Assembly (NCBI RefSeq): GCF_003590945.1
Contig: NZ_QYUK01000011.1
Span: 4,186,909-4,250,908, forward strand
DNA: 64,000 nt
Direction of reading: 5' to 3'
Source: Oleomonas cavernae
GTDB taxonomy: Bacteria > Pseudomonadota > Alphaproteobacteria > Zavarziniales > Zavarziniaceae
This document shows, piece by piece, positions 1 through 64,000 of this stretch; within the stretch, counting starts at the first letter, position 1, and every line of letters starts with the position of its first letter. The notes below the pieces were generated by a model. The model was not told the origin of the DNA. It searched no databases and was given only the letters and a program-made list of their open reading frames with translations. The translations under genes and the position numbers were made by a program.

Positions 1-1395
1 TATGCGGCGGCGCGCGAAGGCATGAAGGTTGCCCTGGTGGTCGGCCCCAACCCGATCGGCGGCATGACCGCCAATGGCCTGAGCCGGGCCGATGCCAACG
101 AAAAGCAGCCGATCGGCGGCCTCACCGGCGCCTTCTTCAGGGCCATGGGTGCCCATTACGGCCTGCCCTCGGCCTTCCGCTTCGAACCCCATGTCGCCGA
201 GGCGCATTTCCGCGGCCTGCTCACGGAAGCCGGGATCACCGTCTACGCCCAGGACCTGCTCGAAACCCGGCCGCTGATGATGGAAGGCAACCGCATCCGG
301 TTCGTGAAGCTCGAGGACGGGGTACAGTTGACCGCCCCGGTCTATGTCGATTGCAGCTACGAGGGCGACCTGATGGTGGCCGCCGGGGTCTCCTACGAGA
401 CCGGCCGCGACGGCCAGGCCGAGTATGGCGAGCCGACGGCCGGCTTCGGCCTGGCCCAGTCGCTGCGGACCTCGGTCGACGTGCTCACCGCGGCGGGCAA
501 GCTCATTCCCCTGGTCAAGCCGTTCCCGAGCACCGTCGTGGGCGCCGCCGACCGGGCCGTCATGGGTTACAACTTCCGCCTCTGCCTGACCAACGACCCG
601 GCCGACCGCCGCCCCTGGACCAGGCCGCCCAATTACAATTCCAACTGGTACCTGATCGACCTGGAGCGCAGCTTCCCCTCGGACGGGCTGCACGCGGGCG
701 GTGAACTGCTCGACCTGCCCAAGGTCGACCGCAACAATGACGAGCCGGTGGGCGAGAACTGGGGCTATCCCAACGGCACCCGGGCCCGGCGCAAGAGCAT
801 CGTCGATTTCCATCGGACCTATCAGGCCGGCCGACTCTATTTCTTCGCGACCGACCCGCGCGTGCCCCAGTTCTACCGCGACTCGACGAACGAATGGGGC
901 CTGGCGCTCAGCGAGTTCACCGACAACGACAACTGGCCGCGCCAGCTCTATGTCCGTGAAACGCGGCGCATGAAGGGCGTCTACAAGCTGCGCCAGCAGG
1001 AGACCAGCGCCGGCGCCCGCTTCGACGACGGCGTCCTGATCTGGGGCTACGACTACGACAGCCACCCGGTGCAATATCTGGCAAGTCCCGAGGGCAAACT
1101 GATCATCGAGGGCAGCAATACCGCCGCAACCCCGGGCATGGGCGCCAAGCGCTATCACCTGCCGCTGCGGGCCATGCTGCCGCTGGAGCGGCAGTGCCGT
1201 AACCTGATCGTGCCGGTCTGCGCCTCGGTCACCCGCGTGGTCGATTGCAGCTACCGGATGGAGCCGGCCTATATGATGGCCGGCGAGGCGGCCGGGATCT
1301 GCGCCGCCCATGCCGTGCTCGACAAGGTCGCGGTCCAGGGTGTCGACAGTGCCGGTGTCGTGCAGGCCCTGAAGGATCGCGGGGCGATCCTTTGA
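1..1395 (+). CDS. FAD-dependent oxidoreductase (5' end outside the window)
   Basis: The reading frame is already open at base 1 and runs to the stop at 1395, so the N-terminus lies upstream of the window. The first visible residues (AAAREGMKVALVVGPNPIGG, then MTANGL) look like the end of the first beta-alpha-beta unit of an FAD/NAD-binding fold of the FAD_oxidored type (PF12831-like). A VYVDCSYEGDLMVAAG stretch and a C-terminal block ending in PAYMMAGEAAGICAAHA are typical of these flavoproteins, where the C-terminal part closes over FAD. The substrate cannot be read from the sequence. It is probably a soluble or periplasmic enzyme, but the signal region is not visible. The family call is fairly sure; the function is open. 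Confidence 0.75.
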   Translation, partial: YAAAREGMKVALVVGPNPIGGMTANGLSRADANEKQPIGGLTGAFFRAMGAHYGLPSAFRFEPHVAEAHFRGLLTEAGITVYAQDLLETRPLMMEGNRIRFVKLEDGVQLTAPVYVDCSYEGDLMVAAGVSYETGRDGQAEYGEPTAGFGLAQSLRTSVDVLTAAGKLIPLVKPFPSTVVGAADRAVMGYNFRLCLTNDPADRRPWTRPPNYNSNWYLIDLERSFPSDGLHAGGELLDLPKVDRNNDEPVGENWGYPNGTRARRKSIVDFHRTYQAGRLYFFATDPRVPQFYRDSTNEWGLALSEFTDNDNWPRQLYVRETRRMKGVYKLRQQETSAGARFDDGVLIWGYDYDSHPVQYLASPEGKLIIEGSNTAATPGMGAKRYHLPLRAMLPLERQCRNLIVPVCASVTRVVDCSYRMEPAYMMAGEAAGICAAHAVLDKVAVQGVDSAGVVQALKDRGAIL

Positions 1396-1470
1396 GCGTC
1401 TCGCGCCTGATCGGCGACATCGCCTGCCGCTAGACCAACGCCCTTCCTGGTTGACGTGCGATACTCCAGC

Positions 1471-1579
1471 CGTCATGGCCGGGCGAAGTCCCGGCCATCC
1501 ACGTCGGCAAGCTGCCTATGCTGTCAACGGATGTGGCTCGTCCCGACGTGGATGACCGGGACAAGCCCGGTCATGACGA
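1471..1579. repeat. Dispersed palindromic repeat, family R1, copy 1
   Basis: The element starts CGTCATGGCCGGG and ends CCCGGTCATGACG, so its ends form a long inverted repeat. Its interior matches the copy at 46256-46362 in inverted orientation (shared blocks GACGAGCCACATCCG and GGCAGCTTGCCGACGTGG on opposite strands). It fills the otherwise gene-free stretch 1396-1709. Confidence 0.8.
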
Positions 1580-1709
1580 AATTTGTGGGTGACGAAGCGC
1601 TTCCTATCAAATGCACGATGCGCTGGCGGCCTGGCGCGCCGCGTCGTTTTGCCCAGGGGTCGATCCGCCGGCGCGGGCCGATGATGGGCAAAACAGCGGA
1701 GGGGAACCC

Positions 1710-2084
1710 ATGAGCGACCGGCATTGGCGTAGCTTTTTCTGGATCGCCGCCGCCTACAACATGCTGGCCGGCCTGCCGCCGCTGCTGGTGCCGGCCCAGG
1801 GCGGCGCGCTTTTCGGCCTGGTCGATCCGGCCCCTGTCGTGGCCGTGCTGCTGCAGATGGTCGGGCTGCTGGTGATCAATTTCGGGCTGGGCTATGCCAT
1901 GGTCGCGCGCAACCTGGAGGCCGCCCGCTATATCCTGCCCTTAGGGATTTTCGGCAAGCTGGGCGTCGTCGTCCTGATCGGCTGGCACTTCGCTGCCGGC
2001 ACCTTGGCCGCGCCGGCCCTGGCCGCGGCCTTTGGCGACCTGTTGTTCGCCCTGGGCTTCATCGCCTTCCTGCGCCGGCGCTGA
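1710..2084 (+). CDS. Small four-helix membrane protein, unknown function
   Basis: This 124-residue protein starts at an ATG preceded by GGAGGGG. It consists of four hydrophobic segments (about residues 9-29, 43-65, 74-96 and 100-120) and ends in the positive RRR. An upstream in-frame start exists at 1611 but would add residues that read through repeat-adjacent DNA without a ribosome site. Its architecture resembles the four-helix protein at 26675-27106, although sequence identity is low by eye. It converges on the Slam gene with no gap. No catalytic motif is seen. Confidence 0.7.
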   Translation: MSDRHWRSFFWIAAAYNMLAGLPPLLVPAQGGALFGLVDPAPVVAVLLQMVGLLVINFGLGYAMVARNLEAARYILPLGIFGKLGVVVLIGWHFAAGTLAAPALAAAFGDLLFALGFIAFLRRR

Positions 2085-3317
2085 TCAGAACTGCCGGGTC
2101 AGGCCGATCTCGAACAGGTCGCGGGGGTATTCGTAGACGTCGATCGACGACGTGTGGTCGATGCGGGTGTAGCGGAAGGTCGGCGTCGCGCCCAGCAGCT
2201 TGAATTCCCGGTGCAGCAGCAACAGCGACTCCTGCCAGTCCTCGTCGCGGCGCTTCTCCCGGAACAGGGGATTGACGCCGTGGTAGTCGGTCTGGGCATA
2301 ACGGGCCGACAGGCCGACCGAAATGCCGGCCGGCAGGTCGACATAGGTGCCAAGGGTCACGCCGCGCGATTCATAGCTTTGGGTCTTCAGTTCGGCATCG
2401 GTCGCCGTGAACAGCACCGTGGCAAAGGTCAGGACCGCCGGGGTTACGGCAAAGCGCAAGGTCGCGTCGGTGTCGAAGGCAGTGCCGTCATTTTCATTGG
2501 CGGTGACATAGTCGAGCCGGCGCAATTGGGCCGCGGCGTCGAGGCGCAGCCGGTCGGTCAGCAGGTAGTTGCCGTCGAGGCGCCCACCCAGCGCCAGGGT
2601 ATAGGGATCATTGCCGTACCATCGGTAATAGCCGACCAGCGAGGCCCCGACGTCGCCCCGATCGAACAGGTAGCGCGGCCCGGCTGACCATTGCACGATC
2701 GTGTCGTCGAAGCGGCTGTCCTCGAACGCCTTCTCGAACACCGACCCGCCGACCTGCAGCCGGATCTTGTCGCTCAGGGTGAAGCGATAGGTGCCGCCCA
2801 GCGACGCCTGTACCCCGACGGCTGATTTCTCGGTTACGGACTCTTTGAGCTCCAGCGGCGGCAAGCCCTCGATGATGACCTCGCGGCTGGTGGGGCCTGA
2901 ATTGATGTTGCTGTCGGGGACGATGGCGACGGCGGCATTGAGCGACCATACCCGGCGCTGGCGGATGGCGGCGATGAAGCGCTCGACGTTCACCCGCACC
3001 GTCTCAGGCAGGTCGCCGGCCAGCACGCGCTCGAACTGGAAGGTGGCGCGCAGGTCGTCCTCGCCGGTCAGGAACAGGGCCCGGGCCAGTTCCAGGCGCA
3101 CCCGGACCAGGTCGGGATGGTCGGCCAGAATGCCGTCCAGCAGGTCGATCGCCGCCCGGTACTGGCCGGCGTCGATCGCCCGCAGGGCCTCGCTAAAGCG
3201 GGCCTCGATCTGCCGGGCTTCCGGCACCGAAAGGGTGCTGTCGTCCGCCCGCGCCGGCACCCCGGCGCCGAGCGCTGCACCCGCCAGCACCAGGGCAAAG
3301 ATCGACCGCGCGCGCAA
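2085..3317 (-). CDS. Slam-type surface lipoprotein assembly modifier (outer-membrane translocon)
   Basis: The 410-residue protein has a Sec signal peptide (residues 1-24, ending ARA). An N-terminal TPR-like domain follows (about 28-125) with the family-typical stretch VRVRLELARALFLTGEDD. A C-terminal beta barrel (about 140-410) ends in phenylalanine (GLTRQF), as barrels inserted by BAM do. Slam proteins move surface lipoproteins such as TbpB across the outer membrane. The neighbour immediately upstream is a TbpB-like lipoprotein, which is the expected substrate. The start is a TTG directly after the TGA of that lipoprotein gene, so the two are translationally coupled. The family assignment (Slam, DUF560) rests on the domain order and conserved TPR motif. 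Confidence 0.8.
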   Translation of the reverse strand: MRARSIFALVLAGAALGAGVPARADDSTLSVPEARQIEARFSEALRAIDAGQYRAAIDLLDGILADHPDLVRVRLELARALFLTGEDDLRATFQFERVLAGDLPETVRVNVERFIAAIRQRRVWSLNAAVAIVPDSNINSGPTSREVIIEGLPPLELKESVTEKSAVGVQASLGGTYRFTLSDKIRLQVGGSVFEKAFEDSRFDDTIVQWSAGPRYLFDRGDVGASLVGYYRWYGNDPYTLALGGRLDGNYLLTDRLRLDAAAQLRRLDYVTANENDGTAFDTDATLRFAVTPAVLTFATVLFTATDAELKTQSYESRGVTLGTYVDLPAGISVGLSARYAQTDYHGVNPLFREKRRDEDWQESLLLLHREFKLLGATPTFRYTRIDHTSSIDVYEYPRDLFEIGLTRQF

Positions 3318-4333
3318 TCAGCGGGCCGCGCCGAACGCGCCGCTGATCTCCTCGGTCGGGGTGATGACGTACCAGCCGCCGCCCACTTCCTCGAGCCGGT
3401 TGCCATAGAAGCCGCCGGCCAGGTCGGCGAAGGAACCGGTGCCGGCATTGAGCGCCGCCCCGTTCATGGTGGCGGTGAAGGCGCCGATTCCGGTCGAACC
3501 CTGGAACCCGGGCGAGGCCGCGCCGCCGGCATCGACGATCGTTGCCCCGGTGAACTGGAAGGTCGGCCCGGCGCCCAGGTCGGCCCCGGTATCGGGGTTG
3601 GCCAGGCGGGTGCCGGTGATGGCAGCGTCCAGCCGGCCGGTGGTGAAATTCGCGTCGAGCTGGATGTCGCCCCGCAGCACCCGGAAATTGCCCGAGGTGG
3701 CGCCGTCGACGATGCCGCCCAGGGTGGTGCCGCGATAGGTCGCGGTGCCCAGGCCGGGGCCGGCCGACAAGTCGGCCGCCGGGGTGCCGAGCGAGCCGCC
3801 GGCGGCGGTGATGATCGTGTCGGAGGTGGTGTTGACGATCGCCCAATAGGCGAAGGTCATGAATTCGAAGGCTTCGGTCCTGCTGCCGTCCAGCAGCAGG
3901 GCCTCGCCGGTGGGAAAGGCCGGCCCGCCCCGGGTGATGTCGGGGTCCGCGCCACCTGCACGTCGGTCAGGGCGCCGGTGCCGGCGGCAAAACCGTGGAA
4001 GGTGGCGATGGTCTCGGGGCCGGCCGCCGGCGGCCGCCGGTTCAAGGTCAGCACCGTGTCGGCGCCGGCTTCCTTCAGATTGGCTTCGTGATAGGCCTGA
4101 TTGAGGGCGGTGGTGCGCGCCCCGCCGATGCCGTCTTCTGCGCCCGGCGCCGTGCTCAGTTGGATCCCCGGCTCGACCGCCGCACCGCTATCGGGCAGGA
4201 CATCGCGCAGGCCGGTGATGCCCGGCGCCGGCGCCGGCGGCAAGGGGACGCCGCCCCCGCCCCCGCCACCCGTACAGCCGGCCAGCAACAGGCCCAACGA
4301 TGCCAGATAGAGTCCCGCCGAAACCTTCGTCAT
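3318..4333 (-). pseudogene. TbpB-like surface lipoprotein, split by one frameshift
   Basis: The upstream frame encodes a lipoprotein signal (lipobox LLAGC, cysteine near residue 20) followed by a glycine run and a proline linker, typical of tethered surface lipoproteins. It drifts out of frame near 3950. The next frame resumes with DPDITRGGPAFPTGEALLLD and continues to the C-terminal motif EISGAFGAAR, which matches the small handle barrel of transferrin-binding-protein-like lipoproteins. The span of 1016 bases equals 338 codons plus two bases, consistent with one missing base. Intact, it would be about 338 residues. It sits directly upstream of the Slam gene, as known Slam substrates do. Ligand unknown; either a real pseudogene or a sequencing error. 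Confidence 0.7.
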
Positions 4334-4494
4334 GCCCGCCCCCCGACTGCACAGGCCGCAACTCTATCGCGGTGCGGTGCGGCGGACCACAGCCATTCTG
4401 TTGAAGGAAGCGTGAAATCGGTCCCCGCTTGCGCATTCTCCGAAGCCGGGTGCAATCATGGAGCGGAAAATCTCCCGAGCAAGGCGAGCGGCAT

Positions 4495-4962
4495 ATGCTG
4501 AGCATTACCGAGAAGCTGGTGCCAGTGGAGCAGTACCTTTCGGCCGATCCGCCTGATCGTGATGACGTTGCCGGCCTGTTTCGCGAAGCCAGCGACTTCC
4601 TCCTGTCCCATAGCTGGTGCACGGAGATTGTCGAGGGCCGGATCGGCGAGGCGATTCCGGGGATCCTGGGGCTGTTCCTGGTTCGTATTGTTCCCGGCCG
4701 GCCCGAGGTGGACGAGCAGCTTTGGGTCGTCGTCGGCGATCTGCCGCCTGCCTACCTCGTCTGCGACGACTGTCACGACGCCGCGTCGGCACTTCAAGGG
4801 TATCTATTTGAAATGTCGCGGTGGGTTCAAGCGGTCGAGCGCGGCGAACCCGTGAGCGGCCTGATTCCGGTGAACGCACCGCCAACCGCGGAATGGGCGG
4901 TTGCACTGAAGCGACGCTTGCAGTTCATCGAGCAGAAAATCCTGGGGCAGCCGACCGATTGA
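4495..4962 (+). CDS. Conserved hypothetical protein
   Basis: The 155-residue soluble protein starts at ATG 4495 behind AAGGCGAG; the longer in-frame start at 4429 has no ribosome site. It contains a hydrophobic core stretch LWVVVGDLPPAYLV followed by CDDCHDAASAL, then a helical C-terminus ending in a charged amphipathic segment. The pattern suggests a compact alpha/beta protein. I do not recognise the family. Small acidic proteins of this sort include immunity proteins, but nothing here proves that. It stands alone, convergent with hslU. Confidence 0.6.
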   Translation: MLSITEKLVPVEQYLSADPPDRDDVAGLFREASDFLLSHSWCTEIVEGRIGEAIPGILGLFLVRIVPGRPEVDEQLWVVVGDLPPAYLVCDDCHDAASALQGYLFEMSRWVQAVERGEPVSGLIPVNAPPTAEWAVALKRRLQFIEQKILGQPTD

Positions 4963-5020
4963 GCGGGCAGGCCCGGATGGGGAATCGCCCACCCGCGACG
5001 GGCAGGTGGGAGATCAAGTC

Positions 5021-6328
5021 TTACAGAATGAACTTCGACAGGTCGGTGTTGGCGGCGAGCGCGCCGACATTCTTGGCCACATAGGCGGCGTCGATGGTTA
5101 CGCTCTGGCCGCTGCGGTCGGACGCGGCGAAGCTGATCTCGTCCAGTACCCGTTCCAGGATCGTGTGCAGGCGCCGGGCGCCGATGTTCTCGACCGCGGC
5201 GTTGACCTCGGCCGCGACCTTGGCGATCTCGGCGATGCCGTCCTTGGTGAAGTCCAGGGTGACGCCTTCCGTGGCCATCAGGGCGACGTACTGGCGGATC
5301 AGGCTGGTCTCCGGCTCGGTCAGGATGCGCTCGAAATCAGCCCGGGAAAGGGCCGTCAGTTCCACGCGGATCGGCAGGCGGCCCTGCAATTCGGGCAGCA
5401 GGTCCGAGGGCTTGGCGATGTGGAAGGCGCCCGAGGCGATGAACAGCACATGGTCGGTCTTCACCGGGCCGTGCTTGGTCGACACGGTGGTGCCCTCGAT
5501 CAGGGGCAGGAGGTCGCGCTGCACGCCTTCCCGGCTGACGTCGGCGCCCTGGCGTTCCGAGCGGGCGCAGATCTTGTCGATCTCGTCGAGGAAGACGATG
5601 CCCGCGTTCTCGGTCAGGCGGATCGCTTCCTGGGTGACCGATTCCTGGTCCAGCAGCTTGTCCGATTCCTCGGCCAGCAGGATGCCGTAGCTGTCCTTGA
5701 CCAGGACCTTCTTAGCCTTGGTGCGCTGGCCGAAGGCCTTGCCCAGCATGTCGCCGATATTGATCATGCCGACCGAGGCGCCCGGCATGCCGGGAATCTC
5801 CATGTTGCCCAGGGGCGAGCCGGTATCGGCCACCTGAAGCTCGATCTCCTTGTCGGCCAATTCGCCGCTGCGCAGCTTGGCGCGGAATTTCTCGCGCGTG
5901 TCCTTCGACGCGCTTTCGCCCACCAGGGCGTCGAGCACCCGATTCTCGGCATTGAGCTCGGCCTTGGCCTTGACATCGCGGCGGCGCTTCTCGCGGGTCA
6001 TGGCGATGGCGATTTCGACCAGGTCGCGGACGATCTGCTCGACGTCACGGCCGACATAGCCGACTTCCGTGAACTTGGTCGCCTCGACTTTCAGGAACGG
6101 CGCATTGGCGAGCTTGGCCAGGCGGCGCGAGATCTCGGTCTTGCCGACGCCGGTCGGCCCGATCATCAGGATGTTCTTGGGGAGAACCTCGTCGCGCAGG
6201 TCGTCGGGCAGTTGCTGGCGCCGCCAGCGGTTGCGCAGGGCGATGGCCACGGCGCGCTTGGCGTCGTTCTGGCCGACGATGTGGCGGTCGAGTTCGGAGA
6301 CGATCTCGCGCGGGGAAAATTCACTCAT
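5021..6328 (-). CDS. hslU: ATP-dependent protease ATPase subunit HslU
   Basis: HslU is the hexameric AAA+ unfoldase that feeds proteins to the HslV peptidase in the cytoplasm. The 435-residue protein shows the N-terminal [16 protein letters not shown], Walker [10 protein letters not shown] (about residues 58-66), the pore loop GYVGRDVEQ, Walker [11 protein letters not shown], and the C-terminal LSKFIL tail that docks into HslV. Length and motifs match the family. The start overlaps the hslV stop by four bases (ATGA), indicating translational coupling. The longer frame upstream belongs to antisense sequence over hslV and is not part of the gene. Confidence 0.97.
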
Positions 6329-6873
6329 GATTCGATGACTTCGACGGTGAGATTGCGGTTGGTGTAGACGCAGATGTCGGCGGCAACCTCCAGCGAGCGC
6401 CGCGCGATCACCTCCGGATCGGCCTCGTAGGGCATCAGGGCGCGGGCCGCGGCCAGGGCATAGTTGCCGCCCGAGCCGATCGCGGTGATCTCGTCTTCCG
6501 GCTCCAGCACGTCGCCGGTGCCGGTCAGCACCAGCGAGGTGGTGGCATCGGCGACGATCAGCATGGCCTCCAGCCGGCGCAGGTAGCGGTCCATGCGCCA
6601 ATCCTTGGCCAGTTCGACGCAGGCCCGGGTCAACTGGTCGGGAAAACGCTCCAGCTTGGCTTCCAGGCGTTCGAACAGGGTGAAGGCGTCGGCGGTGGCG
6701 CCGGCGAAACCGGCGATCACCTTGCCGTTGCCGATGCGCCGGACCTTGCGGGCATTCGATTTGATGACGGTCTGGCCCAGGCTGACCTGGCCGTCGCCGG
6801 CCACGACCACCTTGTTGCCCTTGCGCACGCAAAGGATGGTGGTGCCGTGCCAAAGCGGTGATTGCTGATCCAA
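6325..6873 (-). CDS. hslV: ATP-dependent protease subunit HslV
   Basis: HslV is the threonine peptidase of the HslUV complex. The catalytic threonine is exposed after removal of a short propeptide: the sequence reads [10 protein letters not shown], then [12 protein letters not shown], so the mature enzyme begins at the first Thr. I chose the TTG at 6873 because AAGGA lies eight bases upstream and the resulting 182 residues fit the family; an ATG at 6936 would add an unlikely extension. The motif [14 protein letters not shown] is well conserved. It is the first gene of the hslVU operon. Confidence 0.95.
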
Positions 6874-6968
6874 GGGGGATGTCCTTGCGGGGGAAATGTC
6901 GGTCCTTGTATGTAGCGATCGGCGGCCCGGGCACAAGGCTGGTAAGCGGCGGCTGGGATTGACGGCCT

Positions 6969-7049
6969 GCGTGGTTCGACAGGCTCACCATGAGGAAAAC
7001 TTTTATGCCACAAAGACTTACCTCATCCTGAGCCTGTCGAAGGACGCAC
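6969..7049. repeat. Palindromic repeat, family R2, copy 1
   Basis: Inverted repeat with arms TTCGACAGGCTCA and TGAGCCTGTCGAA, separated by a short AT-rich centre. A related element lies at 29122-29237. It occupies the gap between hslV and the dipeptidase gene and has no coding content. Confidence 0.75.
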
Positions 7050-7087
7050 GGTGGACCTGCGAGGCCGCGCTCTGGCAGACTGCGCTC

Positions 7088-7639
7088 ATGCTGACCGAGA
7101 TTCATGAAGGGCCGGGGCGCCCGCTCATCCGCCTGGCCTATGCCACGGCCAACAACCTCACCAACAAGCCGATCTATACCCGCAGCGCCTGCTTTCTGCA
7201 GGTGGAGGCGGCGGCGGCGCTGGACCGGGCCCAGGCCGCGGCCCGGGCGATCGGGCTGACCCTGATCGTCTATGACGCCTTCCGCCCGACCGAGGCGCAA
7301 TGGGTGCTGTGGCACCACCTGCCGGATCCGACCTTCATCGCCGATCCGAGGGCAGGCTCGACCCACGGCCGGGGCATCGCGGTCGACCTGACCCTGGGCA
7401 CGCCGGACGGGGTGCCCCTGGACATGGGCACCGGCTTCGACGACATGACGCAAAGCTCGTTCCACAATGCCCCGGTGCCGCTCGAGGCCCGGCGCAACCG
7501 CCTGATCCTGCTGGGGTTGATGACCCAGGCGGGATTCGAGCACATCGAATCGGAATGGTGGCACTACAACCTGCCCGCGGCGGAGCGCTATCCTCTGCTC
7601 ACCGATGCAGCAGCCGGCACAAGGCTGATGGCCCGTTGA
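7088..7639 (+). CDS. D-alanyl-D-alanine dipeptidase (VanX/DdpX family)
   Basis: A zinc dipeptidase that cleaves D-Ala-D-Ala, used in peptidoglycan precursor turnover or D-alanine salvage. The 183-residue protein carries the family zinc and catalytic motifs [13 protein letters not shown] (His and Asp ligands) and ESEWWHY (catalytic Glu, third zinc ligand His). No signal peptide is seen, so it is probably cytoplasmic. The ATG at 7088 was preferred to the upstream frame start at 6896, which would run through the palindromic repeat. No vancomycin-resistance partner genes are nearby, so a housekeeping role is more likely. Confidence 0.9.
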
Positions 7640-7659
7640 GGCCCGTGGGAGAGAAGACG

Positions 7660-8067
7660 ATGCGCACGATCCGCTGGACGATGGCCGCCGGCCTGCTGGC
7701 GCTGGGCCTCCATGCCCTGCCGGCCCGGGCCCAGGAAACGCCGACGCGCGAGATCGTCAGCGGCGCCGATTTCGTCGAACTATGCACCAAGGCGGGCCGC
7801 GCCCTGTCCAGCCCGCCGGGCGACGGCAGCCGGCCGGCGGCGCGCCAGTGCAAGGATTTCCTCAAGAACTTCTTCACCCTCGAAAACGCCCGCCCCGTGG
7901 TGCCGACCGACCAGGTGATGTGCATCAACGGCAAGCTGTCCTGGCAGGAGATTTCCGACCAGGTGCTGGACTGGGGCAAGGGCCGCAGCGAATTCGACGA
8001 CAAGCCGGCGGGCGACCTGGTGCGGGCGGCGATGCGCGCCAAGCACCCCTGCACCACCGGGAACTGA
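7660..8067 (+). CDS. Secreted Rap1a/Tai-like protein
   Basis: The 135-residue protein has a clear signal peptide (cut after ARAQ, about residue 24) and four cysteines spread through the mature part ([25 protein letters not shown] and the final HPCTTGN). The spacing and the ending with an alanine-rich helix followed by PC resemble the Rap1a/Tai family, whose members are periplasmic and include type VI secretion immunity proteins. No effector gene is adjacent, so an immunity role is not supported here. The ribosome site GGGAGA precedes the ATG. The downstream gene starts 10 bases after its stop. Confidence 0.6.
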
Positions 8068-8077
8068 CGGCCGGGCG

Positions 8078-9301
8078 ATGAGCGTCGCGGTCCCTGCCCT
8101 CGACCAGGTTGCCGCGGCCGCCATCGTCGACGCGGCGATCGAGCGCCACATCGCCGCCTGCCGGGCCCGGGTGCCGGGCTTCATCGAGCAGTATTTCTCG
8201 GTCAGGGGTTCCTTGCGCCTGCACGGCCACGCGGTGGGCTGGGATCTCGCCCGGGCGCCGGCCAATCTCCTGCTCTCGGTGCCGCAACTGGGGGTGCAGA
8301 CACTGGCCGCCGGCCTCCGCCGCCTAGGCGGTGCCCGGGCGGCGGCGCGGCTCTCCAGGGTCGACCTGCTCTACCGCACGGCGGTGGCGGCGGAACTGGG
8401 CCGTGCGGTCGAACGTGACCTGCTGGGTCTCGCGGCCGACGCTTCCGGCGCCGACGGCATGGCCGCCGCCCTGGGCCGGGAGCCGGCGGTTGCGGCGGCC
8501 CTCGAGGTGCTGGAGATTTCGCACCGGCGCCGGGCGCAGGACCCCGTCTTCCGCGCAGCCTTGGACCAGGCCTTGTCGCGCTATGGCAACACCCGTATCG
8601 CGGCGGCGGAAATCGCCACGGCCTTGACCAGTCTGGGGGTGGGCGCCCTCGCCTTCAAGCAGTTGACGCCCAGCCTGCTCACCCTGGGGCCGGCCCTGGC
8701 CGGCGCCCTGGCGCAGAGTGCTGCCGTCTCCAGCTTTCCCCTGGGCGCCTCGATCGGCGGGCTGTGGTACCAGTGGTTTCCCACCAGCGTCGGCACCGGC
8801 CTGGTGGCCGGCGTGACCGGCAGCCTGTTCCTGGGCGCTGCCATGCTCACCGCCTTCGCCGGCGTCGTCACCGACCCGGCGCAAAAGGCCCTGGGCCTGC
8901 ACCGCCGGCGCCTGAACCGGCTGATCGACGGCGTCGAGCACGGCTTGCGCACCGGCAGCCACCTGCCCTTCAACCCGCGCGACCACTACATCGCCCGCCT
9001 GATCGACCTGATCGACCTCGCCCGCCTGGCCCAGCGGCTGGCGGGGGCTGATCAACCCCTGCCGTCATCCCGGCGAAGGCCGGGATCCATTCCGATGCAG
9101 CGCGGGAACCAGGACCAGCGTGATCGTCTGCATCACGCTGTCCCGTCGATGGATTCCGGCCTTCGCCGGAATGACGATACTTGTGTGATCTCTTGCTTCA
9201 CCTGCTACGGCAAGGTCAGCGTAACCTGTGTGGGCTTGCCGGCTTCGACCGTGATTTCGGCCTCGGCGCTCTTGCCGCCCGCTTCGAGCGTAACGATATA
9301 G
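8078..9301 (+). CDS. DUF6635-like membrane-associated protein with repeat-derived C-terminus
   Basis: The protein core (residues 1 to about 328) begins with a helical region containing FIEQYFSVRGSLRLHGHAVG and WDLARAP, recalling DUF6635. It continues with a glycine/alanine-rich membrane segment pair (about 215-270) and an arginine-rich tail. After residue 328 the frame enters the palindromic repeat at 9063-9175 (translated as PSSRRRPGSIP) and then runs antisense through the end of the convergent vWA gene. The natural C-terminus was therefore probably lost by repeat insertion. The true gene likely ended near 9060. Function unknown. Confidence 0.6.
   Translation: MSVAVPALDQVAAAAIVDAAIERHIAACRARVPGFIEQYFSVRGSLRLHGHAVGWDLARAPANLLLSVPQLGVQTLAAGLRRLGGARAAARLSRVDLLYRTAVAAELGRAVERDLLGLAADASGADGMAAALGREPAVAAALEVLEISHRRRAQDPVFRAALDQALSRYGNTRIAAAEIATALTSLGVGALAFKQLTPSLLTLGPALAGALAQSAAVSSFPLGASIGGLWYQWFPTSVGTGLVAGVTGSLFLGAAMLTAFAGVVTDPAQKALGLHRRRLNRLIDGVEHGLRTGSHLPFNPRDHYIARLIDLIDLARLAQRLAGADQPLPSSRRRPGSIPMQRGNQDQRDRLHHAVPSMDSGLRRNDDTCVISCFTCYGKVSVTCVGLPASTVISASALLPPASSVTI
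9063..9175. repeat. Palindromic repeat, family R3, copy 1
   Basis: The ends GTCATCCCGGCGAAGGCCGG and CCGGCCTTCGCCGGAATGAC form a near-perfect inverted repeat. Related elements lie at 51495-51586 and 54345-54441. This copy lies inside the open frame of the DUF6635-like gene. Confidence 0.85.
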
Positions 9302-11175
9302 GTGCCGGCCGGGACGATCCACACCGGTTCGGGGTCGTAGCTGTAGGTGACCTTGGTGCGTTCGGTACCGGTCATGGCGGCGACCAGGCTGTGGACACCC
9401 CAGTTCAGGTCGGACGAGACCTTGATGCCGCCCGCCTGGGCCTTGGCAAGGATGGCGCCGGCGTTGAGGTTGATCACGGGTGCCGTGGGCGCGCCGGCCT
9501 TGACCTCGACTTCCATGCCGGCCTTGGCGACGCCCGTCTCGACCTCGACATAATACTTGCCGGCCGGCAGCTTGAACTGTGGTTCCAGGTCGTAGCTGTA
9601 GGTCACCTTCTCGCGGTTGCCGGTCATGTCGGCTTGCGCCTTGTAGACTGACCAGGACAGGTCCTTCGTCGGCTTGGGCGCGCCCGCGGCATAGATGGCG
9701 GTGGGCTTCATCAGGCCGACGCTCAAGGTGAAGGTCAGCTTCTGGGCCTCGCCGGCCTTGACCTCGACCGTCTGCTCGACCAGCGCCTCGCCGATCTCGG
9801 CGACGATGCGGTAGCGGCCGGCGTTCAGGTGGAAGATTTCGGCGGCGTCATAGGAATAGGTGGTGGTGGTATCGCTGCCCTCGGGGAAGACCTTCCACGA
9901 TACGCCGGAGGTTGCCATCGGCTCGGTCTCGCTGGGCCGCGCCTCGACCTCGACCGTGCCGGCGCCGATGGTCACCGTCACCTGGGCGATATCGCCGGGC
10001 TTCACGGTGATCGGCGCTTCCGCCTTGGCCGCGCCATAGTCGACGACGATCAGGTAGCTGCCCGCCTTGGCCGAGAAGGTCGGCTGGGCGTCGTAGCTGT
10101 AGTCGATGTCCTTGCCGGTGGCGGGATCGCGCAGCTTCCAGCCCAGCTCCTTGGCGATCGCCGGGCCACCCTCGGCCTCGACCGCGGTCAGCTTCAGGCG
10201 CGCGGCGCCCAGGTTGACGGTGACGGCCTGCTTCTCGCCGGTGATCTTCACCGGCTGCTGCACCGTGGCGGTGCCGAGCTTTGCCTCGATGATGTAGTCG
10301 CCTGGCTCGACCTTGTCCGGGCTCCACACCGCGGCATAGGTATAGTCGACCGGGTCGCGCAACTCCTCCTGGGTGGGGATGTCGCGGAAAAGCTGCCAGC
10401 GCATGCCGTTGTCGGTGACCGGCACGCCGTCGTTCAGCACGGCGGTGAAGGTCACCTTGCCCTTGCCCGTGGTCTGCGCCGGCGGCGGGGGTGGCGGCGG
10501 CGGGGTCGGTGCCGGTGCCGGTGCCGCGGTCGCGGCGGCGACGGTGGCCAGGGCCGCCTGTAGGCTGGCGGCGTCGTCGGCCAGGACGAAGGTGCCGCCG
10601 GTGTTGTCGGCGATGCACTTGAGCTGGTCCCGGGTCGCCTGGTCGCGAATGTCGAAGCCCACCACATGGGCGGTGAAGGCGACGCCCTTCTGTTCCAGTT
10701 CCTGGGCGATCGAGCAGGGATCGAGGTTGCAGGTCTCCTCCCCGTCCGAGACCAGGATCACCGTGGCCGCGTCCTCCGTGTATTTGAGCTGCTCGGCGGC
10801 GCGCTTCACCGCGGCCGTCATGGGCGTCTTGCCCTTCGGGCTGATGCTGCCGACCACCGCCTTGAAGCGCGCGGGATCGACCGGGCCGACGGGGATGATG
10901 TCCTCGATATCGTCGCACGAGCCCTTGGAGCGGTGGCTGTAGACGGTGAGGCCCAGATCGATCGCGGGATCCCAGCCGGTCACCAGCCTGTCGACCGCGA
11001 CCTTGGCGATGTCCCATTTCGCCTTGCCGTCGATCTGGCCCCACATGCTGCCCGAGGCATCGAGCACCAGGATGGCCTTGGCCCTCGTCTCGGCCGCCGC
11101 CGCGCTACCGACGGCCGCCGCCAGCAGGGCGCTGCCCATCATCGCCGCCGCCCAAGCCTTCCTGATCCACGCCAT
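9205..11175 (-). CDS. Secreted von Willebrand factor A protein with five tandem repeats
   Basis: The 656-residue protein has a signal peptide (to about residue 28) and a vWA domain (about 34-215). The metal-ion-dependent adhesion motif DASGSM is at 39-44, with a later SDGEETC segment. A proline-rich linker follows (about 217-240), then five repeats of roughly 85 residues. Each repeat holds a YSYD-type block followed by an AGxY...G strand pattern and a VKAG-like turn; the repeats look like stacked Ig/CNA-B-like beta domains. A metal-dependent binding role on the cell surface or in the periplasm is inferred. It is a single gene, convergent with the DUF6635-like gene, and overlaps that gene's extended frame. 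Confidence 0.85.
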   Translation of the reverse strand: MAWIRKAWAAAMMGSALLAAAVGSAAAAETRAKAILVLDASGSMWGQIDGKAKWDIAKVAVDRLVTGWDPAIDLGLTVYSHRSKGSCDDIEDIIPVGPVDPARFKAVVGSISPKGKTPMTAAVKRAAEQLKYTEDAATVILVSDGEETCNLDPCSIAQELEQKGVAFTAHVVGFDIRDQATRDQLKCIADNTGGTFVLADDAASLQAALATVAAATAAPAPAPTPPPPPPPPAQTTGKGKVTFTAVLNDGVPVTDNGMRWQLFRDIPTQEELRDPVDYTYAAVWSPDKVEPGDYIIEAKLGTATVQQPVKITGEKQAVTVNLGAARLKLTAVEAEGGPAIAKELGWKLRDPATGKDIDYSYDAQPTFSAKAGSYLIVVDYGAAKAEAPITVKPGDIAQVTVTIGAGTVEVEARPSETEPMATSGVSWKVFPEGSDTTTTYSYDAAEIFHLNAGRYRIVAEIGEALVEQTVEVKAGEAQKLTFTLSVGLMKPTAIYAAGAPKPTKDLSWSVYKAQADMTGNREKVTYSYDLEPQFKLPAGKYYVEVETGVAKAGMEVEVKAGAPTAPVINLNAGAILAKAQAGGIKVSSDLNWGVHSLVAAMTGTERTKVTYSYDPEPVWIVPAGTYIVTLEAGGKSAEAEITVEAGKPTQVTLTLP

Positions 11176-11496
11176 GATTCAAACGCCCCCTCGCTTGCGA
11201 ATTCATCTTGTTGGTTACGCGGACGGTGCCACGGGCAGCGCGGTCGCGACAACAAGCATGATCCCCGGTTACGCCGAATCGGCGCCGCCGGCCGTGACGG
11301 CGGTCACAAAAACGTGGCCCGAAATCGGCTCTCGCGGCCGGCTTCAGGCAAATCAGAATATCGGGTATGGCGGCGGGGGCCGGTTTTGCGTGCGCCCGGG
11401 GCGACGATAAAGCCGCGACAAACGGCCCGTACCACGGTTAATATCGCCCCATGCGCCGCAAACAAGGCGCGCTGATAAATAATCAGGGGAGGAAAC

Positions 11497-12907
11497 ATGT
11501 CCGTGCGTCCGGAGTATCGCGAGGAACCGCGAGCAGCGGCACCGCCCGCCGCGCAAGCCGTCGAGCAGCCTTATCCGAATTCCGGGTACGCCTGGTACGT
11601 GGTCGGCGTCCTGATGCTCGCCTACACGGTTTCCTTCATCGACCGGCAGATCCTCAACCTGCTGGTGGGCCGATCAAGCGCGACCTGAGTATCACCGACA
11701 CCGAATTCAGCCTGCTCGCGGGCCTCTCCTTTGCCCTGTTCTATACCTTCGTGGGCCTGCCGATCGGCCGCATGGTCGACAGCAAGAGCCGGCGCGGCAT
11801 CATCACCATCGGTATCGTGGTGTGGAGCCTGTTCACCGCCGCCTGCGGCCTGACCACCAAATTCTGGCAATTGTTCCTGACCCGTATCGGGTTGGCATCG
11901 GTGAGGCGGCCCTGTCGCCCGCGGCCTATTCCCTGGTCGCCGACTATTTCCCGCCCAACCGCATGGGCACGGCCATGGGCGTCTACAACATGGGCATCTT
12001 CGTTGGGGCCGGGCTCGCCTATATCTTCGGCGGCATGGTGATCGGCCTGGTGTCGGGGGTCGAGCACACGGTCCTGCCGATCGTGGGCGAGGTCTATTCC
12101 TGGCAGGTGGTGTTCTTCGCCGTGGGCCTGCCGGGGCTTCTGGTGGCGCTGCTCATGTATACGGTGCGCGAGCCGGTGCGCCGGGGCATCAAGCTGGCCC
12201 GCCAGGTGGACGGCAGCATGGCCGCCAAGGTGGTGCCGGTCAGTGAAGTGTTTGCCTATATGAAACTGAATATCGCCGCCGTGCTGTGCCACAGCATCGG
12301 TTTCGCCCTGCTGGCCCTGGTGGGCTACGGCACCGCGACCTGGCTGCCCGCCTTCTTCATCCGCGCCCATGGCTGGACCGCGCCTGAAATCGGCCTGGCC
12401 TTCGGCCTGGTCCAGCTCACCGCCGGGGTCACCGGCGTCGTCTTCGGCGGCTGGCTGGGCGATTTCTTCAAGCAGCGCGGCATGCGCGACGGGCGCATCC
12501 GCGTCGGCATCCTGGCCGGCCTGGCCGGCGTGCCGTTTGCCATCGCCATGCCCTTCATGCCGGACGGCAACTTGGTGCTCGCCCTCTCGATCCTGACCAC
12601 CTTCTTCTACACCATGTGCTTCGGCGCGGCCCCGGCGGCGATCGCCGAGATCATGCCCAATCAGATGCGCGGCCAGGCCTCGGCGATCTACTTATTTATC
12701 GTCAACCTGATCGGCCTGGGCCTCGGCCCCACCGCCGTGGCGATGGTCACCGACTATGTTTTCCACGATGAAAACATGGTCGGCTTCTCGCTGGCGGTGG
12801 TCGGCGGCATCTGCATGCCGATCTCGGCCCTGGTGCTGTGGCTGGGCTGTAAGCCCTATCGCCGGGGCCTGGACAATCTCGCCGCCTATACCGCGACGGC
12901 GGCCTAG
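11497..12907 (+). pseudogene. MFS transporter (Spinster-like), two frameshifts
   Basis: Three consecutive frames read as one major-facilitator protein. The first ends at LNLLVG, the second begins PIKRDLSITDTEF and ends at FLTRIG, and the third begins VGIGEAALSPAAYS and runs to 12907. At both breaks one base is missing from a G/C run (near 11670 and 11890). The total of 1411 bases is one more than a multiple of three, as two single-base losses predict. Repaired, it has 12 membrane helices and the conserved DRQ motif of the Spinster-like group. The substrate is unknown. GGGGAGGAAAC precedes the ATG. It overlaps the convergent exporter gene by four bases. Confidence 0.85.
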
Positions 12908-13464
12908 GCAACAGCCAGGGTGACGACGCCGACGGCGACGAAAATCGCCGCGGCGGCCGTCCTGACCACGCTCAGGGGCACGATGCGGGTTACCGCTTCC
13001 CCTAAGAAGACCGCGGGCACATTGGCCAGCATCATGCCCAGGGTGGTGCCGGCGGTGACCGCATAGATGGTCTCGAAGCGGGCGGCCAGGGCGACGGTGG
13101 CGATCTGCGTCTTGTCGCCCATCTCGACCAGGAAGAAGGCGACGGTGGTCGCCAGGAACGCGCCCAGGCGGCCCGTGGCCTGGCCCTCGTCGTCATCGAC
13201 CTTGTCGGGGATCAGGGCCCAGGCGCCCATGGCGATGAAGGACGCGCCCAGGATCCAGCGCATGACGGCCGGGTCGACCGCGGCGGCGACCAGGGTGCCG
13301 ACGGTGGCGGCCAGCGCGTGATTGGCCAGGGTGGCGGCCAGGATGCCGACGACGATCGGCCAGGGCCGGCGGAAACGGCAGGCCAGCAGGATGGCGAGGA
13401 GTTGCGTCTTGTCACCGATTTCGGCAATGGCGACGACGCCGGTCGAAACGAGGAAGGCTTCCAT
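12904..13464 (-). CDS. GDT1/UPF0016-family Mn2+ exporter
   Basis: The 186-residue inner-membrane protein has six helices and two copies of the family motif E-x-G-D-K-T (EIGDKTQLL near residue 15 and EMGDKTQIA near residue 115). These motifs supply the cation site in this cation/proton exchanger family (MneA, Gdt1, TMEM165). The ATG at 13464 starts the first helix; the longer frame to 13746 is the riboswitch leader and is not translated. The upstream manganese riboswitch makes Mn2+ export the likely role. Confidence 0.9.
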   Translation of the reverse strand: MEAFLVSTGVVAIAEIGDKTQLLAILLACRFRRPWPIVVGILAATLANHALAATVGTLVAAAVDPAVMRWILGASFIAMGAWALIPDKVDDDEGQATGRLGAFLATTVAFFLVEMGDKTQIATVALAARFETIYAVTAGTTLGMMLANVPAVFLGEAVTRIVPLSVVRTAAAAIFVAVGVVTLAVA

Positions 13465-13480
13465 GGGAACAGGCACCGGG

Positions 13481-13528
13481 GCAGGGTCGGGCGACAAACC
13501 AATGGCAAGCCGCACAGCCCAACCCTGC
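13481..13528 (-). promoter_or_regulatory. Leader hairpin, likely riboswitch expression platform
   Basis: On the transcribed strand GCAGGGTTGGGC can pair with GCCCGACCCTGC (12 pairs, one G-U). It lies between the aptamer and the exporter start codon, about 16 bases before the ATG. No U-run follows, so control of translation is more likely than termination. This is inference from pairing and position. Confidence 0.5.
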
Positions 13529-13544
13529 GAAGGATGGATGCAGC

Positions 13545-13660
13545 CTGCCAAAGGTCTCGCCAAGCATCTCGGCCGTGCGCGCCATGGTCGCCGGTGGCCC
13601 GGTTCCCAAGTCTGTTGACGCGCACCCCGCTTGAAGACGCGGGCGGCTACTCCCCAATGA
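13545..13660 (-). promoter_or_regulatory. yybP-ykoY manganese riboswitch aptamer
   Basis: The transcribed strand carries the class signature TTGGGGAGTAGCC at its 5' side (13646-13658). Further in are GTCAACAGAC and GACCATGGCGC, then GGCCGAGA with GGCGAGACC (13553-13573). These are the conserved internal-loop elements that bind Mn2+ in this class. The gene it controls is an exporter with two EGDKT-type motifs, a known target class. A covariance search would settle the exact limits. Confidence 0.85.
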
Positions 13661-13769
13661 CGCGGCGGTGATAGCGCGGCGCGATCGCGATCACAAGAAA
13701 AACCGATTGCCGCATTCCTGTCATACCGTTCATGATATGTTCGCAATGTCCGAAAAACCGGAGGGATAA

Positions 13770-14156
13770 ATGATCGGCTATGTCACTTTGGGCGTGGTGG
13801 ATTTCGACCAGGGCGTTGCCTTCTACGATGCCTTGATGGGCATCCTGGGCCAGCCGCGCTATTACTTCAGCGCCGAATACGGCTGGGCTTCCTGGGGCAC
13901 CGAGACGGCGCCGCGCCTGTTCATCTGCAAGCCCTTCGACGGCCAGCCGGCCAGCGTGGGCAACGGCACCATGGTCTCGCTCAATGCCGCCAGCCGTGCC
14001 CAGGTCGACGCGATCCATGCCGCCGCCATGGCAAATGGCGGCCACGACGAAGGCGGCCCCGGCATCCGCGAACACTACGGCCCCACCTTCTACGCCGCCT
14101 ATTTCCGCGACCCGACCGGCAACAAGCTCAACGCGGTCTACAACGGGCCTGGGTGA
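13770..14156 (+). CDS. VOC-family (glyoxalase-like) protein
   Basis: The 128-residue protein begins MIGYVTLGVVDFDQGVAFYD and ends with YFRDPTGNKLNAV, the two beta-alpha-beta-beta-beta halves of the vicinal oxygen chelate fold. Residues in metal-site positions are visible in the C-terminal half (FRDPTGNKL). GGAGGG stands four bases before the ATG. These proteins include lyases, dioxygenases and resistance proteins; the substrate cannot be inferred. It stands alone. Confidence 0.8.
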   Translation: MIGYVTLGVVDFDQGVAFYDALMGILGQPRYYFSAEYGWASWGTETAPRLFICKPFDGQPASVGNGTMVSLNAASRAQVDAIHAAAMANGGHDEGGPGIREHYGPTFYAAYFRDPTGNKLNAVYNGPG

Positions 14157-14162
14157 GGATGT

Positions 14163-14486
14163 TCACGACTTGCCGACGCGTTTCTTGATCGCCCGGATTT
14201 CGTGCTGCATCGCCTTGAAGATGGTCAGCACCTTCTGATCCTCTTCGCTGAGCTTGGTGGTATCGAGGGTCTTCATCAGCACTTCCACCGCGTCGGCCAG
14301 CCGGCCGATCTGGCGGCCGTAGGAGCCGACCTCTTCGAGAACCTTCTGCTCGACGGCCGGGGCACTCGACCGGCCCAGGTTGATGTTGAACAGACCGAAC
14401 TGCGCCCCCGACCAGTCGAACCCCTGGGTGACGTCGCCCGACAGTGGAAAGCCGAAGGAAATCGGTGCCCGATAGTGCTGCCCCAT
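14163..14486 (-). CDS. Conserved hypothetical protein
   Basis: This 107-residue protein has a glycine/aromatic N-terminus (ISFGFPLSG, GFDWSGAQFG) and a helical, charged C-terminal half with possible coiled-coil character (residues 50-105, ending IKKRVGKS). No signal peptide or membrane segment is seen. It converges with the VOC gene. I do not recognise a family. Confidence 0.55.
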   Translation of the reverse strand: MGQHYRAPISFGFPLSGDVTQGFDWSGAQFGLFNINLGRSSAPAVEQKVLEEVGSYGRQIGRLADAVEVLMKTLDTTKLSEEDQKVLTIFKAMQHEIRAIKKRVGKS

Positions 14487-14611
14487 GGAAAGCTCCCCGC
14501 AACGACGCCGGTGGTGGCGTGCCAGACGATGCTACCAGAAGGGCGCGCCCAGCACGCTAGTGCCTGCATGAATTCACCCGGGCAGTCGAAGGATCGTGGT
14601 ATCATGACGGT

Positions 14612-14827
14612 ATGAAATCCGACCGTTCCGCCTCCAGGAAAGCCCAGCCCAAGGGCTCTTCCGGCCTCGCTTTGAGCCGAGAAGCTTTCGCGCAGATCAG
14701 CGCCGTTGAGGGCATCTTCCTCTCGGCCGAGATGACGCGGGATTTCCAAGACTTCGATCGGCGGAACCTTTCCGACGATGAACGCCGGCATGCCATCATT
14801 GAAAAGTATGGAAAGCCGAAGGGCTGA
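14612..14827 (+). CDS. Small hypothetical, antitoxin-like
   Basis: This 71-residue basic protein has a disordered N-terminus (SASRKAQPKGSS) and a helical C-terminus, LSAEMTRDFQDFDRR then LSDDERRHAIIEKYG. The C-terminal block resembles short proteins often annotated as antitoxins, which neutralise partners with a similar FD...LSxxERR helix. No toxin gene follows: 14828-15045 has no supported coding sequence. The call is weak; it may be an orphan. Confidence 0.4.
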   Translation: MKSDRSASRKAQPKGSSGLALSREAFAQISAVEGIFLSAEMTRDFQDFDRRNLSDDERRHAIIEKYGKPKG

Positions 14828-15045
14828 CCGCTTCGATGTATGAAAGCTTTTCCGTTTGGTTCCCGGCAGCTTCATGGCCGCAATGATTGCAAGCTTCAGG
14901 GGCGACGAAGGCCCGCTGGCCAGTCAACTGCGCTCGTTGCTCTGACCGATGCCAGACACGCTGACGCAGACCGCCCAAAAACTGGCCTCTCCCGCCAACC
15001 CGTGCTAAACGGGCGGCGATCAGCCATTCGAGGACATGTTTTCCC

Positions 15046-15645
15046 ATGCGGACCGCCACGATCGCCCGCAAGACCAAGGAGACCCAGATTGCGGTCTCGC
15101 TGAACCTGGACGGCACCGGCAAGTACACGGTGTCGACCGGCATCGGCTTCCTCGACCACATGCTGGAGCAGCTCTCGCGGCATTCGCTGATCGATCTCGA
15201 GGTGAGCGCCAAGGGCGACACCCACATCGATTTCCACCACACCACCGAGGATACCGGCATCGCCATCGGCGAGGCGGTGACCAAGGCCCTGGGCGACCGG
15301 GTCGGCATCCGCCGCTATGGCGACGCGCTCATCCCCATGGACGAGACCCTGACGCGGGTGGCGCTCGACTGCTCCAACCGGCCCTACCTGATCTGGAAGG
15401 TGGGCTTCACCCGGCCCAAGCTGGGCGAGATGGACACCGAGCTGTTCAAGGAATGGTTCCAGGCCTTCGCCCAGGCGGCCGGCATCACCCTGCATGTCGA
15501 AAACCTCTACGGCGAGAACAACCACCACATCGTCGAGAGCTGCTACAAGGGCCTGGCCCGGGCGCTGCGCCACGCGATCGAGACCGATCCGCGGGCCGCG
15601 GCCGCTGTGCCCTCGACCAAGGGCGTGCTGGGCGGCAGCCTCTAG
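15046..15645 (+). CDS. hisB: Imidazoleglycerol-phosphate dehydratase HisB
   Basis: HisB dehydrates imidazole-glycerol phosphate to imidazole-acetol phosphate in histidine synthesis. The 199-residue protein shows the manganese-binding motifs [13 protein letters not shown] and [15 protein letters not shown], and the second metal set near [19 protein letters not shown]. It is the stand-alone dehydratase, without the phosphatase domain of enterobacterial HisB. It is the first gene of the his cluster; a ribosome site GAGG is 12 bases upstream, rather far. Confidence 0.97.
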
Positions 15646-15663
15646 GCCCATGAGATCCAGGCC

Positions 15664-16020
15664 ATGAAACCGATCGCCTATACCGTCCACGGCCAGGGCA
15701 CCCAGCCGATCCTGGTGGCCGAGCGCTTTTCGCTGCTCGCCTGCCTGTTCGCGCCCCTGTGGCTGCTGTTCCAGATGGCCTGGGTGGACCTGGCCGCCTA
15801 TGCCGTGGTGGTCGCGGCGGCCGTGGTCGTGCAGCTGTTCCTGTTGCCGGACCTGGCGGTGGCCCCCGCGGCGATCCTGGCCGCCGGCCTGTTCGTGGGC
15901 TTCGAGGCCGGGCAGATCCGCCGCCGGGTGCTGGCGCGCCACGGCATGGCCGCCCTGGGCGTCGTCTGCGCCCACGACAAGGCGGAAGCGGCCGACCGTG
16001 TCGTACTGAGGGCGCGCTGA
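15664..16020 (+). CDS. DUF2628 membrane protein in the his cluster
   Basis: The 118-residue protein has a short polar N-terminus ([19 protein letters not shown]) followed by two to three hydrophobic segments (about 25-45, 47-68 and 70-88) and an arginine-rich tail. It fits DUF2628. Its place between hisB and hisH is common in alphaproteobacterial his clusters, although no role in histidine synthesis is known. Its stop shares one base with the hisH start (TGATG), so translation is coupled. Confidence 0.8.
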
Positions 16021-16673
16021 TGGCCTCGCCCGCGGTTGCCATCATCGATTACGGCGCCGGCAACCTGCGCTCCGCCGCCAAGGCCTTCGAGCGCATGGGC
16101 GCGGAGGCGGGCCTGAATCCTGAGCAGATCGTCGTCACCGACAAGGCCGAGGTGGTGGCCGCGGCCGACCGGGTGGTGCTGCCGGGCGACGGCGCCTTCG
16201 CCGACTGCAAGACCTCGATCGCCGCCCTGCCCGGCATGATGGACGCGCTGCGCGAACAGGTGACCGTGAAAGCCCGGCCCTTCTTCGGCATCTGCATCGG
16301 CATGCAGTTGATGGCCAGCCGCGGCCTGGAACACGGGCAGCATGACGGCTTCGACTGGATCCCCGGCACGGTGGATCGCCTGGCCCCCGCCGATGCCACG
16401 CTCAAGATCCCGCACATGGGCTGGAACGACCTGCAATTCCACGGCTCCCACCCGGTGGTGGGCCAGCCGGCGCCCCAGCCCCATGCCTATTTCGTCCATT
16501 CCTATGCCCTGACGGTGGAACGCGAAAGCGATCTGCTGGCGACCGCCGACTATGCCGGCCCGGTCACCGCCATCATTGCCCGCGACAACATGTTCGGGAC
16601 CCAGTTCCACCCGGAGAAGAGCCAGGCTTTCGGCCTGTCGCTGATCGCCGGTTTCCTGAGGTGGCGGCCGTGA
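16020..16673 (+). CDS. hisH: Imidazole glycerol phosphate synthase, glutaminase subunit HisH
   Basis: HisH releases ammonia from glutamine and passes it to HisF. The 217-residue class I glutamine amidotransferase shows [12 protein letters not shown] at the start, the nucleophile elbow [11 protein letters not shown] with the catalytic cysteine, and the His-Glu pair in [10 protein letters not shown]. The start overlaps the upstream stop by one base, and the stop overlaps the hisA start. Motifs are complete. Confidence 0.97.
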
Positions 16674-17410
16674 TCCTCTATCCCGCGATCGACCTCAAGG
16701 GCGGTGCATGCGTGCGCCTGGCCCAGGGCGACATGGCCCGTGCCACGGTCTACAACCCCGACCCCGGCGCCCAGGCCGCCGCCTTCAAGGCCCAGGGCTT
16801 CGAATGGCTGCATGTGGTCGACCTCGACGGCGCCTTCGCCGGCAAGGCCGCCAATGCGGGCGCGGTCGAGGCGATCCTGCAGGCGACCGACGTGCCCGTC
16901 CAGCTCGGCGGTGGCATTCGCGACATGGGCGCGATCGAGGGCTGGCTGGCCAAGGGCCTGGCCCGCGTCATCCTCGGCACCGCCGCCCTGCGCAACCCGG
17001 ACCTGGTCATCGCCGGGTGCAAGGCCTTCCCGGGCCAGATCGCCGTGGGCATCGACGCGCGCGACGGCTTCGTCGCCGTGGAAGGCTGGGCCGAAACCTC
17101 GCAGATTACCGCGGTCGACCTCGCCCGGCGCTTCGAGGATGCGGGCGTCGCCGCGATCATCTTCACCGACATTGCCCGCGACGGCCTGCTGACCGGTGTC
17201 AACGTCGCCGCCACCGCGGCGCTGGCCGATGCCGTCAGGATCCCGGTCATCGCCTCGGGCGGGCTGGCGGGCCTTGGCGATATCGAAGCCCTGCTGAACG
17301 TGACCGGCACGCCGATCGCCGGCGCCATTTCCGGCCGCGCACTCTACGACGGCCGGCTCGATGCCGCGGCCGCGCTGGCGCTGATCCGCTCGCGGGCAAG
17401 GGCCGCCTGA
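16670..17410 (+). CDS. hisA: Phosphoribosylformimino-5-aminoimidazole carboxamide ribotide isomerase HisA
   Basis: A TIM-barrel isomerase of the histidine pathway. The protein begins [16 protein letters not shown] with the catalytic Asp, has the phosphate loops LGGGIRDM and [10 protein letters not shown], and the second catalytic Asp in FTDIARDG. I chose the GTG at 16670 (246 residues), which overlaps the hisH stop as GTGA with TGAGGTGG upstream. The GTG at 16661 lies inside that ribosome site. Confidence 0.96.
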
Positions 17411-18168
17411 TGCTGAAGGCCCGCGTCATCCCCTGCCTCGACGTCCACAACGGCCGCGTGGTGAAGGGCGTCAATTTCATCGACCTGCGCGATGCCGGTG
17501 ACCCCGTCGAACAGGCGCGCATCTACGATGCCGCCGGTGCCGACGAACTTACTTTCCTCGACATCACGGCCTCCAGCGACGACCGGGCGATCATGCTGGA
17601 CGTCGTCGCCCACACCGCCGAACAGGTCTTCATGCCGCTGACCGTGGGCGGCGGCGTGCGCACGCTGGACGATGTCCGCGCCCTGCTGCTGGCCGGGGCC
17701 GACAAGGTCTCGATCAATTCGGCCGCCGTGGCCAGGCCCGACTTCGTGTGCGAGGCGGCCGAGAAGGTCGGCAGCCAGTCGATCGTCGTCGCCATCGACG
17801 CCAAGGCCGACGGCCCGGGCAAGTGGCAGGTCTACACCCATGGCGGGCGCCGGCCGACCGGCCTCGACGCGGTCGAATGGGCGCAGCGCATGGTCAGCCT
17901 GGGGGCCGGCGAAATCCTGCTCACCTCGATGGACCGGGACGGCACCAAGTCGGGCTTCGACTTAGGCCTCACCCGTACCGTGTCGGACGCCGTGACCGTG
18001 CCGGTGATCGCCAGCGGCGGCGTCGGCAACCTCGACGACCTGGCCGACGGCATCATCCAGGGCCACGCCTCGGCGGTGCTGGCCGCCTCGATCTTCCATT
18101 TCGGCGAATATTCGATCCGCGCGGCCAAGGAACACATGGCGGCGCGCGGCGTGCCGATGCGCCTGTGA
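17410..18168 (+). CDS. hisF: Imidazole glycerol phosphate synthase, cyclase subunit HisF
   Basis: HisF makes imidazole-glycerol phosphate and AICAR using ammonia from HisH. The 252-residue TIM barrel starts [20 protein letters not shown] with the catalytic Asp, and holds [11 protein letters not shown] and the second catalytic Asp in [11 protein letters not shown]. Length and motifs fit the family. Its ATG overlaps the hisA stop by one base. Confidence 0.97.
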
Positions 18169-18181
18169 CAGCGGGGATCCC

Positions 18182-18505
18182 ATGAGCGACGCCGCCGTCC
18201 TCGCCCGGCTCTACGCCGTGATCCTGTCGCGCAAGGGCAGCACTGCCGCCGACAGCCACGTCGCCCGCCTGTTCGCCAAGGGCCGCCAGAAGATCGCCCA
18301 GAAGGTGGGCGAGGAAGGCGTCGAGACGGCGCTGGCCGGCGTTGCCGGGTCGGACCAGGACCTGGTCGGCGAGGCCGCGGACCTGGTCTTCCACCTGCTG
18401 ATCCTGCTGGCCGAGCGCGGCATTTCCCCGGACGCCGTCTGGGCGGAACTGGAAGCCCGCGAGGGCAAATCCGGCGTCGCGGAAAAGGCGGGGCGGGACA
18501 AGTAA
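18182..18505 (+). CDS. hisE: Phosphoribosyl-ATP diphosphatase HisE
   Basis: HisE hydrolyses phosphoribosyl-ATP to phosphoribosyl-AMP early in histidine synthesis. The 107-residue all-alpha MazG-type protein contains the metal-binding helix pattern [12 protein letters not shown] and [16 protein letters not shown]. It is the last gene of the cluster, 13 bases after hisF. A repeat follows directly. Confidence 0.95.
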
Positions 18506-18514
18506 CACCTGGCT

Positions 18515-18593
18515 TCCCTCCTCACCCAACCCTCTCCTCTCAGAGGAGAGGGCTCGGTTCTCCCCTCCGCCCTTGAGGGGGAGGTGGGTGGTG
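18515..18593. repeat. Palindromic repeat, family R4, copy 1
   Basis: Contains CCCTCTCCTCTCAGAGGAGAGG and CTCCCC/GGGGGAG arms, flanked by CCTCACCC and GGTGGGTGG. Relatives lie at 55513-55656 and 63815-63950. It sits directly after hisE and may act as transcript-end structure. Confidence 0.7.
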
Positions 18594-18659
18594 CCATTCC
18601 ACGTCCACATCATGGGTGGCCGGCCGCTTGGCCCGCTGCTGGTTCGCGCGTGAACGGCC

Positions 18660-20040
18660 CTATGCTTCAAGGTCGAAGCTTTCCTGCAAGGCACGCAGTT
18701 CCTCGCCGAGATAGACGGCGATGTTCTGCATGCGCGGCAGGGTGGTGCGGCAGCCGGTGAAGCCGATGTTGGCCTCGTCGGCATAGCTCATCAGGGTGAT
18801 GTTCAGGGCCTGGCCGTCGAAGATTACCGAGGGGCCGAACATCTGGTTGATCCTGGCACCGTTCAGGTAACGATGCTCGCGCGGGCCGGCGACGTTGGAG
18901 ATGACCAGGTTGGCCGCGGCCGGCAGGCGCCCGCCCAGGCCTAAGAAGGTCTGCAGCATGTAGGGTGCCAGCAGCAGCATGGTGAACAGGTTGATGCCCT
19001 CGCGCCTGATGCCGGCATATTGCTGCTTGGCCAGGGTGCCGGATTTCCTGACCGCGGCCAGCCGCGCCGCGGTATCGGCGATATCGGTGTGGATGTTCAC
19101 ATAGATGAAGCCGATGGCATTGCCGATGGTGTCGATGCCCGCCTCGTCGCGCAGGTTCACCGGTACCTGGGCGACCAGCGTGCGCGGCGGCAGGGCGTTG
19201 TTCTCGCGCAGGTATCGGCGCAGGGCGCCGCCGCAGGCGGTCAGGAACACCTCGTTCACCGTCGCGTCGGCGGCCTTGGCAATCTGCCGGAGGGCATCGA
19301 GCTTGAAATACTGGGTGGCATAGCGGCGCTGTCCGCCGATCCGGCCGTTCAGCAGGCTGCGCGGCGCCCGGTAGGGGGCCGGCGAATGCGCGTCATTTGA
19401 CCGCACGGCGGCGCGCACCACCTGGGCCGCGGCCCGGGCGACGCTGGGCAGGGCCCGGCCAGGCCCTGCGCCCGCGCCAGAATCCCGGGCCGCCTGCTGC
19501 CCGGCTTGGGACTTGGGCGGCCCGCCTTCATGCCGATGGCCCAGGGCGGTGGCATGTCGCGCAGTGCCGGATCCCTGGCCATGACCTGGTCGAACAGCCG
19601 GGCGGTGCCCATGCCGTCGAGCTGGGCATGATGGAGTTTCAGGTAGATGGCGAAGCGGCCACCGTCCAGGCCTTCGATGACGTGGCATTCCCACAGCGGC
19701 CGGCGCTGGTCGAGCGGGTTGGAATGCAGGCGCGAGACCAGGATGCCCAGCTCGCGCTCGCCGCCGGGCGCCGGCAGGGCGGAATGACGGAAATGATAGT
19801 CGAGGTCGATATCGGCGTCCGGCACCGCCTGCCACCGCGGCGGCACGAGGCCGCCCAGGGTGAGGTTGAAGGGCGGGGCGAAGTGGCGGTATTGGCGCCA
19901 GGCCTCGACCAGGTCGCGCACGAAGCCGGGCGGGCCGCCGCTGGGGGTGTCAGGATCAGCAGCGGGCCGAAATGCCCGGGCGATCCCATCTTCTCGGCCA
20001 CCATCCAGCCGGCGTCGAAAGCACTCATCGGCGTTGCCAT
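18660..20040 (-). pseudogene. Wax ester synthase / diacylglycerol acyltransferase (WS/DGAT), two frameshifts
   Basis: Three frames join into one WS/DGAT protein. The first, from ATG 20040 (GGAGAG upstream), encodes MSAFDAGWMVAEKMGSPGH. The second carries the condensation-type active site HHAQLDG. The third carries the C-terminal domain with LVAQVPVNLRDE, NVAGP and the final FDLEA. Breaks lie near 19955 and 19500. The span of 1381 bases is one more than a multiple of three, as two single-base losses give. The enzyme joins fatty acyl-CoA to a fatty alcohol or diacylglycerol. With the acyl-CoA reductase at 61290-63281 it would complete wax-ester synthesis. Confidence 0.85.
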
Positions 20041-20226
20041 GCAGCTCTCCAGGTTCTGCGGGTATCTCGAGCCCAAGCAACGCATCACACCCGGGCACCA
20101 TGCCCGGGGCGGCCCGAAGGCGCGCCCAACCTTCGTTGGGTTCGCGCCCCTTTATTCGTCCGGCGGCCGAATTAGGCCGCAAGATCCGGGGTGCCGCGGC
20201 GCGGCCGACCTGCCAGAGTGCCGGCC

Positions 20227-21144
20227 ATGACCGTGACCTCGACCATCAGCCGCACCATGGGCCCTGCCGAATGGGCCATGCTCCTGCTCCTCTCCGTGCT
20301 GTGGGGCGGCTCGTTCTTCTTTATCGGCATTGCCGTCACCGGCCTGCCGCCTTTCACCATCGTGCTGCTGCGGGTGGCGCTGGCCGCCGTGGTGCTGAAC
20401 CTGGCGATGCCGCTGATGGGGTTGCGCATGCCGCGCGACGGCAAAAGCTGGGCCGCCTTCTTCGGCATGGGGCTGCTCAACAATGCCATCCCCTTCTGCC
20501 TGATCGTCTGGGGCCAGACCCAGATCGCCAGCGGCCTGGCCTCGATCCTCAACGCCATGACGCCGGTCGCGACCGTGGTCGTCGCGCACTTCTTGACCAC
20601 GGACGAGAAGATGACCGGCAATCGCCTGGCCGGCGTGCTGATCGGCCTGGCCGGCGTGGTGTGCATGATCGGGCCGGGCGTGCTGTCGGGCCTGGGCGAC
20701 AAAGTCTGGGCCCAGGCGGCGGTGCTGGGGGCGACGGTGTCCTATGCCTTTGCCGGCATCTTCGGCCGGCGCTTCAAGGCCATGGGCATCTCACCGCTGG
20801 CGACCGCCACGGGACAGGTTACCGCTTCAAGCGTGCTGCTGGCACCCGTCGTGCTGCTGGTGGATCAACCCTGGACCTTGGCCATGCCCGGGCTCGACGT
20901 TTGGGCGGCCGTGGTCGGCCTCGCGCTGCTCTCCACCACCTTCGCCTACATCCTGTTCTTCCGCATCATGGCCAGCGCCGGGGCGACCAACCTGTCGCTG
21001 GTCACCTTCCTGATCCCGGTCAGCGCCATCCTGCTCGGCACCTTCGTCCTGCACGAGACCCTGGCGCCCAAGCATTTCCTAGGCATGGCGCTGATCGGCG
21101 CCGGCCTGGCGGCGATCGACGGGCGCCTGTTCAGGCGGCGTTAG
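20227..21144 (+). CDS. EamA/DMT-family transporter
   Basis: This 305-residue inner-membrane protein has ten hydrophobic helices in two homologous EamA halves; the first half starts EWAMLLLLSVLWGGSFFFIG and the second PLATATGQVTASSV. It exports or takes up small metabolites, often amino acids, but the substrate is not readable. ATG 20227 was preferred to an earlier in-frame ATG at 20191 that would add a basic leader inside the region opposite the WS/DGAT promoter. It overlaps the convergent kinase gene by four bases. Confidence 0.88.
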   Translation: MTVTSTISRTMGPAEWAMLLLLSVLWGGSFFFIGIAVTGLPPFTIVLLRVALAAVVLNLAMPLMGLRMPRDGKSWAAFFGMGLLNNAIPFCLIVWGQTQIASGLASILNAMTPVATVVVAHFLTTDEKMTGNRLAGVLIGLAGVVCMIGPGVLSGLGDKVWAQAAVLGATVSYAFAGIFGRRFKAMGISPLATATGQVTASSVLLAPVVLLVDQPWTLAMPGLDVWAAVVGLALLSTTFAYILFFRIMASAGATNLSLVTFLIPVSAILLGTFVLHETLAPKHFLGMALIGAGLAAIDGRLFRRR

Positions 21145-22132
21145 TATTTGCCGTCGACGAACTTGGCCAGCGCCACCTGCGGCCGCGGGCCGAAATGGCT
21201 CAGCACCTCGGCCGCGCACAGCGAGCCCAGCCGGCCGGAGCGGGCCAGGCCGATGTCGTGGGTCAGCCCGAACAGGAAGCCAGCGGCATAGAGGTCGCCC
21301 GCGCCCGTCGAATCGACCACCCGTTCCGGGGTCGCGGCATCGATGACATGGACCTCGTCACCGCCGATGATGACCGAGCCCTTCTCGCTGCGGGTCAGGG
21401 CCGCGGTCAGCCCCAGGCCGCGGGTCGCCTGCAGGGCCGCGTTGAAGTTGTTGGCCTCGAACAGGGCGCAGATCTCGGACTCGTTGGCAAACAGGATGTC
21501 GACCCCCCCGTTGGAGACGAGATCGAGGAATTCGCTGCGCCAGCGATGGACGCAGAAGGCGTCGGACAGCGACAGGGCGACCCGGCGGCCGGCCTCGTGG
21601 GCGGCGTCGATCGCCTTGCGGAAGGCCGCCTTGCCGTTGGCGGGATCCCACAGATAGCCTTCGAGGTAGGTGATTTCCGCGTCCGCGATCAGGGCCGGGT
21701 CGACCTCGTCGGGCCCAAGGCCGACGCTGGCGCCCAGATAGGTCGACATGGTGCGCTGGGCGTCGGGGGTCACCAGGATCAGGCAGCGGGCGGTGCCGGG
21801 CCTGTGGTCGCCGCCGGGGTCTCGTAGGTCACGCCGACCGCGCGGATGTCATGGGCGAAGACCTCGCCCAACTGGTCGTCGCGCACCCGGCCGATGAAGG
21901 CGGATGCCCCGCCCAGCGAGGCGACGCCGGCAATGGTATTGGCGGCCGAACCGCCCGAGACTTCGACGCCCGAGCTCATCAGGGCATAGAGCGCATCGGC
22001 CCGCGCATCGTCGATCAGGGTCATGGAGCCCTTGACCAGGTCTTCGCGCGCCAGGAAGGCGTCGTCGGCGGATGCCAATACGTCCACGATGGCGTTGCCG
22101 ATACCGATGACGTCGAAGCGCGCTGCGGTCAT
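21141..22132 (-). pseudogene. PfkB-family sugar/nucleoside kinase, one frameshift
   Basis: The 5' frame (start ATG 22132, FDVIGIGNAIVDVLA) carries PfkB signature 1 (GGSAANTIAGVASLGG). It loses frame near 21795, after YETPAATTG. The other frame resumes with RCLILVTPDAQRTMSTYLGA and carries signature 2 (DSTGAGDLYAAGFLFGL), with the catalytic Asp. The span of 992 bases is two more than a multiple of three, matching one missing base. Intact it would be about 330 residues, as in adenosine-kinase-like enzymes of alphaproteobacteria. Confidence 0.85.
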
Positions 22133-22219
22133 GATGCCCCTGTTGAAGTCGCCGGCCGCAGTATTAGGGATGGCGGCGATGACGTCCACGCCGCAGTTCG
22201 CCAGGGGGATTTGAGCCCG

Positions 22220-22912
22220 ATGTCCTTGATTGCCGCCTATCTCAAGGGCCTGGAAGATGCCTTGTCGCCACCCCTGCGGGCGATCCTGTGGCGGGTGCTG
22301 GGGCTGGGCGTCGTGCTCTCGATCCTGATCGTCTGGGGCGCCTACCAGGGCCTGGGGTTTGCGCCCTCGACCGGCTGGGAATGGCTGGACGAGACGATCC
22401 GCATCGCCGGCGGGATCCTGACCACGGTCGGCCTGTTCTTCCTCTTCCCCCTGATCATGACCACCCTGCAATCGCTCTTTCTGGACGAGGCGGCGGCCAA
22501 GGTCGCCACGCGCGACTATCCCGCCGATGCGCCGGGGCGCGAGATCGGCTTCGTCGAAGGCGGCATTTCGGGCGTCAGGTTTCTGATCCTGGCACTTGTC
22601 CTCAATCTGGTGGCTTTGCCCCTGCAGATCGTGGGTTTGGTGGTTCCTCTCCTCAATCTCTTGGTGTTCTTGGGATTGAACGGCTATCTTGTCGGCCGCG
22701 AGTATTTCGAGCAGGTTGCCATGCGTCATGCATCGGCAACGGTTTCGGCAAGGATACGCCGGGACAATCGTCTGCTTGTATTCGGGGCCGGTCTGCTGGG
22801 GACTGCCCTGATGGTGGTGCCGATCGTCAACCTGATCGCACCGCTCGTGACTGTCGCGGCCATGGTCCACCTCGAGCGCGGGGTGCGGCTGGGCCCGGCC
22901 AGGGGGAATTAG
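22220..22912 (+). CDS. EI24/CysZ-like membrane protein
   Basis: The 230-residue protein has four to five long hydrophobic segments (about 22-45, 60-85, 118-160 and 185-220). The layout is typical of the EI24 domain: early LKGLEDALSPPLR, a central FLFPLIMTTLQSLFLDE and an aromatic GREYFE before the last helices. CysZ in this group transports sulfate, but other members have unknown roles, and no sulfur gene is near. It is divergent from the kinase gene. Confidence 0.75.
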   Translation: MSLIAAYLKGLEDALSPPLRAILWRVLGLGVVLSILIVWGAYQGLGFAPSTGWEWLDETIRIAGGILTTVGLFFLFPLIMTTLQSLFLDEAAAKVATRDYPADAPGREIGFVEGGISGVRFLILALVLNLVALPLQIVGLVVPLLNLLVFLGLNGYLVGREYFEQVAMRHASATVSARIRRDNRLLVFGAGLLGTALMVVPIVNLIAPLVTVAAMVHLERGVRLGPARGN

Positions 22913-23014
22913 AGGCCGGTTTTGCCGCCGGCCGCTGCGTGAGGCCGACCCGGCTCTTAAGCCGGCCGCTTGAGTTCGAACCGGCGCCAGCCGGGTCAAA
23001 AAACGGAGAGATCG

Positions 23015-23719
23015 ATGTTCGGAAAACGAAACGGCCCCCCGGACCAACCAACACCCACACCGGTACAGCCCAGCCGCCCGGCGACCACCTTTGCGCCGCC
23101 GACGGCCCGTCCCCTCAACCCTACCCAGCAAGGCACGCCCGCCATGGCCGAAAACGAATCGACGAGCTTCCGCCCCGAAATCGCCCGCCGCACCCCGGAT
23201 CTGCCGGGCGTCTCGCGGCCGATCATCCCGGCTGTCCCCGCCAGTGCGGCCCCGCCGCCGTCGTCGGATGACAAGAAGCTGATCGTCGGTCGCAATATCG
23301 TCCTCTCGGGCCAGATCACCGCTTGCGACAAGCTGGTGGTGGAAGGCCGCGTCGACGCCACCCTGACCGAAAGCCGGGTCATCGAGATCACCTCGACCGG
23401 CGTCTTCAAGGGCGCGGCCGAGATCGACGAGGCGCTGATCGGCGGCACCTTCGAGGGCAAGCTGATCTGCCGCGGCCGCCTGCTGATTCGCTCGACGGGC
23501 AAGGTCAAGGGCGAGATCCGCTACGGCCAGCTCGAAATCGAGCTGGGCGGCGAGCTGATCGGCGACATCCACACCGTCCAGGGCAATGCCCTGCCGCCGG
23601 TGGAAGCGCCCAAGCTGGGCGAATCGACGGCGTCGGTCGGGGCATCGCCGAGCAGCGTGCCGCAAAGCGCGCCGTCGATGGCCTTCGGGGCATCGAGGGG
23701 CGACGGCTCGCTGGTCTAA
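23015..23719 (+). CDS. Bactofilin (polymer-forming cytoskeletal protein)
   Basis: Bactofilins polymerise without nucleotide and act as scaffolds for cell shape and envelope enzymes. The 234-residue protein has a long proline-rich, disordered N-terminus (1-85), the beta-helical core (about 88-185, KLIVGRNIVLSGQI to GELIGDIHT, with GTFEGKLICRGRLLI), and a serine-rich tail. ATG 23015 follows GGAGAG. An upstream in-frame ATG at 22970 lacks a ribosome site. No M23 peptidase gene, a frequent partner, is adjacent. Confidence 0.92.
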   Translation: MFGKRNGPPDQPTPTPVQPSRPATTFAPPTARPLNPTQQGTPAMAENESTSFRPEIARRTPDLPGVSRPIIPAVPASAAPPPSSDDKKLIVGRNIVLSGQITACDKLVVEGRVDATLTESRVIEITSTGVFKGAAEIDEALIGGTFEGKLICRGRLLIRSTGKVKGEIRYGQLEIELGGELIGDIHTVQGNALPPVEAPKLGESTASVGASPSSVPQSAPSMAFGASRGDGSLV

Positions 23720-23740
23720 AACACCGCGTCCGATCGTGTG

Positions 23741-24127
23741 ATGAGGGGGGCGGGTCTGGTTCGTCTGGCACTTCTCGGTGCCATGCTGACCATGCTCGCC
23801 GCCTGCGCCGACGACTTCGCCCTCTCGCCGCCCGGCATCGTGCTGGTGCCGCTGCCCGAAGGCGGGCTCAAGGGCGCCACGGCGGCGCAACTGCCGACCT
23901 ATCTGGGCGAGCCGTCGCTCAAGCGCAGCGAACCGCCGGCCGAGATCTGGCAATACGCCGCCCGCGACTGCCTGCTGTTCCTGTTTCTCTACCGTGAAGA
24001 CGCCGGCATGACCGTGCGCCACTGGGATGCCCGCGATCGTCGCCGGCGGCCCTATGCGCCCGAGGTCTGCGCCCGCCGCATCGCGGCCGAAGCCGCCGCC
24101 AAGGCCGCGGCCAAGGGCGGCGTCTAG
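23741..24127 (+). CDS. Small lipoprotein, unknown function
   Basis: The 128-residue protein has a lipoprotein signal with lipobox LAAC near residue 22 and mature sequence with ADDFALSPPGIVLVPLPEGG. A region with YLGEPSLKRSEPPAEIWQYA resembles SmpA/OmlA-like outer-membrane lipoproteins that read G-P-S...W-x-Y. It ends in a lysine/alanine tail. It follows the bactofilin closely and converges on nth. A GTG three bases upstream (23738) is an alternative start. Confidence 0.7.
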   Translation: MRGAGLVRLALLGAMLTMLAACADDFALSPPGIVLVPLPEGGLKGATAAQLPTYLGEPSLKRSEPPAEIWQYAARDCLLFLFLYREDAGMTVRHWDARDRRRRPYAPEVCARRIAAEAAAKAAAKGGV

Positions 24128-24131
24128 GGAC

Positions 24132-24767
24132 TCAGGCGACGACCTTGCCGTTGCACGGGCACAGGTCGTTGACGATGCAGCTTGGGCAATCGGGCTTGCG
24201 GGCCTTGCAGACGTAGCGCCCGTGCAGGATCAGCCAGTGGTGGGCGTGCAGGCGGAAGGGCTTGGGCACCGCCTTTTCCAGCTTCTCCTCGACCGCCTCG
24301 ACGGTCTTGCCTGGGGCGAGGCCAGTGCGGTTGGAAACCCGGAAGACGTGGGTGTCGACGGCGATGGTGGGCTCGCCGAAGGCGATGTTCATCACCACGT
24401 TGGCGGTCTTGCGCCCCACCCCGGGCAGGGCCTCCAAGGCGATGCGGTCGGGCGGAACCTCGCCGCCGTGACGGTCGATCAGCAGGCGCGACAGCTCGAT
24501 CACGTTCTTGGCCTTGTTGCGGTAAAGGCCGATGGTCTTGATCGTCTGCGTCAGCCGCTCCAGGCCGTAGTCGAGCATCTGCTGCGGCGTGCGCACGACC
24601 TGGAACAGCGGTTGGGTCGCCTTGTTCACGCCGACATCGGTCGCCTGGGCCGTGAGCACCACGGCGACCAGTAGCTGATAGGCATTGCCATGTTCGAGCT
24701 CGCCGCGCGGATCGGGCCGCTGCGCCTGCAACCGCTCGAAAAAGGTGACGATGTCCGCCTTGCGCAT
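24132..24767 (-). CDS. nth: Endonuclease III (DNA glycosylase/AP lyase)
   Basis: Removes oxidised pyrimidines and cuts the abasic site in base-excision repair. The 211-residue protein has the helix-hairpin-helix with catalytic lysine (LPGVGRKTANV), the catalytic aspartate in VDTHVFRVSNR, and the iron-sulfur cluster ligands C-x6-C-x2-C-x5-C at the end (CKARKPDCPSCIVNDLC). All key residues are present. In relatives it neighbours DUF2244; here a toxin-antitoxin pair lies between. Confidence 0.97.
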   Translation of the reverse strand: MRKADIVTFFERLQAQRPDPRGELEHGNAYQLLVAVVLTAQATDVGVNKATQPLFQVVRTPQQMLDYGLERLTQTIKTIGLYRNKAKNVIELSRLLIDRHGGEVPPDRIALEALPGVGRKTANVVMNIAFGEPTIAVDTHVFRVSNRTGLAPGKTVEAVEEKLEKAVPKPFRLHAHHWLILHGRYVCKARKPDCPSCIVNDLCPCNGKVVA

Positions 24768-24790
24768 GATTTCGATCCGGGCCCAAGTCT

Positions 24791-24810
24791 GTTATAACAA
24801 ACGTTATAAC
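24791..24810. promoter_or_regulatory. Operator: paired GTTATAAC palindromes before the toxin-antitoxin operon
   Basis: Two copies of the self-palindrome GTTATAAC, separated by four bases, lie 14 bases before the antitoxin ATG and also upstream of divergent nth. Such paired palindromes are typical autoregulation sites of AbrB-type antitoxins. The TATAAC blocks could double as a -10 element. Confidence 0.7.
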
Positions 24811-24823
24811 AACGGAGCCCGTG

Positions 24824-25048
24824 ATGATCCAACTGAAGGTGACGACCATCGGCAATTCGACCGGCATCGTCCTGCCACGAGAGGTGCTGGGGCGGCTCAA
24901 GCTCGAAAAGGGCGACACGGTGCACCTGATCGAGACGCCCAATGGCTATGAGCTCACGGCCTACGATCCCAGCTTTGCCGAGGAGATGGCGGCTGCCGAG
25001 GGCGTCATGCGTACCTATCGTAACGCGCTCAAAGAGCTCGCCAAATGA
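24824..25048 (+). CDS. AbrB/MazE-type antitoxin
   Basis: The 74-residue protein has the swapped-hairpin DNA-binding motif VTTIGNSTGIVLPREVLGRL followed by KLEKGDTVHLIE, then a helical tail that would bind the toxin. It represses its own operon in this family. ATG 24824 (GGAG seven bases upstream) is preferred to the GTG at 24821. Its stop overlaps the toxin start (ATGA). Confidence 0.9.
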   Translation: MIQLKVTTIGNSTGIVLPREVLGRLKLEKGDTVHLIETPNGYELTAYDPSFAEEMAAAEGVMRTYRNALKELAK

Positions 25049-25428
25049 GCATCCGGTGGGTGTCGCTGCGGGCGGTCCTGGCCATGCATGCGGCCCAGAT
25101 CGCCGAACACGGCGGTGGCGAAGGCGTTCGGGACCAGGGCCTGCTTGAATCGGCATTGGCGCGTCCGCTGAATCTCAGCGCCTACGGCACGCCCGACCTG
25201 GCGGCGCTCGCCGCCGCCTACGCTTTCGGGGTGGCGCGAAACCATCCGTTTGTCGATGGCAACAAGCGGACGGCCTTTGTTCTCGCCGCGACATTTCTGG
25301 TGCTGAACGGGCATCGACTGGCGACAGACGAGCGCGACGTGGTCGAAACATTCCTCGCCCTGGCCGCCGGCATGCTCGAGGAAGATGCTTTGGCCGATTG
25401 GTTCAGGCACCATATCTCGGTGATCTGA
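25045..25428 (+). CDS. doc: Doc-family (Fic-fold) toxin
   Basis: Doc toxins phosphorylate elongation factor EF-Tu and stop translation. The 127-residue protein has the Doc/Fic active site HPFVDGNKRT (His for catalysis, GNK for nucleotide binding) and the N-terminal segment RDQGLLESALARP typical of death-on-curing proteins. It overlaps the antitoxin by four bases. An AbrB-type partner instead of Phd is common among chromosomal Doc modules. Confidence 0.92.
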   Translation: MSIRWVSLRAVLAMHAAQIAEHGGGEGVRDQGLLESALARPLNLSAYGTPDLAALAAAYAFGVARNHPFVDGNKRTAFVLAATFLVLNGHRLATDERDVVETFLALAAGMLEEDALADWFRHHISVI

Positions 25429-25441
25429 GCGGAGCTTCGCG

Positions 25442-25945
25442 GTGGCCATCGAGGCGATGGAGATCGACCGGCTGTGGTTCGATGCGGTGTTGCACCCGCA
25501 CCGGGCGCTGGGGCCGCGCGGCTTCCTGATCCTGATGCTGGCGATCGCCGCCGTCAGCTTCGCCACCGGCATGGTCTTCGTGATCCTGGGCGCGTGGCCG
25601 GTGTTCGGCTTCTTCGGCCTGGACGTCGTGCTGCTGTGGTTTGCCTTCCGCGCCAATTTCCGCAGTGCCCGCCAGTTCGAGCGGGTGCGCCTGACCGACC
25701 GGCTGCTGACCATCGAGCGGGTGGCGGCCAATGGCCGGGCGCGCTCGTGGCAGTTCGAACCGTCCTGGGCGCGGATCGATATCGACGAGGAACTGGAGGA
25801 GATGGCCGAACTGGCGATTGCCAGCCACGGCAGGCGTTTCGTCTTTGCCCGCTTCCTGTCGCCTTGCGAGCGCATCGACCTGGCCCGCGCCCTGCGCCAG
25901 GCGATGGCCCAGCGCCGCGCCAACCTGACGACGGCGGCACCTTAA
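25442..25945 (+). CDS. DUF2244 membrane protein
   Basis: This 167-residue protein has two adjacent membrane helices (about 25-45 and 50-70) preceded by an N-terminal LHPHRALGPRGF motif. A soluble C-terminal part follows, with WARIDIDEE and HGRRFVFARFLSP. The pattern matches DUF2244, usually found next to nth. The GTG start at 25442 lies 13 bases after the toxin stop. Function unknown. Confidence 0.85.
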   Translation: MAIEAMEIDRLWFDAVLHPHRALGPRGFLILMLAIAAVSFATGMVFVILGAWPVFGFFGLDVVLLWFAFRANFRSARQFERVRLTDRLLTIERVAANGRARSWQFEPSWARIDIDEELEEMAELAIASHGRRFVFARFLSPCERIDLARALRQAMAQRRANLTTAAP

Positions 25946-25960
25946 GAGGGTACCGCCGTC
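25930..25960. terminator. Bidirectional hairpin between DUF2244 and the lipoprotein gene
   Basis: GACGGCGGCACC pairs with GGTACCGCCGTC across a seven-base loop, with one mismatch. It lies between two convergent genes and overlaps the end of the DUF2244 coding sequence. No long T-run is visible, so strength is uncertain. Confidence 0.5.
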
Positions 25961-25970
25961 CGTTGCCTGA

Positions 25971-26336
25971 TTACTGCGCGGTGTTGGTGGGGGCCGGGGC
26001 GGGCTGGGTCGCTGCCGGGCCGTTCAGGGTCTCGTCGACGGCCTTAGCGGCCTCGGTGACCGCTTCGCCGGTCGCCTTGGCGGCCTCGTCGGCGGCGGCG
26101 CCCACGGTCTTGGCGGCACTGTCCAGCGCCTCGCCGGTGGCCTTGGCGGCCTCGTCGACCGCCTTGCCGGCGGCCTGGCCCGTCTGTTCGGCCGGACCCG
26201 GAGTGGCCGGACCCGGGGTGGTGGGGGCGGCGCTGCTGCTGTTGGTGGGGGCGGCGGGGGTCGTGCTGGTCTTGTCGTCGCAGGCCGCGACGCCGGCGGC
26301 GAGCAGCAGGGCAAGAGCAATGGCCGACTTGTTCAT
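25971..26336 (-). CDS. Alanine-rich small lipoprotein
   Basis: The 121-residue protein has a lipoprotein signal with lipobox VAAC at about residue 19. The mature part is low complexity: a P/T/S linker, then repeats of the type AAGKAVDEAAKATGEALDSA (11-residue periodic, amphipathic helix) and a proline tail. It resembles small surface or periplasmic helical lipoproteins. It is a paralogue of the next gene: both begin M-K/N-KSAIALALLLA-G. Role unknown. Confidence 0.75.
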   Translation of the reverse strand: MNKSAIALALLLAAGVAACDDKTSTTPAAPTNSSSAAPTTPGPATPGPAEQTGQAAGKAVDEAAKATGEALDSAAKTVGAAADEAAKATGEAVTEAAKAVDETLNGPAATQPAPAPTNTAQ

Positions 26337-26423
26337 GATCTATCCTTGAGAAATCCAATAGGGACGAGGCAGGCTCGTCAGCGGGATCAACACCATCGGT
26401 GGCAACAAGATCCCGCCCACATG

Positions 26424-26458
26424 AAAACGGCGGCACCGCCAGGGGTGCCGCCGTTCTT
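26424..26458 (-). terminator. Rho-independent terminator of the second small lipoprotein gene
   Basis: A perfect 12-bp stem (AACGGCGGCACC with GGTGCCGCCGTT, six-base loop) is followed on the minus strand by TTTTC. It lies directly downstream of the lipoprotein gene at 26473-26644. Confidence 0.8.
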
Positions 26459-26472
26459 GGATCCAAGCCGGA

Positions 26473-26644
26473 TTATTGGGCCGGCGGGGTGGTTGCAGGC
26501 GGTGTCGCCGGCGGGGTGGGGTGGGCGCGGGGTCGGCGCGGTGGGGGCCGCAGGGGCCGGGGCAGTGTTCGAGGCGTTCTTGTCATCGCAGGCCGCAACG
26601 CCGGTGGCGAGCAGCAGGGCGAGGGCTATGGCCGACTTTTTCAT
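26473..26644 (-). pseudogene. Small lipoprotein paralogue, frameshifted near its end
   Basis: Starts MKKSAIALALLLATGVAAC (lipobox VAAC), close to the signal of the gene at 25971-26336. The proline-rich tail continues in another frame as PTPPATPPATTPPAQ and then a stop at 26473, just before the terminator. The span of 172 bases is one more than a multiple of three. In the uncorrected frame it would read through the terminator to 26387. Probably a short proline-rich lipoprotein of about 57 residues. Confidence 0.6.
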
Positions 26645-26674
26645 CGTGTCTCCTCGTGGATTCCGGTGGGACGA

Positions 26675-27106
26675 TCAAATGTCCAAAGGAAAGAACACGA
26701 GCCACGGGCCTTTGATCCCGAAAATCTCAGCCGGGGACGCCGGGCCGCGCCGCCACCCGATCACGCACAGCACCACGAAGGCGAGATTGGCGATGAAATC
26801 CAGCGCCATCAGCTCGTTCAGGATCGGCTGCTCGACATAGAACCAGTAGTTGAAGGCGAAGAAGGGCAGCATCGCCAGGCCGAAGGCCAGGAAGGTCGTG
26901 CGGGTGAAGCGGGCGGTCGCCGCCAGCAGGCCGACCAGCATGGCCTGCGCCCCGAAACAGCCGATCATGAGCCGGAAGGTGGCGCTGTCGACCTGCGCCT
27001 CGGGCCGGATCGCGAGCGCATTGATGCTCGCTGGCGCCACCAGGCACCAGCCGCCCATCCCCAAGAACATCACGGCGATGATCCGTTGGCAGGTCAGCGG
27101 CGTCAT
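26675..27106 (-). CDS. Four-helix membrane protein, unknown function
   Basis: The 143-residue protein has four hydrophobic segments (about 8-28, 45-66, 70-92 and 100-122). Its start ATG lies four bases after the dapB stop, so it is probably in one operon with dapB. GAACCC gives no strong ribosome site, suggesting coupling. Architecture is like the protein at 1710-2084. No motif was recognised. Confidence 0.65.
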   Translation of the reverse strand: MTPLTCQRIIAVMFLGMGGWCLVAPASINALAIRPEAQVDSATFRLMIGCFGAQAMLVGLLAATARFTRTTFLAFGLAMLPFFAFNYWFYVEQPILNELMALDFIANLAFVVLCVIGWRRGPASPAEIFGIKGPWLVFFPLDI

Positions 27107-27110
27107 GGGT

Positions 27111-27910
27111 TCAATCCAGGTTGAGGACGTCGGCCATGCTGTAGAGGCCGGGCGGCCTGCCCGCCGCCCACAGGGCCGCGTGGACGGCGCCGCGGGCGAA
27201 AATGCCCGGTCGGCGGCCTTGTGGGTCAGCTCCACCCGCTCGCCGTCGGCGGCGAAGATGACCGTGTGCTCGCCACCACGTCGCCGCCGCGCAGGGTGGC
27301 AAAGCCGATGTGGCCGCTCACGCGGGCGCCGGGGTGGCCGTCGCGCACCCGGTCGGACACGGCAGCGAGGTCGACGCCGCGCGCCGCCGCCGCTGCCTGG
27401 CCCAGGGCAGGGCGGTGCCCGAGGGGGCATCGACCTTGTGGCGATGGTGCATCTCGACGATCGTCATATCCACTGCTCCGCCCCAGGATCCCGGCGACCT
27501 TGGCGGTGAGGGCGGCGAGGAGTTTGCGCCTAAGCTGAAATTGGCCGCCTGCAGCAGGGCGGCCTTGCCGACGCTGCGACACGGCGGCAGCCTGCTGGTC
27601 GCGCTCAGCCCGGTGGTCCCGACGATCAGGGCCGTGCCGGTCGACGCCGCCAGGGCGACATGGGCGGCGGTGGCGGCCGCGCGCGGTGAAATCCAGCACC
27701 ACGTCCGGCGGCGGCGAACAGGGCGGCCGATCGTCGCCTCACCACGAACCCCCGCGGCTCGCGGCCCAGCAGGGTGCCGAGATCGGCGCCCCCGCCGGCG
27801 AAGCCCGGGGCGTTCCGTGGCCCCGGCCGGTTGCGGCCGGCGGCCAGGGGGCCTGGCCCAGGCGCGCCCATGCGCCCGGCACAAGCCGAGAATACCGATC
27901 CTGGTGTCAA
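27111..27910 (-). pseudogene. dapB: 4-hydroxy-tetrahydrodipicolinate reductase DapB, many frameshifts
   Basis: DapB makes tetrahydrodipicolinate for lysine and diaminopimelate. Its conserved blocks appear in order but scattered over all three minus frames: CAGRMG, DFTAR, LIVGTTGLSA, LLQAANFSLG, MTIVEMHHRHKVDAPSGTAL (catalytic His and Lys), [32 protein letters not shown] and MADVLNLD. At least six frame changes are needed. Since the gene is normally essential and every block is conserved, sequence errors are the likely cause rather than decay. It lies in the usual neighbourhood of nth/DUF2244. Confidence 0.85.
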
Positions 27911-27958
27911 TGACGCCTTTGCACTTGGCGATTCTCTCGCACAAGGGCGTCCGCCCTG

Positions 27959-29110
27959 TCACGCAGCCAAATTCGCCCAGCAATGTGTTCAAGACCAGCC
28001 CGGCCCGCGGCGCGTGGCCACCAGACCGGTCGCCGGCCAAGGGTAGTGAAAGCGCAAGTCCGACCAAGGCGATCGAGGCGGCGCGGCGCCACGATCTGCG
28101 CGAAGGCCGGCCGCCAGCGCGGCTCGATGCGCGACAAGGGCACGCTCGCTCAGGCGCAGCCCATCATCAAGCATTCCGTCGACCCGGGGGCAGCGTCGAG
28201 CGTGGCCAGCTCTCGGTCCCGTCGCCCCGGGTGGTGACGTGGTCGAGCCAGCTCTCGGGCTTGCGCCAGGCGGCGGTGGCGCTCGCCGTGCCGTCGCCTC
28301 GCGCCCAGGCGGCCGTGGGCGCCCGGGAACGATGCCGGCAATAGTCGCCGTAGCGCCAATAGGTCGGTTGTGACGGCTCTCGTTGCCCGCCGGGCGGTGG
28401 TTCGAGACTCGTAAGGCGGGTAGGCCGGACCCCGCTCAGGATCTCCTGCGTCGCCTCCGTAGAGGGCAGCCTGGGCATCCTGTCCAGCGGCGCCCAGTCG
28501 CCCCGGCGCACGGCGGGTGGAAGGCCGTGCCCGCCTCGAATGGTCAATTGAATAGACCGAGAGGTGATCGGGCCCGAAGGCCAGGGCATGTTTCAGTTTC
28601 CGCGCCCAGCCCGCACGACTCGCCCCGGGCCGGGATAGAATCAGGTCGAAGGAGACGCGGGGGAAGGTTGCCCGGGCGATCTCGCACGGCCGGGCCTCGT
28701 CGGCGGAATGTGGCGCCGAGGAAGAGCAGGTCGCCGGGTCGAGCGATTGGACGCCTAGGCTGGCGCGGTTGACGCCGGCGGCGCGAAAGTCGGCCAGGCG
28801 GCCGGCCTCGAAACTGGTCGGGTTGGCTTCCAGGGTGATTTCGATGTCGGGCGCGAAAGGCCCAACGCGGCGCGGCCGCCTCAATCACCGCTGCCCAAAC
28901 GGTTGCGGGCGCCATCAGCGAGGCGTGGCCGCCGCCGAAGAGATCGCGTCAGCACCCCGGCCCGGCGCCATGTAATGCCAGCGGCGCACCTCGGCGGTCA
29001 GCGCGAGCGGCCCAGGTGGCGTGATCGACCTGGGCCCCGCACGTGACTGTTGAAGTCGCAATAGGGGCACTTGGCCTTGCAGAACGGCAGTGGACATAAG
29101 CGCCAGGGTG
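27959..29110 (-). pseudogene. hemW: HemW-like radical SAM haem chaperone, many frameshifts
   Basis: HemW inserts haem into respiratory proteins. Blocks of the family appear in order in different frames. The radical SAM site is read as CKAKCPYCDFNS when the frame at about 29060-29090 is corrected. EITLEANPTSFEAGRLADFR and AGVNRASLGVQSLDP follow, then FDLILSRPG, HLSVYS, a YWRYGDY block, LSERALVAHRAALAAGLRA, and the terminal LNTLLGE. Several frame changes are required. The gene follows rdgB, as in many alphaproteobacteria. Its N-terminus adjoins the repeat at 29122-29237. Confidence 0.75.
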
Positions 29111-29121
29111 CGGGGTCGCCG

Positions 29122-29237
29122 GCCTGCGTGCTTCGAGACGGCCCTTCGGGCTCCTCAGCATGAGGGGATTTGTTATGCCAGCAAGATTCTCCTCATCCTG
29201 AGGAGGGCGCAACGCGCCCGTCTCGAAGGACGCAGGC
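29122..29237. repeat. Palindromic repeat, family R2, copy 2
   Basis: Ends GCCTGCGTGCTTCGAGACGG and CGTCTCGAAGGACGCAGGC form a long inverted repeat; the inner arms CTCAGCATGAGG and CCTCATCCTGAGG match the copy at 6969-7049. It separates rdgB from hemW. Confidence 0.75.
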
Positions 29238-29249
29238 TGTCTCAGCAGG

Positions 29250-29858
29250 TCAGCCATCGCTCAAGGCCGCGACGAGCTGGGAAAAGGCCCGCGCCCGGTG
29301 GCTGATGGCGTGTTTCGCCGCCGGGTCCATCTCGCCGAAGGTGAGCGTCTGGCCATCGGCCAGGAACATGGCGTCATAGCCAAAGCCATTGGCCCCGCGC
29401 GGTGGCCAGACCAGGTGCCCGTGCACCTCGCCCACGAAGGTGACGATCTCGCCGTCCGGCCAGGCGAGCGACAGGGCGCAGGTGAAGTGGGCGCGGCGCT
29501 GATCAGGTGTCACCGCGCCTTTCTCGCCCAGGGCCTTCTCGACCAGGGCCATGGCGTGGGTGAAATCCTTGGCCGGCCCGGCCCAGCGGGCGGAATAGAT
29601 CCCGGGATCGCCATTCAAGGCGGCGACCGACAGGCCGGAATCATCGGCCAGCGCCGGCAGGCCGGCGGCCTGCGCCGCGGCCCGGGCCTTCAGTTCCGCA
29701 TTGGCGGCGAAGGTGGTGCCGGTCTCCTCCGGCTCGGGCAGGCCCAGGGCGCCGGCCGAGACCGGCGCCACCGCAAAGGGGGCCAGCAGGTCGCCGATCT
29801 CGCGCACCTTGCCGGCATTGTGGCTGGCGACGATCAGGCGGCCGGTCAGCTTGCGCAT
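29250..29858 (-). CDS. rdgB: XTP/dITP diphosphatase RdgB
   Basis: Hydrolyses deaminated purine nucleotides (XTP, dITP), keeping them out of DNA and RNA. The 202-residue protein shows the N-terminal [10 protein letters not shown], the metal site [20 protein letters not shown], and GFGYDAMFL followed by [14 protein letters not shown]. All substrate and metal motifs are present. The start lies three bases after the rph stop. Confidence 0.95.
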
Positions 29859-29861
29859 GGC

Positions 29862-30587
29862 TCAGTACAGGCCTAGGGCCTGGCGCTGATAGGTGACCAG
29901 GCGGGTGATGCCGTTCTGGGCCAGCGCAAAGAGGTTGGCGAACTGCTCGGCCGTGAACGGGGCCTCCTCCGCCGTGCCCTGGATCTCGACGATGGCGCCG
30001 GCGCCGGTCAGGACGAAATTGGCGTCCGCATCGGCGCCGCTGTCTTCCGCATAGTCGAGGTCCAGCAGGGCCTCGCCCTTCACCAGGCCGCAGGAGATGG
30101 CGGCGACCTCGGTGCGGATCGGGTTTTCCTTGAGGTCGCCCTTGTTCATCAGCCATTCGACCGCCTGGTACAGCGCCACATAGGCGCCGGTGACGGAGGC
30201 GGTGCGGGTGCCGCCATCGGCCTGGATCACGTCGCAGTCGATCTTGATCACCCGCTCGCCCAACACCTTGAGGTCGATCGCGGCGCGCAGGGCGCGGCCG
30301 ATCAGGCGCTGAATCTCCTGGGTGCGGCCCGATTGCTTGCCCTTGGCCGCCTCGCGGTCGCCCCGGGTGTGGGTGGCGCGGGGCAGCATGCCGTATTCGG
30401 CGGTGACCCAGCCCTTGCCCTGGCCGCGCAGCCACGGCGGCACCCGGTCTTCGACCGACGCCGTGCACAGCACATGGGTATCGCCGAAACGCACCAGGCA
30501 CGAGCCTTCGGCATGCTTGGCATAGCCCGGCTCCAGGCTGACAGGACGCAACTGGTCGGCTTGGCGGGAATTGAAGCGTGTTGACAT
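29862..30587 (-). CDS. rph: Ribonuclease PH
   Basis: A phosphorolytic 3' exoribonuclease that trims tRNA ends. The 241-residue protein has the family start [16 protein letters not shown], the RNA-binding [32 protein letters not shown], and the phosphate site near [23 protein letters not shown] 30587 follows GAGGGA; that ribosome site is part of a dispersed repeat (30591-30667). The longer frame to 30716 is not supported. Confidence 0.96.
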
Positions 30588-30590
30588 AGG

Positions 30591-30667
30591 TCCCTCAGGC
30601 GCCGGGCGCGCGCATCCGCGCGCTTGGCTCGCTCCGCTAAAGCTACGCGGGGCCTCAATGGCCCAGG
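30591..30667 (-). repeat. Dispersed repeat R5, copy 1 (inverted relative to 43361-43437)
   Basis: On the minus strand it reads CCTGGGCCATTGAGGCCCCG, then AGCTTTAGCGGAGCGAGCCA and ends CCTGAGGGA, right before the rph start. The copy at 43361-43437 has the same blocks in the same order on the plus strand. It contains short complementary blocks and supplies the rph ribosome site. Confidence 0.75.
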
Positions 30668-30719
30668 TTGGCTTTGTGTTGAGGGGCCTTTTACCTGCTC
30701 TACCGCGCGCTTGCACCTG

Positions 30720-31688
30720 TCACTTGAGGATACCAGCCTTGGCATAGAAGGCCTTGGCCCCGGGGTGCAGGGGCACGGTCAGGCCGTCCTGCGCGTGTTC
30801 CAGGGTGATCTGGGCGCCTTGCGGGTGGGCGGCCAGGGCTTTCAGGGTGGCCTCGCTGAACAGGGCGGCGGTGATGGTCTCGACCACGTCGTCGGGCGTG
30901 GCGGCGGTGGTCAGCCACAGGGCGCGCACGGCCACGGTGTGGGTCTCGGCCACGCCCGGATAGGCCCCGGCCGGGATGATGGCGGCGGTGAAGAAGGGGT
31001 TATCGGCCATCAGGCCCTTGGCCCCGCTGCCGTTGATCGGCACCAGGGTGATCTCGGCCGGCGTGCCGGCGACCTTCGCGGCCAGGGCCGCGATCGCGCC
31101 GTCCGGCGCCCCGCCGACATAGAAAAAGCCGTCGAGCTGCCCCGCCGCCACCATCTGGGCCGCCAGGTCCGGCTTGAAGTATTCCGCCGTGAAATCCCGC
31201 TCCGACAGGCCGTGCGCGGCCAGGATCAGCCGGACATCGACCAGGGTGCCCGAGCCCGGCTCGTCGATCGCCACGTGATGGCCGGCCAGGTCGGCGAAGC
31301 TGGCGATGCCGCTCGCCTTGCGCACCACCAGGTGCACCGCCTCGGGGTAGAGGGCGGCGATGGCGCGTAAGGACTCGCGCTTGCCCTTGGCCTCGAAGGC
31401 GCCGGTGCCGGTCACCGCCCAATGGGCGACATCGGCCTGGACGAAGGCCGAATCGACGCTGCCTGCGGCCAGGGCCTCGACATTGGCGAAGGAGCCGTTG
31501 GAGGCGACGGCATTGACCACCAGGGTGGGGGTGGAGCTGGCCGTGGCGATGATGGTGCCGACGGGGAAATAGCTGCCCGCGGTGCCCGCCGTGGCGATCT
31601 TGAAATAGCGCGCGTCCTCGCTGTGCGCCGCGCCGGCGGCGCCCATCAGGGCCAGGACCGTGAATACCCCCGCGAATAGACGCCGCAT
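30720..31688 (-). CDS. TAXI-family TRAP transporter solute-binding protein
   Basis: The 322-residue periplasmic protein has a signal peptide (to about residue 22, AHSED) and the TAXI opening FKIATAGTAGSYFPVGT. VQADVAHWAV and a GSGTLVDVRLIL segment follow, all typical of TRAP binding proteins that capture organic acids. No membrane subunit (DctQM fusion) is adjacent, so it is an orphan here. I chose ATG 31688, which begins the signal peptide; the frame start at 31751 adds residues without support. Confidence 0.88.
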   Translation of the reverse strand: MRRLFAGVFTVLALMGAAGAAHSEDARYFKIATAGTAGSYFPVGTIIATASSTPTLVVNAVASNGSFANVEALAAGSVDSAFVQADVAHWAVTGTGAFEAKGKRESLRAIAALYPEAVHLVVRKASGIASFADLAGHHVAIDEPGSGTLVDVRLILAAHGLSERDFTAEYFKPDLAAQMVAAGQLDGFFYVGGAPDGAIAALAAKVAGTPAEITLVPINGSGAKGLMADNPFFTAAIIPAGAYPGVAETHTVAVRALWLTTAATPDDVVETITAALFSEATLKALAAHPQGAQITLEHAQDGLTVPLHPGAKAFYAKAGILK

Positions 31689-31923
31689 GCCCCCGCCCCC
31701 GCCGTTTCCATCGCTGCCATGGATGGTCGCAGGGGCGAGGGGCGCAAGCAACCGTTCTGGTTAGGGCTGCCCTGGTCAGGGGCCTTGCGGATGGCCGCAG
31801 GCGACGGCGCAGGCTGGCGATGGGTCAAACGCCAGCGACGATTTCAAACCAGCAAAAGCGCAATTAATAATTGACTTTCTACGGATTGAAAACGGACTAA
31901 CCGCGCGTGGCCCGTCGCGGCGC

Positions 31924-32154
31924 TCAGTGGGCGCGCCGCGCCTCGGTCAGCTCTTCCAGTTCCTGCCGCAACTGCTCGATCGTGGCCTGGTCTTCCGCGT
32001 GCTGGCGGCGCAGGAAGTCGATCTCGCGATGGGCTGCCTCGGCCGCTGTTTCCTGCTGCGACCGCATCTGCTCCATCGAGCGTGCCTGGGGCGTGATCGC
32101 GCGATAGGTTTCCCGGTCTGCCTTCTGCCGGGAGAGGATTTCCCAGAAGTTCAT
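31924..32154 (-). CDS. Small coiled-coil protein
   Basis: The 76-residue protein starts MNFWEILSRQKADRETYRAI and continues as a charged, glutamate/glutamine-rich helix with heptad pattern (residues 25-72). AGGAG precedes the ATG by six bases, a strong ribosome site. No membrane segment is seen. Function unknown; such short coiled coils may oligomerise or act as phasin-like or regulatory proteins. It sits just outside the AT-rich island. Confidence 0.65.
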   Translation of the reverse strand: MNFWEILSRQKADRETYRAITPQARSMEQMRSQQETAAEAAHREIDFLRRQHAEDQATIEQLRQELEELTEARRAH

Positions 32155-32367
32155 GGGTGGCTCCTTTTTTTGGCGTTGGTGGCTTTGAGGATAACACACG
32201 AGGGCGGGGAAGGGTTCGTGGAGGTCTGTGCTGGGGCCTCTCTACAACTGGGGCGGTGGTTGCCCTTGGGGAAACGGGCGATTGGGCTGGAAAATGGAAA
32301 AACGGATAGGAAGGAGGAAAATGGACGTAAAGCATACTGAAACTAATTCGTTATGAAATATTATTAT

Positions 32368-32976
32368 CTATATATCCGGCTCATTCAAAAACTGTAGTCG
32401 ATCACAAAGAAAATATACTCCCAATAACATCGTAATGACAATTTGCCACAATACAAAAAAGAAAATCTGAGTTATAATAATTTTGATCACCGAGAATTCA
32501 AAAAGAACATACGGTATTATTTTGGCCAAATCCGGCCCAATCAAGCGGACAAAATGAAGAAGTATAAGAAATAACAGCGAAACAAAAGAAAGGTATCCGA
32601 ATAAATAGCAAATAAATTGTCTGTGAGTTAACACAAAGTCCTTCTTTGAGCCAGATTTTGTCATAATAGATAGGGTTGCAGGTTGTCCCTTTATTTTATC
32701 ATCTAAACCCTTCCGCTCGAATGTTGCCACGGCAGCTAGTGCAGCAATAAAAAAGGCTATGATTAGATTAAGGAGGTCAATAATTGCAGGTATGAGTCCC
32801 TTATCTGCGAAAATCCCCATCTTTATCGATAAAAGATATACCAAGGTCGTATTGGCTATCGAAAATAACCCGGGCAAAACAAAATCATACATTGTTTTAG
32901 AGTGAAATATTCCATCGCCTTGCTTTATTGCAAGGTATCTCAAGGGTACACCAAGTTGCTTAAAAGCCCAGAGCAT
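32368..32976 (-). CDS. Four-helix membrane protein of the AT-rich operon (putative effector)
   Basis: The 202-residue protein has four membrane helices at about 31-52, 60-82, 120-143 and 163-191, with a basic cytoplasmic loop (ERKGLDDKIKG, residues 87-97) between helices 2 and 3. Base composition is strongly AT-rich, unlike the surroundings, a sign of transfer. Its ATG follows the stop of the upstream gene directly (TAGATG), so the two are translated together. No enzyme motif is visible. A pore- or depolarisation-type effector like lambda RexB is my inference from size, topology and partner; no family was recognised. Confidence 0.7.
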   Translation of the reverse strand: MLWAFKQLGVPLRYLAIKQGDGIFHSKTMYDFVLPGLFSIANTTLVYLLSIKMGIFADKGLIPAIIDLLNLIIAFFIAALAAVATFERKGLDDKIKGQPATLSIMTKSGSKKDFVLTHRQFICYLFGYLSFVSLLFLILLHFVRLIGPDLAKIIPYVLFEFSVIKIIITQIFFFVLWQIVITMLLGVYFLCDRLQFLNEPDI

Positions 32977-33990
32977 CTACCATCTTTCTTCGCTCTCAAT
33001 TACTGAGATCATTTTCTTTTCTATCTGCAACTGTACTTTTGAGTAGCAGGCCTCAAGCATCAATCCAAACCCTGTTATCCTCTGCGATCTGGAATATAAT
33101 GTTTCCATTGCATCTATTTTATCAACCATAAGCCGCGGTGAGGAGGATTTTTTGCCAGGTAAATCAGTTATTTTAAACTGAATCTCGTTGTAGTTATTGT
33201 TTTTTGCCCACAACATAACGTTACGGATATAATTCGATATTCTGTTTTCATCCACACGCTTAGTTCTGATAGTCAATTTTTCCGATATAGATTTCATTAT
33301 ATCGGGGGCCCCTGGGCCAGTATACTGTGGTTTTTTCTTAATAAGATTAATCTCAGACAATTCGCCTTTCTTGATATCCTCGATTATCTTTTCGCTTGGG
33401 ACCCTATTGATAGATAATCTTATCTTATAGGGACGGAGTTCGACGCGAGTTTTCCCACGAGATCTCAGCACCTTCTCGTAAAGGAAATCGCTGTTTCCTT
33501 GTGTGTATTTGTCCAAAATAGAGTCCAAAAGCTTTTGAACAAGGGTGCTAGACACATTCTGCATTTGCTCAAAACACGCGCGAAATTCCCCCTGGGAATC
33601 CGCGTTGGTAGAAATAACTAAATGCGCAGACCAACCCTGCATCTCGTCATCTTCTGGCTCAACGGATCGAACATCCTCGGATACGGGTTTTATAAAAGCG
33701 GGATTTGCTGCATCCGGATCACCACGATTAATGAGAATAGTCTTAATTCCTTGACGCCCATTAGTCTTTATATCAGCAATGTAAATACAATTTACTTCAG
33801 AAAAATCACCTTGCTCCATTACTATCTTGTGATCATTGTCAAAGTACATTTTTGCCGAGCCATTTTGGTGCGCGAGCTCAATTATTTCAAAAATCTTATG
33901 TATATCCACCTCTGCGGACGCCTCTTTAGGCAGGGGATGGCCCTGCATCCGCCACATAAATATCTGCCGTTCTGTCTTGAGAGCGACCAT
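32977..33990 (-). CDS. Soluble protein of the AT-rich operon (putative RexA-like sensor)
   Basis: The 337-residue soluble protein has an N-terminal alpha/beta region (1-115) containing MYFDNDHKIVMEQGDFSEVN. A central part GWSAHLVISTNADSQGEFRA (119-138) is followed by a helix pair. Beta-rich segments come next (VELRPYKIRLSI near 183; KLTIRTKR near 238), then a C-terminal helical stretch (300-337). The order resembles lambda RexA as I remember it (lifestyle-exclusion sensor), though identity is low. I chose ATG 33990, which has AAGGA six bases upstream; a start at 33996 leaves no ribosome site, and the frame to 34164 enters GC-rich DNA. First gene of the operon. No family call is certain. Confidence 0.7.
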   Translation of the reverse strand: MVALKTERQIFMWRMQGHPLPKEASAEVDIHKIFEIIELAHQNGSAKMYFDNDHKIVMEQGDFSEVNCIYIADIKTNGRQGIKTILINRGDPDAANPAFIKPVSEDVRSVEPEDDEMQGWSAHLVISTNADSQGEFRACFEQMQNVSSTLVQKLLDSILDKYTQGNSDFLYEKVLRSRGKTRVELRPYKIRLSINRVPSEKIIEDIKKGELSEINLIKKKPQYTGPGAPDIMKSISEKLTIRTKRVDENRISNYIRNVMLWAKNNNYNEIQFKITDLPGKKSSSPRLMVDKIDAMETLYSRSQRITGFGLMLEACYSKVQLQIEKKMISVIESEERW

Positions 33991-34131
33991 CAACATTCCT
34001 TCCGCAGCGTGCGACAACTGAGGAGTGTACAACAACCACCGATAGGGATGTCGACCACAATGTGAAGCCCAAGGGCGACCAGCCTCTAGGCACGATGGAG
34101 CGACGCTATATTTTGAACGGCCACGGTACGC

Positions 34132-34147
34132 CCACAACATGTTGTGG
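34132..34147. promoter_or_regulatory. Perfect 16-bp palindrome upstream of the AT-rich operon
   Basis: CCACAACATGTTGTGG is a perfect palindrome 142 bases upstream of the operon start. A dimeric repressor could bind here. The rest of 33991-34238 contains no supported gene. Confidence 0.45.
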
Positions 34148-34238
34148 TGACCTTCTCTCGACACACAAAAAGGCTTGGCGCCGACGCTTTTGCACGGTAA
34201 AAGTTGTGCTGCAGACGTCGTCTGACGACCGAAGCAAA

Positions 34239-34266
34239 AGAGGGGTCAGCAATCGCTAACCCCTCT
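34239..34266 (-). terminator. Minus-strand terminator-like hairpin
   Basis: AGAGGGGTCAGC and GCTAACCCCTCT pair (11 of 12) with loop AATC. On the minus strand it is followed by TTTTGC. It lies upstream of the AT-rich operon and could insulate it or attenuate its transcript. Confidence 0.5.
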
Positions 34267-34273
34267 CATAGGT

Positions 34274-34347
34274 GACCGGGTGGCAGAATGGATATGCGCC
34301 TGGGCGTTGCAAGCTAGGAGACGCTGGTTCGATTCCAGCCCCGGTCT
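34274..34347 (+). tRNA. tRNA-Cys-like gene with a 10-base anticodon loop
   Basis: Acceptor arms GACCGGG and CCCGGTC pair fully. The T arm is GCTGG-TTCGATT-CCAGC (34323-34339). The D arm is GCAG-AATGGATA-TGC, as in alphaproteobacterial tRNA-Cys. The discriminator is T, as in tRNA-Cys. The anticodon stem CCTGG/CTAGG (one G-U) encloses GCGTTGCAAG, ten bases instead of seven, containing TTGCAA with GCA. The length of 74 is three more than a standard tRNA-Cys. The next bases are CAG, not CCA. An alternative seven-base loop would give anticodon TGC but a mismatched stem. It may be a pseudo-tRNA or a specialised tRNA-like RNA; a strong terminator follows. Confidence 0.6.
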
Positions 34348-34353
34348 CAGTCT

Positions 34354-34381
34354 AAGCGGTCCCGAAAGGGGCCGCTTTTTC
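34354..34381 (+). terminator. Rho-independent terminator after the tRNA-like gene
   Basis: AAGCGGTCCC and GGGGCCGCTT form a 10-bp stem (one G-U) with a GAAA loop, followed by TTTTTC. It begins seven bases after the tRNA-like gene. Confidence 0.85.
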
Positions 34382-34434
34382 TTTGTACTCAATCTTGACA
34401 GGAGAATCATCCCTGATTCGACAACGGATATCAA

Positions 34435-34467
34435 GGCGAATATCGTCGAAATTTGACGATATTCGCC
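34435..34467. promoter_or_regulatory. Perfect 13-bp inverted repeat, likely operator of the RHH gene
   Basis: GGCGAATATCGTC and GACGATATTCGCC flank a seven-base centre GAAATTT. The right arm ends 11 bases before the ATG at 34479 and touches its ribosome site, so it may act as a DNA operator, as an RNA hairpin masking the ribosome site, or both. Confidence 0.65.
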
Positions 34468-34478
34468 GGAGCAGAGGA

Positions 34479-34667
34479 ATGCCCTTGGAAACAGAGAGAG
34501 ATGGAGAAATTCGTTTTACCGTGAACCCACAGACAATGGCGTATCTCTGTTGGCTTACCCGGAACACGACATTAGGCAAGGGCCCCAATGACGTTGCTCG
34601 CCAAATTCTGATCCAGCGTCTTACTGAAATGCGCCAAGAAGATTACAGGGATAAACAACGCCCCTAG
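34479..34667 (+). CDS. Small ribbon-helix-helix-like protein
   Basis: The 62-residue protein contains a beta strand plus two helices: GEIRFTVNPQTMAYLCWLTR followed by GPNDVARQILIQRLTEM. The alternation and the ARQILIQRL helix fit an Arc/MetJ-type DNA-binding fold. ATG 34479 is preferred to the TTG at 34383, which lies within the terminator. The inverted repeat immediately upstream is its probable target. No partner toxin follows before the isochorismatase gene, which is on the opposite strand. Confidence 0.6.
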   Translation: MPLETERDGEIRFTVNPQTMAYLCWLTRNTTLGKGPNDVARQILIQRLTEMRQEDYRDKQRP

Positions 34668-34716
34668 GGCGCATGCACGCGGCTGCCTGGAATAGGCGCG
34701 CATTCCTCTAAGAGGC

Positions 34717-35346
34717 TCACGCCGCTGCCGGCAACGCCGCCAGCAGTTCCGTGGTGGTCAGGACCTGGTGGGCGAAGGCGGGGGCGTTGATGTCGTGGGC
34801 GGCGTGCATCGCTTCCGCGCTGAAGGCGGCGGTGGCGTCGCGCACCAGGGTGACGTGATAGCCAAGATCGGCCGCGAAGCGCGCCGTGCTCTCGATGCAG
34901 GTATTGGCGATCAGGCCGATCAGGATGACGTGGCTCACCCGGTGCTGCTTCAGCAGGAAATCGAGGTCGGTATTGGCAAAGCCGTTGCCGCTCCAATGCT
35001 CCTTGACCACGGTGTCGCCCGGCTGGGGCGCGAAATCCGGGTGCCAGTCGCCGCCCCACGAATCCTTGGCGAAGACCTGCAGCTTGGCCGCGCCCAACTG
35101 ATAGGGCGTGGGGTGGTCCCAGCCGTGGAAATCGTCCGGCTCGGCCCGATGGTGGGGCACGATGAAGACCGGGATTTTCGCCGCGCGCACGCCCGCGGTG
35201 ATGGCGCGCAGGTGGGCGTGCAGGTCGACGGCCGTGGCGACTTCCGCCAGCCGCGGCCACAGCTTGCCGCCGTCCGAGAGGAAGTCGTTATAGGGATCGA
35301 CGAAGAGCAGGGCGGTGCGGGCGGCGTCAAAGGCTTGGGCGGTCAT
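34717..35346 (-). CDS. Isochorismatase-family hydrolase
   Basis: This 209-residue cysteine hydrolase has the catalytic triad of the family: Asp in LLFVDPYNDF (near residue 17), Lys in VVKEHWSGNGF, Cys in IANTCIESTARFA. It likely cleaves a small amide (nicotinamidase, N-carbamoylsarcosine amidase and others share the fold); the substrate is not readable. AAGGA precedes the ATG at 35346. It lies 22 bases downstream of the thiolase gene and may be co-transcribed with it. Confidence 0.9.
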   Translation of the reverse strand: MTAQAFDAARTALLFVDPYNDFLSDGGKLWPRLAEVATAVDLHAHLRAITAGVRAAKIPVFIVPHHRAEPDDFHGWDHPTPYQLGAAKLQVFAKDSWGGDWHPDFAPQPGDTVVKEHWSGNGFANTDLDFLLKQHRVSHVILIGLIANTCIESTARFAADLGYHVTLVRDATAAFSAEAMHAAHDINAPAFAHQVLTTTELLAALPAAA

Positions 35347-35368
35347 GGGTTCCATCCTTGCGTGTAAG

Positions 35369-36613
35369 TCAGGCCGCTTCCAGCAGCACGCAGGTGCCCT
35401 GGCCGCCGTCGGCGCAGATCGAGACGATGGCGCGCTTGCCCCGGCCCAGCGCGCTCAGTTCCTTCACCGCTTGGGCGAGGATGCGGGCGCCGGTGGCCGC
35501 GAACGGGTGGCCGATCGAGAGCGAGCCGCCGTGGGGGTTGAAGCGGTCCCAGGGGAAGGGGCCGAGGTCGGCGGTGACGCCCGCCTTCTCGCGCCGGTAG
35601 GCAGGGTCGGCGATGGCCTGGACATTGGCCAGGACCTGGCCGGCGAAGGCCTCGTGGATCTCCCACAGGTCGATATCGTCGAGGCGCAAGCCCTGGCGGG
35701 CCAGCAGGCGCGGAATGGCGCGGCCGGGCGACATCAGGATGCCCTCCTCATGCCAGTCCATGGCGGCGAGCTGCCAGTCGACGAGGCGCGCCGCCGGGCG
35801 GTCGCCCAGCTTGGCGCGGCCCTCGGCATCCGCCACCCAGATCGCGGCGGCGCCGTCGGTCAGGGGCGAGGCATTGCCGGCGGTGATGCTGCCCCGGCCC
35901 GAACGGTCGAACACCGGCGGCAGGGCGGCCAGTTTCTCGGCCGTCGAATCCCGCCTGACCAGGCCGTCGCGGGTAACCCCGTCGATGGCAATCACCAGGT
36001 CGTCGAAGAAGCCGGCGTCCTGGCCCGCCACCGCGCGCTGGTGGGAGAGCAGGGCGATCCGGTCCTGGTCCTCGCGGGCGATGTTGAAATGCTTCACCGT
36101 ATCCTCGGTGTGCTCGCCCATGGAACGGCCCGAGATGCGGTTGGCCCAGCCCTTGACCGGCAGGTTGAAATCGTCGAAGCCGAGCGCGGTCGCGGCTTCC
36201 GCCAGCTTGCCCTGGGCGGCCAGCGCCATCAGGCGCAGGGCGGCCTCGGGCTTGAGCGCGATAGGCACCCGGCTCATGGTCTCGACCCCGCCCACCAGGC
36301 CTAAGTGGTTGCCGCCCTTGCCGATCATCCCGGCGGCCTGGATCGTTGCCATCATGCTGGTGGAACAGGCCATGATGGTCGAGAAGGCGGGGATTTCCGG
36401 GTCCAGCCCGGCATCGAGCACCAGCTCGCGCCCGATGTTGGACACGGTGGTGGAGGGAATCACCTGGCCCCAGGCCAGGAAATCGGGCCGCGCCTGGGCC
36501 GCCATGGCCCGGGCCACCGGCACCGAGAGTTCCAGCGCGTCGAACTTCTGGAACACCCCGCCCGCCTTGACGAAGGGCGTGCGCACCCCGGGAACGAGAA
36601 AGGCATCCGACAT
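35369..36613 (-). CDS. Acetyl-CoA C-acyltransferase (thiolase)
   Basis: Catalyses thiolytic cleavage or condensation of acyl-CoA, in fatty-acid beta-oxidation or ketoacid metabolism. The 414-residue protein has the nucleophile Cys in IMACSTSMMA (near residue 84), the His in HEAFAGQV and in IGHPFAATGAR, and the second Cys in ICADGGQG. The sequence PVKGWANRISGRSMGEHTED suggests the FadI-like branch rather than PhaA. No FadB-type partner is adjacent. Confidence 0.93.
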   Translation of the reverse strand: MSDAFLVPGVRTPFVKAGGVFQKFDALELSVPVARAMAAQARPDFLAWGQVIPSTTVSNIGRELVLDAGLDPEIPAFSTIMACSTSMMATIQAAGMIGKGGNHLGLVGGVETMSRVPIALKPEAALRLMALAAQGKLAEAATALGFDDFNLPVKGWANRISGRSMGEHTEDTVKHFNIAREDQDRIALLSHQRAVAGQDAGFFDDLVIAIDGVTRDGLVRRDSTAEKLAALPPVFDRSGRGSITAGNASPLTDGAAAIWVADAEGRAKLGDRPAARLVDWQLAAMDWHEEGILMSPGRAIPRLLARQGLRLDDIDLWEIHEAFAGQVLANVQAIADPAYRREKAGVTADLGPFPWDRFNPHGGSLSIGHPFAATGARILAQAVKELSALGRGKRAIVSICADGGQGTCVLLEAA

Positions 36614-36726
36614 GGCAAGACCCCGTGTTGTCGTCTAGGGGATCATGCGCTTCCGGTCGGTGCCGCCGGTATCGAACCTTGGCACGGCTGCCTAACACCT
36701 AGGTATGACGGAGGGGTGCCCCGCCG

Positions 36727-37113
36727 TCACAGAAGCTGCAGCGCGATCGCGAACATGGCCAGCAGCCCGGCATAGAAGGCGGCGGTGCGAATATAGAGGA
36801 TGCCGGCGATATAGCTCGCCGCATGGACCAGGCGGGCGCCGAGGAAGACCTCGGCCGCGACGCGCGTCACCTCGTTCGAGACCCCGGCGGCATGGGCGAC
36901 CAGGATGAGAAGGCCGAACGGCACCAGGTTTTCGATCTGGTTGGCATGGGCGCGGATATACCGCCCCGGCCAGCCGGCGGGCGGCGCGAAGCGCTCGCGA
37001 TTGCCCAGCAAGGGGCCCATGCCCATCTTGAGGGTCAGGGCCGTGCCCTGCACCGCGACCATGACCAGCGGTATCAGCGCCGCCAGCAGCAGCATGTAAA
37101 GCTCGAGACTCAT
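36727..37113 (-). CDS. MAPEG-family membrane protein
   Basis: The 128-residue protein has four helices and the MAPEG-typical block RYIRAHANQIENLVPFGLL with the R-x-x-x-N-x-x-E pattern used for glutathione binding in family members. In bacteria such proteins are small membrane-bound enzymes of glutathione or lipid metabolism; activity is unproven. GGAGGGG stands seven bases before ATG 37113. Confidence 0.85.
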   Translation of the reverse strand: MSLELYMLLLAALIPLVMVAVQGTALTLKMGMGPLLGNRERFAPPAGWPGRYIRAHANQIENLVPFGLLILVAHAAGVSNEVTRVAAEVFLGARLVHAASYIAGILYIRTAAFYAGLLAMFAIALQLL

Positions 37114-37190
37114 CTGTGTACCCCTCCATGCCTCGCGGCGAGCGGAAGGTAACACGGCGGTGGCGGCAAACCGCCCCCCGCCACCCCCCA

Positions 37191-37655
37191 TCACCCCGCC
37201 AGCGGCCGGTTCAGCTCGGTGCGCCAGGTCGTCGGGTCGGGGCTCGACTGCGGGCCGACGGCATAGAGCTCCCACAGGTCCGGCGCCGGCTTGTGGCCGT
37301 TCGCGGCCATCCAGGCCATGAACTCGCCCCAGGCGCCGGGCAGGCCTTCGTAGGGGCCGCTGTAGATCGTGCGCGCCACCTTGGCCGCGGGCAGCTCGCC
37401 CGGCTTCACCCGGCCGGCGGCTGTCACCGGTGCCGAGACCTTCACGCCCAGTTCGAAATCGAATTGGCCGTCGGTCATCTTCAGGTGGTGGGCGAAGACC
37501 GCGCCCACCGGCTCCACCCCCTGGGCGGCCAGCGTCGCCATCAGCTCAGCCACGGCGGGGCCGAAGACCTTCATCATCTGCTCCCGCGGGATGGTCAGGT
37601 GGATGACGGCGGCCGCCTGGGCCGTGGTGTCGAGGATGCGTGGCGTATCCAGCAT
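37191..37655 (-). CDS. GyrI-like effector-binding protein
   Basis: The 154-residue protein matches the GyrI-like/AraC effector-binding fold: MLDTPRILDTTAQAAAVIHL at the start, FELGVKV mid-way, then AAKVARTIYSGPYEGLPGAWG. No DNA-binding domain is attached, so it may bind or hydrolyse small ligands. It is the third gene of an ArsR-SRPBCC-GyrI operon; GGAGGG precedes the ATG. Confidence 0.8.
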   Translation of the reverse strand: MLDTPRILDTTAQAAAVIHLTIPREQMMKVFGPAVAELMATLAAQGVEPVGAVFAHHLKMTDGQFDFELGVKVSAPVTAAGRVKPGELPAAKVARTIYSGPYEGLPGAWGEFMAWMAANGHKPAPDLWELYAVGPQSSPDPTTWRTELNRPLAG

Positions 37656-37674
37656 GATTTCATCCCTCCAAAGG

Positions 37675-38139
37675 TCAGATTATGGTCTCGAGCCGGACAT
37701 AGCTCGCTTCCATGCCGTGCTCCATGCCGGAGGCCAGCATTGCCGCGCGGGTCTGCGCATCGGGCAGGGTCATGCGCATGGTCATGAAGGTGCCGGTGCC
37801 GTCGGCGACGAAGCTGGTCTCGACGTGGTTGTCGGGTGTGCGCTCGGGCAGGAACATGCGCTCGACATGGACGATCCGGCTGAACGGCACCAGTTCCAGA
37901 TATTCGCCGGTCAGGTAGAAGCCGCCGCCCTTGCCGTCGCTCCATTCATAGCGGATCTTGCCGCCCACGCGGGCCTCGTTGAGGCACACCGGCATGGTCC
38001 AGCCCTCCGGCCCCAGCAGCCATTGCTGGATCAGCGCGGGCTCGGTATGGGCGCGGAAGACAGCCTCCGGCGCGGCGGCAAAGCGCCTGGTGACGACGAC
38101 ATGGGCGTCGCCCTCGGTCCTGATGCTCAGTCTGGGCAC
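37675..38139 (-). CDS. SRPBCC (AHSA1-like) protein
   Basis: The 154-residue START-like protein starts VVVTRRFAAAPEAVFRAHTE, with the strand-helix pattern of the AHSA1 family, and has LIQQWLLGPEGWTMP and GKIRYEWSDGKGGGF. It probably binds a hydrophobic ligand. The GTG start at 38139 follows GGGAGGAC. Pairing with an upstream ArsR regulator is common for this family and implies joint regulation. Confidence 0.85.
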   Translation of the reverse strand: MPRLSIRTEGDAHVVVTRRFAAAPEAVFRAHTEPALIQQWLLGPEGWTMPVCLNEARVGGKIRYEWSDGKGGGFYLTGEYLELVPFSRIVHVERMFLPERTPDNHVETSFVADGTGTFMTMRMTLPDAQTRAAMLASGMEHGMEASYVRLETII

Positions 38140-38155
38140 GTTATGTCCTCCCTGA

Positions 38156-38476
38156 TTACTTCGGTGTCATGGCAGCCAGCACCGCGTCCAGCCGGTCGTA
38201 GTTCCTGGCAAGCGCCTCGCGCAGCATGGTCAGCCACTGGTCGATCGCCTCGATCCCGGCCGGGGCCAGCCGGCAGGGCCGCCTGGTGCCCTCGGCCCGC
38301 CGGATGATCAGCCCCGCCCCCTCCAACACCTTCAAGTGCCGCGACACCGCCGGCTGGGTCATCGCGAACGGCGCCGCCAGTTCCATCACCGTCGCCTCGC
38401 CCAGCGCCAGCCGGGCGAGGATCGCCCGGCGGGTGGGGTCGGCGAGGGCGGAGAAGGTGGCGTCGAGGTTGGGCAA
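38156..38476 (-). CDS. ArsR-family transcriptional regulator
   Basis: The 106-residue winged-helix protein starts with FSALADPTRRAILARLALGE and contains the recognition helix MTQPAVSRHLKVLEGAGLI. It lacks the cysteine pair of metal-sensing ArsR members, so it belongs to the group paired with SRPBCC proteins. The likely start is TTG 38476. A perfect palindrome lies about 28 bases upstream. Confidence 0.88.
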   Translation of the reverse strand: MPNLDATFSALADPTRRAILARLALGEATVMELAAPFAMTQPAVSRHLKVLEGAGLIIRRAEGTRRPCRLAPAGIEAIDQWLTMLREALARNYDRLDAVLAAMTPK

Positions 38477-38503
38477 GGGCGGGCTTTCTTTTCAATAAAG
38501 AGA

Positions 38504-38517
38504 TTGTTATATAACAA
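38504..38517. promoter_or_regulatory. Palindromic operator of the ArsR-SRPBCC-GyrI operon
   Basis: TTGTTATATAACAA is a perfect 14-bp palindrome in an AT-rich patch just upstream of the ArsR gene. It overlaps a possible -10 (TATAAC on one strand). Autoregulation by the ArsR protein is inferred. Confidence 0.65.
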
Positions 38518-38687
38518 GTTAGTTATCGTCAAGCGCCGTCCGGCCCTTTGGGGTACGCACCCGACGTTGGAAAGAGTATTGGTGGCCGGGAACGGAAAGG
38601 CCGCTTTAGGGCTTCCGGTTACGAAAGCCGAGCCGCCGAGGTTCAAACCAGGCCGAAAAACCGGCTTCAACGCGAAAGGGACAGGCA

Positions 38688-39161
38688 ATGCAAAAGAACA
38701 CGATTTGTCTCTGGTACGACAAGGACGCCGAGGCTGCCGCCCGCTTCTATGCCGAGACCTTTCCCGACAGCGCGGTGACTGCCGTGCGCCGGGCCCCTGG
38801 CGACTATCCGTCCGGCAAGGCGGGCGACGTGTTGACGGTCGAATTCACCGTTGCGGGCATTCCCTGCATCGGCCTGAACGGGGGCTCCTATTTCAAGCCC
38901 GACGAAGCCTTCTCGTTCCAGATCGCCACCGACGACCAGGAAGAGACCGACCGCTACTGGAATGCCATCGTCGGCAACGGCGGCCAGGAGAGCGAGTGCG
39001 GCTGGTGCAAGGACCGGTGGGGGATTTCCTGGCAAATCACCCCGCGCGTGCTGACCGACGCGATGGCGATGGGCGGTGACGAGGCCAAGCGCGCCTTTGA
39101 CGCCATGATGACCATGAAGAAAATCGACGTCGCGGCGATCGAGGCGGCGCGGCGCGGGTGA
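38688..39161 (+). CDS. PhnB-like VOC protein
   Basis: The 157-residue protein shows the PhnB/3-demethylubiquinone-methyltransferase-like fold: ICLWYDKDAEAAARFYAETF at the start, LNGGSYFKPDEAFSFQI, and CGWCKDRWGISWQITP. These proteins are VOC-fold members of unknown chemistry despite their old name. It is convergent with the direct repeat that precedes the immunity-type gene. Confidence 0.85.
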   Translation: MQKNTICLWYDKDAEAAARFYAETFPDSAVTAVRRAPGDYPSGKAGDVLTVEFTVAGIPCIGLNGGSYFKPDEAFSFQIATDDQEETDRYWNAIVGNGGQESECGWCKDRWGISWQITPRVLTDAMAMGGDEAKRAFDAMMTMKKIDVAAIEAARRG

Positions 39162-39182
39162 CGCCCATCGCCAGCGGTAGGC

Positions 39183-39232
39183 CCTACCGCCAATCGTCCA
39201 TCACCAAGCATTCCGCCCGGTTGTAACCCGCC
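39183..39232. repeat. Direct repeat, copy 1 (duplicated 3' end of the acetyltransferase gene)
   Basis: 50 bases identical except one to 40100-40149. The second copy is the true end of the GNAT gene (encoding AGYNRAECLVMDDWR and the stop). The repeats bracket a 0.9-kb segment. Confidence 0.85.
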
Positions 39233-39324
39233 TCTTGCGTAGGCAAGGGGTGTCGCCGGATCTTGCGAGTCTGAGGTTCGCGAATACGCCCTGCACAACT
39301 GGGCTGAGTAGGCGGGTGAGCGTC

Positions 39325-40079
39325 ATGATAGACTGGAGTGCACTTTCGCATGCGTATGGTGAGGCAACAGACGTACCCGAGCTGATCAGGCGGTTTCGTA
39401 CGCATCCCAGCGGGGCAATCTCCAAAGAATTGTGGAGTTGCCTGTGTCACCAGGGCACCGTCTACCCTGCGAGTTTTGCCGCACTCCAGCCACTTTGCGA
39501 ATTGGCTAAGGGCCTTTCCCCTTGGAACGGCTCTCGCCGCTGATGCTAGTTGGCGCGATCATCGCGTCGGACGATTTGGTTGGGGTCGATCAGCGGCCAA
39601 CCGACATGATCCAGGCAGTCATCCCAGATGCTGAAGCCCTTATGGAAGACTGCCTGGCTTCAGGCGAACTCGACCAAGAAGCCTTCATCTATTGCCTGCA
39701 AACCTTATGTGCCCTCGCTGGGCATCTTTTCTGGGGGCGAAATCTTTCCTATCTCTTTAGTGGCGAGTTTTCCGGCAACTGCTCCGCTTGCGGGCACAGC
39801 CTATATTTCGTTGTTGGCGCTTATGGCTTTTTCTGCGTGGGTGAGGAATGGATCGGTCCGAGGAAGCGTACCAGTACTCAAAACCCTATCTTCCCCTCCC
39901 CATTGCAACACCTTTCGCCCGTGGCAGCATGGCTCCACCAAAAGGCCGTCGCACATGATCAGCTTGAGGTAGCGAAGCAAATCCTTCACCTGTTTGGCAC
40001 CACAAAATGTCCAGAATGCAATATAATGTTGGAGGTTTCCCCAGCAATAACTCAGGCAAGCGGTAGCTCGGGAGATTAG
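39325..40079 (+). pseudogene. HEAT-like, immunity-type protein, one frameshift
   Basis: The first frame (ATG 39325) reads MIDWSALSHAYGEATDVPEL, then ELWSCLCHQGTVYPASFAAL, a repeat-type opening seen in HEAT-like immunity proteins of polymorphic toxin systems. It breaks near 39515; the next frame continues SPLMLVGAIIASDDLVG to 40079 and carries zinc-ribbon-like cysteines (CSACGHS and CPEC). The span of 755 bases is two more than a multiple of three, matching one missing base. Intact length would be about 251 residues. No toxin is beside it. Confidence 0.65.
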
Positions 40080-40099
40080 AGTAGGAGTCCGATCGGTCG

Positions 40100-40149
40100 C
40101 CTACCGCCAATCGTCCATCACCAGGCATTCCGCCCGGTTGTAACCCGCC
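40100..40149. repeat. Direct repeat, copy 2
   Basis: Pairs with 39183-39232 (one mismatch). It includes the stop codon and the last 15 codons of the GNAT gene. Confidence 0.85.
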
Positions 40150-41018
40150 GCGCCATCGCGCAGCATGGCCACGCCTTCGAAGGCGACCTTGAAGCCGCGC
40201 GCTTCCATCAGCGCCAGTGCCCGGCTGCGCGCCGCGTTGGTGCCGGCCATCAGGGCGGTGGCGCCCAGGCCGTGGGCATAGGCCTCGCAGGCGGCCAGCA
40301 GGCGGTCGAAGGCGTCGGCGGCGCCGGGTTTTGCGGCGCCGAACTTGACGTAGACGGTGTCGCTGCCGGCTTCGGTCCCGGCGCCGGCATGGCAGACGGC
40401 GAAGGCAACCAGCTCGGTGCCATCGTGGACCAGCACGGTATCGCCCAGCTTCTGCGCCGCCACCGCGGCGATCTCGCCCGTCAGGTCCAGGCCGGGATAG
40501 ACCGCACCGGCCAGGGCCCGGCAGGCGGCGAGGCTGCCTGGCCGCGCGGCGATCGTCGTCCAGGGGGCGGTGTCGGCGCGCTCCACCCGCTTGGCCATCA
40601 CCGGGGTGAGGGCGCCGACGGCAAAGCCGAATTTGCCGTAGAAGCCATGGTGCTTGGGGCTGTCGGGGAAGGTGAACAGGCCCAGTTGCCGGGTGCCCCA
40701 GGCCGCGAACAGGGCCATGGTGCGTTCCAGCAGTTGGCGCGCGATGCCCTGGTCCCACAGGTCGGGGCGGATGGTCAGCGGGCCGAAGAAGCCGAAGCTG
40801 CCCCAGTTGGCGGCGAAGTTGGAGCCGACCAGTTCGCCGTCGCGGAAGGCGCCCAGGGTGGCCTGCGGGTCGGCGTGCCAGCGCGGAGCGATCAGGGCAG
40901 CGTCGCCCATGAAGCTCGACGGCTCGGGCAGCCCCACGAAGGTGCCGAAGGCCAGGCGGAAGATGCGGTCGGCGGCGGCAAGGTCGGCTTCGGCCAGGGG
41001 CCGGATCTCGATGTCCAT
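40101..41018 (-). CDS. GNAT-family N-acetyltransferase
   Basis: The 305-residue protein has an N-terminal GNAT domain: MDIEIRPLAEADLAAADRIF, then GPLTIRPDLWDQGIARQLLE (the acetyl-CoA pyrophosphate loop) and GFYGKFGF. A second, GNAT-like C-terminal half follows, with NAARSRALALMEARGFKVAF. Substrate unknown. ATG 41018 is preferred over the longer frame, which enters the cytochrome gene's downstream region. The 3' end is duplicated at 39183-39232. Confidence 0.85.
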   Translation of the reverse strand: MDIEIRPLAEADLAAADRIFRLAFGTFVGLPEPSSFMGDAALIAPRWHADPQATLGAFRDGELVGSNFAANWGSFGFFGPLTIRPDLWDQGIARQLLERTMALFAAWGTRQLGLFTFPDSPKHHGFYGKFGFAVGALTPVMAKRVERADTAPWTTIAARPGSLAACRALAGAVYPGLDLTGEIAAVAAQKLGDTVLVHDGTELVAFAVCHAGAGTEAGSDTVYVKFGAAKPGAADAFDRLLAACEAYAHGLGATALMAGTNAARSRALALMEARGFKVAFEGVAMLRDGAAGYNRAECLVMDDWR

Positions 41019-41034
41019 GGCGGTGCTTTCGGGG

Positions 41035-41520
41035 TTACGGCATGACCACGGCGAGGTAGGGCGCGGTCGGCTTGTCCGCGGCGCCCGCCATCGCCGGGGC
41101 GGCATGATGCACGGGTTTCAGGCTTTTGAGATAGGCCGCAAGGGCCTGGGCGTCGGCATCGGACAAGGCGCCATAGTGGCCATAGGGCATCGCCGGCGCC
41201 AGCACCCGGCCATCGGGCCGCACGCCGGTGCGCACCGCGGCGACGATCTGCGCCGCCGTCCAGGTGCCCAGGCCCGTTTCCCTGTCCGGCGTCAGGTTGG
41301 GCGGGTAGAAGATGCCCAGGCCCGGAATCTGGAAACCCACCGTCGAGCCGGCGAGGTAGCGCTCGGGATCGGGCTTGCCCAGCAAGGCCCCGGTGGTGTG
41401 GCAGCCGCCGCAGTCCATGATGGTGGCGAGATATTCGCCGCGCTCGACCTGGTCGTCGGCGCGGGCGGGAGCGGTCAGGGCGGCGGCGATCACCGCCCCG
41501 ATGATGAAAGTGTCGCGCAT
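41035..41520 (-). CDS. c-type cytochrome
   Basis: The 161-residue periplasmic protein has a signal peptide (ends ARAD, about residue 22), one haem site CGGCH (near residue 37-41) and the distal Met region LAPAMPYGHYGALS, then a class I C-terminal helix ALAAYLKSL. It resembles the cytochrome subunits of alcohol or aldehyde dehydrogenases, but no dehydrogenase gene adjoins it. Its promoter region holds an AT-rich palindrome. Confidence 0.9.
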   Translation of the reverse strand: MRDTFIIGAVIAAALTAPARADDQVERGEYLATIMDCGGCHTTGALLGKPDPERYLAGSTVGFQIPGLGIFYPPNLTPDRETGLGTWTAAQIVAAVRTGVRPDGRVLAPAMPYGHYGALSDADAQALAAYLKSLKPVHHAAPAMAGAADKPTAPYLAVVMP

Positions 41521-41565
41521 GGGTGGGCCTGTCGGCTGCGGTTTCGATACGAAAGACTTATAATG

Positions 41566-41577
41566 AGATAATTATCT
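41566..41577. promoter_or_regulatory. AT-rich palindrome before the cytochrome gene
   Basis: AGATAATTATCT is a perfect 12-bp palindrome within TTATAATGAGATAATTATCT and a following TTATAACAAGATAA. It lies between divergent cytochrome and hrcA genes and could be a regulator site. Confidence 0.45.
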
Positions 41578-41682
41578 TATAACAAGATAAAAGTCTCCAT
41601 GCTTCCATCGAGCGCGACACCCCCTACATTGACGCCCCCGTCCCCCTCCCTACATTGCAGCCGCAAACCAAGGGAATCCGCG

Positions 41683-42723
41683 ATGATCCAGGAGCTGAAC
41701 GAGCGTTCACGCCAGATCTTCCGCACGATCGTCGAGGCCTATCTCGAGACCGGCGAGCCCGTCGGCTCGCGCACGCTGTCGCAGCGCTTGGGCTTTCCCC
41801 TGTCGCCCGCCTCGATCCGCAACGTCATGTCGGATCTGGAGGCGGCGGGCCTGCTCCATGCGCCCCACCATTCGGCCGGGCGCCTGCCGACCGACGCAGG
41901 GCTTCGCATCTTCGTCGACTCGTTCCTCGAACTGGGCAGCCTGACCGATGACGAGCGCCGCACGATCGAGGGCCAGGCGGCGGCCGAGGGGCGGGGCCGT
42001 TCGGTCGAGGACCTGCTGACCGAGGCGACCCGGCAATTGTCGGGCCTGTCGCAATGCGCCGGCCTGGTCATCGCGCCCAAGGCCGACAACCCGCTGTCCC
42101 ATGTCGAATTCGTCTATCTGGGACCCGGGCGCGCCCTGGTGGTGTTGGTCTCCCAGGACGGTTCGGTCGAGAACCGCATCATCGACGTGCCTTTGGGCAT
42201 GACGCCCAGCGCCCTTCAGATGGCCTCCAACTATACCTCCGCCCGGCTGGGCGGGCGCACCATGGCCGAGGGGCGCAGCGGCATCCTCAAGGAGATCGAG
42301 GACCGCCGCGCCGAATTGGACCTCCTGACCGCCAAGGTGGTGGAGGCGGGCCTCGCCACCTGGTCGGGCGACGAGGAGCGCAACACCCTGATCGTCTCCG
42401 GCCGGGCGCGGCTGCTCGACGACCTGACCGCGGTCGAGGATCTCGAACGGGTGCGGCAATTGTTCGACGATCTTGAATCCAAGCGCGATGTCCTCCAATT
42501 GTTGGACCTCGCGCACGATGCCGATGGGGTGCGCATCTTCATCGGCTCGGAGAACAAATTGTTCAGCCTGTCGGGCTCGTCGCTGATCGTGGCCCCGTTC
42601 CGCCGGGCCGACGAACGCATCGTCGGCATGATCGGGGTGATCGCGCCGACCCGGGTGAATTACGGGCGGGTGGTGCCGATGGTGGATTATACCGCCCGGA
42701 TGATCGGCCGCCTGATCCGCTAG
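41683..42723 (+). CDS. hrcA: Heat-inducible transcription repressor HrcA
   Basis: HrcA represses chaperone genes at CIRCE sites. The 346-residue protein has the winged-helix start LNERSRQIFRTIVEAYLETG with SPASIRNVMSDLEAAGLL as recognition helix, HHSAGRLPTDAGLRIFVD, and a C-terminal VAPFRRADERIVGMIGVI. ATG 41683 matches the family start; the upstream extension is non-homologous. No CIRCE element is visible before dnaK or grpE, so its target is probably elsewhere (groESL). Confidence 0.95.
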   Translation: MIQELNERSRQIFRTIVEAYLETGEPVGSRTLSQRLGFPLSPASIRNVMSDLEAAGLLHAPHHSAGRLPTDAGLRIFVDSFLELGSLTDDERRTIEGQAAAEGRGRSVEDLLTEATRQLSGLSQCAGLVIAPKADNPLSHVEFVYLGPGRALVVLVSQDGSVENRIIDVPLGMTPSALQMASNYTSARLGGRTMAEGRSGILKEIEDRRAELDLLTAKVVEAGLATWSGDEERNTLIVSGRARLLDDLTAVEDLERVRQLFDDLESKRDVLQLLDLAHDADGVRIFIGSENKLFSLSGSSLIVAPFRRADERIVGMIGVIAPTRVNYGRVVPMVDYTARMIGRLIR

Positions 42724-42759
42724 GTATCGACCCTCAAGTTTGATTTCGCTGGAAGTATC

Positions 42760-43341
42760 ATGACGACGCAGAACGAGAATGCCCAAGCCAACGAGCCCGA
42801 GATCGAGGCGGAAGCCGCGATCGAGCTCGAGATTCCGGCCGGTCCGACGGTCGAATCGCTGCTCGCCGAGGTGGCGGAGCTCAAGGACAAGCTGCTGCGC
42901 GCCTTCGCCGAGAGCGAAAACATGCGCCGCCGCTTCGAGCGCGAGCGCGAGGACACGGCCAAGTATGCGGTGACCAAGTTCGCGCGCGACCTGACCTCGG
43001 TCGCCGACAACCTGCGCCGCGCCATCGACACCGTCCCGGCCGAGGTCCGCGCCGCCGACGAGGCGGTGGCCAACCTGCTGGCCGGCGTGGAGCTGACCGA
43101 GCGCGAGCTGCTGGCCGCCTTCGAAAAGGCCTCGATCACCAAGATCGCGCCGGCGGTGGGCGAAAAGGCCGATCCGCATCGCCACGAGGTGCTGTTCGAG
43201 GTGCCCGGCACCGGCCAGCCTGCCGGCTCGATCGTGCAGGTGATCCAGACCGGCTACCAGATCGCCGACCGCCTGCTGCGCGCCGCCAAGGTCGGCGTCG
43301 CCAAGGCCGACGCCCCGGTCCACGTCGACCAGACGGTCTGA
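42760..43341 (+). CDS. grpE: Nucleotide exchange factor GrpE
   Basis: GrpE releases ADP from DnaK. The 193-residue protein has an acidic N-terminus, a long coiled coil (EVAELKDKLLRAFAESENMR), RRFEREREDTAKYAVTKFAR and the beta-wing domain VQVIQTGYQIADRLLRAAKV. All family features are present. It lies 36 bases after hrcA, in one operon. Confidence 0.96.
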   Translation: MTTQNENAQANEPEIEAEAAIELEIPAGPTVESLLAEVAELKDKLLRAFAESENMRRRFEREREDTAKYAVTKFARDLTSVADNLRRAIDTVPAEVRAADEAVANLLAGVELTERELLAAFEKASITKIAPAVGEKADPHRHEVLFEVPGTGQPAGSIVQVIQTGYQIADRLLRAAKVGVAKADAPVHVDQTV

Positions 43342-43360
43342 AGAGCGAGCGCCAAGCCCC

Positions 43361-43437
43361 CCTGGGCCATTGAGGCCCCGCGGAGCTTCAGCGAAGCGAG
43401 CCAAGGCCGCGGAAGCGGCCGCCCGGCGTCTGAGGGG
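43361..43437 (+). repeat. Dispersed repeat R5, copy 2
   Basis: CCTGGGCCATTGAGGCCCCG, then GAGCTTCAGCGAAGCGAGCC and TCTGAGGGG match 30591-30667 in inverted orientation. It lies after grpE. The stretch 43342-43716 otherwise holds only this repeat and the hairpin at 43451-43488. Confidence 0.75.
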
Positions 43438-43450
43438 CCCAAAAAAACAA

Positions 43451-43488
43451 CTGCCCTCGGGATGACGGCTCCGTCATCCCGAGGGCAG
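43451..43488 (-). terminator. Long perfect hairpin with minus-strand T-run
   Basis: CTGCCCTCGGGATGACG and CGTCATCCCGAGGGCAG pair over 17 bases with loop GCTC. On the minus strand the hairpin is followed by TTGTTTTTTT, a terminator layout, yet no minus-strand gene ends here. On the plus strand it follows grpE. Confidence 0.6.
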
Positions 43489-43716
43489 CACCCCGACGGT
43501 GCGTCTGGTGCGATCGGTCCGGCCGGACGCTTTGGCAGCCGGCCGAGGAGCCCCCCGGTTCCACCGATCTCACGATCGCGAGCGCAGCCTAGGCCGCGGG
43601 CGGCCCGGGCGACAGAGGCCCAGGGGTACTGGTACTTTGGTACTGGCGGCCGCGGTGCTTGAGCGGCGGCGCGAAGCCCCGCATGGTGGGCGCCGGAAAC
43701 GGGGGATCTGCCGATC

Positions 43717-45503
43717 ATGATGCCGGGTGCGCAAGCGGAGAGGGCCGGCCCGGCGGATATCGATCCCGCGGTGCTCGCCGCCGCGCAGATCCGCGCCATG
43801 TTCGGCAATGCCCAGCCGGGCTTCACCCATATCCTGCTGATCGGCCTGACCGGGGCCATGGCCTGGGATTTCGCGCCCCATGGCGCGGTTGTGCTGTGGG
43901 CGGCGGGAATCATGGCGGTGGGCCTGATGCGCCTGGCCATGGTGCGGCGCTTCACCGCCGTGGCGCCGCCCGACGCGGCCCTGCCGGGCTGGGAGCGGGC
44001 CTATCTGGCCCTGGTCGCGCTCAACGGCGTGATGTGGGGCAGCGCGGCCACCCTGCTCCAGGCCCCGGGGCACTACGAGCTCGAGGTCGCCATCGCCTTC
44101 GTGGTCGGCGGCATGTGTGCGGCGGCGACCATCACGCTCAGCCCGCGCTACCGCGCGATCCCGGTCGCCGTCGTACCGGCGCTGGGCATCCTGGCCGGGC
44201 AGTTCTGGCTCTCGGACATCCCGACCTCGAACGAGATGGCCTTGATGCTGCTGGTCTATCTCTTGGTGCTGCTCAATGTCGGCCGGCGGATGAACGCCCA
44301 GGTGCGCGAGTCCTTTGCCCTACGCTTCACCAACCAGGCCCTGGTCGCCTCGCTCAGCGATGCCCTGGCCCAGACCCGCCGCGCCCTGGACGAGGCGCAG
44401 CGCTCGGCCCAGGCCAAGACCCGCTTCCTCGCCTCGGCCAGCCACGACCTGCGCCAGCCCGTCCATGCCCTGCGCCTGTTTGTCGAGACCCTGGCGGCGC
44501 GCCCGCTGGACCATGAATCTGCGGCCCTGGTCGCCCGGGTGCGCGAGTCCCTGGCCGGCCTGCGCGGCCTGCTCGACACCCTGCTCGACATCTCGCGCCT
44601 CGACGCCGGTACGGTGCAGCCGGTGTCGGCGCCCCTGGCGCTGGGCCCCTTGCTGGCCCAGGCGGCCGATGCCTTCGCCAGCCTTGCCGACGAGCGCGGC
44701 CTGCGCCTGTCCCTGCGCCCGACCGAGGCCTGGGTGCTGAGCGATCCCACCCTGCTGGGCCGCCTGCTGCGCAACCTGATCGAGAATGCCTTGAGTTACA
44801 CCAGCGAGGGCGGCGTGCTGATCGGCACGCGCCGGCGCGGCGACCAGGTGTTGGTCGAGGTCTGGGATACCGGCATCGGCATCGCACCCGAGCACGAGCA
44901 GGAAATCTTCCAGGAATTCTTCAGCCTGCGCGGGCGCTCGTCCGACCGGCAAGGCGGGTTGGGGCTGGGCCTGGCCATCGTCAAGCGCCTGTGCGGCCTG
45001 TTGGGCCACGACCTTGCCTTCCGCTCGATCCCCGGCCGGGGCAGTGTCTTTCGCGTCACCCTGCCGGCCTGCGCCCCGGCCTTGGCGCTGCCGCTGCCGG
45101 ACCGCGCCCATGCCATTCCCCGGGTGCCCGGGTGCTGGTGGTCGAGGACGACCGGGCGGTGGCCCTGGCGACCGTGGCCCTGCTCGAGGGCTGGGGCCTC
45201 AAGACCGCCCATGCCGAAACCACCGACGGCCTCGGCCCGGCCCTGGAGCGGCTGGGCGGCGCCGCCGACCTGGTCATCGCCGATTATCGTCTGGCCGACG
45301 ACGTCACCGGCGACGATGTCATCGACGAAGTGGCGCGGCGCCAGGCGACGCCGCTGGCCGCGATCATCGTCACCGGCGACACCGGGCCGCAGCGCCTGCG
45401 CAGCCTGCACGGCCAGGCCTGGCCGGTGCTGCACAAGCCGGTCGACCCCGACGAGCTGGCCAAGGTTACGGCGGCCCTGCTGGCCCCGGCGGCGCCCCGA
45501 TAA
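43717..45503 (+). pseudogene. Hybrid sensor histidine kinase with receiver domain, one frameshift
   Basis: The kinase part (43717 to about 45120) has six membrane helices (about residues 35-195), the HisKA phospho-acceptor SASHDLRQPVHALRLF and the ATP-binding boxes NLIENALSYT, DTGIGIA and GLGLGLAIVKRL. Near 45125 the frame shifts; the receiver domain continues in another frame as ARVLVVEDDRAVAL, with phospho-acceptor Asp in VIADYRLADD and the Lys in LHKPVDPDEL. The span of 1787 bases is two more than a multiple of three, matching one missing base. It converges on and overlaps the response regulator gene. Confidence 0.88.
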
Positions 45504-46110
45504 GCCCCAGGCGCATTGCCGCCTGCACCGCCGCGGTGCGGTTGCGGGCGTTGAGCAGGCGCAGGATGGTGGCGCCGTGATTCTTCACCGTCTGCAGGGC
45601 GATGCCGAGGCTGTTGGCGATTTCCTTGTTGCTGGCGCCCTGGGCCATCAGGCGCAGGATCGCCACCTGCCGCTCGGTCAGGCGGTGGCCGCCCGGCGGC
45701 GGCACGACCGGGGTCTGGGGAAAGCAGGCTTCGCCGTCCAGCACGGCCTGCAAGGCGTCCAGCAGGGCGGGGATCGACGCGGTCTTGGCGACGAAGCCGG
45801 CGGCGCCGTGGGCACGGACGGCCTCGATCTGGGCCGGGGTGTCGTCGCCGCTGATCACCAGCAAGGGGGTGCGGGGCGCCACCGCCCGGATGACCTCCAG
45901 GCTTTCGGGCCCGGCCATGCCCGGCATGTGCAGGTCGATCAGGCACAGGGCGATGGCGGGTTCGGCGCGCAGCGCGGCGCAGACGGTGGCCAGGCTCGCC
46001 GCCTCGACCACCCGGGCCCGTGGGTCGAACTGGATCAGCACCTGGCGCAGCCCGTCGCGAAACAGGGTGTGGTCGTCGGCGACCAGAATCGTCAGCGCCC
46101 CGTCGTCCAT
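45466..46110 (-). CDS. NarL/LuxR-family response regulator
   Basis: The 214-residue protein has a receiver domain (about residues 8-125: LTILVADDHTLFRDGL, phospho-acceptor Asp in CLIDLHMPG, FVAKTAS) and a C-terminal LuxR helix-turn-helix (HRLTERQVAILRLMAQGASN, then GIALQTVKNHGATILRLL). It probably acts with the kinase encoded opposite. ATG 46110 starts the receiver; an in-frame ATG at 46134 would add eight residues. Its end overlaps the kinase gene's end by 38 bases. Confidence 0.92.
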   Translation of the reverse strand: MDDGALTILVADDHTLFRDGLRQVLIQFDPRARVVEAASLATVCAALRAEPAIALCLIDLHMPGMAGPESLEVIRAVAPRTPLLVISGDDTPAQIEAVRAHGAAGFVAKTASIPALLDALQAVLDGEACFPQTPVVPPPGGHRLTERQVAILRLMAQGASNKEIANSLGIALQTVKNHGATILRLLNARNRTAAVQAAMRLGLIGAPPGPAGPP

Positions 46111-46255
46111 GCCCGGCCATCCCCGCTTCCCCACCCTTGATGATTACACGAAACCGGCCCCTGGATAACGCGGTCTCCCGCGGCCCGGTGAAGGCACATG
46201 GCTGTCGGGAATTTTGAAACTGGCTGTTCTCGGGAACCTTGGAACCACTTTTGAT

Positions 46256-46362
46256 CGTCATGCCCGGCCTTGTGCCGGGCATCCACGTCGAGACGAGCCA
46301 CATCCGTCGACGGAAAAGGCAGCTTGCCGACGTGGATGACCGGGACAAGCCCGGTCATGACG
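46256..46362. repeat. Dispersed palindromic repeat, family R1, copy 2
   Basis: Ends CGTCATGCCCGG and CCGGTCATGACG. The interior is the inverted form of that at 1471-1579. It lies between the response regulator and the DUF2946 gene. Confidence 0.8.
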
Positions 46363-46453
46363 ATTGAGGGTGCGGGCGCGCTCGCCCGGCCGATTGTCGC
46401 AGCCATCGGCCGGCCGGTTGCGCCGGCCGGTTGCCGGGCCTAAAGCTAAAGTC

Positions 46454-46903
46454 ATGAGCCGCAGCCCTGCCATCGCTGGAAACCTGCCGCGCCGGCGCCT
46501 GGGCGCCTGGCTGGCGGCGCTGGCGATCCTGTTGCAGGCGCTGGTGCCGGCCTGGCATCATGCGGCGATGGCCATGGCCGCCAAGACCGGCGGCGACGGC
46601 ATGTCGGTGGTGATCTGCACGCTCTATGGCTATCAGGTGGTGCCGCTGGCCAGCCTGGTCGCGCTCGACGAGACGGGCAAGGTCAAGCCCCCCGAACACA
46701 AGCAGCCGCCGGTGCCGCGCGACTGCGCCCTGTGCCAGGCCCTGGCCCATCAGAACCTGCTGGGCCCGCCACCCGCTCTTGGCGTGCCACCCATCCCCGT
46801 CGCGATGGCCTTGTCGCCCTGGGTCGCCGTCGGCGGGACGATCCTGCCGGCCACGCCACGCCTTGGCGCCCAGCCTCGCGCACCCCCGACCCTTTCGGCC
46901 TGA
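46454..46903 (+). CDS. DUF2946-like protein
   Basis: The 149-residue protein has a hydrophobic N-terminal segment (about 18-34) followed by WHHAAMAMAAK, a CxxC pair (CALCQALAHQN), and a long hydrophobic/proline C-terminus. These are features of DUF2946, a family often found beside copper genes. The next gene encodes a periplasmic copper chaperone, which supports a metal role. Start ATG 46454. Confidence 0.75.
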   Translation: MSRSPAIAGNLPRRRLGAWLAALAILLQALVPAWHHAAMAMAAKTGGDGMSVVICTLYGYQVVPLASLVALDETGKVKPPEHKQPPVPRDCALCQALAHQNLLGPPPALGVPPIPVAMALSPWVAVGGTILPATPRLGAQPRAPPTLSA

Positions 46904-47117
46904 TTTCGCGAAAACCGTCGCGCGTGGCCCTGCCCGCGCTCTCGCATCAGCCTTAAGGGTTACCTCCATGACTGAAATCGTTGCCGGGCCGGCGACGGGC
47001 GCGATCGCCCGTTCGACCGGGGCCTTCCGCCGCGCCATCCGGCGCTGGCGCTTCCATGCCGGGCTGTTCGTGCTGCCGCGCCTTCAAACCCGCCATTCGT
47101 TGATGCAAGGTATCGCC

Positions 47118-47606
47118 ATGAACATGCTCTCGCGCTTCGCCGCCGTCCTGGCCCTGCTGATGGGCTTCGCCAGCCTGGCCCAGGCCCATGAATACGAGCT
47201 GGGCCCGCTGGAAATCCTCCATCCCTGGTCCCGGGCGACGCCCGGGGCCGCCACGGTGGGCGGCGGCTATTTCACCATCGAGAACAAGGGCGATACGCCC
47301 GATCGCCTGGTCTTAGTCAGCAGCGACATCGCCGAGAAGGTCCAGATCCACGAGATGGCGATGAGCGCCGACGGCATGTCCAGCATGAAGGAACTGACCG
47401 ACGGCCTGGTCGTGCCGGCCAAGGGGGCGGTCGAGCTCAAGCCCGGCGCCATCCATCTGATGTTCATCGGGTTGAAGCACCCGCTGAAGGAAGGCGAACC
47501 CTTCCTGGCGACTCTGAGCTTCGAGAAGGCCGGCACCGTCGAGGTGAAGTTCGTCGTCGGCCCGGCGGGCGCCGCCGGCGGCGAGGCGGAGCACAAGCAC
47601 AACTGA
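47118..47606 (+). CDS. PCuAC periplasmic copper chaperone
   Basis: PCuAC proteins deliver Cu(I) to the CuA site of cytochrome oxidase. The 162-residue protein has a signal peptide (to about residue 23, ending LAQAHE), the cupredoxin-like core (LEILHPWSRATPGAATVGGG) and the copper ligands in IHEMAMSADGM and IHLMFIGLK (His/Met pairs spaced as in the family). AAGG precedes ATG 47118. A histidine-rich tail (EHKHN) may add metal binding. Confidence 0.93.
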   Translation: MNMLSRFAAVLALLMGFASLAQAHEYELGPLEILHPWSRATPGAATVGGGYFTIENKGDTPDRLVLVSSDIAEKVQIHEMAMSADGMSSMKELTDGLVVPAKGAVELKPGAIHLMFIGLKHPLKEGEPFLATLSFEKAGTVEVKFVVGPAGAAGGEAEHKHN

Positions 47607-47616
47607 GGGGGCGGCC

Positions 47617-48081
47617 GTGGTCCGATCGAGCGATATCCGGCCCAACGAGGTCGCGGTCGAGCTGCCCGCCGCGACCGATGCCGGCCTGCTCTTCATCGGC
47701 ACCATCCGCACCCCCTGGACCGCCCGGCCGGACTGTCCCCGCCAGGGGCGCCTCGACGGCCCGGTCTGCCGGATCGAGCTCCACCCGCTGTGGCTGCCGG
47801 CGCTCGACGGCATCGAGCAGTACGAGCGGATCGAGGTCCTCTACTGGCTGCACCAGGCGCGCCGCGACCTGGTGCGGCAGAGCCCGGCCAGCGACGGGCG
47901 GACGCGGGGCACCTTCGCCCTGCGCTCGCCCGTCCGGCCCAACCCGATCGGCAGTTCGCTCGTCGCCCTGGTCGGGCGCACCCCGTCCGGCCTCGAGGTC
48001 CGGGGCCTCGACTGCCTCGACGGCACGCCGCTGGTCGACCTGAAGCCCGACCGCTGCCAGTTCACCCCCCTGCCCGAGTGA
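47617..48081 (+). CDS. trmO: tRNA (N6-threonylcarbamoyladenosine-N6)-methyltransferase TrmO
   Basis: TrmO methylates t6A37 in tRNA-Thr. The 154-residue beta-barrel protein matches the TsaA/TrmO family: GTIRTPWTARPDCPRQG, GTFALRSPVRPNPIGSSLVA and LDCLDGTPLVDLKPDR. The GTG at 47617 has GAGGGGG just upstream and gives the normal length for the short form. It lies between the copper chaperone and dnaK. Confidence 0.9.
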   Translation: MVRSSDIRPNEVAVELPAATDAGLLFIGTIRTPWTARPDCPRQGRLDGPVCRIELHPLWLPALDGIEQYERIEVLYWLHQARRDLVRQSPASDGRTRGTFALRSPVRPNPIGSSLVALVGRTPSGLEVRGLDCLDGTPLVDLKPDRCQFTPLPE

Positions 48082-48187
48082 TCGCCGGCAGGGTTGACGC
48101 CCCGAGCCGGCCGCCCCATTTCCCCGTGGCGGTCGCCTTGCCCGTGACATTTCGTCATGGCCATCGTTGCTGGCCGCTATCGGGGCG

Positions 48188-48216
48188 TTGCGGGCCGCAG
48201 GACGGGGCCCTATATA
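48188..48216 (+). promoter_or_regulatory. Candidate heat-shock-type promoter of dnaK
   Basis: GTTGC at 48187-48191 and CCCTATATAA at 48208-48217 are spaced about 17 bases, fitting an alphaproteobacterial RpoH promoter (CTTG...CCTATAT) or a sigma70 site. It lies about 110 bases before the dnaK ATG. No transcription start is known. Confidence 0.45.
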
Positions 48217-48325
48217 AGCCCCAGCGTGACAGGGGTTTTAGCCCCTGTCGCTCAATCCCCGGAGAAGTCAGGGGGTGTTGCCGGTGCCGGACGGGCCGTC
48301 GACGCCTGCCGAAAAGGAGAGAGAT

Positions 48326-50263
48326 ATGGGCAAGGTAATCGGTATTGACCTTGGGACGACGAATTCCTGCATCGCCATCATGGAGGGCGCCAAGCCCAAG
48401 GTGATCGAGAATGCCGAAGGCGCGCGCACCACGCCGTCGATGGTGGCTTTTACTCCCGATGGCGAGCGTCTGGTCGGCCAGGCCGCGAAGCGCCAGGGTG
48501 TCACCAATCCCGAAGGCACGCTGTTCGCGATCAAGCGCCTGATCGGCCGCTCCTTCGCCGACCCGATGACCCAGAAGGACAAGGGCATGGTGCCCTATTC
48601 GATCGTCAAGGCCGACAACGGCGACGCCTGGGTCGATATCCGCGGAGCCAAGTACAGCCCCAGCCAGGTTTCCGCCTTCATCCTGCAGAAGATGAAGGAA
48701 ACCGCCGAATCGTTCCTGGGCGAGACTGTCACCCAGGCGGTGATCACCGTTCCCGCCTATTTCAACGACGCCCAGCGCCAGGCGACCAAGGACGCCGGGC
48801 GCATTGCGGGCCTTGAAGTCCTGCGCATCATCAATGAGCCGACCGCGGCGGCGCTGGCCTATGGCCTCGACAAGCAGGACGGCAAGACCATCGCCGTCTA
48901 TGACCTGGGCGGCGGCACCTTCGACGTGTCCGTGCTGGAAATCGGCGACGGCGTGTTCGAGGTGAAGTCGACCAATGGCGACACCTTCCTGGGTGGCGAA
49001 GACTTCGACATGCGCCTGGTCGACTACCTGGCCGACGAGTTCAAGCGCGAACAGGGCGGCATCGACCTGCGCAAGGACAAGCTGGCCCTGCAGCGCCTGA
49101 AGGAAGCGGCCGAGAAGGCCAAGATCGAACTGTCCTCGGCGGTCCAGACCGAAATCAACCTGCCCTTCATCACCGCCGACGCCACGGGCCCGAAGCACCT
49201 GACCCTGCGCCTGACCCGGGCCAAGTTCGAGGCCCTGGTCGACGACCTGGTGCAGCGCACGGTCGAGCCGTGCCGCAAGGCGCTGAGCGATGCCGGCCTG
49301 TCGGCCGGCCAGATCGACGAAGTGGTCCTGGTCGGCGGCATGACCCGCATGCCCAAGATCCAGGAGATCGTGAAGAGCTTCTTCGGCAAGGAACCCCACA
49401 AGGGCGTGAACCCGGACGAAGTCGTGGCCATGGGCGCCGCGATCCAGGCCGGCGTGCTGCAGGGCGACGTGCGTGACGTGCTCCTCCTCGACGTGACCCC
49501 GCTGTCCCTGGGCATCGAGACCCTGGGCGGTGTCTTCACCCGCCTGATCGAGCGTAACACCACGATCCCGACCAAGAAGAGCCAGACCTTCTCGACCGCC
49601 GACGACAACCAGAACGCGGTCACCATCCGGGTCTTCCAGGGCGAGCGCGAGATGGCCGCCGACAACAAGATGCTGGGCCAGTTCGACCTGATGGGCATTC
49701 CGCCGGCGCCGCGCGGCATTCCCCAGATCGAGGTGACCTTCGACATCGACGCCAACGGCATCGTCCAGGTTTCGGCCAAGGACAAGGGCACCGGCAAGGA
49801 GCAGCAGATCCGCATCCAGGCCTCCGGTGGCCTGTCCGACGCCGACATCGAGAAGATGGTGAAGGATGCCGAGGCCAATGCGGCCGAGGACAAGAAGCGC
49901 AAGGAACTGGTCGAGGCGCGCAACCACGCCGAGGCCCTGATCCACTCGACCGAGCGCAACATCGCCGAGCATGGCGACAAGGTGGGCACAGCCGAGAAGT
50001 CGGCGGTCGAGACCGCCATCGCCGACCTGCGCGGCGTGGTCGCCAATGACGACGCCGAGGCGATCAAGGCCAAGACCGAGGCCCTGGCCCAGGCGGCCAT
50101 GAAGGTCGGCGAGGCGATCTACAAGGCGGAAGCCGAGAAGGCCCAGGCGGCGGGCGGCGGCGATGCCGGCCCGTCGGCCGGCGGCCCGGCCAACGATGGG
50201 CCGGACGTTGTCGACGCCGACTTCGAGGAAGTCGACGAGAACAAGAAGAAGTCCGCCAACTGA
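48326..50263 (+). CDS. dnaK: Chaperone DnaK (Hsp70)
   Basis: DnaK binds unfolded polypeptides with DnaJ and GrpE. The 645-residue protein shows the ATPase motifs [60 protein letters not shown] and [13 protein letters not shown], the substrate-binding domain, and the acidic tail ending in [25 protein letters not shown] precedes ATG 48326. Confidence 0.98.
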
Positions 50264-50278
50264 GGTCATGACGGATGG

Positions 50279-50306
50279 CCCGGCCGGTGTCTTCACACCG
50301 GCCGGG
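50279..50306 (+). other. Perfect 12-bp hairpin between dnaK and dnaJ
   Basis: CCCGGCCGGTGT and ACACCGGCCGGG pair fully around loop CTTC. No T-run follows, so it is more likely an RNA-processing or stabilising structure that sets the dnaK to dnaJ ratio than a full terminator. Confidence 0.6.
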
Positions 50307-50330
50307 TAGCCGGACGATTGGGAGTCCGCC

Positions 50331-51470
50331 ATGGCGAAGACCGATTATTACGAACTCCTCGGCGTGGCGCGCGGCGCCTCGGGCGACGAGATCAAAAAAG
50401 CCTTCCGCAAGATGGCCATGAAATGGCACCCGGACAAAAACCCCGGGGACGCGGAAGCCGAGAAAAAATTCAAGGAAATGAACGAGGCCTACTCGGTCCT
50501 GTCGGACGACGAGAAGCGCGCCGCGTATGACCGCTATGGTCACGCCGCCTTCGAGGGTCCGGGCGGGGGCCCTGGCGGCGGCGCGCGGGGCTTCGACTTC
50601 GGCTCGTCCTTCGCCGATGTCTTCGACGACCTGTTCGGCGAATTCATGGGCCGGGGCGGCCAGCGTGGCGGCAACAGCGCCACCCGCGGCTCGGACCTGC
50701 GCTACAACATGGAGATCAGCCTCGAGGAGGCGTTCAAGGGCAAGAAGACGCAGATCCGCGTGCCCTCGACCATTTCCTGCGAGGCCTGCGACGGCGCTGG
50801 TGCTGCGCCCGGCTCCAAGCCCACCACCTGCGGCACCTGCAACGGTGCCGGCAAGGTGCGCGCGGCCCAGGGCTTCTTCACGGTCGAGCGGACCTGCCCG
50901 ACCTGCCAGGGCTCGGGCCGGGTGATCAAGGATCCGTGCAAGGTGTGCGGCGGCCATGGCCGCGTCGCCAAGGACAAGACCCTGTCGGTCAACATCCCGC
51001 AGGGGGTGGAGGACGGCACCCGCATCCGCCTGTCGGGCGAGGGCGAGGCCGGCCTGCGCGGCGGGCCGCCGGGCGATCTCTACATCTTCCTGACCGTGGC
51101 GCCCCATGCCCTGTTCCGGCGCGACGGCGGCAACCTGTTCTGCCGCGTGCCCATCCCCATGGTCACCGCGACCCTGGGCGGCAACATCGAAGTGCCGACC
51201 ATCGACGGCACCAGGGCGCGGGTCGCGATCCCCGCCGGCACCCAGACCGGCCGCCAGTTCCGCCTGAAGGCCAAGGGCATGCCGGCGCTGCGCGGCGGCG
51301 CCTTCGGCGACCTCTACATCAACGCGGTGGTCGAGACGCCGGTGAACCTGTCCGCGAAGCAGAAAGACCTCCTCAAGGAGTTCGAAAAGGCCGGTGGCAA
51401 GGGCACCAGCCCCGAGTCCGAGGGCTTCTTCGCCAAGGTGAAGGAACTCTGGAACGACCTGACCGAATAG
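50331..51470 (+). CDS. dnaJ: Chaperone DnaJ (Hsp40)
   Basis: DnaJ delivers clients to DnaK and stimulates its ATPase. The 379-residue protein has the J domain with HPD ([20 protein letters not shown]), a glycine-rich linker, four zinc-finger CxxCxGxG-type repeats ([32 protein letters not shown]) and C-terminal beta domains. Type I DnaJ. It forms an operon with dnaK. Confidence 0.98.
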
Positions 51471-51494
51471 GTTGGGTCGTTTCCTCATCAATTC

Positions 51495-51586
51495 GTCATC
51501 CCCGCGCAGGCGGGGATCCACTGTCGTGGAATACTGGAACAGACCCGTATCGCCACTGCCGTGGATCCCCGCCTGCGCGGGATGAC
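51495..51586. repeat. Palindromic repeat, family R3, copy 2
   Basis: GTCATCCCCGCGCAGGCGGG and CCCCGCCTGCGCGGGATGAC are inverted. It lies between convergent dnaJ and the KamA-family gene and may end both transcripts. Confidence 0.85.
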
Positions 51587-51614
51587 GCGAAGGATTGGTG
51601 TGAGCCCGGGGCGG

Positions 51615-52748
51615 TTACACCATCCCCTGCCACAACATGACGGCCGGATCGCCGGGCGCATCGAGCGCGGCCGGCAGGTCGTGGTAGAGAATGTCCTGGC
51701 CGCGATGGCGGAACAGGGCGGTGCCCGCCGCGCGGTCGCGGGACACCAGGTGTTCCCGGCGGAACTTGCCTTGCGGTGAATCGAAGGTCAGTGCCGTGGC
51801 GTTGATCCAACTGGGCGTGCTCGCCGAAAGCCGGTCGTGGATCGCAAACAGGCGGTCGAGGCCTAAGCGGAAGGCGGCCGAATAGTTGATCGGGTCGGGC
51901 GCGAAGATCGAGATGTTGCGCACGCGCAACTCGTCGAGCCGGCGGATATGGAATGCCAGCAGTCCCGCATCGTCGTTGATGCCGCGCAAGGCCGGGAACT
52001 GGTTGTAGTTGCGCAGGCCCAGGGCGTTCAGGTGCCGGAGCGCTGCCGCCACCTCGCCGCAGATCTCGTAAGGATGGGCGATGTGGTGGACCAGGCGGAC
52101 ATCGGCCCGGGCCAGGATCGCCGCCTTGTCGCCATGGGCGAAAAACTGCGGCGCGAATACCAGGGCGCGGGTGTGGACGCGGATCGAACTCAGCTGGGGC
52201 AGGGCGCGCAGGCGGGTGAGCACCCGCTCCAGCGCCGCCGGCGACAGGGTCAGCGGGTCGCCGCCCGAGAGGATCACCTCGGTGATCGCCGGGTCGCGCT
52301 CGACATGCTCGACCAGGGCGGCCAGCCTGTCGTCCAGGTCGACCGGGTCTTCCCCGTGCATCTGGGTCAGCACGTCCTGGCGGAAGCAGTATTGGCAATG
52401 GGCGGCGCAGACCGGTGTCGCCAGGAACAGCACCCGGTCGGCATATTTCTGCACGATCGCCCGCCGGCCCGCGGCGGCCATGTTGGCGCGGTCGTCGACG
52501 AAATCGGCCACCTCGCCCGGTGCCCGGTCGGTCATGCGTTCACGGCTGGGATAGACGATCCGGTGCAGCGGGCCGTCGGTATGGCCCAGGGCGGCCAGTT
52601 CCGCCTCGAGCTTGGCCTTGTAGAAGCCGGTAACCTTGATCGGCAGCAGATGCGCTGCCTGCGCCAGCCGGCCATAGGCGGCATTCAGCGCCGCCTGATC
52701 GGCGGGGCTGGTCGGGGCAATAGCAAGGGCACTTGCGGGCAAGGCCAT
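51615..52748 (-). CDS. KamA-family radical SAM aminomutase
   Basis: Lysine 2,3-aminomutase-family enzymes shift the amino group of lysine (free or on EF-P) using SAM, an iron-sulfur cluster and PLP. The 377-residue protein has the radical SAM motif CAAHCQYCFRQD (near residue 116), SGGDPLTLSP, IRVHTRALVF and INDDAGLLAFHIRRL. No EF-P or EpmA gene is adjacent, so EpmB versus catabolic KamA is open. ATG 52748 is preferred over GTG 52754. Confidence 0.88.
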   Translation of the reverse strand: MALPASALAIAPTSPADQAALNAAYGRLAQAAHLLPIKVTGFYKAKLEAELAALGHTDGPLHRIVYPSRERMTDRAPGEVADFVDDRANMAAAGRRAIVQKYADRVLFLATPVCAAHCQYCFRQDVLTQMHGEDPVDLDDRLAALVEHVERDPAITEVILSGGDPLTLSPAALERVLTRLRALPQLSSIRVHTRALVFAPQFFAHGDKAAILARADVRLVHHIAHPYEICGEVAAALRHLNALGLRNYNQFPALRGINDDAGLLAFHIRRLDELRVRNISIFAPDPINYSAAFRLGLDRLFAIHDRLSASTPSWINATALTFDSPQGKFRREHLVSRDRAAGTALFRHRGQDILYHDLPAALDAPGDPAVMLWQGMV

Positions 52749-52781
52749 GATCACGAAACCATGAGATTGTCAGGAGCCGCG

Positions 52782-52985
52782 TCAGGCCTCGACGAGACCA
52801 AGGCGACGCTCGATATGATCGAGGCGCACGTCCATCCGGTCCACGCGGTTGGAAATCGAAGCGTACTGGCGCTCAAGGATTCCCAATCGTTCTTTTATCT
52901 CAAGAATGTCCACACGCATGTTGTCCATCATCCCGCGCAGGTGGCGGAGATGTTCCAGGATCAGGTTTTCGACATTCTCGGTCAT
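52782..52985 (-). CDS. 67-residue coiled-coil protein, paralogue 1
   Basis: Reads MTENVENLILEHLRHLRGMM, then heptad-patterned segments to RRLGLVEA. The whole chain is predicted helical. A close paralogue of equal length is at 60950-61153 and a truncated third copy is at 59447-59543. Such short proteins often sit beside toxin genes or mobile DNA, but its role is unknown. Confidence 0.7.
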   Translation of the reverse strand: MTENVENLILEHLRHLRGMMDNMRVDILEIKERLGILERQYASISNRVDRMDVRLDHIERRLGLVEA

Positions 52986-53170
52986 GGCTCATCTAATGTC
53001 GGATGGGGGAGGTGGCCAGTCAAGAACTGAGCGTGTTTCGGAAATTCCGATTTCATATTTCTGATTTTTGAATTGGCGAAGTGTGGAAAACCGTCGCCAT
53101 ACTTCTCCCCAGGGTCGAGGGCGCAGGGCCCGCGACGGTAAAATGACGCAAAGCGTCGGGGGATGAGGCC

Positions 53171-54327
53171 ATGAAGAAGCTGCTGGTCGCCGCCTGTACC
53201 ATGGCGATCCTGGGTGCCTTGCCGGGGCCGCGGGCGCCGCCGGGCCGATCACCAAGGTCGGCAAGGGCGAAGGGTTCGTCGATATCGTGGCCTGGCCCGG
53301 CTATATCGAACGCGGCGAGACCGACAAGGGCTATGACTGGGTCACCGAGTTCGAGAAGGCCAGCGGCTGCAAGGTGCGGGTGAAGACCGCCGGCACCTCC
53401 GACGAAATGGTCGCCCTGATGAACGAAGGCGGCTTCGACCTGGTCACCGCCTCGGGCGATGCTTCCCTGCGCATGATCTCGGGCAAGAAGGTCCAGGAGA
53501 TCAACACCAAGCTGATCCCGTCGTGGAAGACCATCGACCCGCGCCTGGCCGATGCGCCCTGGCACACGGTGGACGGCAAGCATTATGGCGTGCCCTACCA
53601 GTGGGGCTCCAACGTGCTGATGTACAACACCACCGTGTTCAAGGAGGCGCCCAAGTCCTGGGACGTGGTGTTCGAGCCGATGGACCTGCCGGACGGCAAG
53701 CCCAACAAGGGCCGCATCCAGGCCTTCGACGGCCCGATCTATATCGCCGACGCGGCCCTGTACCTGATGGCCAAGAAGCCCGACCTGGGCATCAAGGATC
53801 CCTACGAGCTGACCGAGGACCAGTACAAGGCGGCCCTCGACCTGCTGCGCCAGCAGAAGACCCTGGTCAGCCGCTATTGGCATGACGCGATGATCCAGGT
53901 CGACGACTTCAACAATGAAGGCGTGGTCGCCTCCTCGTCCTGGCCGTTCCAGGTCAACCTGCTGGCCTCGCAGAGCAAGCCGGTCGCCTCGACCGTGCCG
54001 GCCGAAGGCGCCACCGGCTGGGCCGACACGACCATGATGCATGTGGACGCCGAGCATCCCAATTGCGCCTATCTGTGGATGGAACACTCGCTGAGTCCCA
54101 AGCTTCAGGGCGACCTGGCGGCCTGGTTCGGCTCGGTGCCGGTGGTGCTGGCGGCGTGCAAGGGCAATGCCCTGCTGACCGATACCGGCTGCGCCACCAA
54201 TGGCGAGGGCAACTTCGACAAGATCCACTTCTGGCGCACCCCGGTTTCCAAGTGCAAGACCCAGGAAGCCTGCGTGCCCTACTACCGCTGGGTCACGGAC
54301 TACATCGCCGTGCTCGGCGGTCGCTGA
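53171..54327 (+). pseudogene. Polyamine-type ABC transporter substrate-binding protein, one frameshift in the signal region
   Basis: The first frame encodes the signal peptide MKKLLVAACTMAILGALPG; one base appears missing near 53230. The other frame then reads GPITKVGKGEGFVDIVAWPG and continues to 54327. The span of 1157 bases is two more than a multiple of three. The mature protein matches the PotD/PotF-like group (YDWVTEFEKASGCKVRVKTA; GVPYQWGSNVLMYNTTVFK). It is the first gene of the transporter operon, with PotA, PotB and PotC homologues next. Ligand probably a polyamine or related diamine. Confidence 0.88.
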
Positions 54328-54344
54328 GACTTAAAGCAAAAGTC

Positions 54345-54441
54345 GTCATCCCGGACGAAGCGCAGCGCAGATCCGGGATCTTTTGACCAGTGTAACCCCG
54401 ACGAGATCCCGGATAGCCGCCGACGCGGCTTCCGGGATGAC
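54345..54441. repeat. Palindromic repeat, family R3-like, copy 3
   Basis: GTCATCCCGGACGAAG and CTTCCGGGATGAC are inverted; the inner arms GATCCGGGAT and ATCCCGGAT also pair. It lies between the binding-protein gene and the ATPase gene within one operon. Confidence 0.75.
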
Positions 54442-54465
54442 GCCCCAGGTTTATTTGAGGTAAGC

Positions 54466-55488
54466 ATGACCGCCGCGCCCGTCGCCGTTCGCTTTCGCGC
54501 CGTCTCGCGCCATTTCGGCAGCGTGCGCGCCGTGGACGGGGTCGACCTCGAGATCGCCGCCGGCGAATTCTTTTCCATGCTGGGGCCGTCCGGCTCGGGC
54601 AAGACCACCTGCCTGCGCCTGATCGCCGGCTTCGAGCAGCCCAGCAGCGGCGAGATCGAGATCTTCGGCCAGCCCAGCGCCGGCATGCCGCCCTACCGCC
54701 GCGCGGTGAACACCGTGTTCCAGGACTATGCCCTGTTCCCGCACATGAGCGTGGCCGACAATGTCGCCTACGGCATGATGGTGAAGGGTATCGCCAAGGC
54801 GCCGCGCCTGGCCAGGGCGCGCGAGGCCCTGGCCCTGGTGAAACTGGCCAGCCTTGGCGAGCGCCGCCCGGCCCAGCTCTCGGGCGGCCAGCGCCAGCGC
54901 GTGGCGCTGGCCCGCGCCCTGGTGAACGAGCCGCGCGTGCTCCTGCTCGACGAGCCCTTGGGCGCGCTCGACCTCAAACTGCGCGAGGAAATGCAGGTCG
55001 AGCTCAAGGCCCTGCAACGCCAGCTCGGCACCACCTTCGTCTTCGTCACCCACGACCAGGGCGAGGCCCTGTCCATGTCCGACCGGGTGGCGGTGTTCAA
55101 CGAGGGCCGCATCGTCCAGGTCGGCCCGCCCCAGGACATCTACGAGCGCCCCCAGGCGCCCTTCGTCGCCCGCTTCGTCGGCTCCTCCAACGTGCTGGGG
55201 GCGGCGCTCGCGGCCAGGCTGGGCGGGCCGAACGCCGCCTGCTCCCTGCGGCCCGAGGCGATCCATGTCGGCCCCGCCCGCGACGGCCACCTCAGCGCCC
55301 GGGGCACGGTCGAGGACGTCCAATACCAGGGCGCCGCCCGCCGTCTGCTGGTCGCCCTGGGCGGCGAGTTCGCGGGCAACCGCCTGGTCGCCAGCGTGCC
55401 GGCGGTCGAGGCCCAAGGGATTGCGCCGGGGGACGCCGTCAGTCTCACCTTCCCCCGGTCTGCGTTGTGGGCGATGGAGGGGGTGTGA
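54466..55488 (+). CDS. potA: ABC transporter ATP-binding protein (PotA-like)
   Basis: Energises polyamine-type uptake. The 340-residue protein has Walker A GPSGSGKTTCLRL, signature LSGGQRQRVALARALVNEPR, Walker B VLLLDEPLGALD, the switch His in FVTHDQGEALS, and a C-terminal TOBE domain (from about residue 250). It forms the operon with binding protein, permeases and aldehyde dehydrogenase. Confidence 0.95.
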   Translation: MTAAPVAVRFRAVSRHFGSVRAVDGVDLEIAAGEFFSMLGPSGSGKTTCLRLIAGFEQPSSGEIEIFGQPSAGMPPYRRAVNTVFQDYALFPHMSVADNVAYGMMVKGIAKAPRLARAREALALVKLASLGERRPAQLSGGQRQRVALARALVNEPRVLLLDEPLGALDLKLREEMQVELKALQRQLGTTFVFVTHDQGEALSMSDRVAVFNEGRIVQVGPPQDIYERPQAPFVARFVGSSNVLGAALAARLGGPNAACSLRPEAIHVGPARDGHLSARGTVEDVQYQGAARRLLVALGGEFAGNRLVASVPAVEAQGIAPGDAVSLTFPRSALWAMEGV

Positions 55489-55512
55489 TGGCCATGCTGT
55501 TGATGCCACGTA

Positions 55513-55656
55513 GCCCTCTCCGCCCTTCAGGGGGGAGAGGGTGGGGTGAGGTGGGTGGTCGTCACGGGGCGAGATCCGTCCCCTCGACCACCTCACCCTT
55601 CCCATTGCTGGCGCAATGGGCCCCTTCCCTCTCCCCCGCGAGCGGCGGAGAGGGAG
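55513..55656. repeat. Palindromic repeat, family R4, copy 2
   Basis: Contains CCCTCTCCGCCCTTCAGGGG then GAGAGGGTGGGGTGAGGTGG, and an opposite CCACCTCACCCTTCCC block with CCCTCTCCCCCGCGAGCGGC, so two nested inverted repeats. It separates the ATPase and first permease genes. Confidence 0.75.
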
Positions 55657-55672
55657 TTTGGGGAGGCTTGTC

Positions 55673-56614
55673 GTGACCGCCGCCGCCTTGCCCGCGCCGC
55701 GCGACGGCCTGCTGGGCCGGCTGTCGGATCTCCTGGTCCGCCATCCGGGGCTCTACCTCAGCCTGCTGCTTATCCCGCCCCTGATGTGGCTGGGCATCGT
55801 CTATCTGGGCAGCCTGTTCGCCCTGCTGGCGCAGAGCTTTTTCTCGATCGACGAATTTTCAGGCCTGATCGACCGGACGCTGACGCTCGCGACCTATGGC
55901 CAGTTGTTCCAGCTCGCCAACATGGACATCGTGCTGCGCACCGCGGGGATGGCGACGGCGGTCACCATCGCCTCGTGCATCATCGCCTTTCCCATCGCCT
56001 ACTACGCCGCGCGTTACGCCAGCGGCCGGGCCAAGGCGTTCTTCTACCTCGCGGTGATGATGCCGCTGTGGTCGAGCTACCTGGTCAAGGTCTATGCCTG
56101 GAAGCTGATCCTGGCCAAGGAAGGCATCGTCTCGTGGTTCGCCCATACGCTGGGGCTCGATTTCCTGCTGGACGGTGTGCTTGCCCTGCCGGTGGTGGGC
56201 GGGCCCAGCCTGTCGACCAGCTATATCGGCACCTTCCTGGTCTTCACCTATGTCTGGCTGCCCTACATGATCCTGCCCCTGCAGGCAGCACTCGAACGGG
56301 TGCCGGGCAACCTGATCGAGGCCTCGGAAGACCTGGGCGCCAGCCCGAAGCAGACCTTCCGCAACGTGATCTTCCCCCTGGCCCTGCCGGGGATGATCGC
56401 CGGCTCGATCTTCACCTTCTCGCTGACCCTGGGGGATTACATCATCCCGCAGATCGTCGGCGGCTCCTCCCTCTTCATCGGCCAGGCGGTGCTGACCCAG
56501 CAGGGCACGGCCGGCAATATCCCGCTGGCCGCGGCCTTCACCGTGGTGCCGATCGTGATCATGGGGATCTACCTGACGGTGGCCAAGCGGATGGGGGCCT
56601 TCGATGCGCTCTGA
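55673..56614 (+). CDS. potB: ABC transporter permease (PotB-like)
   Basis: The 313-residue permease has six helices and the EAA loop [20 protein letters not shown] that binds the ATPase. Its GTG start at 55673 has GGGGAGG six bases upstream; the longer frame from 55616 reads through the repeat and is not accepted. Its end overlaps potC by 11 bases. Confidence 0.93.
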
Positions 56615-57398
56615 CCGCACCTCGTTCGGGTTGAAGGCGGCGGCGTTCGGCGGCCTCGCCTTCCTGCATGTGCCGCTGTTCTTCGTCTTCCTCTATGCCT
56701 TCACGACCGAGGACAAGAGCTACCAGTTCCCGCCGCCGGACCTGACGCTCAAATGGTTCGCGGTCGCCTGGGCGCGGCAGGACATCTGGGATGCCATCGG
56801 TCTCTCCCTGCGCATCGCGGCACTCTCGACCGCGATCGCCCTGGTGCTGGGCACGCTGGTCGCCGCCGCCCTGGCGCGCCGGCAGTTCTTCGGGCGCGAG
56901 GCGGTGTCGCTCCTGGTGATCCTGCCCATCGCCCTGCCCGGCATCGTCACCGGCATCGCCCTGCGCTCGGCCTTCAACCTGATGGAGCTCGATTTCTCGG
57001 TGCTGACCATCGTGCTGGGCCACGCCACCTTCTGCATCGTCGTGGTCTACAACAATGCGGTGGCGCGCTTCCGCCGCCTGTCGGGCAGCCTGGTCGAGGC
57101 CTCGATGGACCTGGGCGCCAACGGCTTCCAGACCTTCCGCCATGTCGTGCTGCCCAATATCGCCACGGCCCTGCTGGCCGGCGGCATGCTGGCCTTCGCC
57201 CTGTCCTTCGACGAGGTGATCGTCACCACCTTCACCGCCGGCCAGCAGTCGACCCTGCCGATCTGGATGCTGTCGGAACTGGTGCGCCCGCGCCAGCGCC
57301 CGGTGACCAATGTGGTGGCGGTGTTCGTCATCGCCGTCACCTTCCTGCCCATCCTGGCCGCCTACTACCTGACCCGCGAGACGCCGGCGCAAAAATAA
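56604..57398 (+). CDS. potC: ABC transporter permease (PotC-like)
   Basis: The 264-residue inner-membrane protein has six helices (first about 13-35) and the EAA loop [20 protein letters not shown]. Together with the PotB-like protein it forms the transport channel. Length and helix count match PotC. The start lies inside the end of potB. Confidence 0.94.
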
Positions 57399-57432
57399 TG
57401 CCTGCCCAAAAATAATGCCTGGAGGAACAGCC

Positions 57433-58878
57433 ATGTCGATCACCGCCAACCTGCCGATGGAGATGCTGATCGGCGGCAGCTTCGCCAAGGGTACCGAGAC
57501 GGAAGAGCCGATCTTCGATCCCAAGACCGGCAAGATCGTCGCCCGCATTCCCGAAGCCTCGGAGGATCAGATCGATGCCGCGGTGGCCGCCGCGGCCAAG
57601 GCATTCACGAGCTGGTCGCGCACCACGCCGGGCGAACGCGCCGGCTATCTGTTGCGCATCGCCGATGCGATCGAGGCGCGGGCGACGGATTTCGCGACGC
57701 TCGAGGCACTCAACTGCGGCAAGCCCTACAAGAACGTGCTGGGCGACGAAATCCCGGCGGTGGCCGACTGCTTCCGCTTCTTCGCCGGCGCCGCGCGCTG
57801 CCTGCCGGGACTGGCGGCCGGTGAATATCTGGCTGGTTACACCTCGATGATCAGACGCGATGCGGTGGGCGTCGTCGCCTCGATCGCGCCGTGGAACTAC
57901 CCCTTGATGATGGCGGGCTGGAAACTGTGCCCGGCGCTGGCCGGCGGCAACACGGTGGTGCTGAAGCCGTCAGAGCAGACGCCGCTGACCACCCTGCTGC
58001 TGGCCCAGGTGGTGGCGGAGATCCTGCCGCCCGGCGTCATCAACATCGTGCTGGGCCGGGGCGAGAGCGTGGGCAATTTCCTGATCAACCACCCCAAGGT
58101 CGCCATGGTCTCGCTCACCGGCGATATCGCGACGGGCAAGAAAGTGCTGACCGCCGCTGCCAAGACGGTGAAGCGCACCCACCTGGAACTGGGCGGCAAG
58201 GCGCCGGTGATCGTGTTCGACGATGCCGACCTGGAAGCGGTGGTCGAGGGCATCAAGGTCTTCGGCTTCTACAACGCGGGCCAGGACTGCACCGCCGCCT
58301 GCCGCATCTATGCCGGGCCCAAGATCCACGACCGGCTGGTGGCCGATCTTGCCGGCGCGGTTTCCACCATCAGGTACAACCAGGCCAGCGACGCCGACAA
58401 CGAGGTGGGGCCCCTGATCTCGGCCCGCCAGCGCGACCGCGTCGCCTCCTTCGTCGAGCGGGCGGCGGAGCAAAAGCACATCAAGATCGCCACCGGCGGC
58501 AAGCCGGTGGGTGGCGGCGGCTTCTTCTTCGAGCCGACGGTGGTCGCCGGCACCACCCAGGCCGACGAGATCGTGCGCCGCGAGGTCTTCGGCCCGGTGG
58601 TCTCGGTCACCCGCTTCGAGGATGCCGACCAGGCGGTGGGCTGGGCCAATGATTCCGACTATGGCCTGGCCTCCTCGGTCTGGACCCGCGACGTCGGCCG
58701 CGCCATGGCCACCGCGGCCCGGCTGCAATATGGCTGCACCTGGATCAACTGCCACTTCGCGCTGACCAACGAAATGCCCCACGGCGGCGTGAAACAGTCC
58801 GGCTACGGCAAGGACATGTCGCTCTACGCCCTGGAGGACTACACCGTGGTCCGGCACGTGATGGTGAAGCACGGGTAG
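57433..58878 (+). CDS. Aminoaldehyde / gamma-aminobutyraldehyde dehydrogenase
   Basis: Oxidises an aminoaldehyde from polyamine breakdown to the amino acid with NAD+. The 481-residue protein has [20 protein letters not shown], the catalytic Glu in [20 protein letters not shown] and the catalytic Cys in [13 protein letters not shown]. It resembles the PatD/betaine-aldehyde group. Its place in a polyamine-transport operon supports the substrate class. GGAGGAACAGCC precedes ATG 57433. A fragmentary copy of its end is at 59536-59687. Confidence 0.92.
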
Positions 58879-58914
58879 GTTGATCCTTCGGTATTGCACG
58901 CCTACCATCGGACG

Positions 58915-59426
58915 ATGCTGAAACGGTTTGTGGTGATTTCCCTGGTTGGGATGCTGTGCCTTGGTCAAGCGGCCGAGGCGTGCAGTCTCGTCAGAAACGA
59001 GCGCGTCGGCTTTAGGCCAGCTTCGGCGAGCCCAGGCGAAGTTGCACCGCCGATGCCCCTGGTGGAGGTAGTGAGCGTAAAACGCGGCTACTCGGAAGGG
59101 AGTGTTTCAGGGGATTGCTCTTACGCCGGGCCATTGTCTTCGCCGTGCCGGCGACCGCAGAGTCGCGGGATTTGCTTTATCAGTTCGAGCTCGTATCGGG
59201 AGCCACCGAAGACTTGTTTTTTTGGTCGACGGAGAAGACCGCCAATGTCGGCGCAGCGCCTGCCTTCGAGCATGAGGGAAAATTGTTCTTCGTTTTCCCG
59301 TGGACCGACGACGCATCCCAAGTGCAGGAAGCATTGGATCTGAAGGTCCGCGTCACCGCTTTTCGCCGGTCGGGGCTTCGCGGCGGAAGCACCGAAATCC
59401 AGGTTCATGATCCGGGTCGCTCTTAG
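58915..59426 (+). pseudogene. Secreted cysteine-containing protein, copy A, frameshifted
   Basis: Begins MLKRFVVISLVGMLCLGQAA with a signal peptide, then CSLVRNERVGF. The frame shifts near 59120; the other frame continues SRDLLYQFELVSGATEDLFF to VTAFRRSGLRGGSTEIQVHD. The span of 512 bases is two more than a multiple of three. It is paralogous to 59726-60291. Function unknown; it is a duplicated gene next to the dehydrogenase. Confidence 0.65.
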
Positions 59427-59446
59427 TGGGGCTGAAATATCAGCCG

Positions 59447-59543
59447 CTATGCCTCAACCAGATTGAGGCGCTTCTTGATTTGCTCGACATCACTGCCGAA
59501 CTGAGCCATCCGGCGTGAGAGATTCACGTATAGGCCTTCGAGC
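59447..59543 (-). pseudogene. Truncated copy of the 67-residue coiled-coil gene
   Basis: On the minus strand it encodes YVNLSRRMAQFGSDVEQIKK then RLNLVEA and a stop, the C-terminal half of the coiled-coil proteins at 52782 and 60950. Its 5' part is missing; the homology ends exactly in the octamer CTTCGAGC, where dehydrogenase homology begins. Confidence 0.75.
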
Positions 59544-59687
59544 CGACGGTGGTTGCCGGCACCACCCAGGCCGACGGGATCGTGCGCCACGAGGTCTTCG
59601 TCCCGGGGGTCTCGGTCACCCGCCTTGTCGCTCTATGCCCTGGAGGACTACACGGTGGTCCGGCACATGATGGTGAAGCACGGGTAG
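59536..59687 (+). pseudogene. Remnant of the aldehyde dehydrogenase gene end
   Basis: The first part matches 58529-58615 (GAGCCGACGGTGGTTGCCGG and following) and the second matches 58818-58878 (GTCGCTCTATGCCCTGGAGG through the stop), with about 200 bases deleted between them. It is a duplicated, degraded 3' end of the gene at 57433-58878. Confidence 0.85.
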
Positions 59688-59725
59688 GATTGACCCCGCC
59701 ATGAGGGATCCTATAGCATTTACGT

Positions 59726-60291
59726 ATGATAGTGATCTCACGACTATTGATCGCATTGGTGGCGGCTATCGGACTCGGCCGGCCGGCCGGGGCCTGCAGC
59801 ATCGTCACCAGTGAGAATGTCGAGTTTCAGCCAGATCTTGCGATCCCGGGTGAGAAGACGCCGCCAGCGCCACAGGTCACCGTAAGGCAGATTCATCGCG
59901 GCTATGAAGGCGCAGAACCCGGCTTCGATTGCTCCGATGCCGGGGTAATCACCTTATCAATCCTGGCGACGGAGGAATCGAGGGAGCTACTCTACCAGTT
60001 CGAGCTGATCGATGGTGTGGCCGAGGACACCATCTTCTGGCCCCCGGGCCGAATGACAATTCGGGGCTGTCGCGGGCGGGTGAGCGAGACGGTGGCCTCC
60101 TGTTTATTTTCCCCTGGCTCGATGGATCTCATCAGGTCCAAGAGCCGCTCGATTTGCGGGTTCGGGTCACGGCCTTCCGCCGGTCGGGGCTCCGCGGCGG
60201 CAGCACGGATATCGAGATTCACGATCCTGGTCGTCAGGCCGCCATTCTTCCGGTGATGGGTCCATATCCCATCGATCGCGGGCGTCGCTGA
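59726..60291 (+). pseudogene. Secreted cysteine-containing protein, copy B, frameshifted
   Basis: Paralogue of 58915-59426: ISRLLIALVAAIGLGRPAGA (signal), CSIVTSENVEF, ELLYQFELIDGVAEDTIFW. The frame breaks near 60050 and resumes as FIFPWLDGSHQVQEPLDLRV to GGSTDIEIHDPGR. The span of 566 bases is two more than a multiple of three. The two copies break at different places, so the errors arose independently. Confidence 0.65.
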
Positions 60292-60348
60292 TTTTCCCTT
60301 CCCATTCCGTTGCGAACGCTGTCCAGACTGGTGGCGAGCACGGGTAGG
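60284..60348. repeat. Direct repeat, copy 1, flanking the ParD/ParE module
   Basis: GTCGCTGATTTTCCCTTCCC, then ATTCCGTTGCGAACGCTGTC; repeated nearly identically at 61189-61253. It overlaps the last bases of copy B. Confidence 0.85.
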
Positions 60349-60403
60349 CGGCCAGCATCTGTTAGTGCATAGTAGTGCCCCAGCACGAATGATCGAGGTG
60401 CAC

Positions 60404-60679
60404 ATGGCCGAGACAACATTCACCTTCCGGGTCGACGAAGCGCTCAAGGCCGAGTTCGTCGAGGCCGCGAAAGCGCACGACCGGCCGGCTTCCATCCTGC
60501 TGCGGGATTTCATGCGCGACTACATCAAGCAGAGTCGCGACAGCGCCGAACATGACCGCTGGTTCCGGGCTGAAGTCGAACAGGGCCTGAGAGAAGCGGA
60601 TCGGGCCGACGCGGTCTTCCACGACGCCGAGACGGTTTTCCAGGAGTTGGGGAAGCGGCGTGCGCCTCGTCGTCCTTGA
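60404..60679 (+). CDS. ParD/RHH-type antitoxin
   Basis: The 91-residue protein has a ribbon-helix-helix DNA-binding N-terminus (TTFTFRVDEALKAEFVEAAK with RPASILLRDFMRDYI) and a charged tail to bind the toxin. GAGGTG precedes ATG 60404. The stretch TTAGTGCATAGTAGTGC just upstream may be its operator. It overlaps the toxin gene by 20 bases. Confidence 0.88.
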   Translation: MAETTFTFRVDEALKAEFVEAAKAHDRPASILLRDFMRDYIKQSRDSAEHDRWFRAEVEQGLREADRADAVFHDAETVFQELGKRRAPRRP

Positions 60680-60935
60680 CCGGGCGCGCAACGATCTGAT
60701 CGGCATCCAAGACTATATCGCGACCGATAGTCCGCCTGCGGCGGCGCGCGTGGTTGCCACAATAGAGGCCAAGATCCTCGGCCTCCGAGAGCATCCCATG
60801 CTTGGCCGAACCGGCCGGGTAGCGGGCACCCGAGAGTTGGTGATTGCCGGCACGCCCTATATCGCGATTTACCGGCTGGCCGCACAACGGATTGAGATTG
60901 TCCGCGTCCTGCATGGCGCGCAGCGTTGGCCATAG
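60660..60935 (+). CDS. RelE/ParE-family toxin
   Basis: The 91-residue protein has the ParE/RelE fold: VLDRARNDLIGIQDYIATDS, LREHPMLGRTGRVAGTRELV and IVRVLHGAQRWP. ParE members poison gyrase, RelE members cut mRNA; the basic C-terminus does not decide between them. GTG start at 60660. It forms a type II module with the upstream antitoxin. Confidence 0.9.
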   Translation: MRLVVLDRARNDLIGIQDYIATDSPPAAARVVATIEAKILGLREHPMLGRTGRVAGTRELVIAGTPYIAIYRLAAQRIEIVRVLHGAQRWP

Positions 60936-60949
60936 CGGATGGGTCCGGT

Positions 60950-61153
60950 TCAGGCCTCGACCAGATCGAGGCGCTTCTTGATTTGCTCGACATCGCCGCC
61001 AAGCCGGTCCATGCGGCGCGAGAGGCTCGCGTATTGGCCTTCGAGCAGGCCAAGGCGTTCCTCGACCTCGACAATATCCGTCTTCATCTCCGCAATGTCT
61101 GTGCGCATGGCACGGAGATGCTCGAGGATCCGGTTTTCGACGCTCTCGACCAT
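60950..61153 (-). CDS. 67-residue coiled-coil protein, paralogue 2
   Basis: Reads MVESVENRILEHLRAMRTDI with a heptad pattern through to KKRLDLVEA; same length and ends as the protein at 52782-52985. It lies between the toxin and the second direct repeat. Role unknown. Confidence 0.7.
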   Translation of the reverse strand: MVESVENRILEHLRAMRTDIAEMKTDIVEVEERLGLLEGQYASLSRRMDRLGGDVEQIKKRLDLVEA

Positions 61154-61188
61154 TCGTCAAAGGTCGGTTGTGTCGACTTGGTCGTCAA

Positions 61189-61253
61189 GTCGCTGATTTT
61201 CCCTTCCCATTCCGTTGCGAACGCTGTCTAGACTGGTGTCGAGCACGGGCGGC
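61189..61253. repeat. Direct repeat, copy 2
   Basis: Nearly identical to 60284-60348; 905 bases separate the copies. The reductase gene begins 37 bases downstream. Confidence 0.85.
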
Positions 61254-61289
61254 GACAAGCCCGGCCATGAGGGAACAGCGGGGGAAGGC

Positions 61290-63281
61290 ATGACCTATTT
61301 CGTTACGGGCGGCACGGGATTCCTGGGCCGCAACCTGATCGATCTGCTCTTGAAGCGCAAAGGCACGGTCTATGTGCTGGTCCGCGCCGGCTCCAGGAAG
61401 AAGCTGGAAGCCCTGAAGGCGGAGCGGTGGGAGCGCGATGCCGAGCGCGTGGTCGCGGTCGCGGGCGATCTCTCCAAGAAGAACCTGGGCGTCTCGGCGG
61501 CCGAGATCGAGAAGCTGAAGGGCAAGATCAGCCATTTCTTCCACCTGGCGGCGATCTACGACATCACCAACGAGAACCAGGACGCCCAGATCAAGGCCAA
61601 TGTCGACGGCACCCGCCATGCGGTGCAACTGGCGCAGGCCCTGGCCGCCAAGGGCTTCCACCACACTTCCTCGATCGCCGCCGCCGGCCTTTACGACGGC
61701 TATTGGCGCGAAGACATGTTCGAGGAATGGCAGGCGGACGATCACCCCTATTACCGCACCAAGCACGACAGCGAGCGCATCGTGCGCGAGGAATGCCGGA
61801 TTCCCTGGCGCATCTACCGCCCGGGCATCGTCATCGGCCATTCCCAGACCGGCGAGATCGACAAGATCGACGGGCCCTATTTCTTCTTCAATCTGATCCT
61901 GCAATTGCGCCGGGCGATCCCGCAGTGGATTTCGCTGCTGGGGGTCGAGGGCGGGTTGCTCAACATCGTGCCGGTCGACTATGTCACCGCGGCGATGGAT
62001 CACATTTCCCACAAGCCGGGCCTGGACGGCCAGGCCTTCCACCTGACCAATCCCAAGCACAACCGGGTGGGCGAGGTGGTGAACATCTTCGCCAAGGCGG
62101 CGGAGGCGCCGCAATTCTCGATCCGGGTCGACAGCCGGGTCTTCGGCTTCATTCCGCCCGGCGTGCGCAACATGATCGCCGGCCTGCCGCCGGTGCGCTC
62201 GATCATCGATACGGTCCTGGGCGGTTACGGCATCCCGCGCCAGGCGCTGAAATACTTCAACTACCCGACCAAGTTCGACAATCGCGATACCACCAAGGCG
62301 CTGAAAGGCTCGGGCATCGGTTGCCCGCCGCTGGGTGACTATGCCGGTTTCATCTGGGACTACTGGGAGCGCCACCTGAACCCTGAACTGCACCGCGACC
62401 GCTCGCTGGCCGGGGCCGTGTCGGGCCGGGTGGTGGTGATCACCGGCGCCACGTCAGGCATCGGCCTGGAGGCGGCGCGCAAGGTCGCGGCGGCCGGGGC
62501 CAAGACCATCATCTGCGCCCGCAAGCAGGAGGAGTTGGACGCCACCCAGGCCGAACTGCGGGCCGCGGGCGGCGACGTCCATGCCTATTCGGTGGACGTG
62601 GCCGATACCGAATCCTGCGACCGCTTCATCGCCGCGGTCCTGAAGGATCATGGCCATGTCGACGTGCTGGTGAACAATGCCGGCCGTTCGATCCGCCGCT
62701 CGGTCAACCTGTCCTATGACCGGTTCCATGACTACGAGCGCACCATGCAGGTCAACTACTTCGGCGCCCTGCGCCTGATCATGGGCTTCCTGCCCTCGAT
62801 GTCGGCGCGCAAGCGGGGCCACATCGTCAACATCCTCTCGATCGGCGTGCAGGTGAACCAGCCGCGGTTCTCGGCCTATGTCGCGTCCAAGGCGGCGCTG
62901 GGCGCCTTCTCGCGCTGCGCCGGGCCGGAGTTCCATCACCGCAACATCAGCTTCACCAACATCTACATGCCGCTGGTGCGCACGCCCATGATCGCGCCCA
63001 CCAAGATGTACGACAACATCCCGACCTTGAGCCCCGACGATGCCGCCAACATGATCGTGAAGGGCATCATCGAGAAGCCCAAGCGCATCGCCACGCGTCT
63101 GGGCACCATGGGCGAGCTGATGTGGGCGGCGGCGCCCGACGTCACCAACATCCTGTTCAACACCACCTACCGCCTGTTCCCGGATTCGGCCGCGGCCCGG
63201 GGCGAGAAGGGCAAGGAGGGCGAGGCGCCGTCGACCGAGGCGGTGGCCCTGGCGGCGTTGACGCAGGGGCTGCACTGGTAG
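61290..63281 (+). CDS. Two-domain fatty acyl-CoA reductase (extended SDR plus classical SDR)
   Basis: The 663-residue protein starts with an extended short-chain dehydrogenase domain (TGGTGFLGRNLIDLLLKRKG; YYRTKHDSER, the Y-x-x-x-K pair near residue 155) and continues with a second, classical SDR domain from about residue 375 (VVVITGATSGIGLEAARKVA; YVASKAALGAF). This order matches the mycobacterial AcrA1/FcrA type of acyl-CoA reductases, which reduce fatty acyl-CoA to aldehyde or alcohol. With WS/DGAT at 18660-20040 it could supply fatty alcohol for wax esters. ATG 61290 has GGGGAAGG before it. Confidence 0.85.
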   Translation: MTYFVTGGTGFLGRNLIDLLLKRKGTVYVLVRAGSRKKLEALKAERWERDAERVVAVAGDLSKKNLGVSAAEIEKLKGKISHFFHLAAIYDITNENQDAQIKANVDGTRHAVQLAQALAAKGFHHTSSIAAAGLYDGYWREDMFEEWQADDHPYYRTKHDSERIVREECRIPWRIYRPGIVIGHSQTGEIDKIDGPYFFFNLILQLRRAIPQWISLLGVEGGLLNIVPVDYVTAAMDHISHKPGLDGQAFHLTNPKHNRVGEVVNIFAKAAEAPQFSIRVDSRVFGFIPPGVRNMIAGLPPVRSIIDTVLGGYGIPRQALKYFNYPTKFDNRDTTKALKGSGIGCPPLGDYAGFIWDYWERHLNPELHRDRSLAGAVSGRVVVITGATSGIGLEAARKVAAAGAKTIICARKQEELDATQAELRAAGGDVHAYSVDVADTESCDRFIAAVLKDHGHVDVLVNNAGRSIRRSVNLSYDRFHDYERTMQVNYFGALRLIMGFLPSMSARKRGHIVNILSIGVQVNQPRFSAYVASKAALGAFSRCAGPEFHHRNISFTNIYMPLVRTPMIAPTKMYDNIPTLSPDDAANMIVKGIIEKPKRIATRLGTMGELMWAAAPDVTNILFNTTYRLFPDSAAARGEKGKEGEAPSTEAVALAALTQGLHW

Positions 63282-63311
63282 GGCTGGCGGCGGGGTGGGT
63301 TCAATAATCCA

Positions 63312-63323
63312 TTGCACGCAACT
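63312..63323. promoter_or_regulatory. OhrR-type operator before ohrR
   Basis: ATTGCACGCAAC differs in two bases from ATTGCACACAAT at 63963-63974 near the right edge. Both have ATTG-CA-type half sites typical of MarR/OhrR operators. It lies about 45 bases before the ohrR start. Confidence 0.6.
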
Positions 63324-63367
63324 GGATGGCGCACGATATGATGGGGCAACCTTTCGTGAGCACCGCC

Positions 63368-63811
63368 ATGTCCGATACCCCGTCCCTGCGCCTCGACGAC
63401 CAGCTCTGCTTTGCGCTCTATTCGGCCTCGCACCTGATGACCAAGGCCTATCGGCCGATGCTGGCCGAGCTGGGCATCACCTATCCCCAGTACCTTGCCC
63501 TGCTGGTCCTGTGGGAGGAGGACGACATCACGGTCGGCCGCCTGGGCGAGCGGCTGTTTCTCGATTCCGGCACGCTGACGCCCCTGCTCAAGCGGCTGGA
63601 GGCGGCGGGGCTGATCGGGCGCCGGCGCGATCCGGCCGACGAGCGGCAGGTGCGGGTTCAACTGACCCAGGCCGGCCGCGCCCTGCGGGTGACGGCGCAG
63701 ACCTGCTACGAACAATTGGTCTGCGGCCTGGGCCTGACCGCGGACGAGGTCGGCGGCCTGCGCCAGCAGGTGGTAAGGCTGCGCCAGCAACTGGACAAGG
63801 TGGTCGCGTAG
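63368..63811 (+). CDS. ohrR: OhrR-type organic-peroxide-sensing MarR repressor
   Basis: The 147-residue winged-helix protein has the redox-active N-terminal cysteine in [15 protein letters not shown] and the MarR fold ([49 protein letters not shown]). Oxidation of this Cys releases the operator. ATG 63368 starts the family-typical sequence. The peroxidase gene ohr probably lies just outside the right edge. Confidence 0.92.
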
Positions 63812-63814
63812 CAG

Positions 63815-63950
63815 ATTCCCTCGCCCCCAACGGGGGAGAGGGCAGGGTGAGGGGGTGTTCGGGGCGGTCCGCGAAAGAGCCGGCCGGCAGCGGCCCAAGG
63901 CCAGCGACCCCTCACCCCGGCCCTCTCCCCGCAAGCGAGGCGAGGGAGAG
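63815..63950. repeat. Palindromic repeat, family R4, copy 3
   Basis: Starts with TCCCTCGCCCCCAACGGGGG and GAGAGGGCAGGGTGAGGGGG and ends with CCCCTCACCCCGGCCCTCTC and CGAGGGAGAG: an outer inverted repeat with inner hairpins. It lies after ohrR. Confidence 0.75.
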
Positions 63951-63962
63951 TCGAAAATATAT

Positions 63963-63974
63963 ATTGCACACAAT
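63963..63974. promoter_or_regulatory. OhrR-type operator at the right edge
   Basis: ATTGCACACAAT in an AT-rich patch (ATATATATTGCACAC, TTTAATTTGACG) fits the operator of an ohr promoter. The presumed target gene lies beyond base 64000. Confidence 0.55.
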
Positions 63975-64000
63975 TTAATTTGACGCTATATAACGTCCAT

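What the first reader, a model, noticed from the sequence alone, without database searches (positions are those of the whole stretch)
34274..34347. tRNA-Cys-like gene with a ten-base anticodon loop
All arms fit alphaproteobacterial tRNA-Cys, including the T discriminator, but three extra bases enlarge the anticodon loop. It has its own terminator and lies beside the AT-rich operon. It could be a specialised tRNA-like RNA (for instance a decoy for an anticodon nuclease), a frameshift suppressor, or a decaying att-site tRNA.
Basis: partly seen in the sequence, partly recalled or inferred. Interest (0 to 1): 0.6.

Follow-up and report, generated by a model that had tools for sequence, protein, structure and literature searches.

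The report
Mobile Cys-bodied tRNA with Ala anticodon
This is an intact but hybrid tRNA gene on foreign DNA, with the body of a cysteine tRNA and what reads best as an alanine anticodon; it belongs to a rare, scattered set of such genes in bacteria of at least three phyla and one viral contig, and may make the cell put the wrong amino acid at alanine codons.

Summary
The tRNA-like gene at 34274-34347(+) is real: it scores 47 bits in Rfam, has an intrinsic terminator, U73 and no encoded CCA, and the genome has an ordinary tRNA-Cys elsewhere. The "ten-base anticodon loop" is probably a misreading. Relatives in Gemmatimonadota, Dehalococcoidia, Gamma- and Alphaproteobacteria and a viral contig have a longer anticodon arm that fits a normal 7-nt loop on a 5-6 bp stem. 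U33 is present in 11 of 12, and the anticodon N34-G-C varies between UGC, CGC and AGC (Ala box). The window copy is this arm plus one bulged G; its apparent anticodon is UGC. The body is Cys type (G1:C72, C3:G70, U73; no G3:U70). Stems show strong compensatory variation, so these are not random pseudogenes. Host tRNA-Cys genes of two carriers are of another type, indicating horizontal transfer. Three of five relatives found by tRNA sequence lie beside IS1595-family transposases. The window copy lies beside a candidate defence pair (PDC-M53), but two other M53 loci lack it. Closest known kind: dual-identity tRNA-ProX of Streptomyces. Missense translation (Cys at GCA/GCG) is the leading mechanism but untested. 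I found no support for an att-site relic, frameshift suppressor or nuclease decoy.

The parts
34274..34347 (+). tRNA-Cys-bodied hybrid tRNA, apparent anticodon UGC (Ala), no encoded CCA, U73, C3:G70
   Evidence: Rfam 47 bits, ARAGORN Ala(tgc), body nearest to Cys, covariation of family
34299..34318 (+). anticodon arm: CCTGG + bulged G + C / loop GTTGCAA (34306-34312; anticodon 34308-34310) / GCTAGG
   Evidence: register comparison over 12 relatives; energies
34239..34266 (+). strong hairpin 7 nt upstream of the tRNA, with an A-run 5' of it (terminator-like on the opposite strand)
   Evidence: sequence; folding z -4.3; upstream hairpins stronger in relatives than at ordinary tRNA-Cys genes
34354..34377 (+). 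intrinsic terminator of the tRNA transcript
34480..34667 (+). small protein that looks like a ribbon-helix-helix protein (by eye), about 130 nt downstream of the tRNA; a similar small ORF follows the relative in L076
   Evidence: blastp 32% over 44 aa, E 9e-4; no Pfam match
32977..33990 (-). PDC-M53A, candidate phage-defence protein, divergent from the tRNA (start codon inferred)
   Evidence: PADLOC PDLC04696 E 2.4e-27; start candidates
32368..32976 (-). PDC-M53B, hydrophobic partner protein
   Evidence: PADLOC PDLC04699 E 1.9e-37; phrog_8257 E 3e-31
32200..41598 (.). accessory DNA absent from two same-genus relatives, where the flanking genes are neighbours of hrcA; contains M53, the tRNA and metabolic genes, no integrase found; boundaries approximate

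Best explanation
A dual-identity (hybrid) tRNA on horizontally acquired DNA. The body carries tRNA-Cys identity features in the acceptor stem; the anticodon loop reads UGC (Ala box) on a lengthened 6-bp anticodon stem with one bulged G. Shown here by sequence comparison: conserved cloverleaf, Cys-type body, NGC register, absence of encoded CCA, ordinary tRNA-Cys elsewhere in the genome, relatives in distant phyla. Inferred: after RNase P processing and CCA addition it is charged, probably with Cys by the host's CysRS, at low efficiency because the anticodon is not GCA. It then acts as a missense (mistranslating) tRNA that inserts some Cys at GCA/GCG codons, kept by mobile DNA or selected under stress or phage attack.
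For: Rfam and ARAGORN. Ordinary tRNA-Cys in the same genome. Pattern scan of the genome collection gave four relatives, plus L129, L154/L181 and viral L190. Alignment of 12: 98.3% of cells paired, 14 of 20 pairs with changes on both sides, covariation 0.72 against 0.22 in shuffles. NGC register fits all, U33 in 11 of 12, N34 = U, C or A. Body nearest to Cys by a clear margin once family members are set aside. Horizontal transfer: carriers in Gemmatimonadota and Dehalococcoidia have their own, different tRNA-Cys; the window copy and L063c are 88% identical over 66 nt. Precedent: tRNA-ProX, a Pro body with Ala/Asn/Thr anticodons, mistranslates in E. coli (PMC11415595).
Against: No expression, charging or decoding data. 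CysRS is known to need the GCA anticodon for good activity (own knowledge), and no second, dedicated CysRS was found in this genome, unlike the ProRSx pair. No convincing promoter. The window copy has a bulge that relatives lack and is the lowest-scoring tRNA of its genome. The hybrids do not form one clade, so several origins, or some decayed copies, are possible.
Confidence: 0.45

Rival explanations
1. A structured hybrid tRNA that works outside elongation: a decoy, sensor or regulatory RNA of a mobile element, processed like a tRNA but not used to decode.
For: Terminator-like hairpins bracket many family members; association with IS1595 transposases in three of five relatives found by tRNA sequence; beside a candidate defence pair here; lengthened anticodon stem.
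Against: U33, the A/G-A/G after the anticodon and N34 variation with fixed G35 C36 look like decoding features; other M53 loci lack it; no nuclease or partner identified.
Confidence: 0.25
2. A foreign tRNA-Cys relic in early decay: the window copy is a pseudogene with an extra G in the anticodon stem and no function in this host.
For: Lowest tRNA score in the genome, no CCA, bulge absent in relatives, no convincing promoter, several apparent origins, no relative in the other same-genus genomes searched.
Against: All 7 acceptor and 5 T-stem pairs intact; tRNA core positions kept; terminator intact; family-wide compensatory changes.
Confidence: 0.2
3. Att-site or tRNA-fragment remnant of an integrated island.
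For: It lies in accessory DNA absent from relatives.
Against: No integrase or notable flanking repeat found; the gene is inside, not at the edge of, the insertion; it is a whole gene with an acceptor stem different from that of the host's tRNA-Cys.
Confidence: 0.04
4. A true ten-base anticodon loop acting as a frameshift or unusual-codon suppressor tRNA.
For: The 10-nt loop fold is nearly isoenergetic with the bulged form.
Against: Relatives support a 7-nt loop register; frameshift suppressors typically have one extra loop base (own knowledge).
Confidence: 0.04

Closest known systems
tRNA-ProX (ProA, ProN, ProT) of Streptomyces and Kitasatospora (PMC11415595)
   Same: Body of one amino-acid identity with the anticodon of another, including an Ala anticodon; unusual features in the anticodon arm.
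   Different: Cys body, not Pro; N34 varies (U, C, A), not only A34; lengthened anticodon stem; no dedicated synthetase seen; on mobile or accessory DNA in several phyla.
Ordinary alphaproteobacterial tRNA-Cys(GCA)
   Same: Body, U73, C3:G70, D-arm TGGC.GA.TGG.
   Different: Anticodon arm 3 nt longer, NGC register, no encoded CCA.
tRNA-Ala(UGC)
   Same: 7-nt loop ending UUGCAA (host tRNA-Ala: UUUGCAA).
   Different: No G3:U70, U73 in place of A73, Cys-type D arm and acceptor stem.
tRNAs with 4-bp anticodon stems (PMC13092985)
   Same: Non-standard anticodon stem length in bacteria.
   Different: There the stem is shortened by one pair; here the arm gains 2-3 nt.
Phage tRNAs with anticodon-loop mutations that evade host tRNases (PMC10264068)
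   Same: Mobile-element tRNAs with altered anticodon loops.
   Different: Proposed to replace cleaved host tRNAs with the same decoding role; here body and anticodon disagree.

Membership tests
canonical tRNA-Cys | Cys-type body (G1:C72, C3:G70, U73) | tested here: met
canonical tRNA-Cys | GCA anticodon in a 7-nt loop on a 5-bp stem | tested here: not met
tRNA-Ala | G3:U70 pair | tested here: not met
   C3:G70 in the sequence
tRNA-Ala | NGC anticodon | tested here: met
   register comparison
dual-identity tRNA (general kind) | body identity and anticodon disagree | tested here: met
   by sequence only
dual-identity tRNA (general kind) | is aminoacylated and mistranslates | not testable with these tools
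   needs biochemistry
tRNA-ProX itself | dedicated paralogous synthetase | tested here: not met
   one strong CysRS match in G000
tRNA-ProX itself | Pro body (C1:G72), A33, A34 | tested here: not met
   G1:C72, U33, U34
att-site tRNA relic | integrase or direct repeat at island ends | tested here: not met
component of PDC-M53 defence system | tRNA present at other M53 loci | tested here: not met
   absent at L055 and L236; only two tested

The most novel reading that the evidence does not exclude
Mobile DNA in several bacterial phyla and phages carries transferable missense tRNAs (Cys body with Ala-box anticodon, and apparently other mismatched pairs such as Leu body with Thr, Pro or stop anticodon), often next to IS1595-type transposases, as a programmed mistranslation tool of mobile elements, for example in conflict between host and phage.
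Probability: 0.25. Interest if true: 0.85.

Novelty: new variant of a known kind. Interest (0 to 1): 0.55.

Why it matters
Dual-identity tRNAs are known in bacteria mainly from Streptomyces tRNA-ProX. A Cys/Ala version that moves between phyla would show that altered decoding can be a mobile trait, and it offers a small, directly testable gene (74 nt) for asking why cells tolerate or use mistranslation.

Tried and rejected
Link to PDC-M53: two other M53 loci have no tRNA. A dedicated CysRS: not found in this genome. IS1595 as a necessary partner: none in the window, and most transposase loci lack a tRNA. A terminator-only or cassette role suggested by the inverted flanks in L063: such flanks are not general. 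Searches of plasmids and phages with the window sequence gave no family member. Papers on enlarged anticodon loops or PDC-M53: nothing matching. A single clade of hybrids was not supported by a tree of 54 body positions, which has little resolution. Structure prediction of M53A was not run because the M53 link had already failed.

Full report
Observation. The window holds a complete tRNA cloverleaf at 34274-34347(+), Rfam tRNA 47.0 bits (gathering 29), called tRNA-Ala(UGC) by ARAGORN. It is the lowest-scoring of 52 tRNA matches in its genome. Nearly all the other tRNAs encode CCA; this one does not. An ordinary tRNA-Cys(GCA) lies at C11:1735805. A strong terminator follows at 34354-34377, and no convincing promoter was found upstream.

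Context. The gene lies next to, and divergent from, two genes that match the PADLOC candidate defence pair PDC-M53 A and B, in AT-rich DNA. Two same-genus genomes have the flanking genes beside hrcA, so about 9.3 kb of the window (32.2-41.6 kb) is accessory. No integrase was found among the genes tested, and no flanking direct repeat of note. The tRNA has no relative in the five other genomes of its genus that were searched.

Relatives. A pattern for a Cys-type body with a longer anticodon arm was scanned against the genome collection (84,980 species). By inspection four loci are real relatives: L061 (Proteobacteria MAG), L063 (Gemmatimonadota, three copies), L069 (Dehalococcoidia) and L076 (Gammaproteobacteria). 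The other hits look like chance, apart from an ordinary-looking tRNA with masked bases in L073. More were found through transposase neighbours (L129; L154/L181) and in a viral contig (L190). A covariance model of the first seven sequences scanned over 385 alphaproteobacterial genomes gave one match above 80 bits, the window itself; the rest are at or below about 76 bits, and those read are nearly all ordinary tRNA-Cys. The family is therefore rare.

Structure. In an alignment of 12, 98.3% of cells form standard pairs, 14 of 20 pairs have changes on both sides, and the covariation score is 0.72 against 0.22 in shuffles. This argues for selection on the fold, though the structure was fitted to these sequences, the sequences are related, and some loci are copies in one genome. 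The GCA register does not form a stem, while the NGC register gives a 7-nt loop with U33 in 11 of 12 and N34 = U, C or A. The window copy is this arm plus one bulged G; the 10-nt loop and the bulged 7-nt loop differ by only 0.2 kcal/mol, so the comparison, not the energy, carries the argument. The bulge lies in a GGG run and may be a real indel or an assembly error.

Identity. Excluding the anticodon arm, the body is nearest to tRNA-Cys among canonical tRNAs (family members were themselves in that reference set under the label Ala(tgc) and must be set aside). G1:C72, C3:G70 and U73 agree with Cys; the G3:U70 of tRNA-Ala is absent. So body and apparent anticodon disagree. Own tRNA-Cys genes of the Gemmatimonadota and Dehalococcoidia carriers are of another type, and the window copy is 88% identical to L063c over 66 nt: horizontal transfer. 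The hybrids do not form one clade, and L076 is nearest to its own host's tRNA-Cys, so repeated origin is possible.

Neighbours of relatives. Of five loci found by tRNA sequence alone, three (L061, L063, L076) lie beside an IS1595/ISXO2-family transposase; L069 does not, and none was noticed in L190. Among 82 transposase-centred loci most have no tRNA, but several that do carry odd ones. The window has no such transposase. Upstream hairpins are stronger than at ordinary tRNA-Cys genes (mean z -2.7 against -0.3, p about 0.001; the set of 14 includes two other odd tRNAs, and the shuffles kept base but not dinucleotide content).

Mechanism. [quoted passage not shown] coli (PMC11415595). By analogy this RNA could carry Cys to GCA/GCG codons. 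This is inference: CysRS prefers the GCA anticodon (own knowledge) and only one strong CysRS gene was found in the host. A non-decoding role and a decaying relic remain open. A decoy role tied to M53 is not supported, since M53 loci on a Salmonella record (L055) and in another proteobacterium (L236) have no tRNA.

Noticed in passing
L181 10682-12265 and 15558-15629 (G291:C19): Cluster of six odd tRNA genes near a pyrE-like gene and a transposase: Cys-type bodies with CGC/AGC anticodons and Pro-like bodies (C1:G72) with apparent NAG anticodons, partly as close pairs.
   Followed up: partly
L168 2354-2439, L180 2762-2862, L197 295-376, L133 2810-2882: Other odd tRNAs near IS1595-type transposases: Leu-type bodies with apparent UGU, AGG and CUA (amber) anticodons, and one with C73 and UGU.
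   Followed up: partly
own genome C11:762437-762578 (L183 7438-7579): Two CCA-less tRNA-like genes 2 nt apart, one with an anticodon loop of about 3 nt.
   Followed up: no
window 13483-13671 (-): yybP-ykoY manganese riboswitch, 62.4 bits.
   Followed up: no
window 15387-15476 (+): ARAGORN reports a tRNA of unknown type with a two-base anticodon; no Rfam match, probably spurious.
   Followed up: no
L199 2594-2661; L171 5837-5942: Rfam DUF3800-VIII RNA and skipping-rope RNA near IS1595-type transposase loci.
   Followed up: no
window 32200-41598: Accessory insertion on the upstream side of hrcA, with isochorismatase, thiolase, MAPEG, methyltransferase and acetyltransferase genes.
   Followed up: partly
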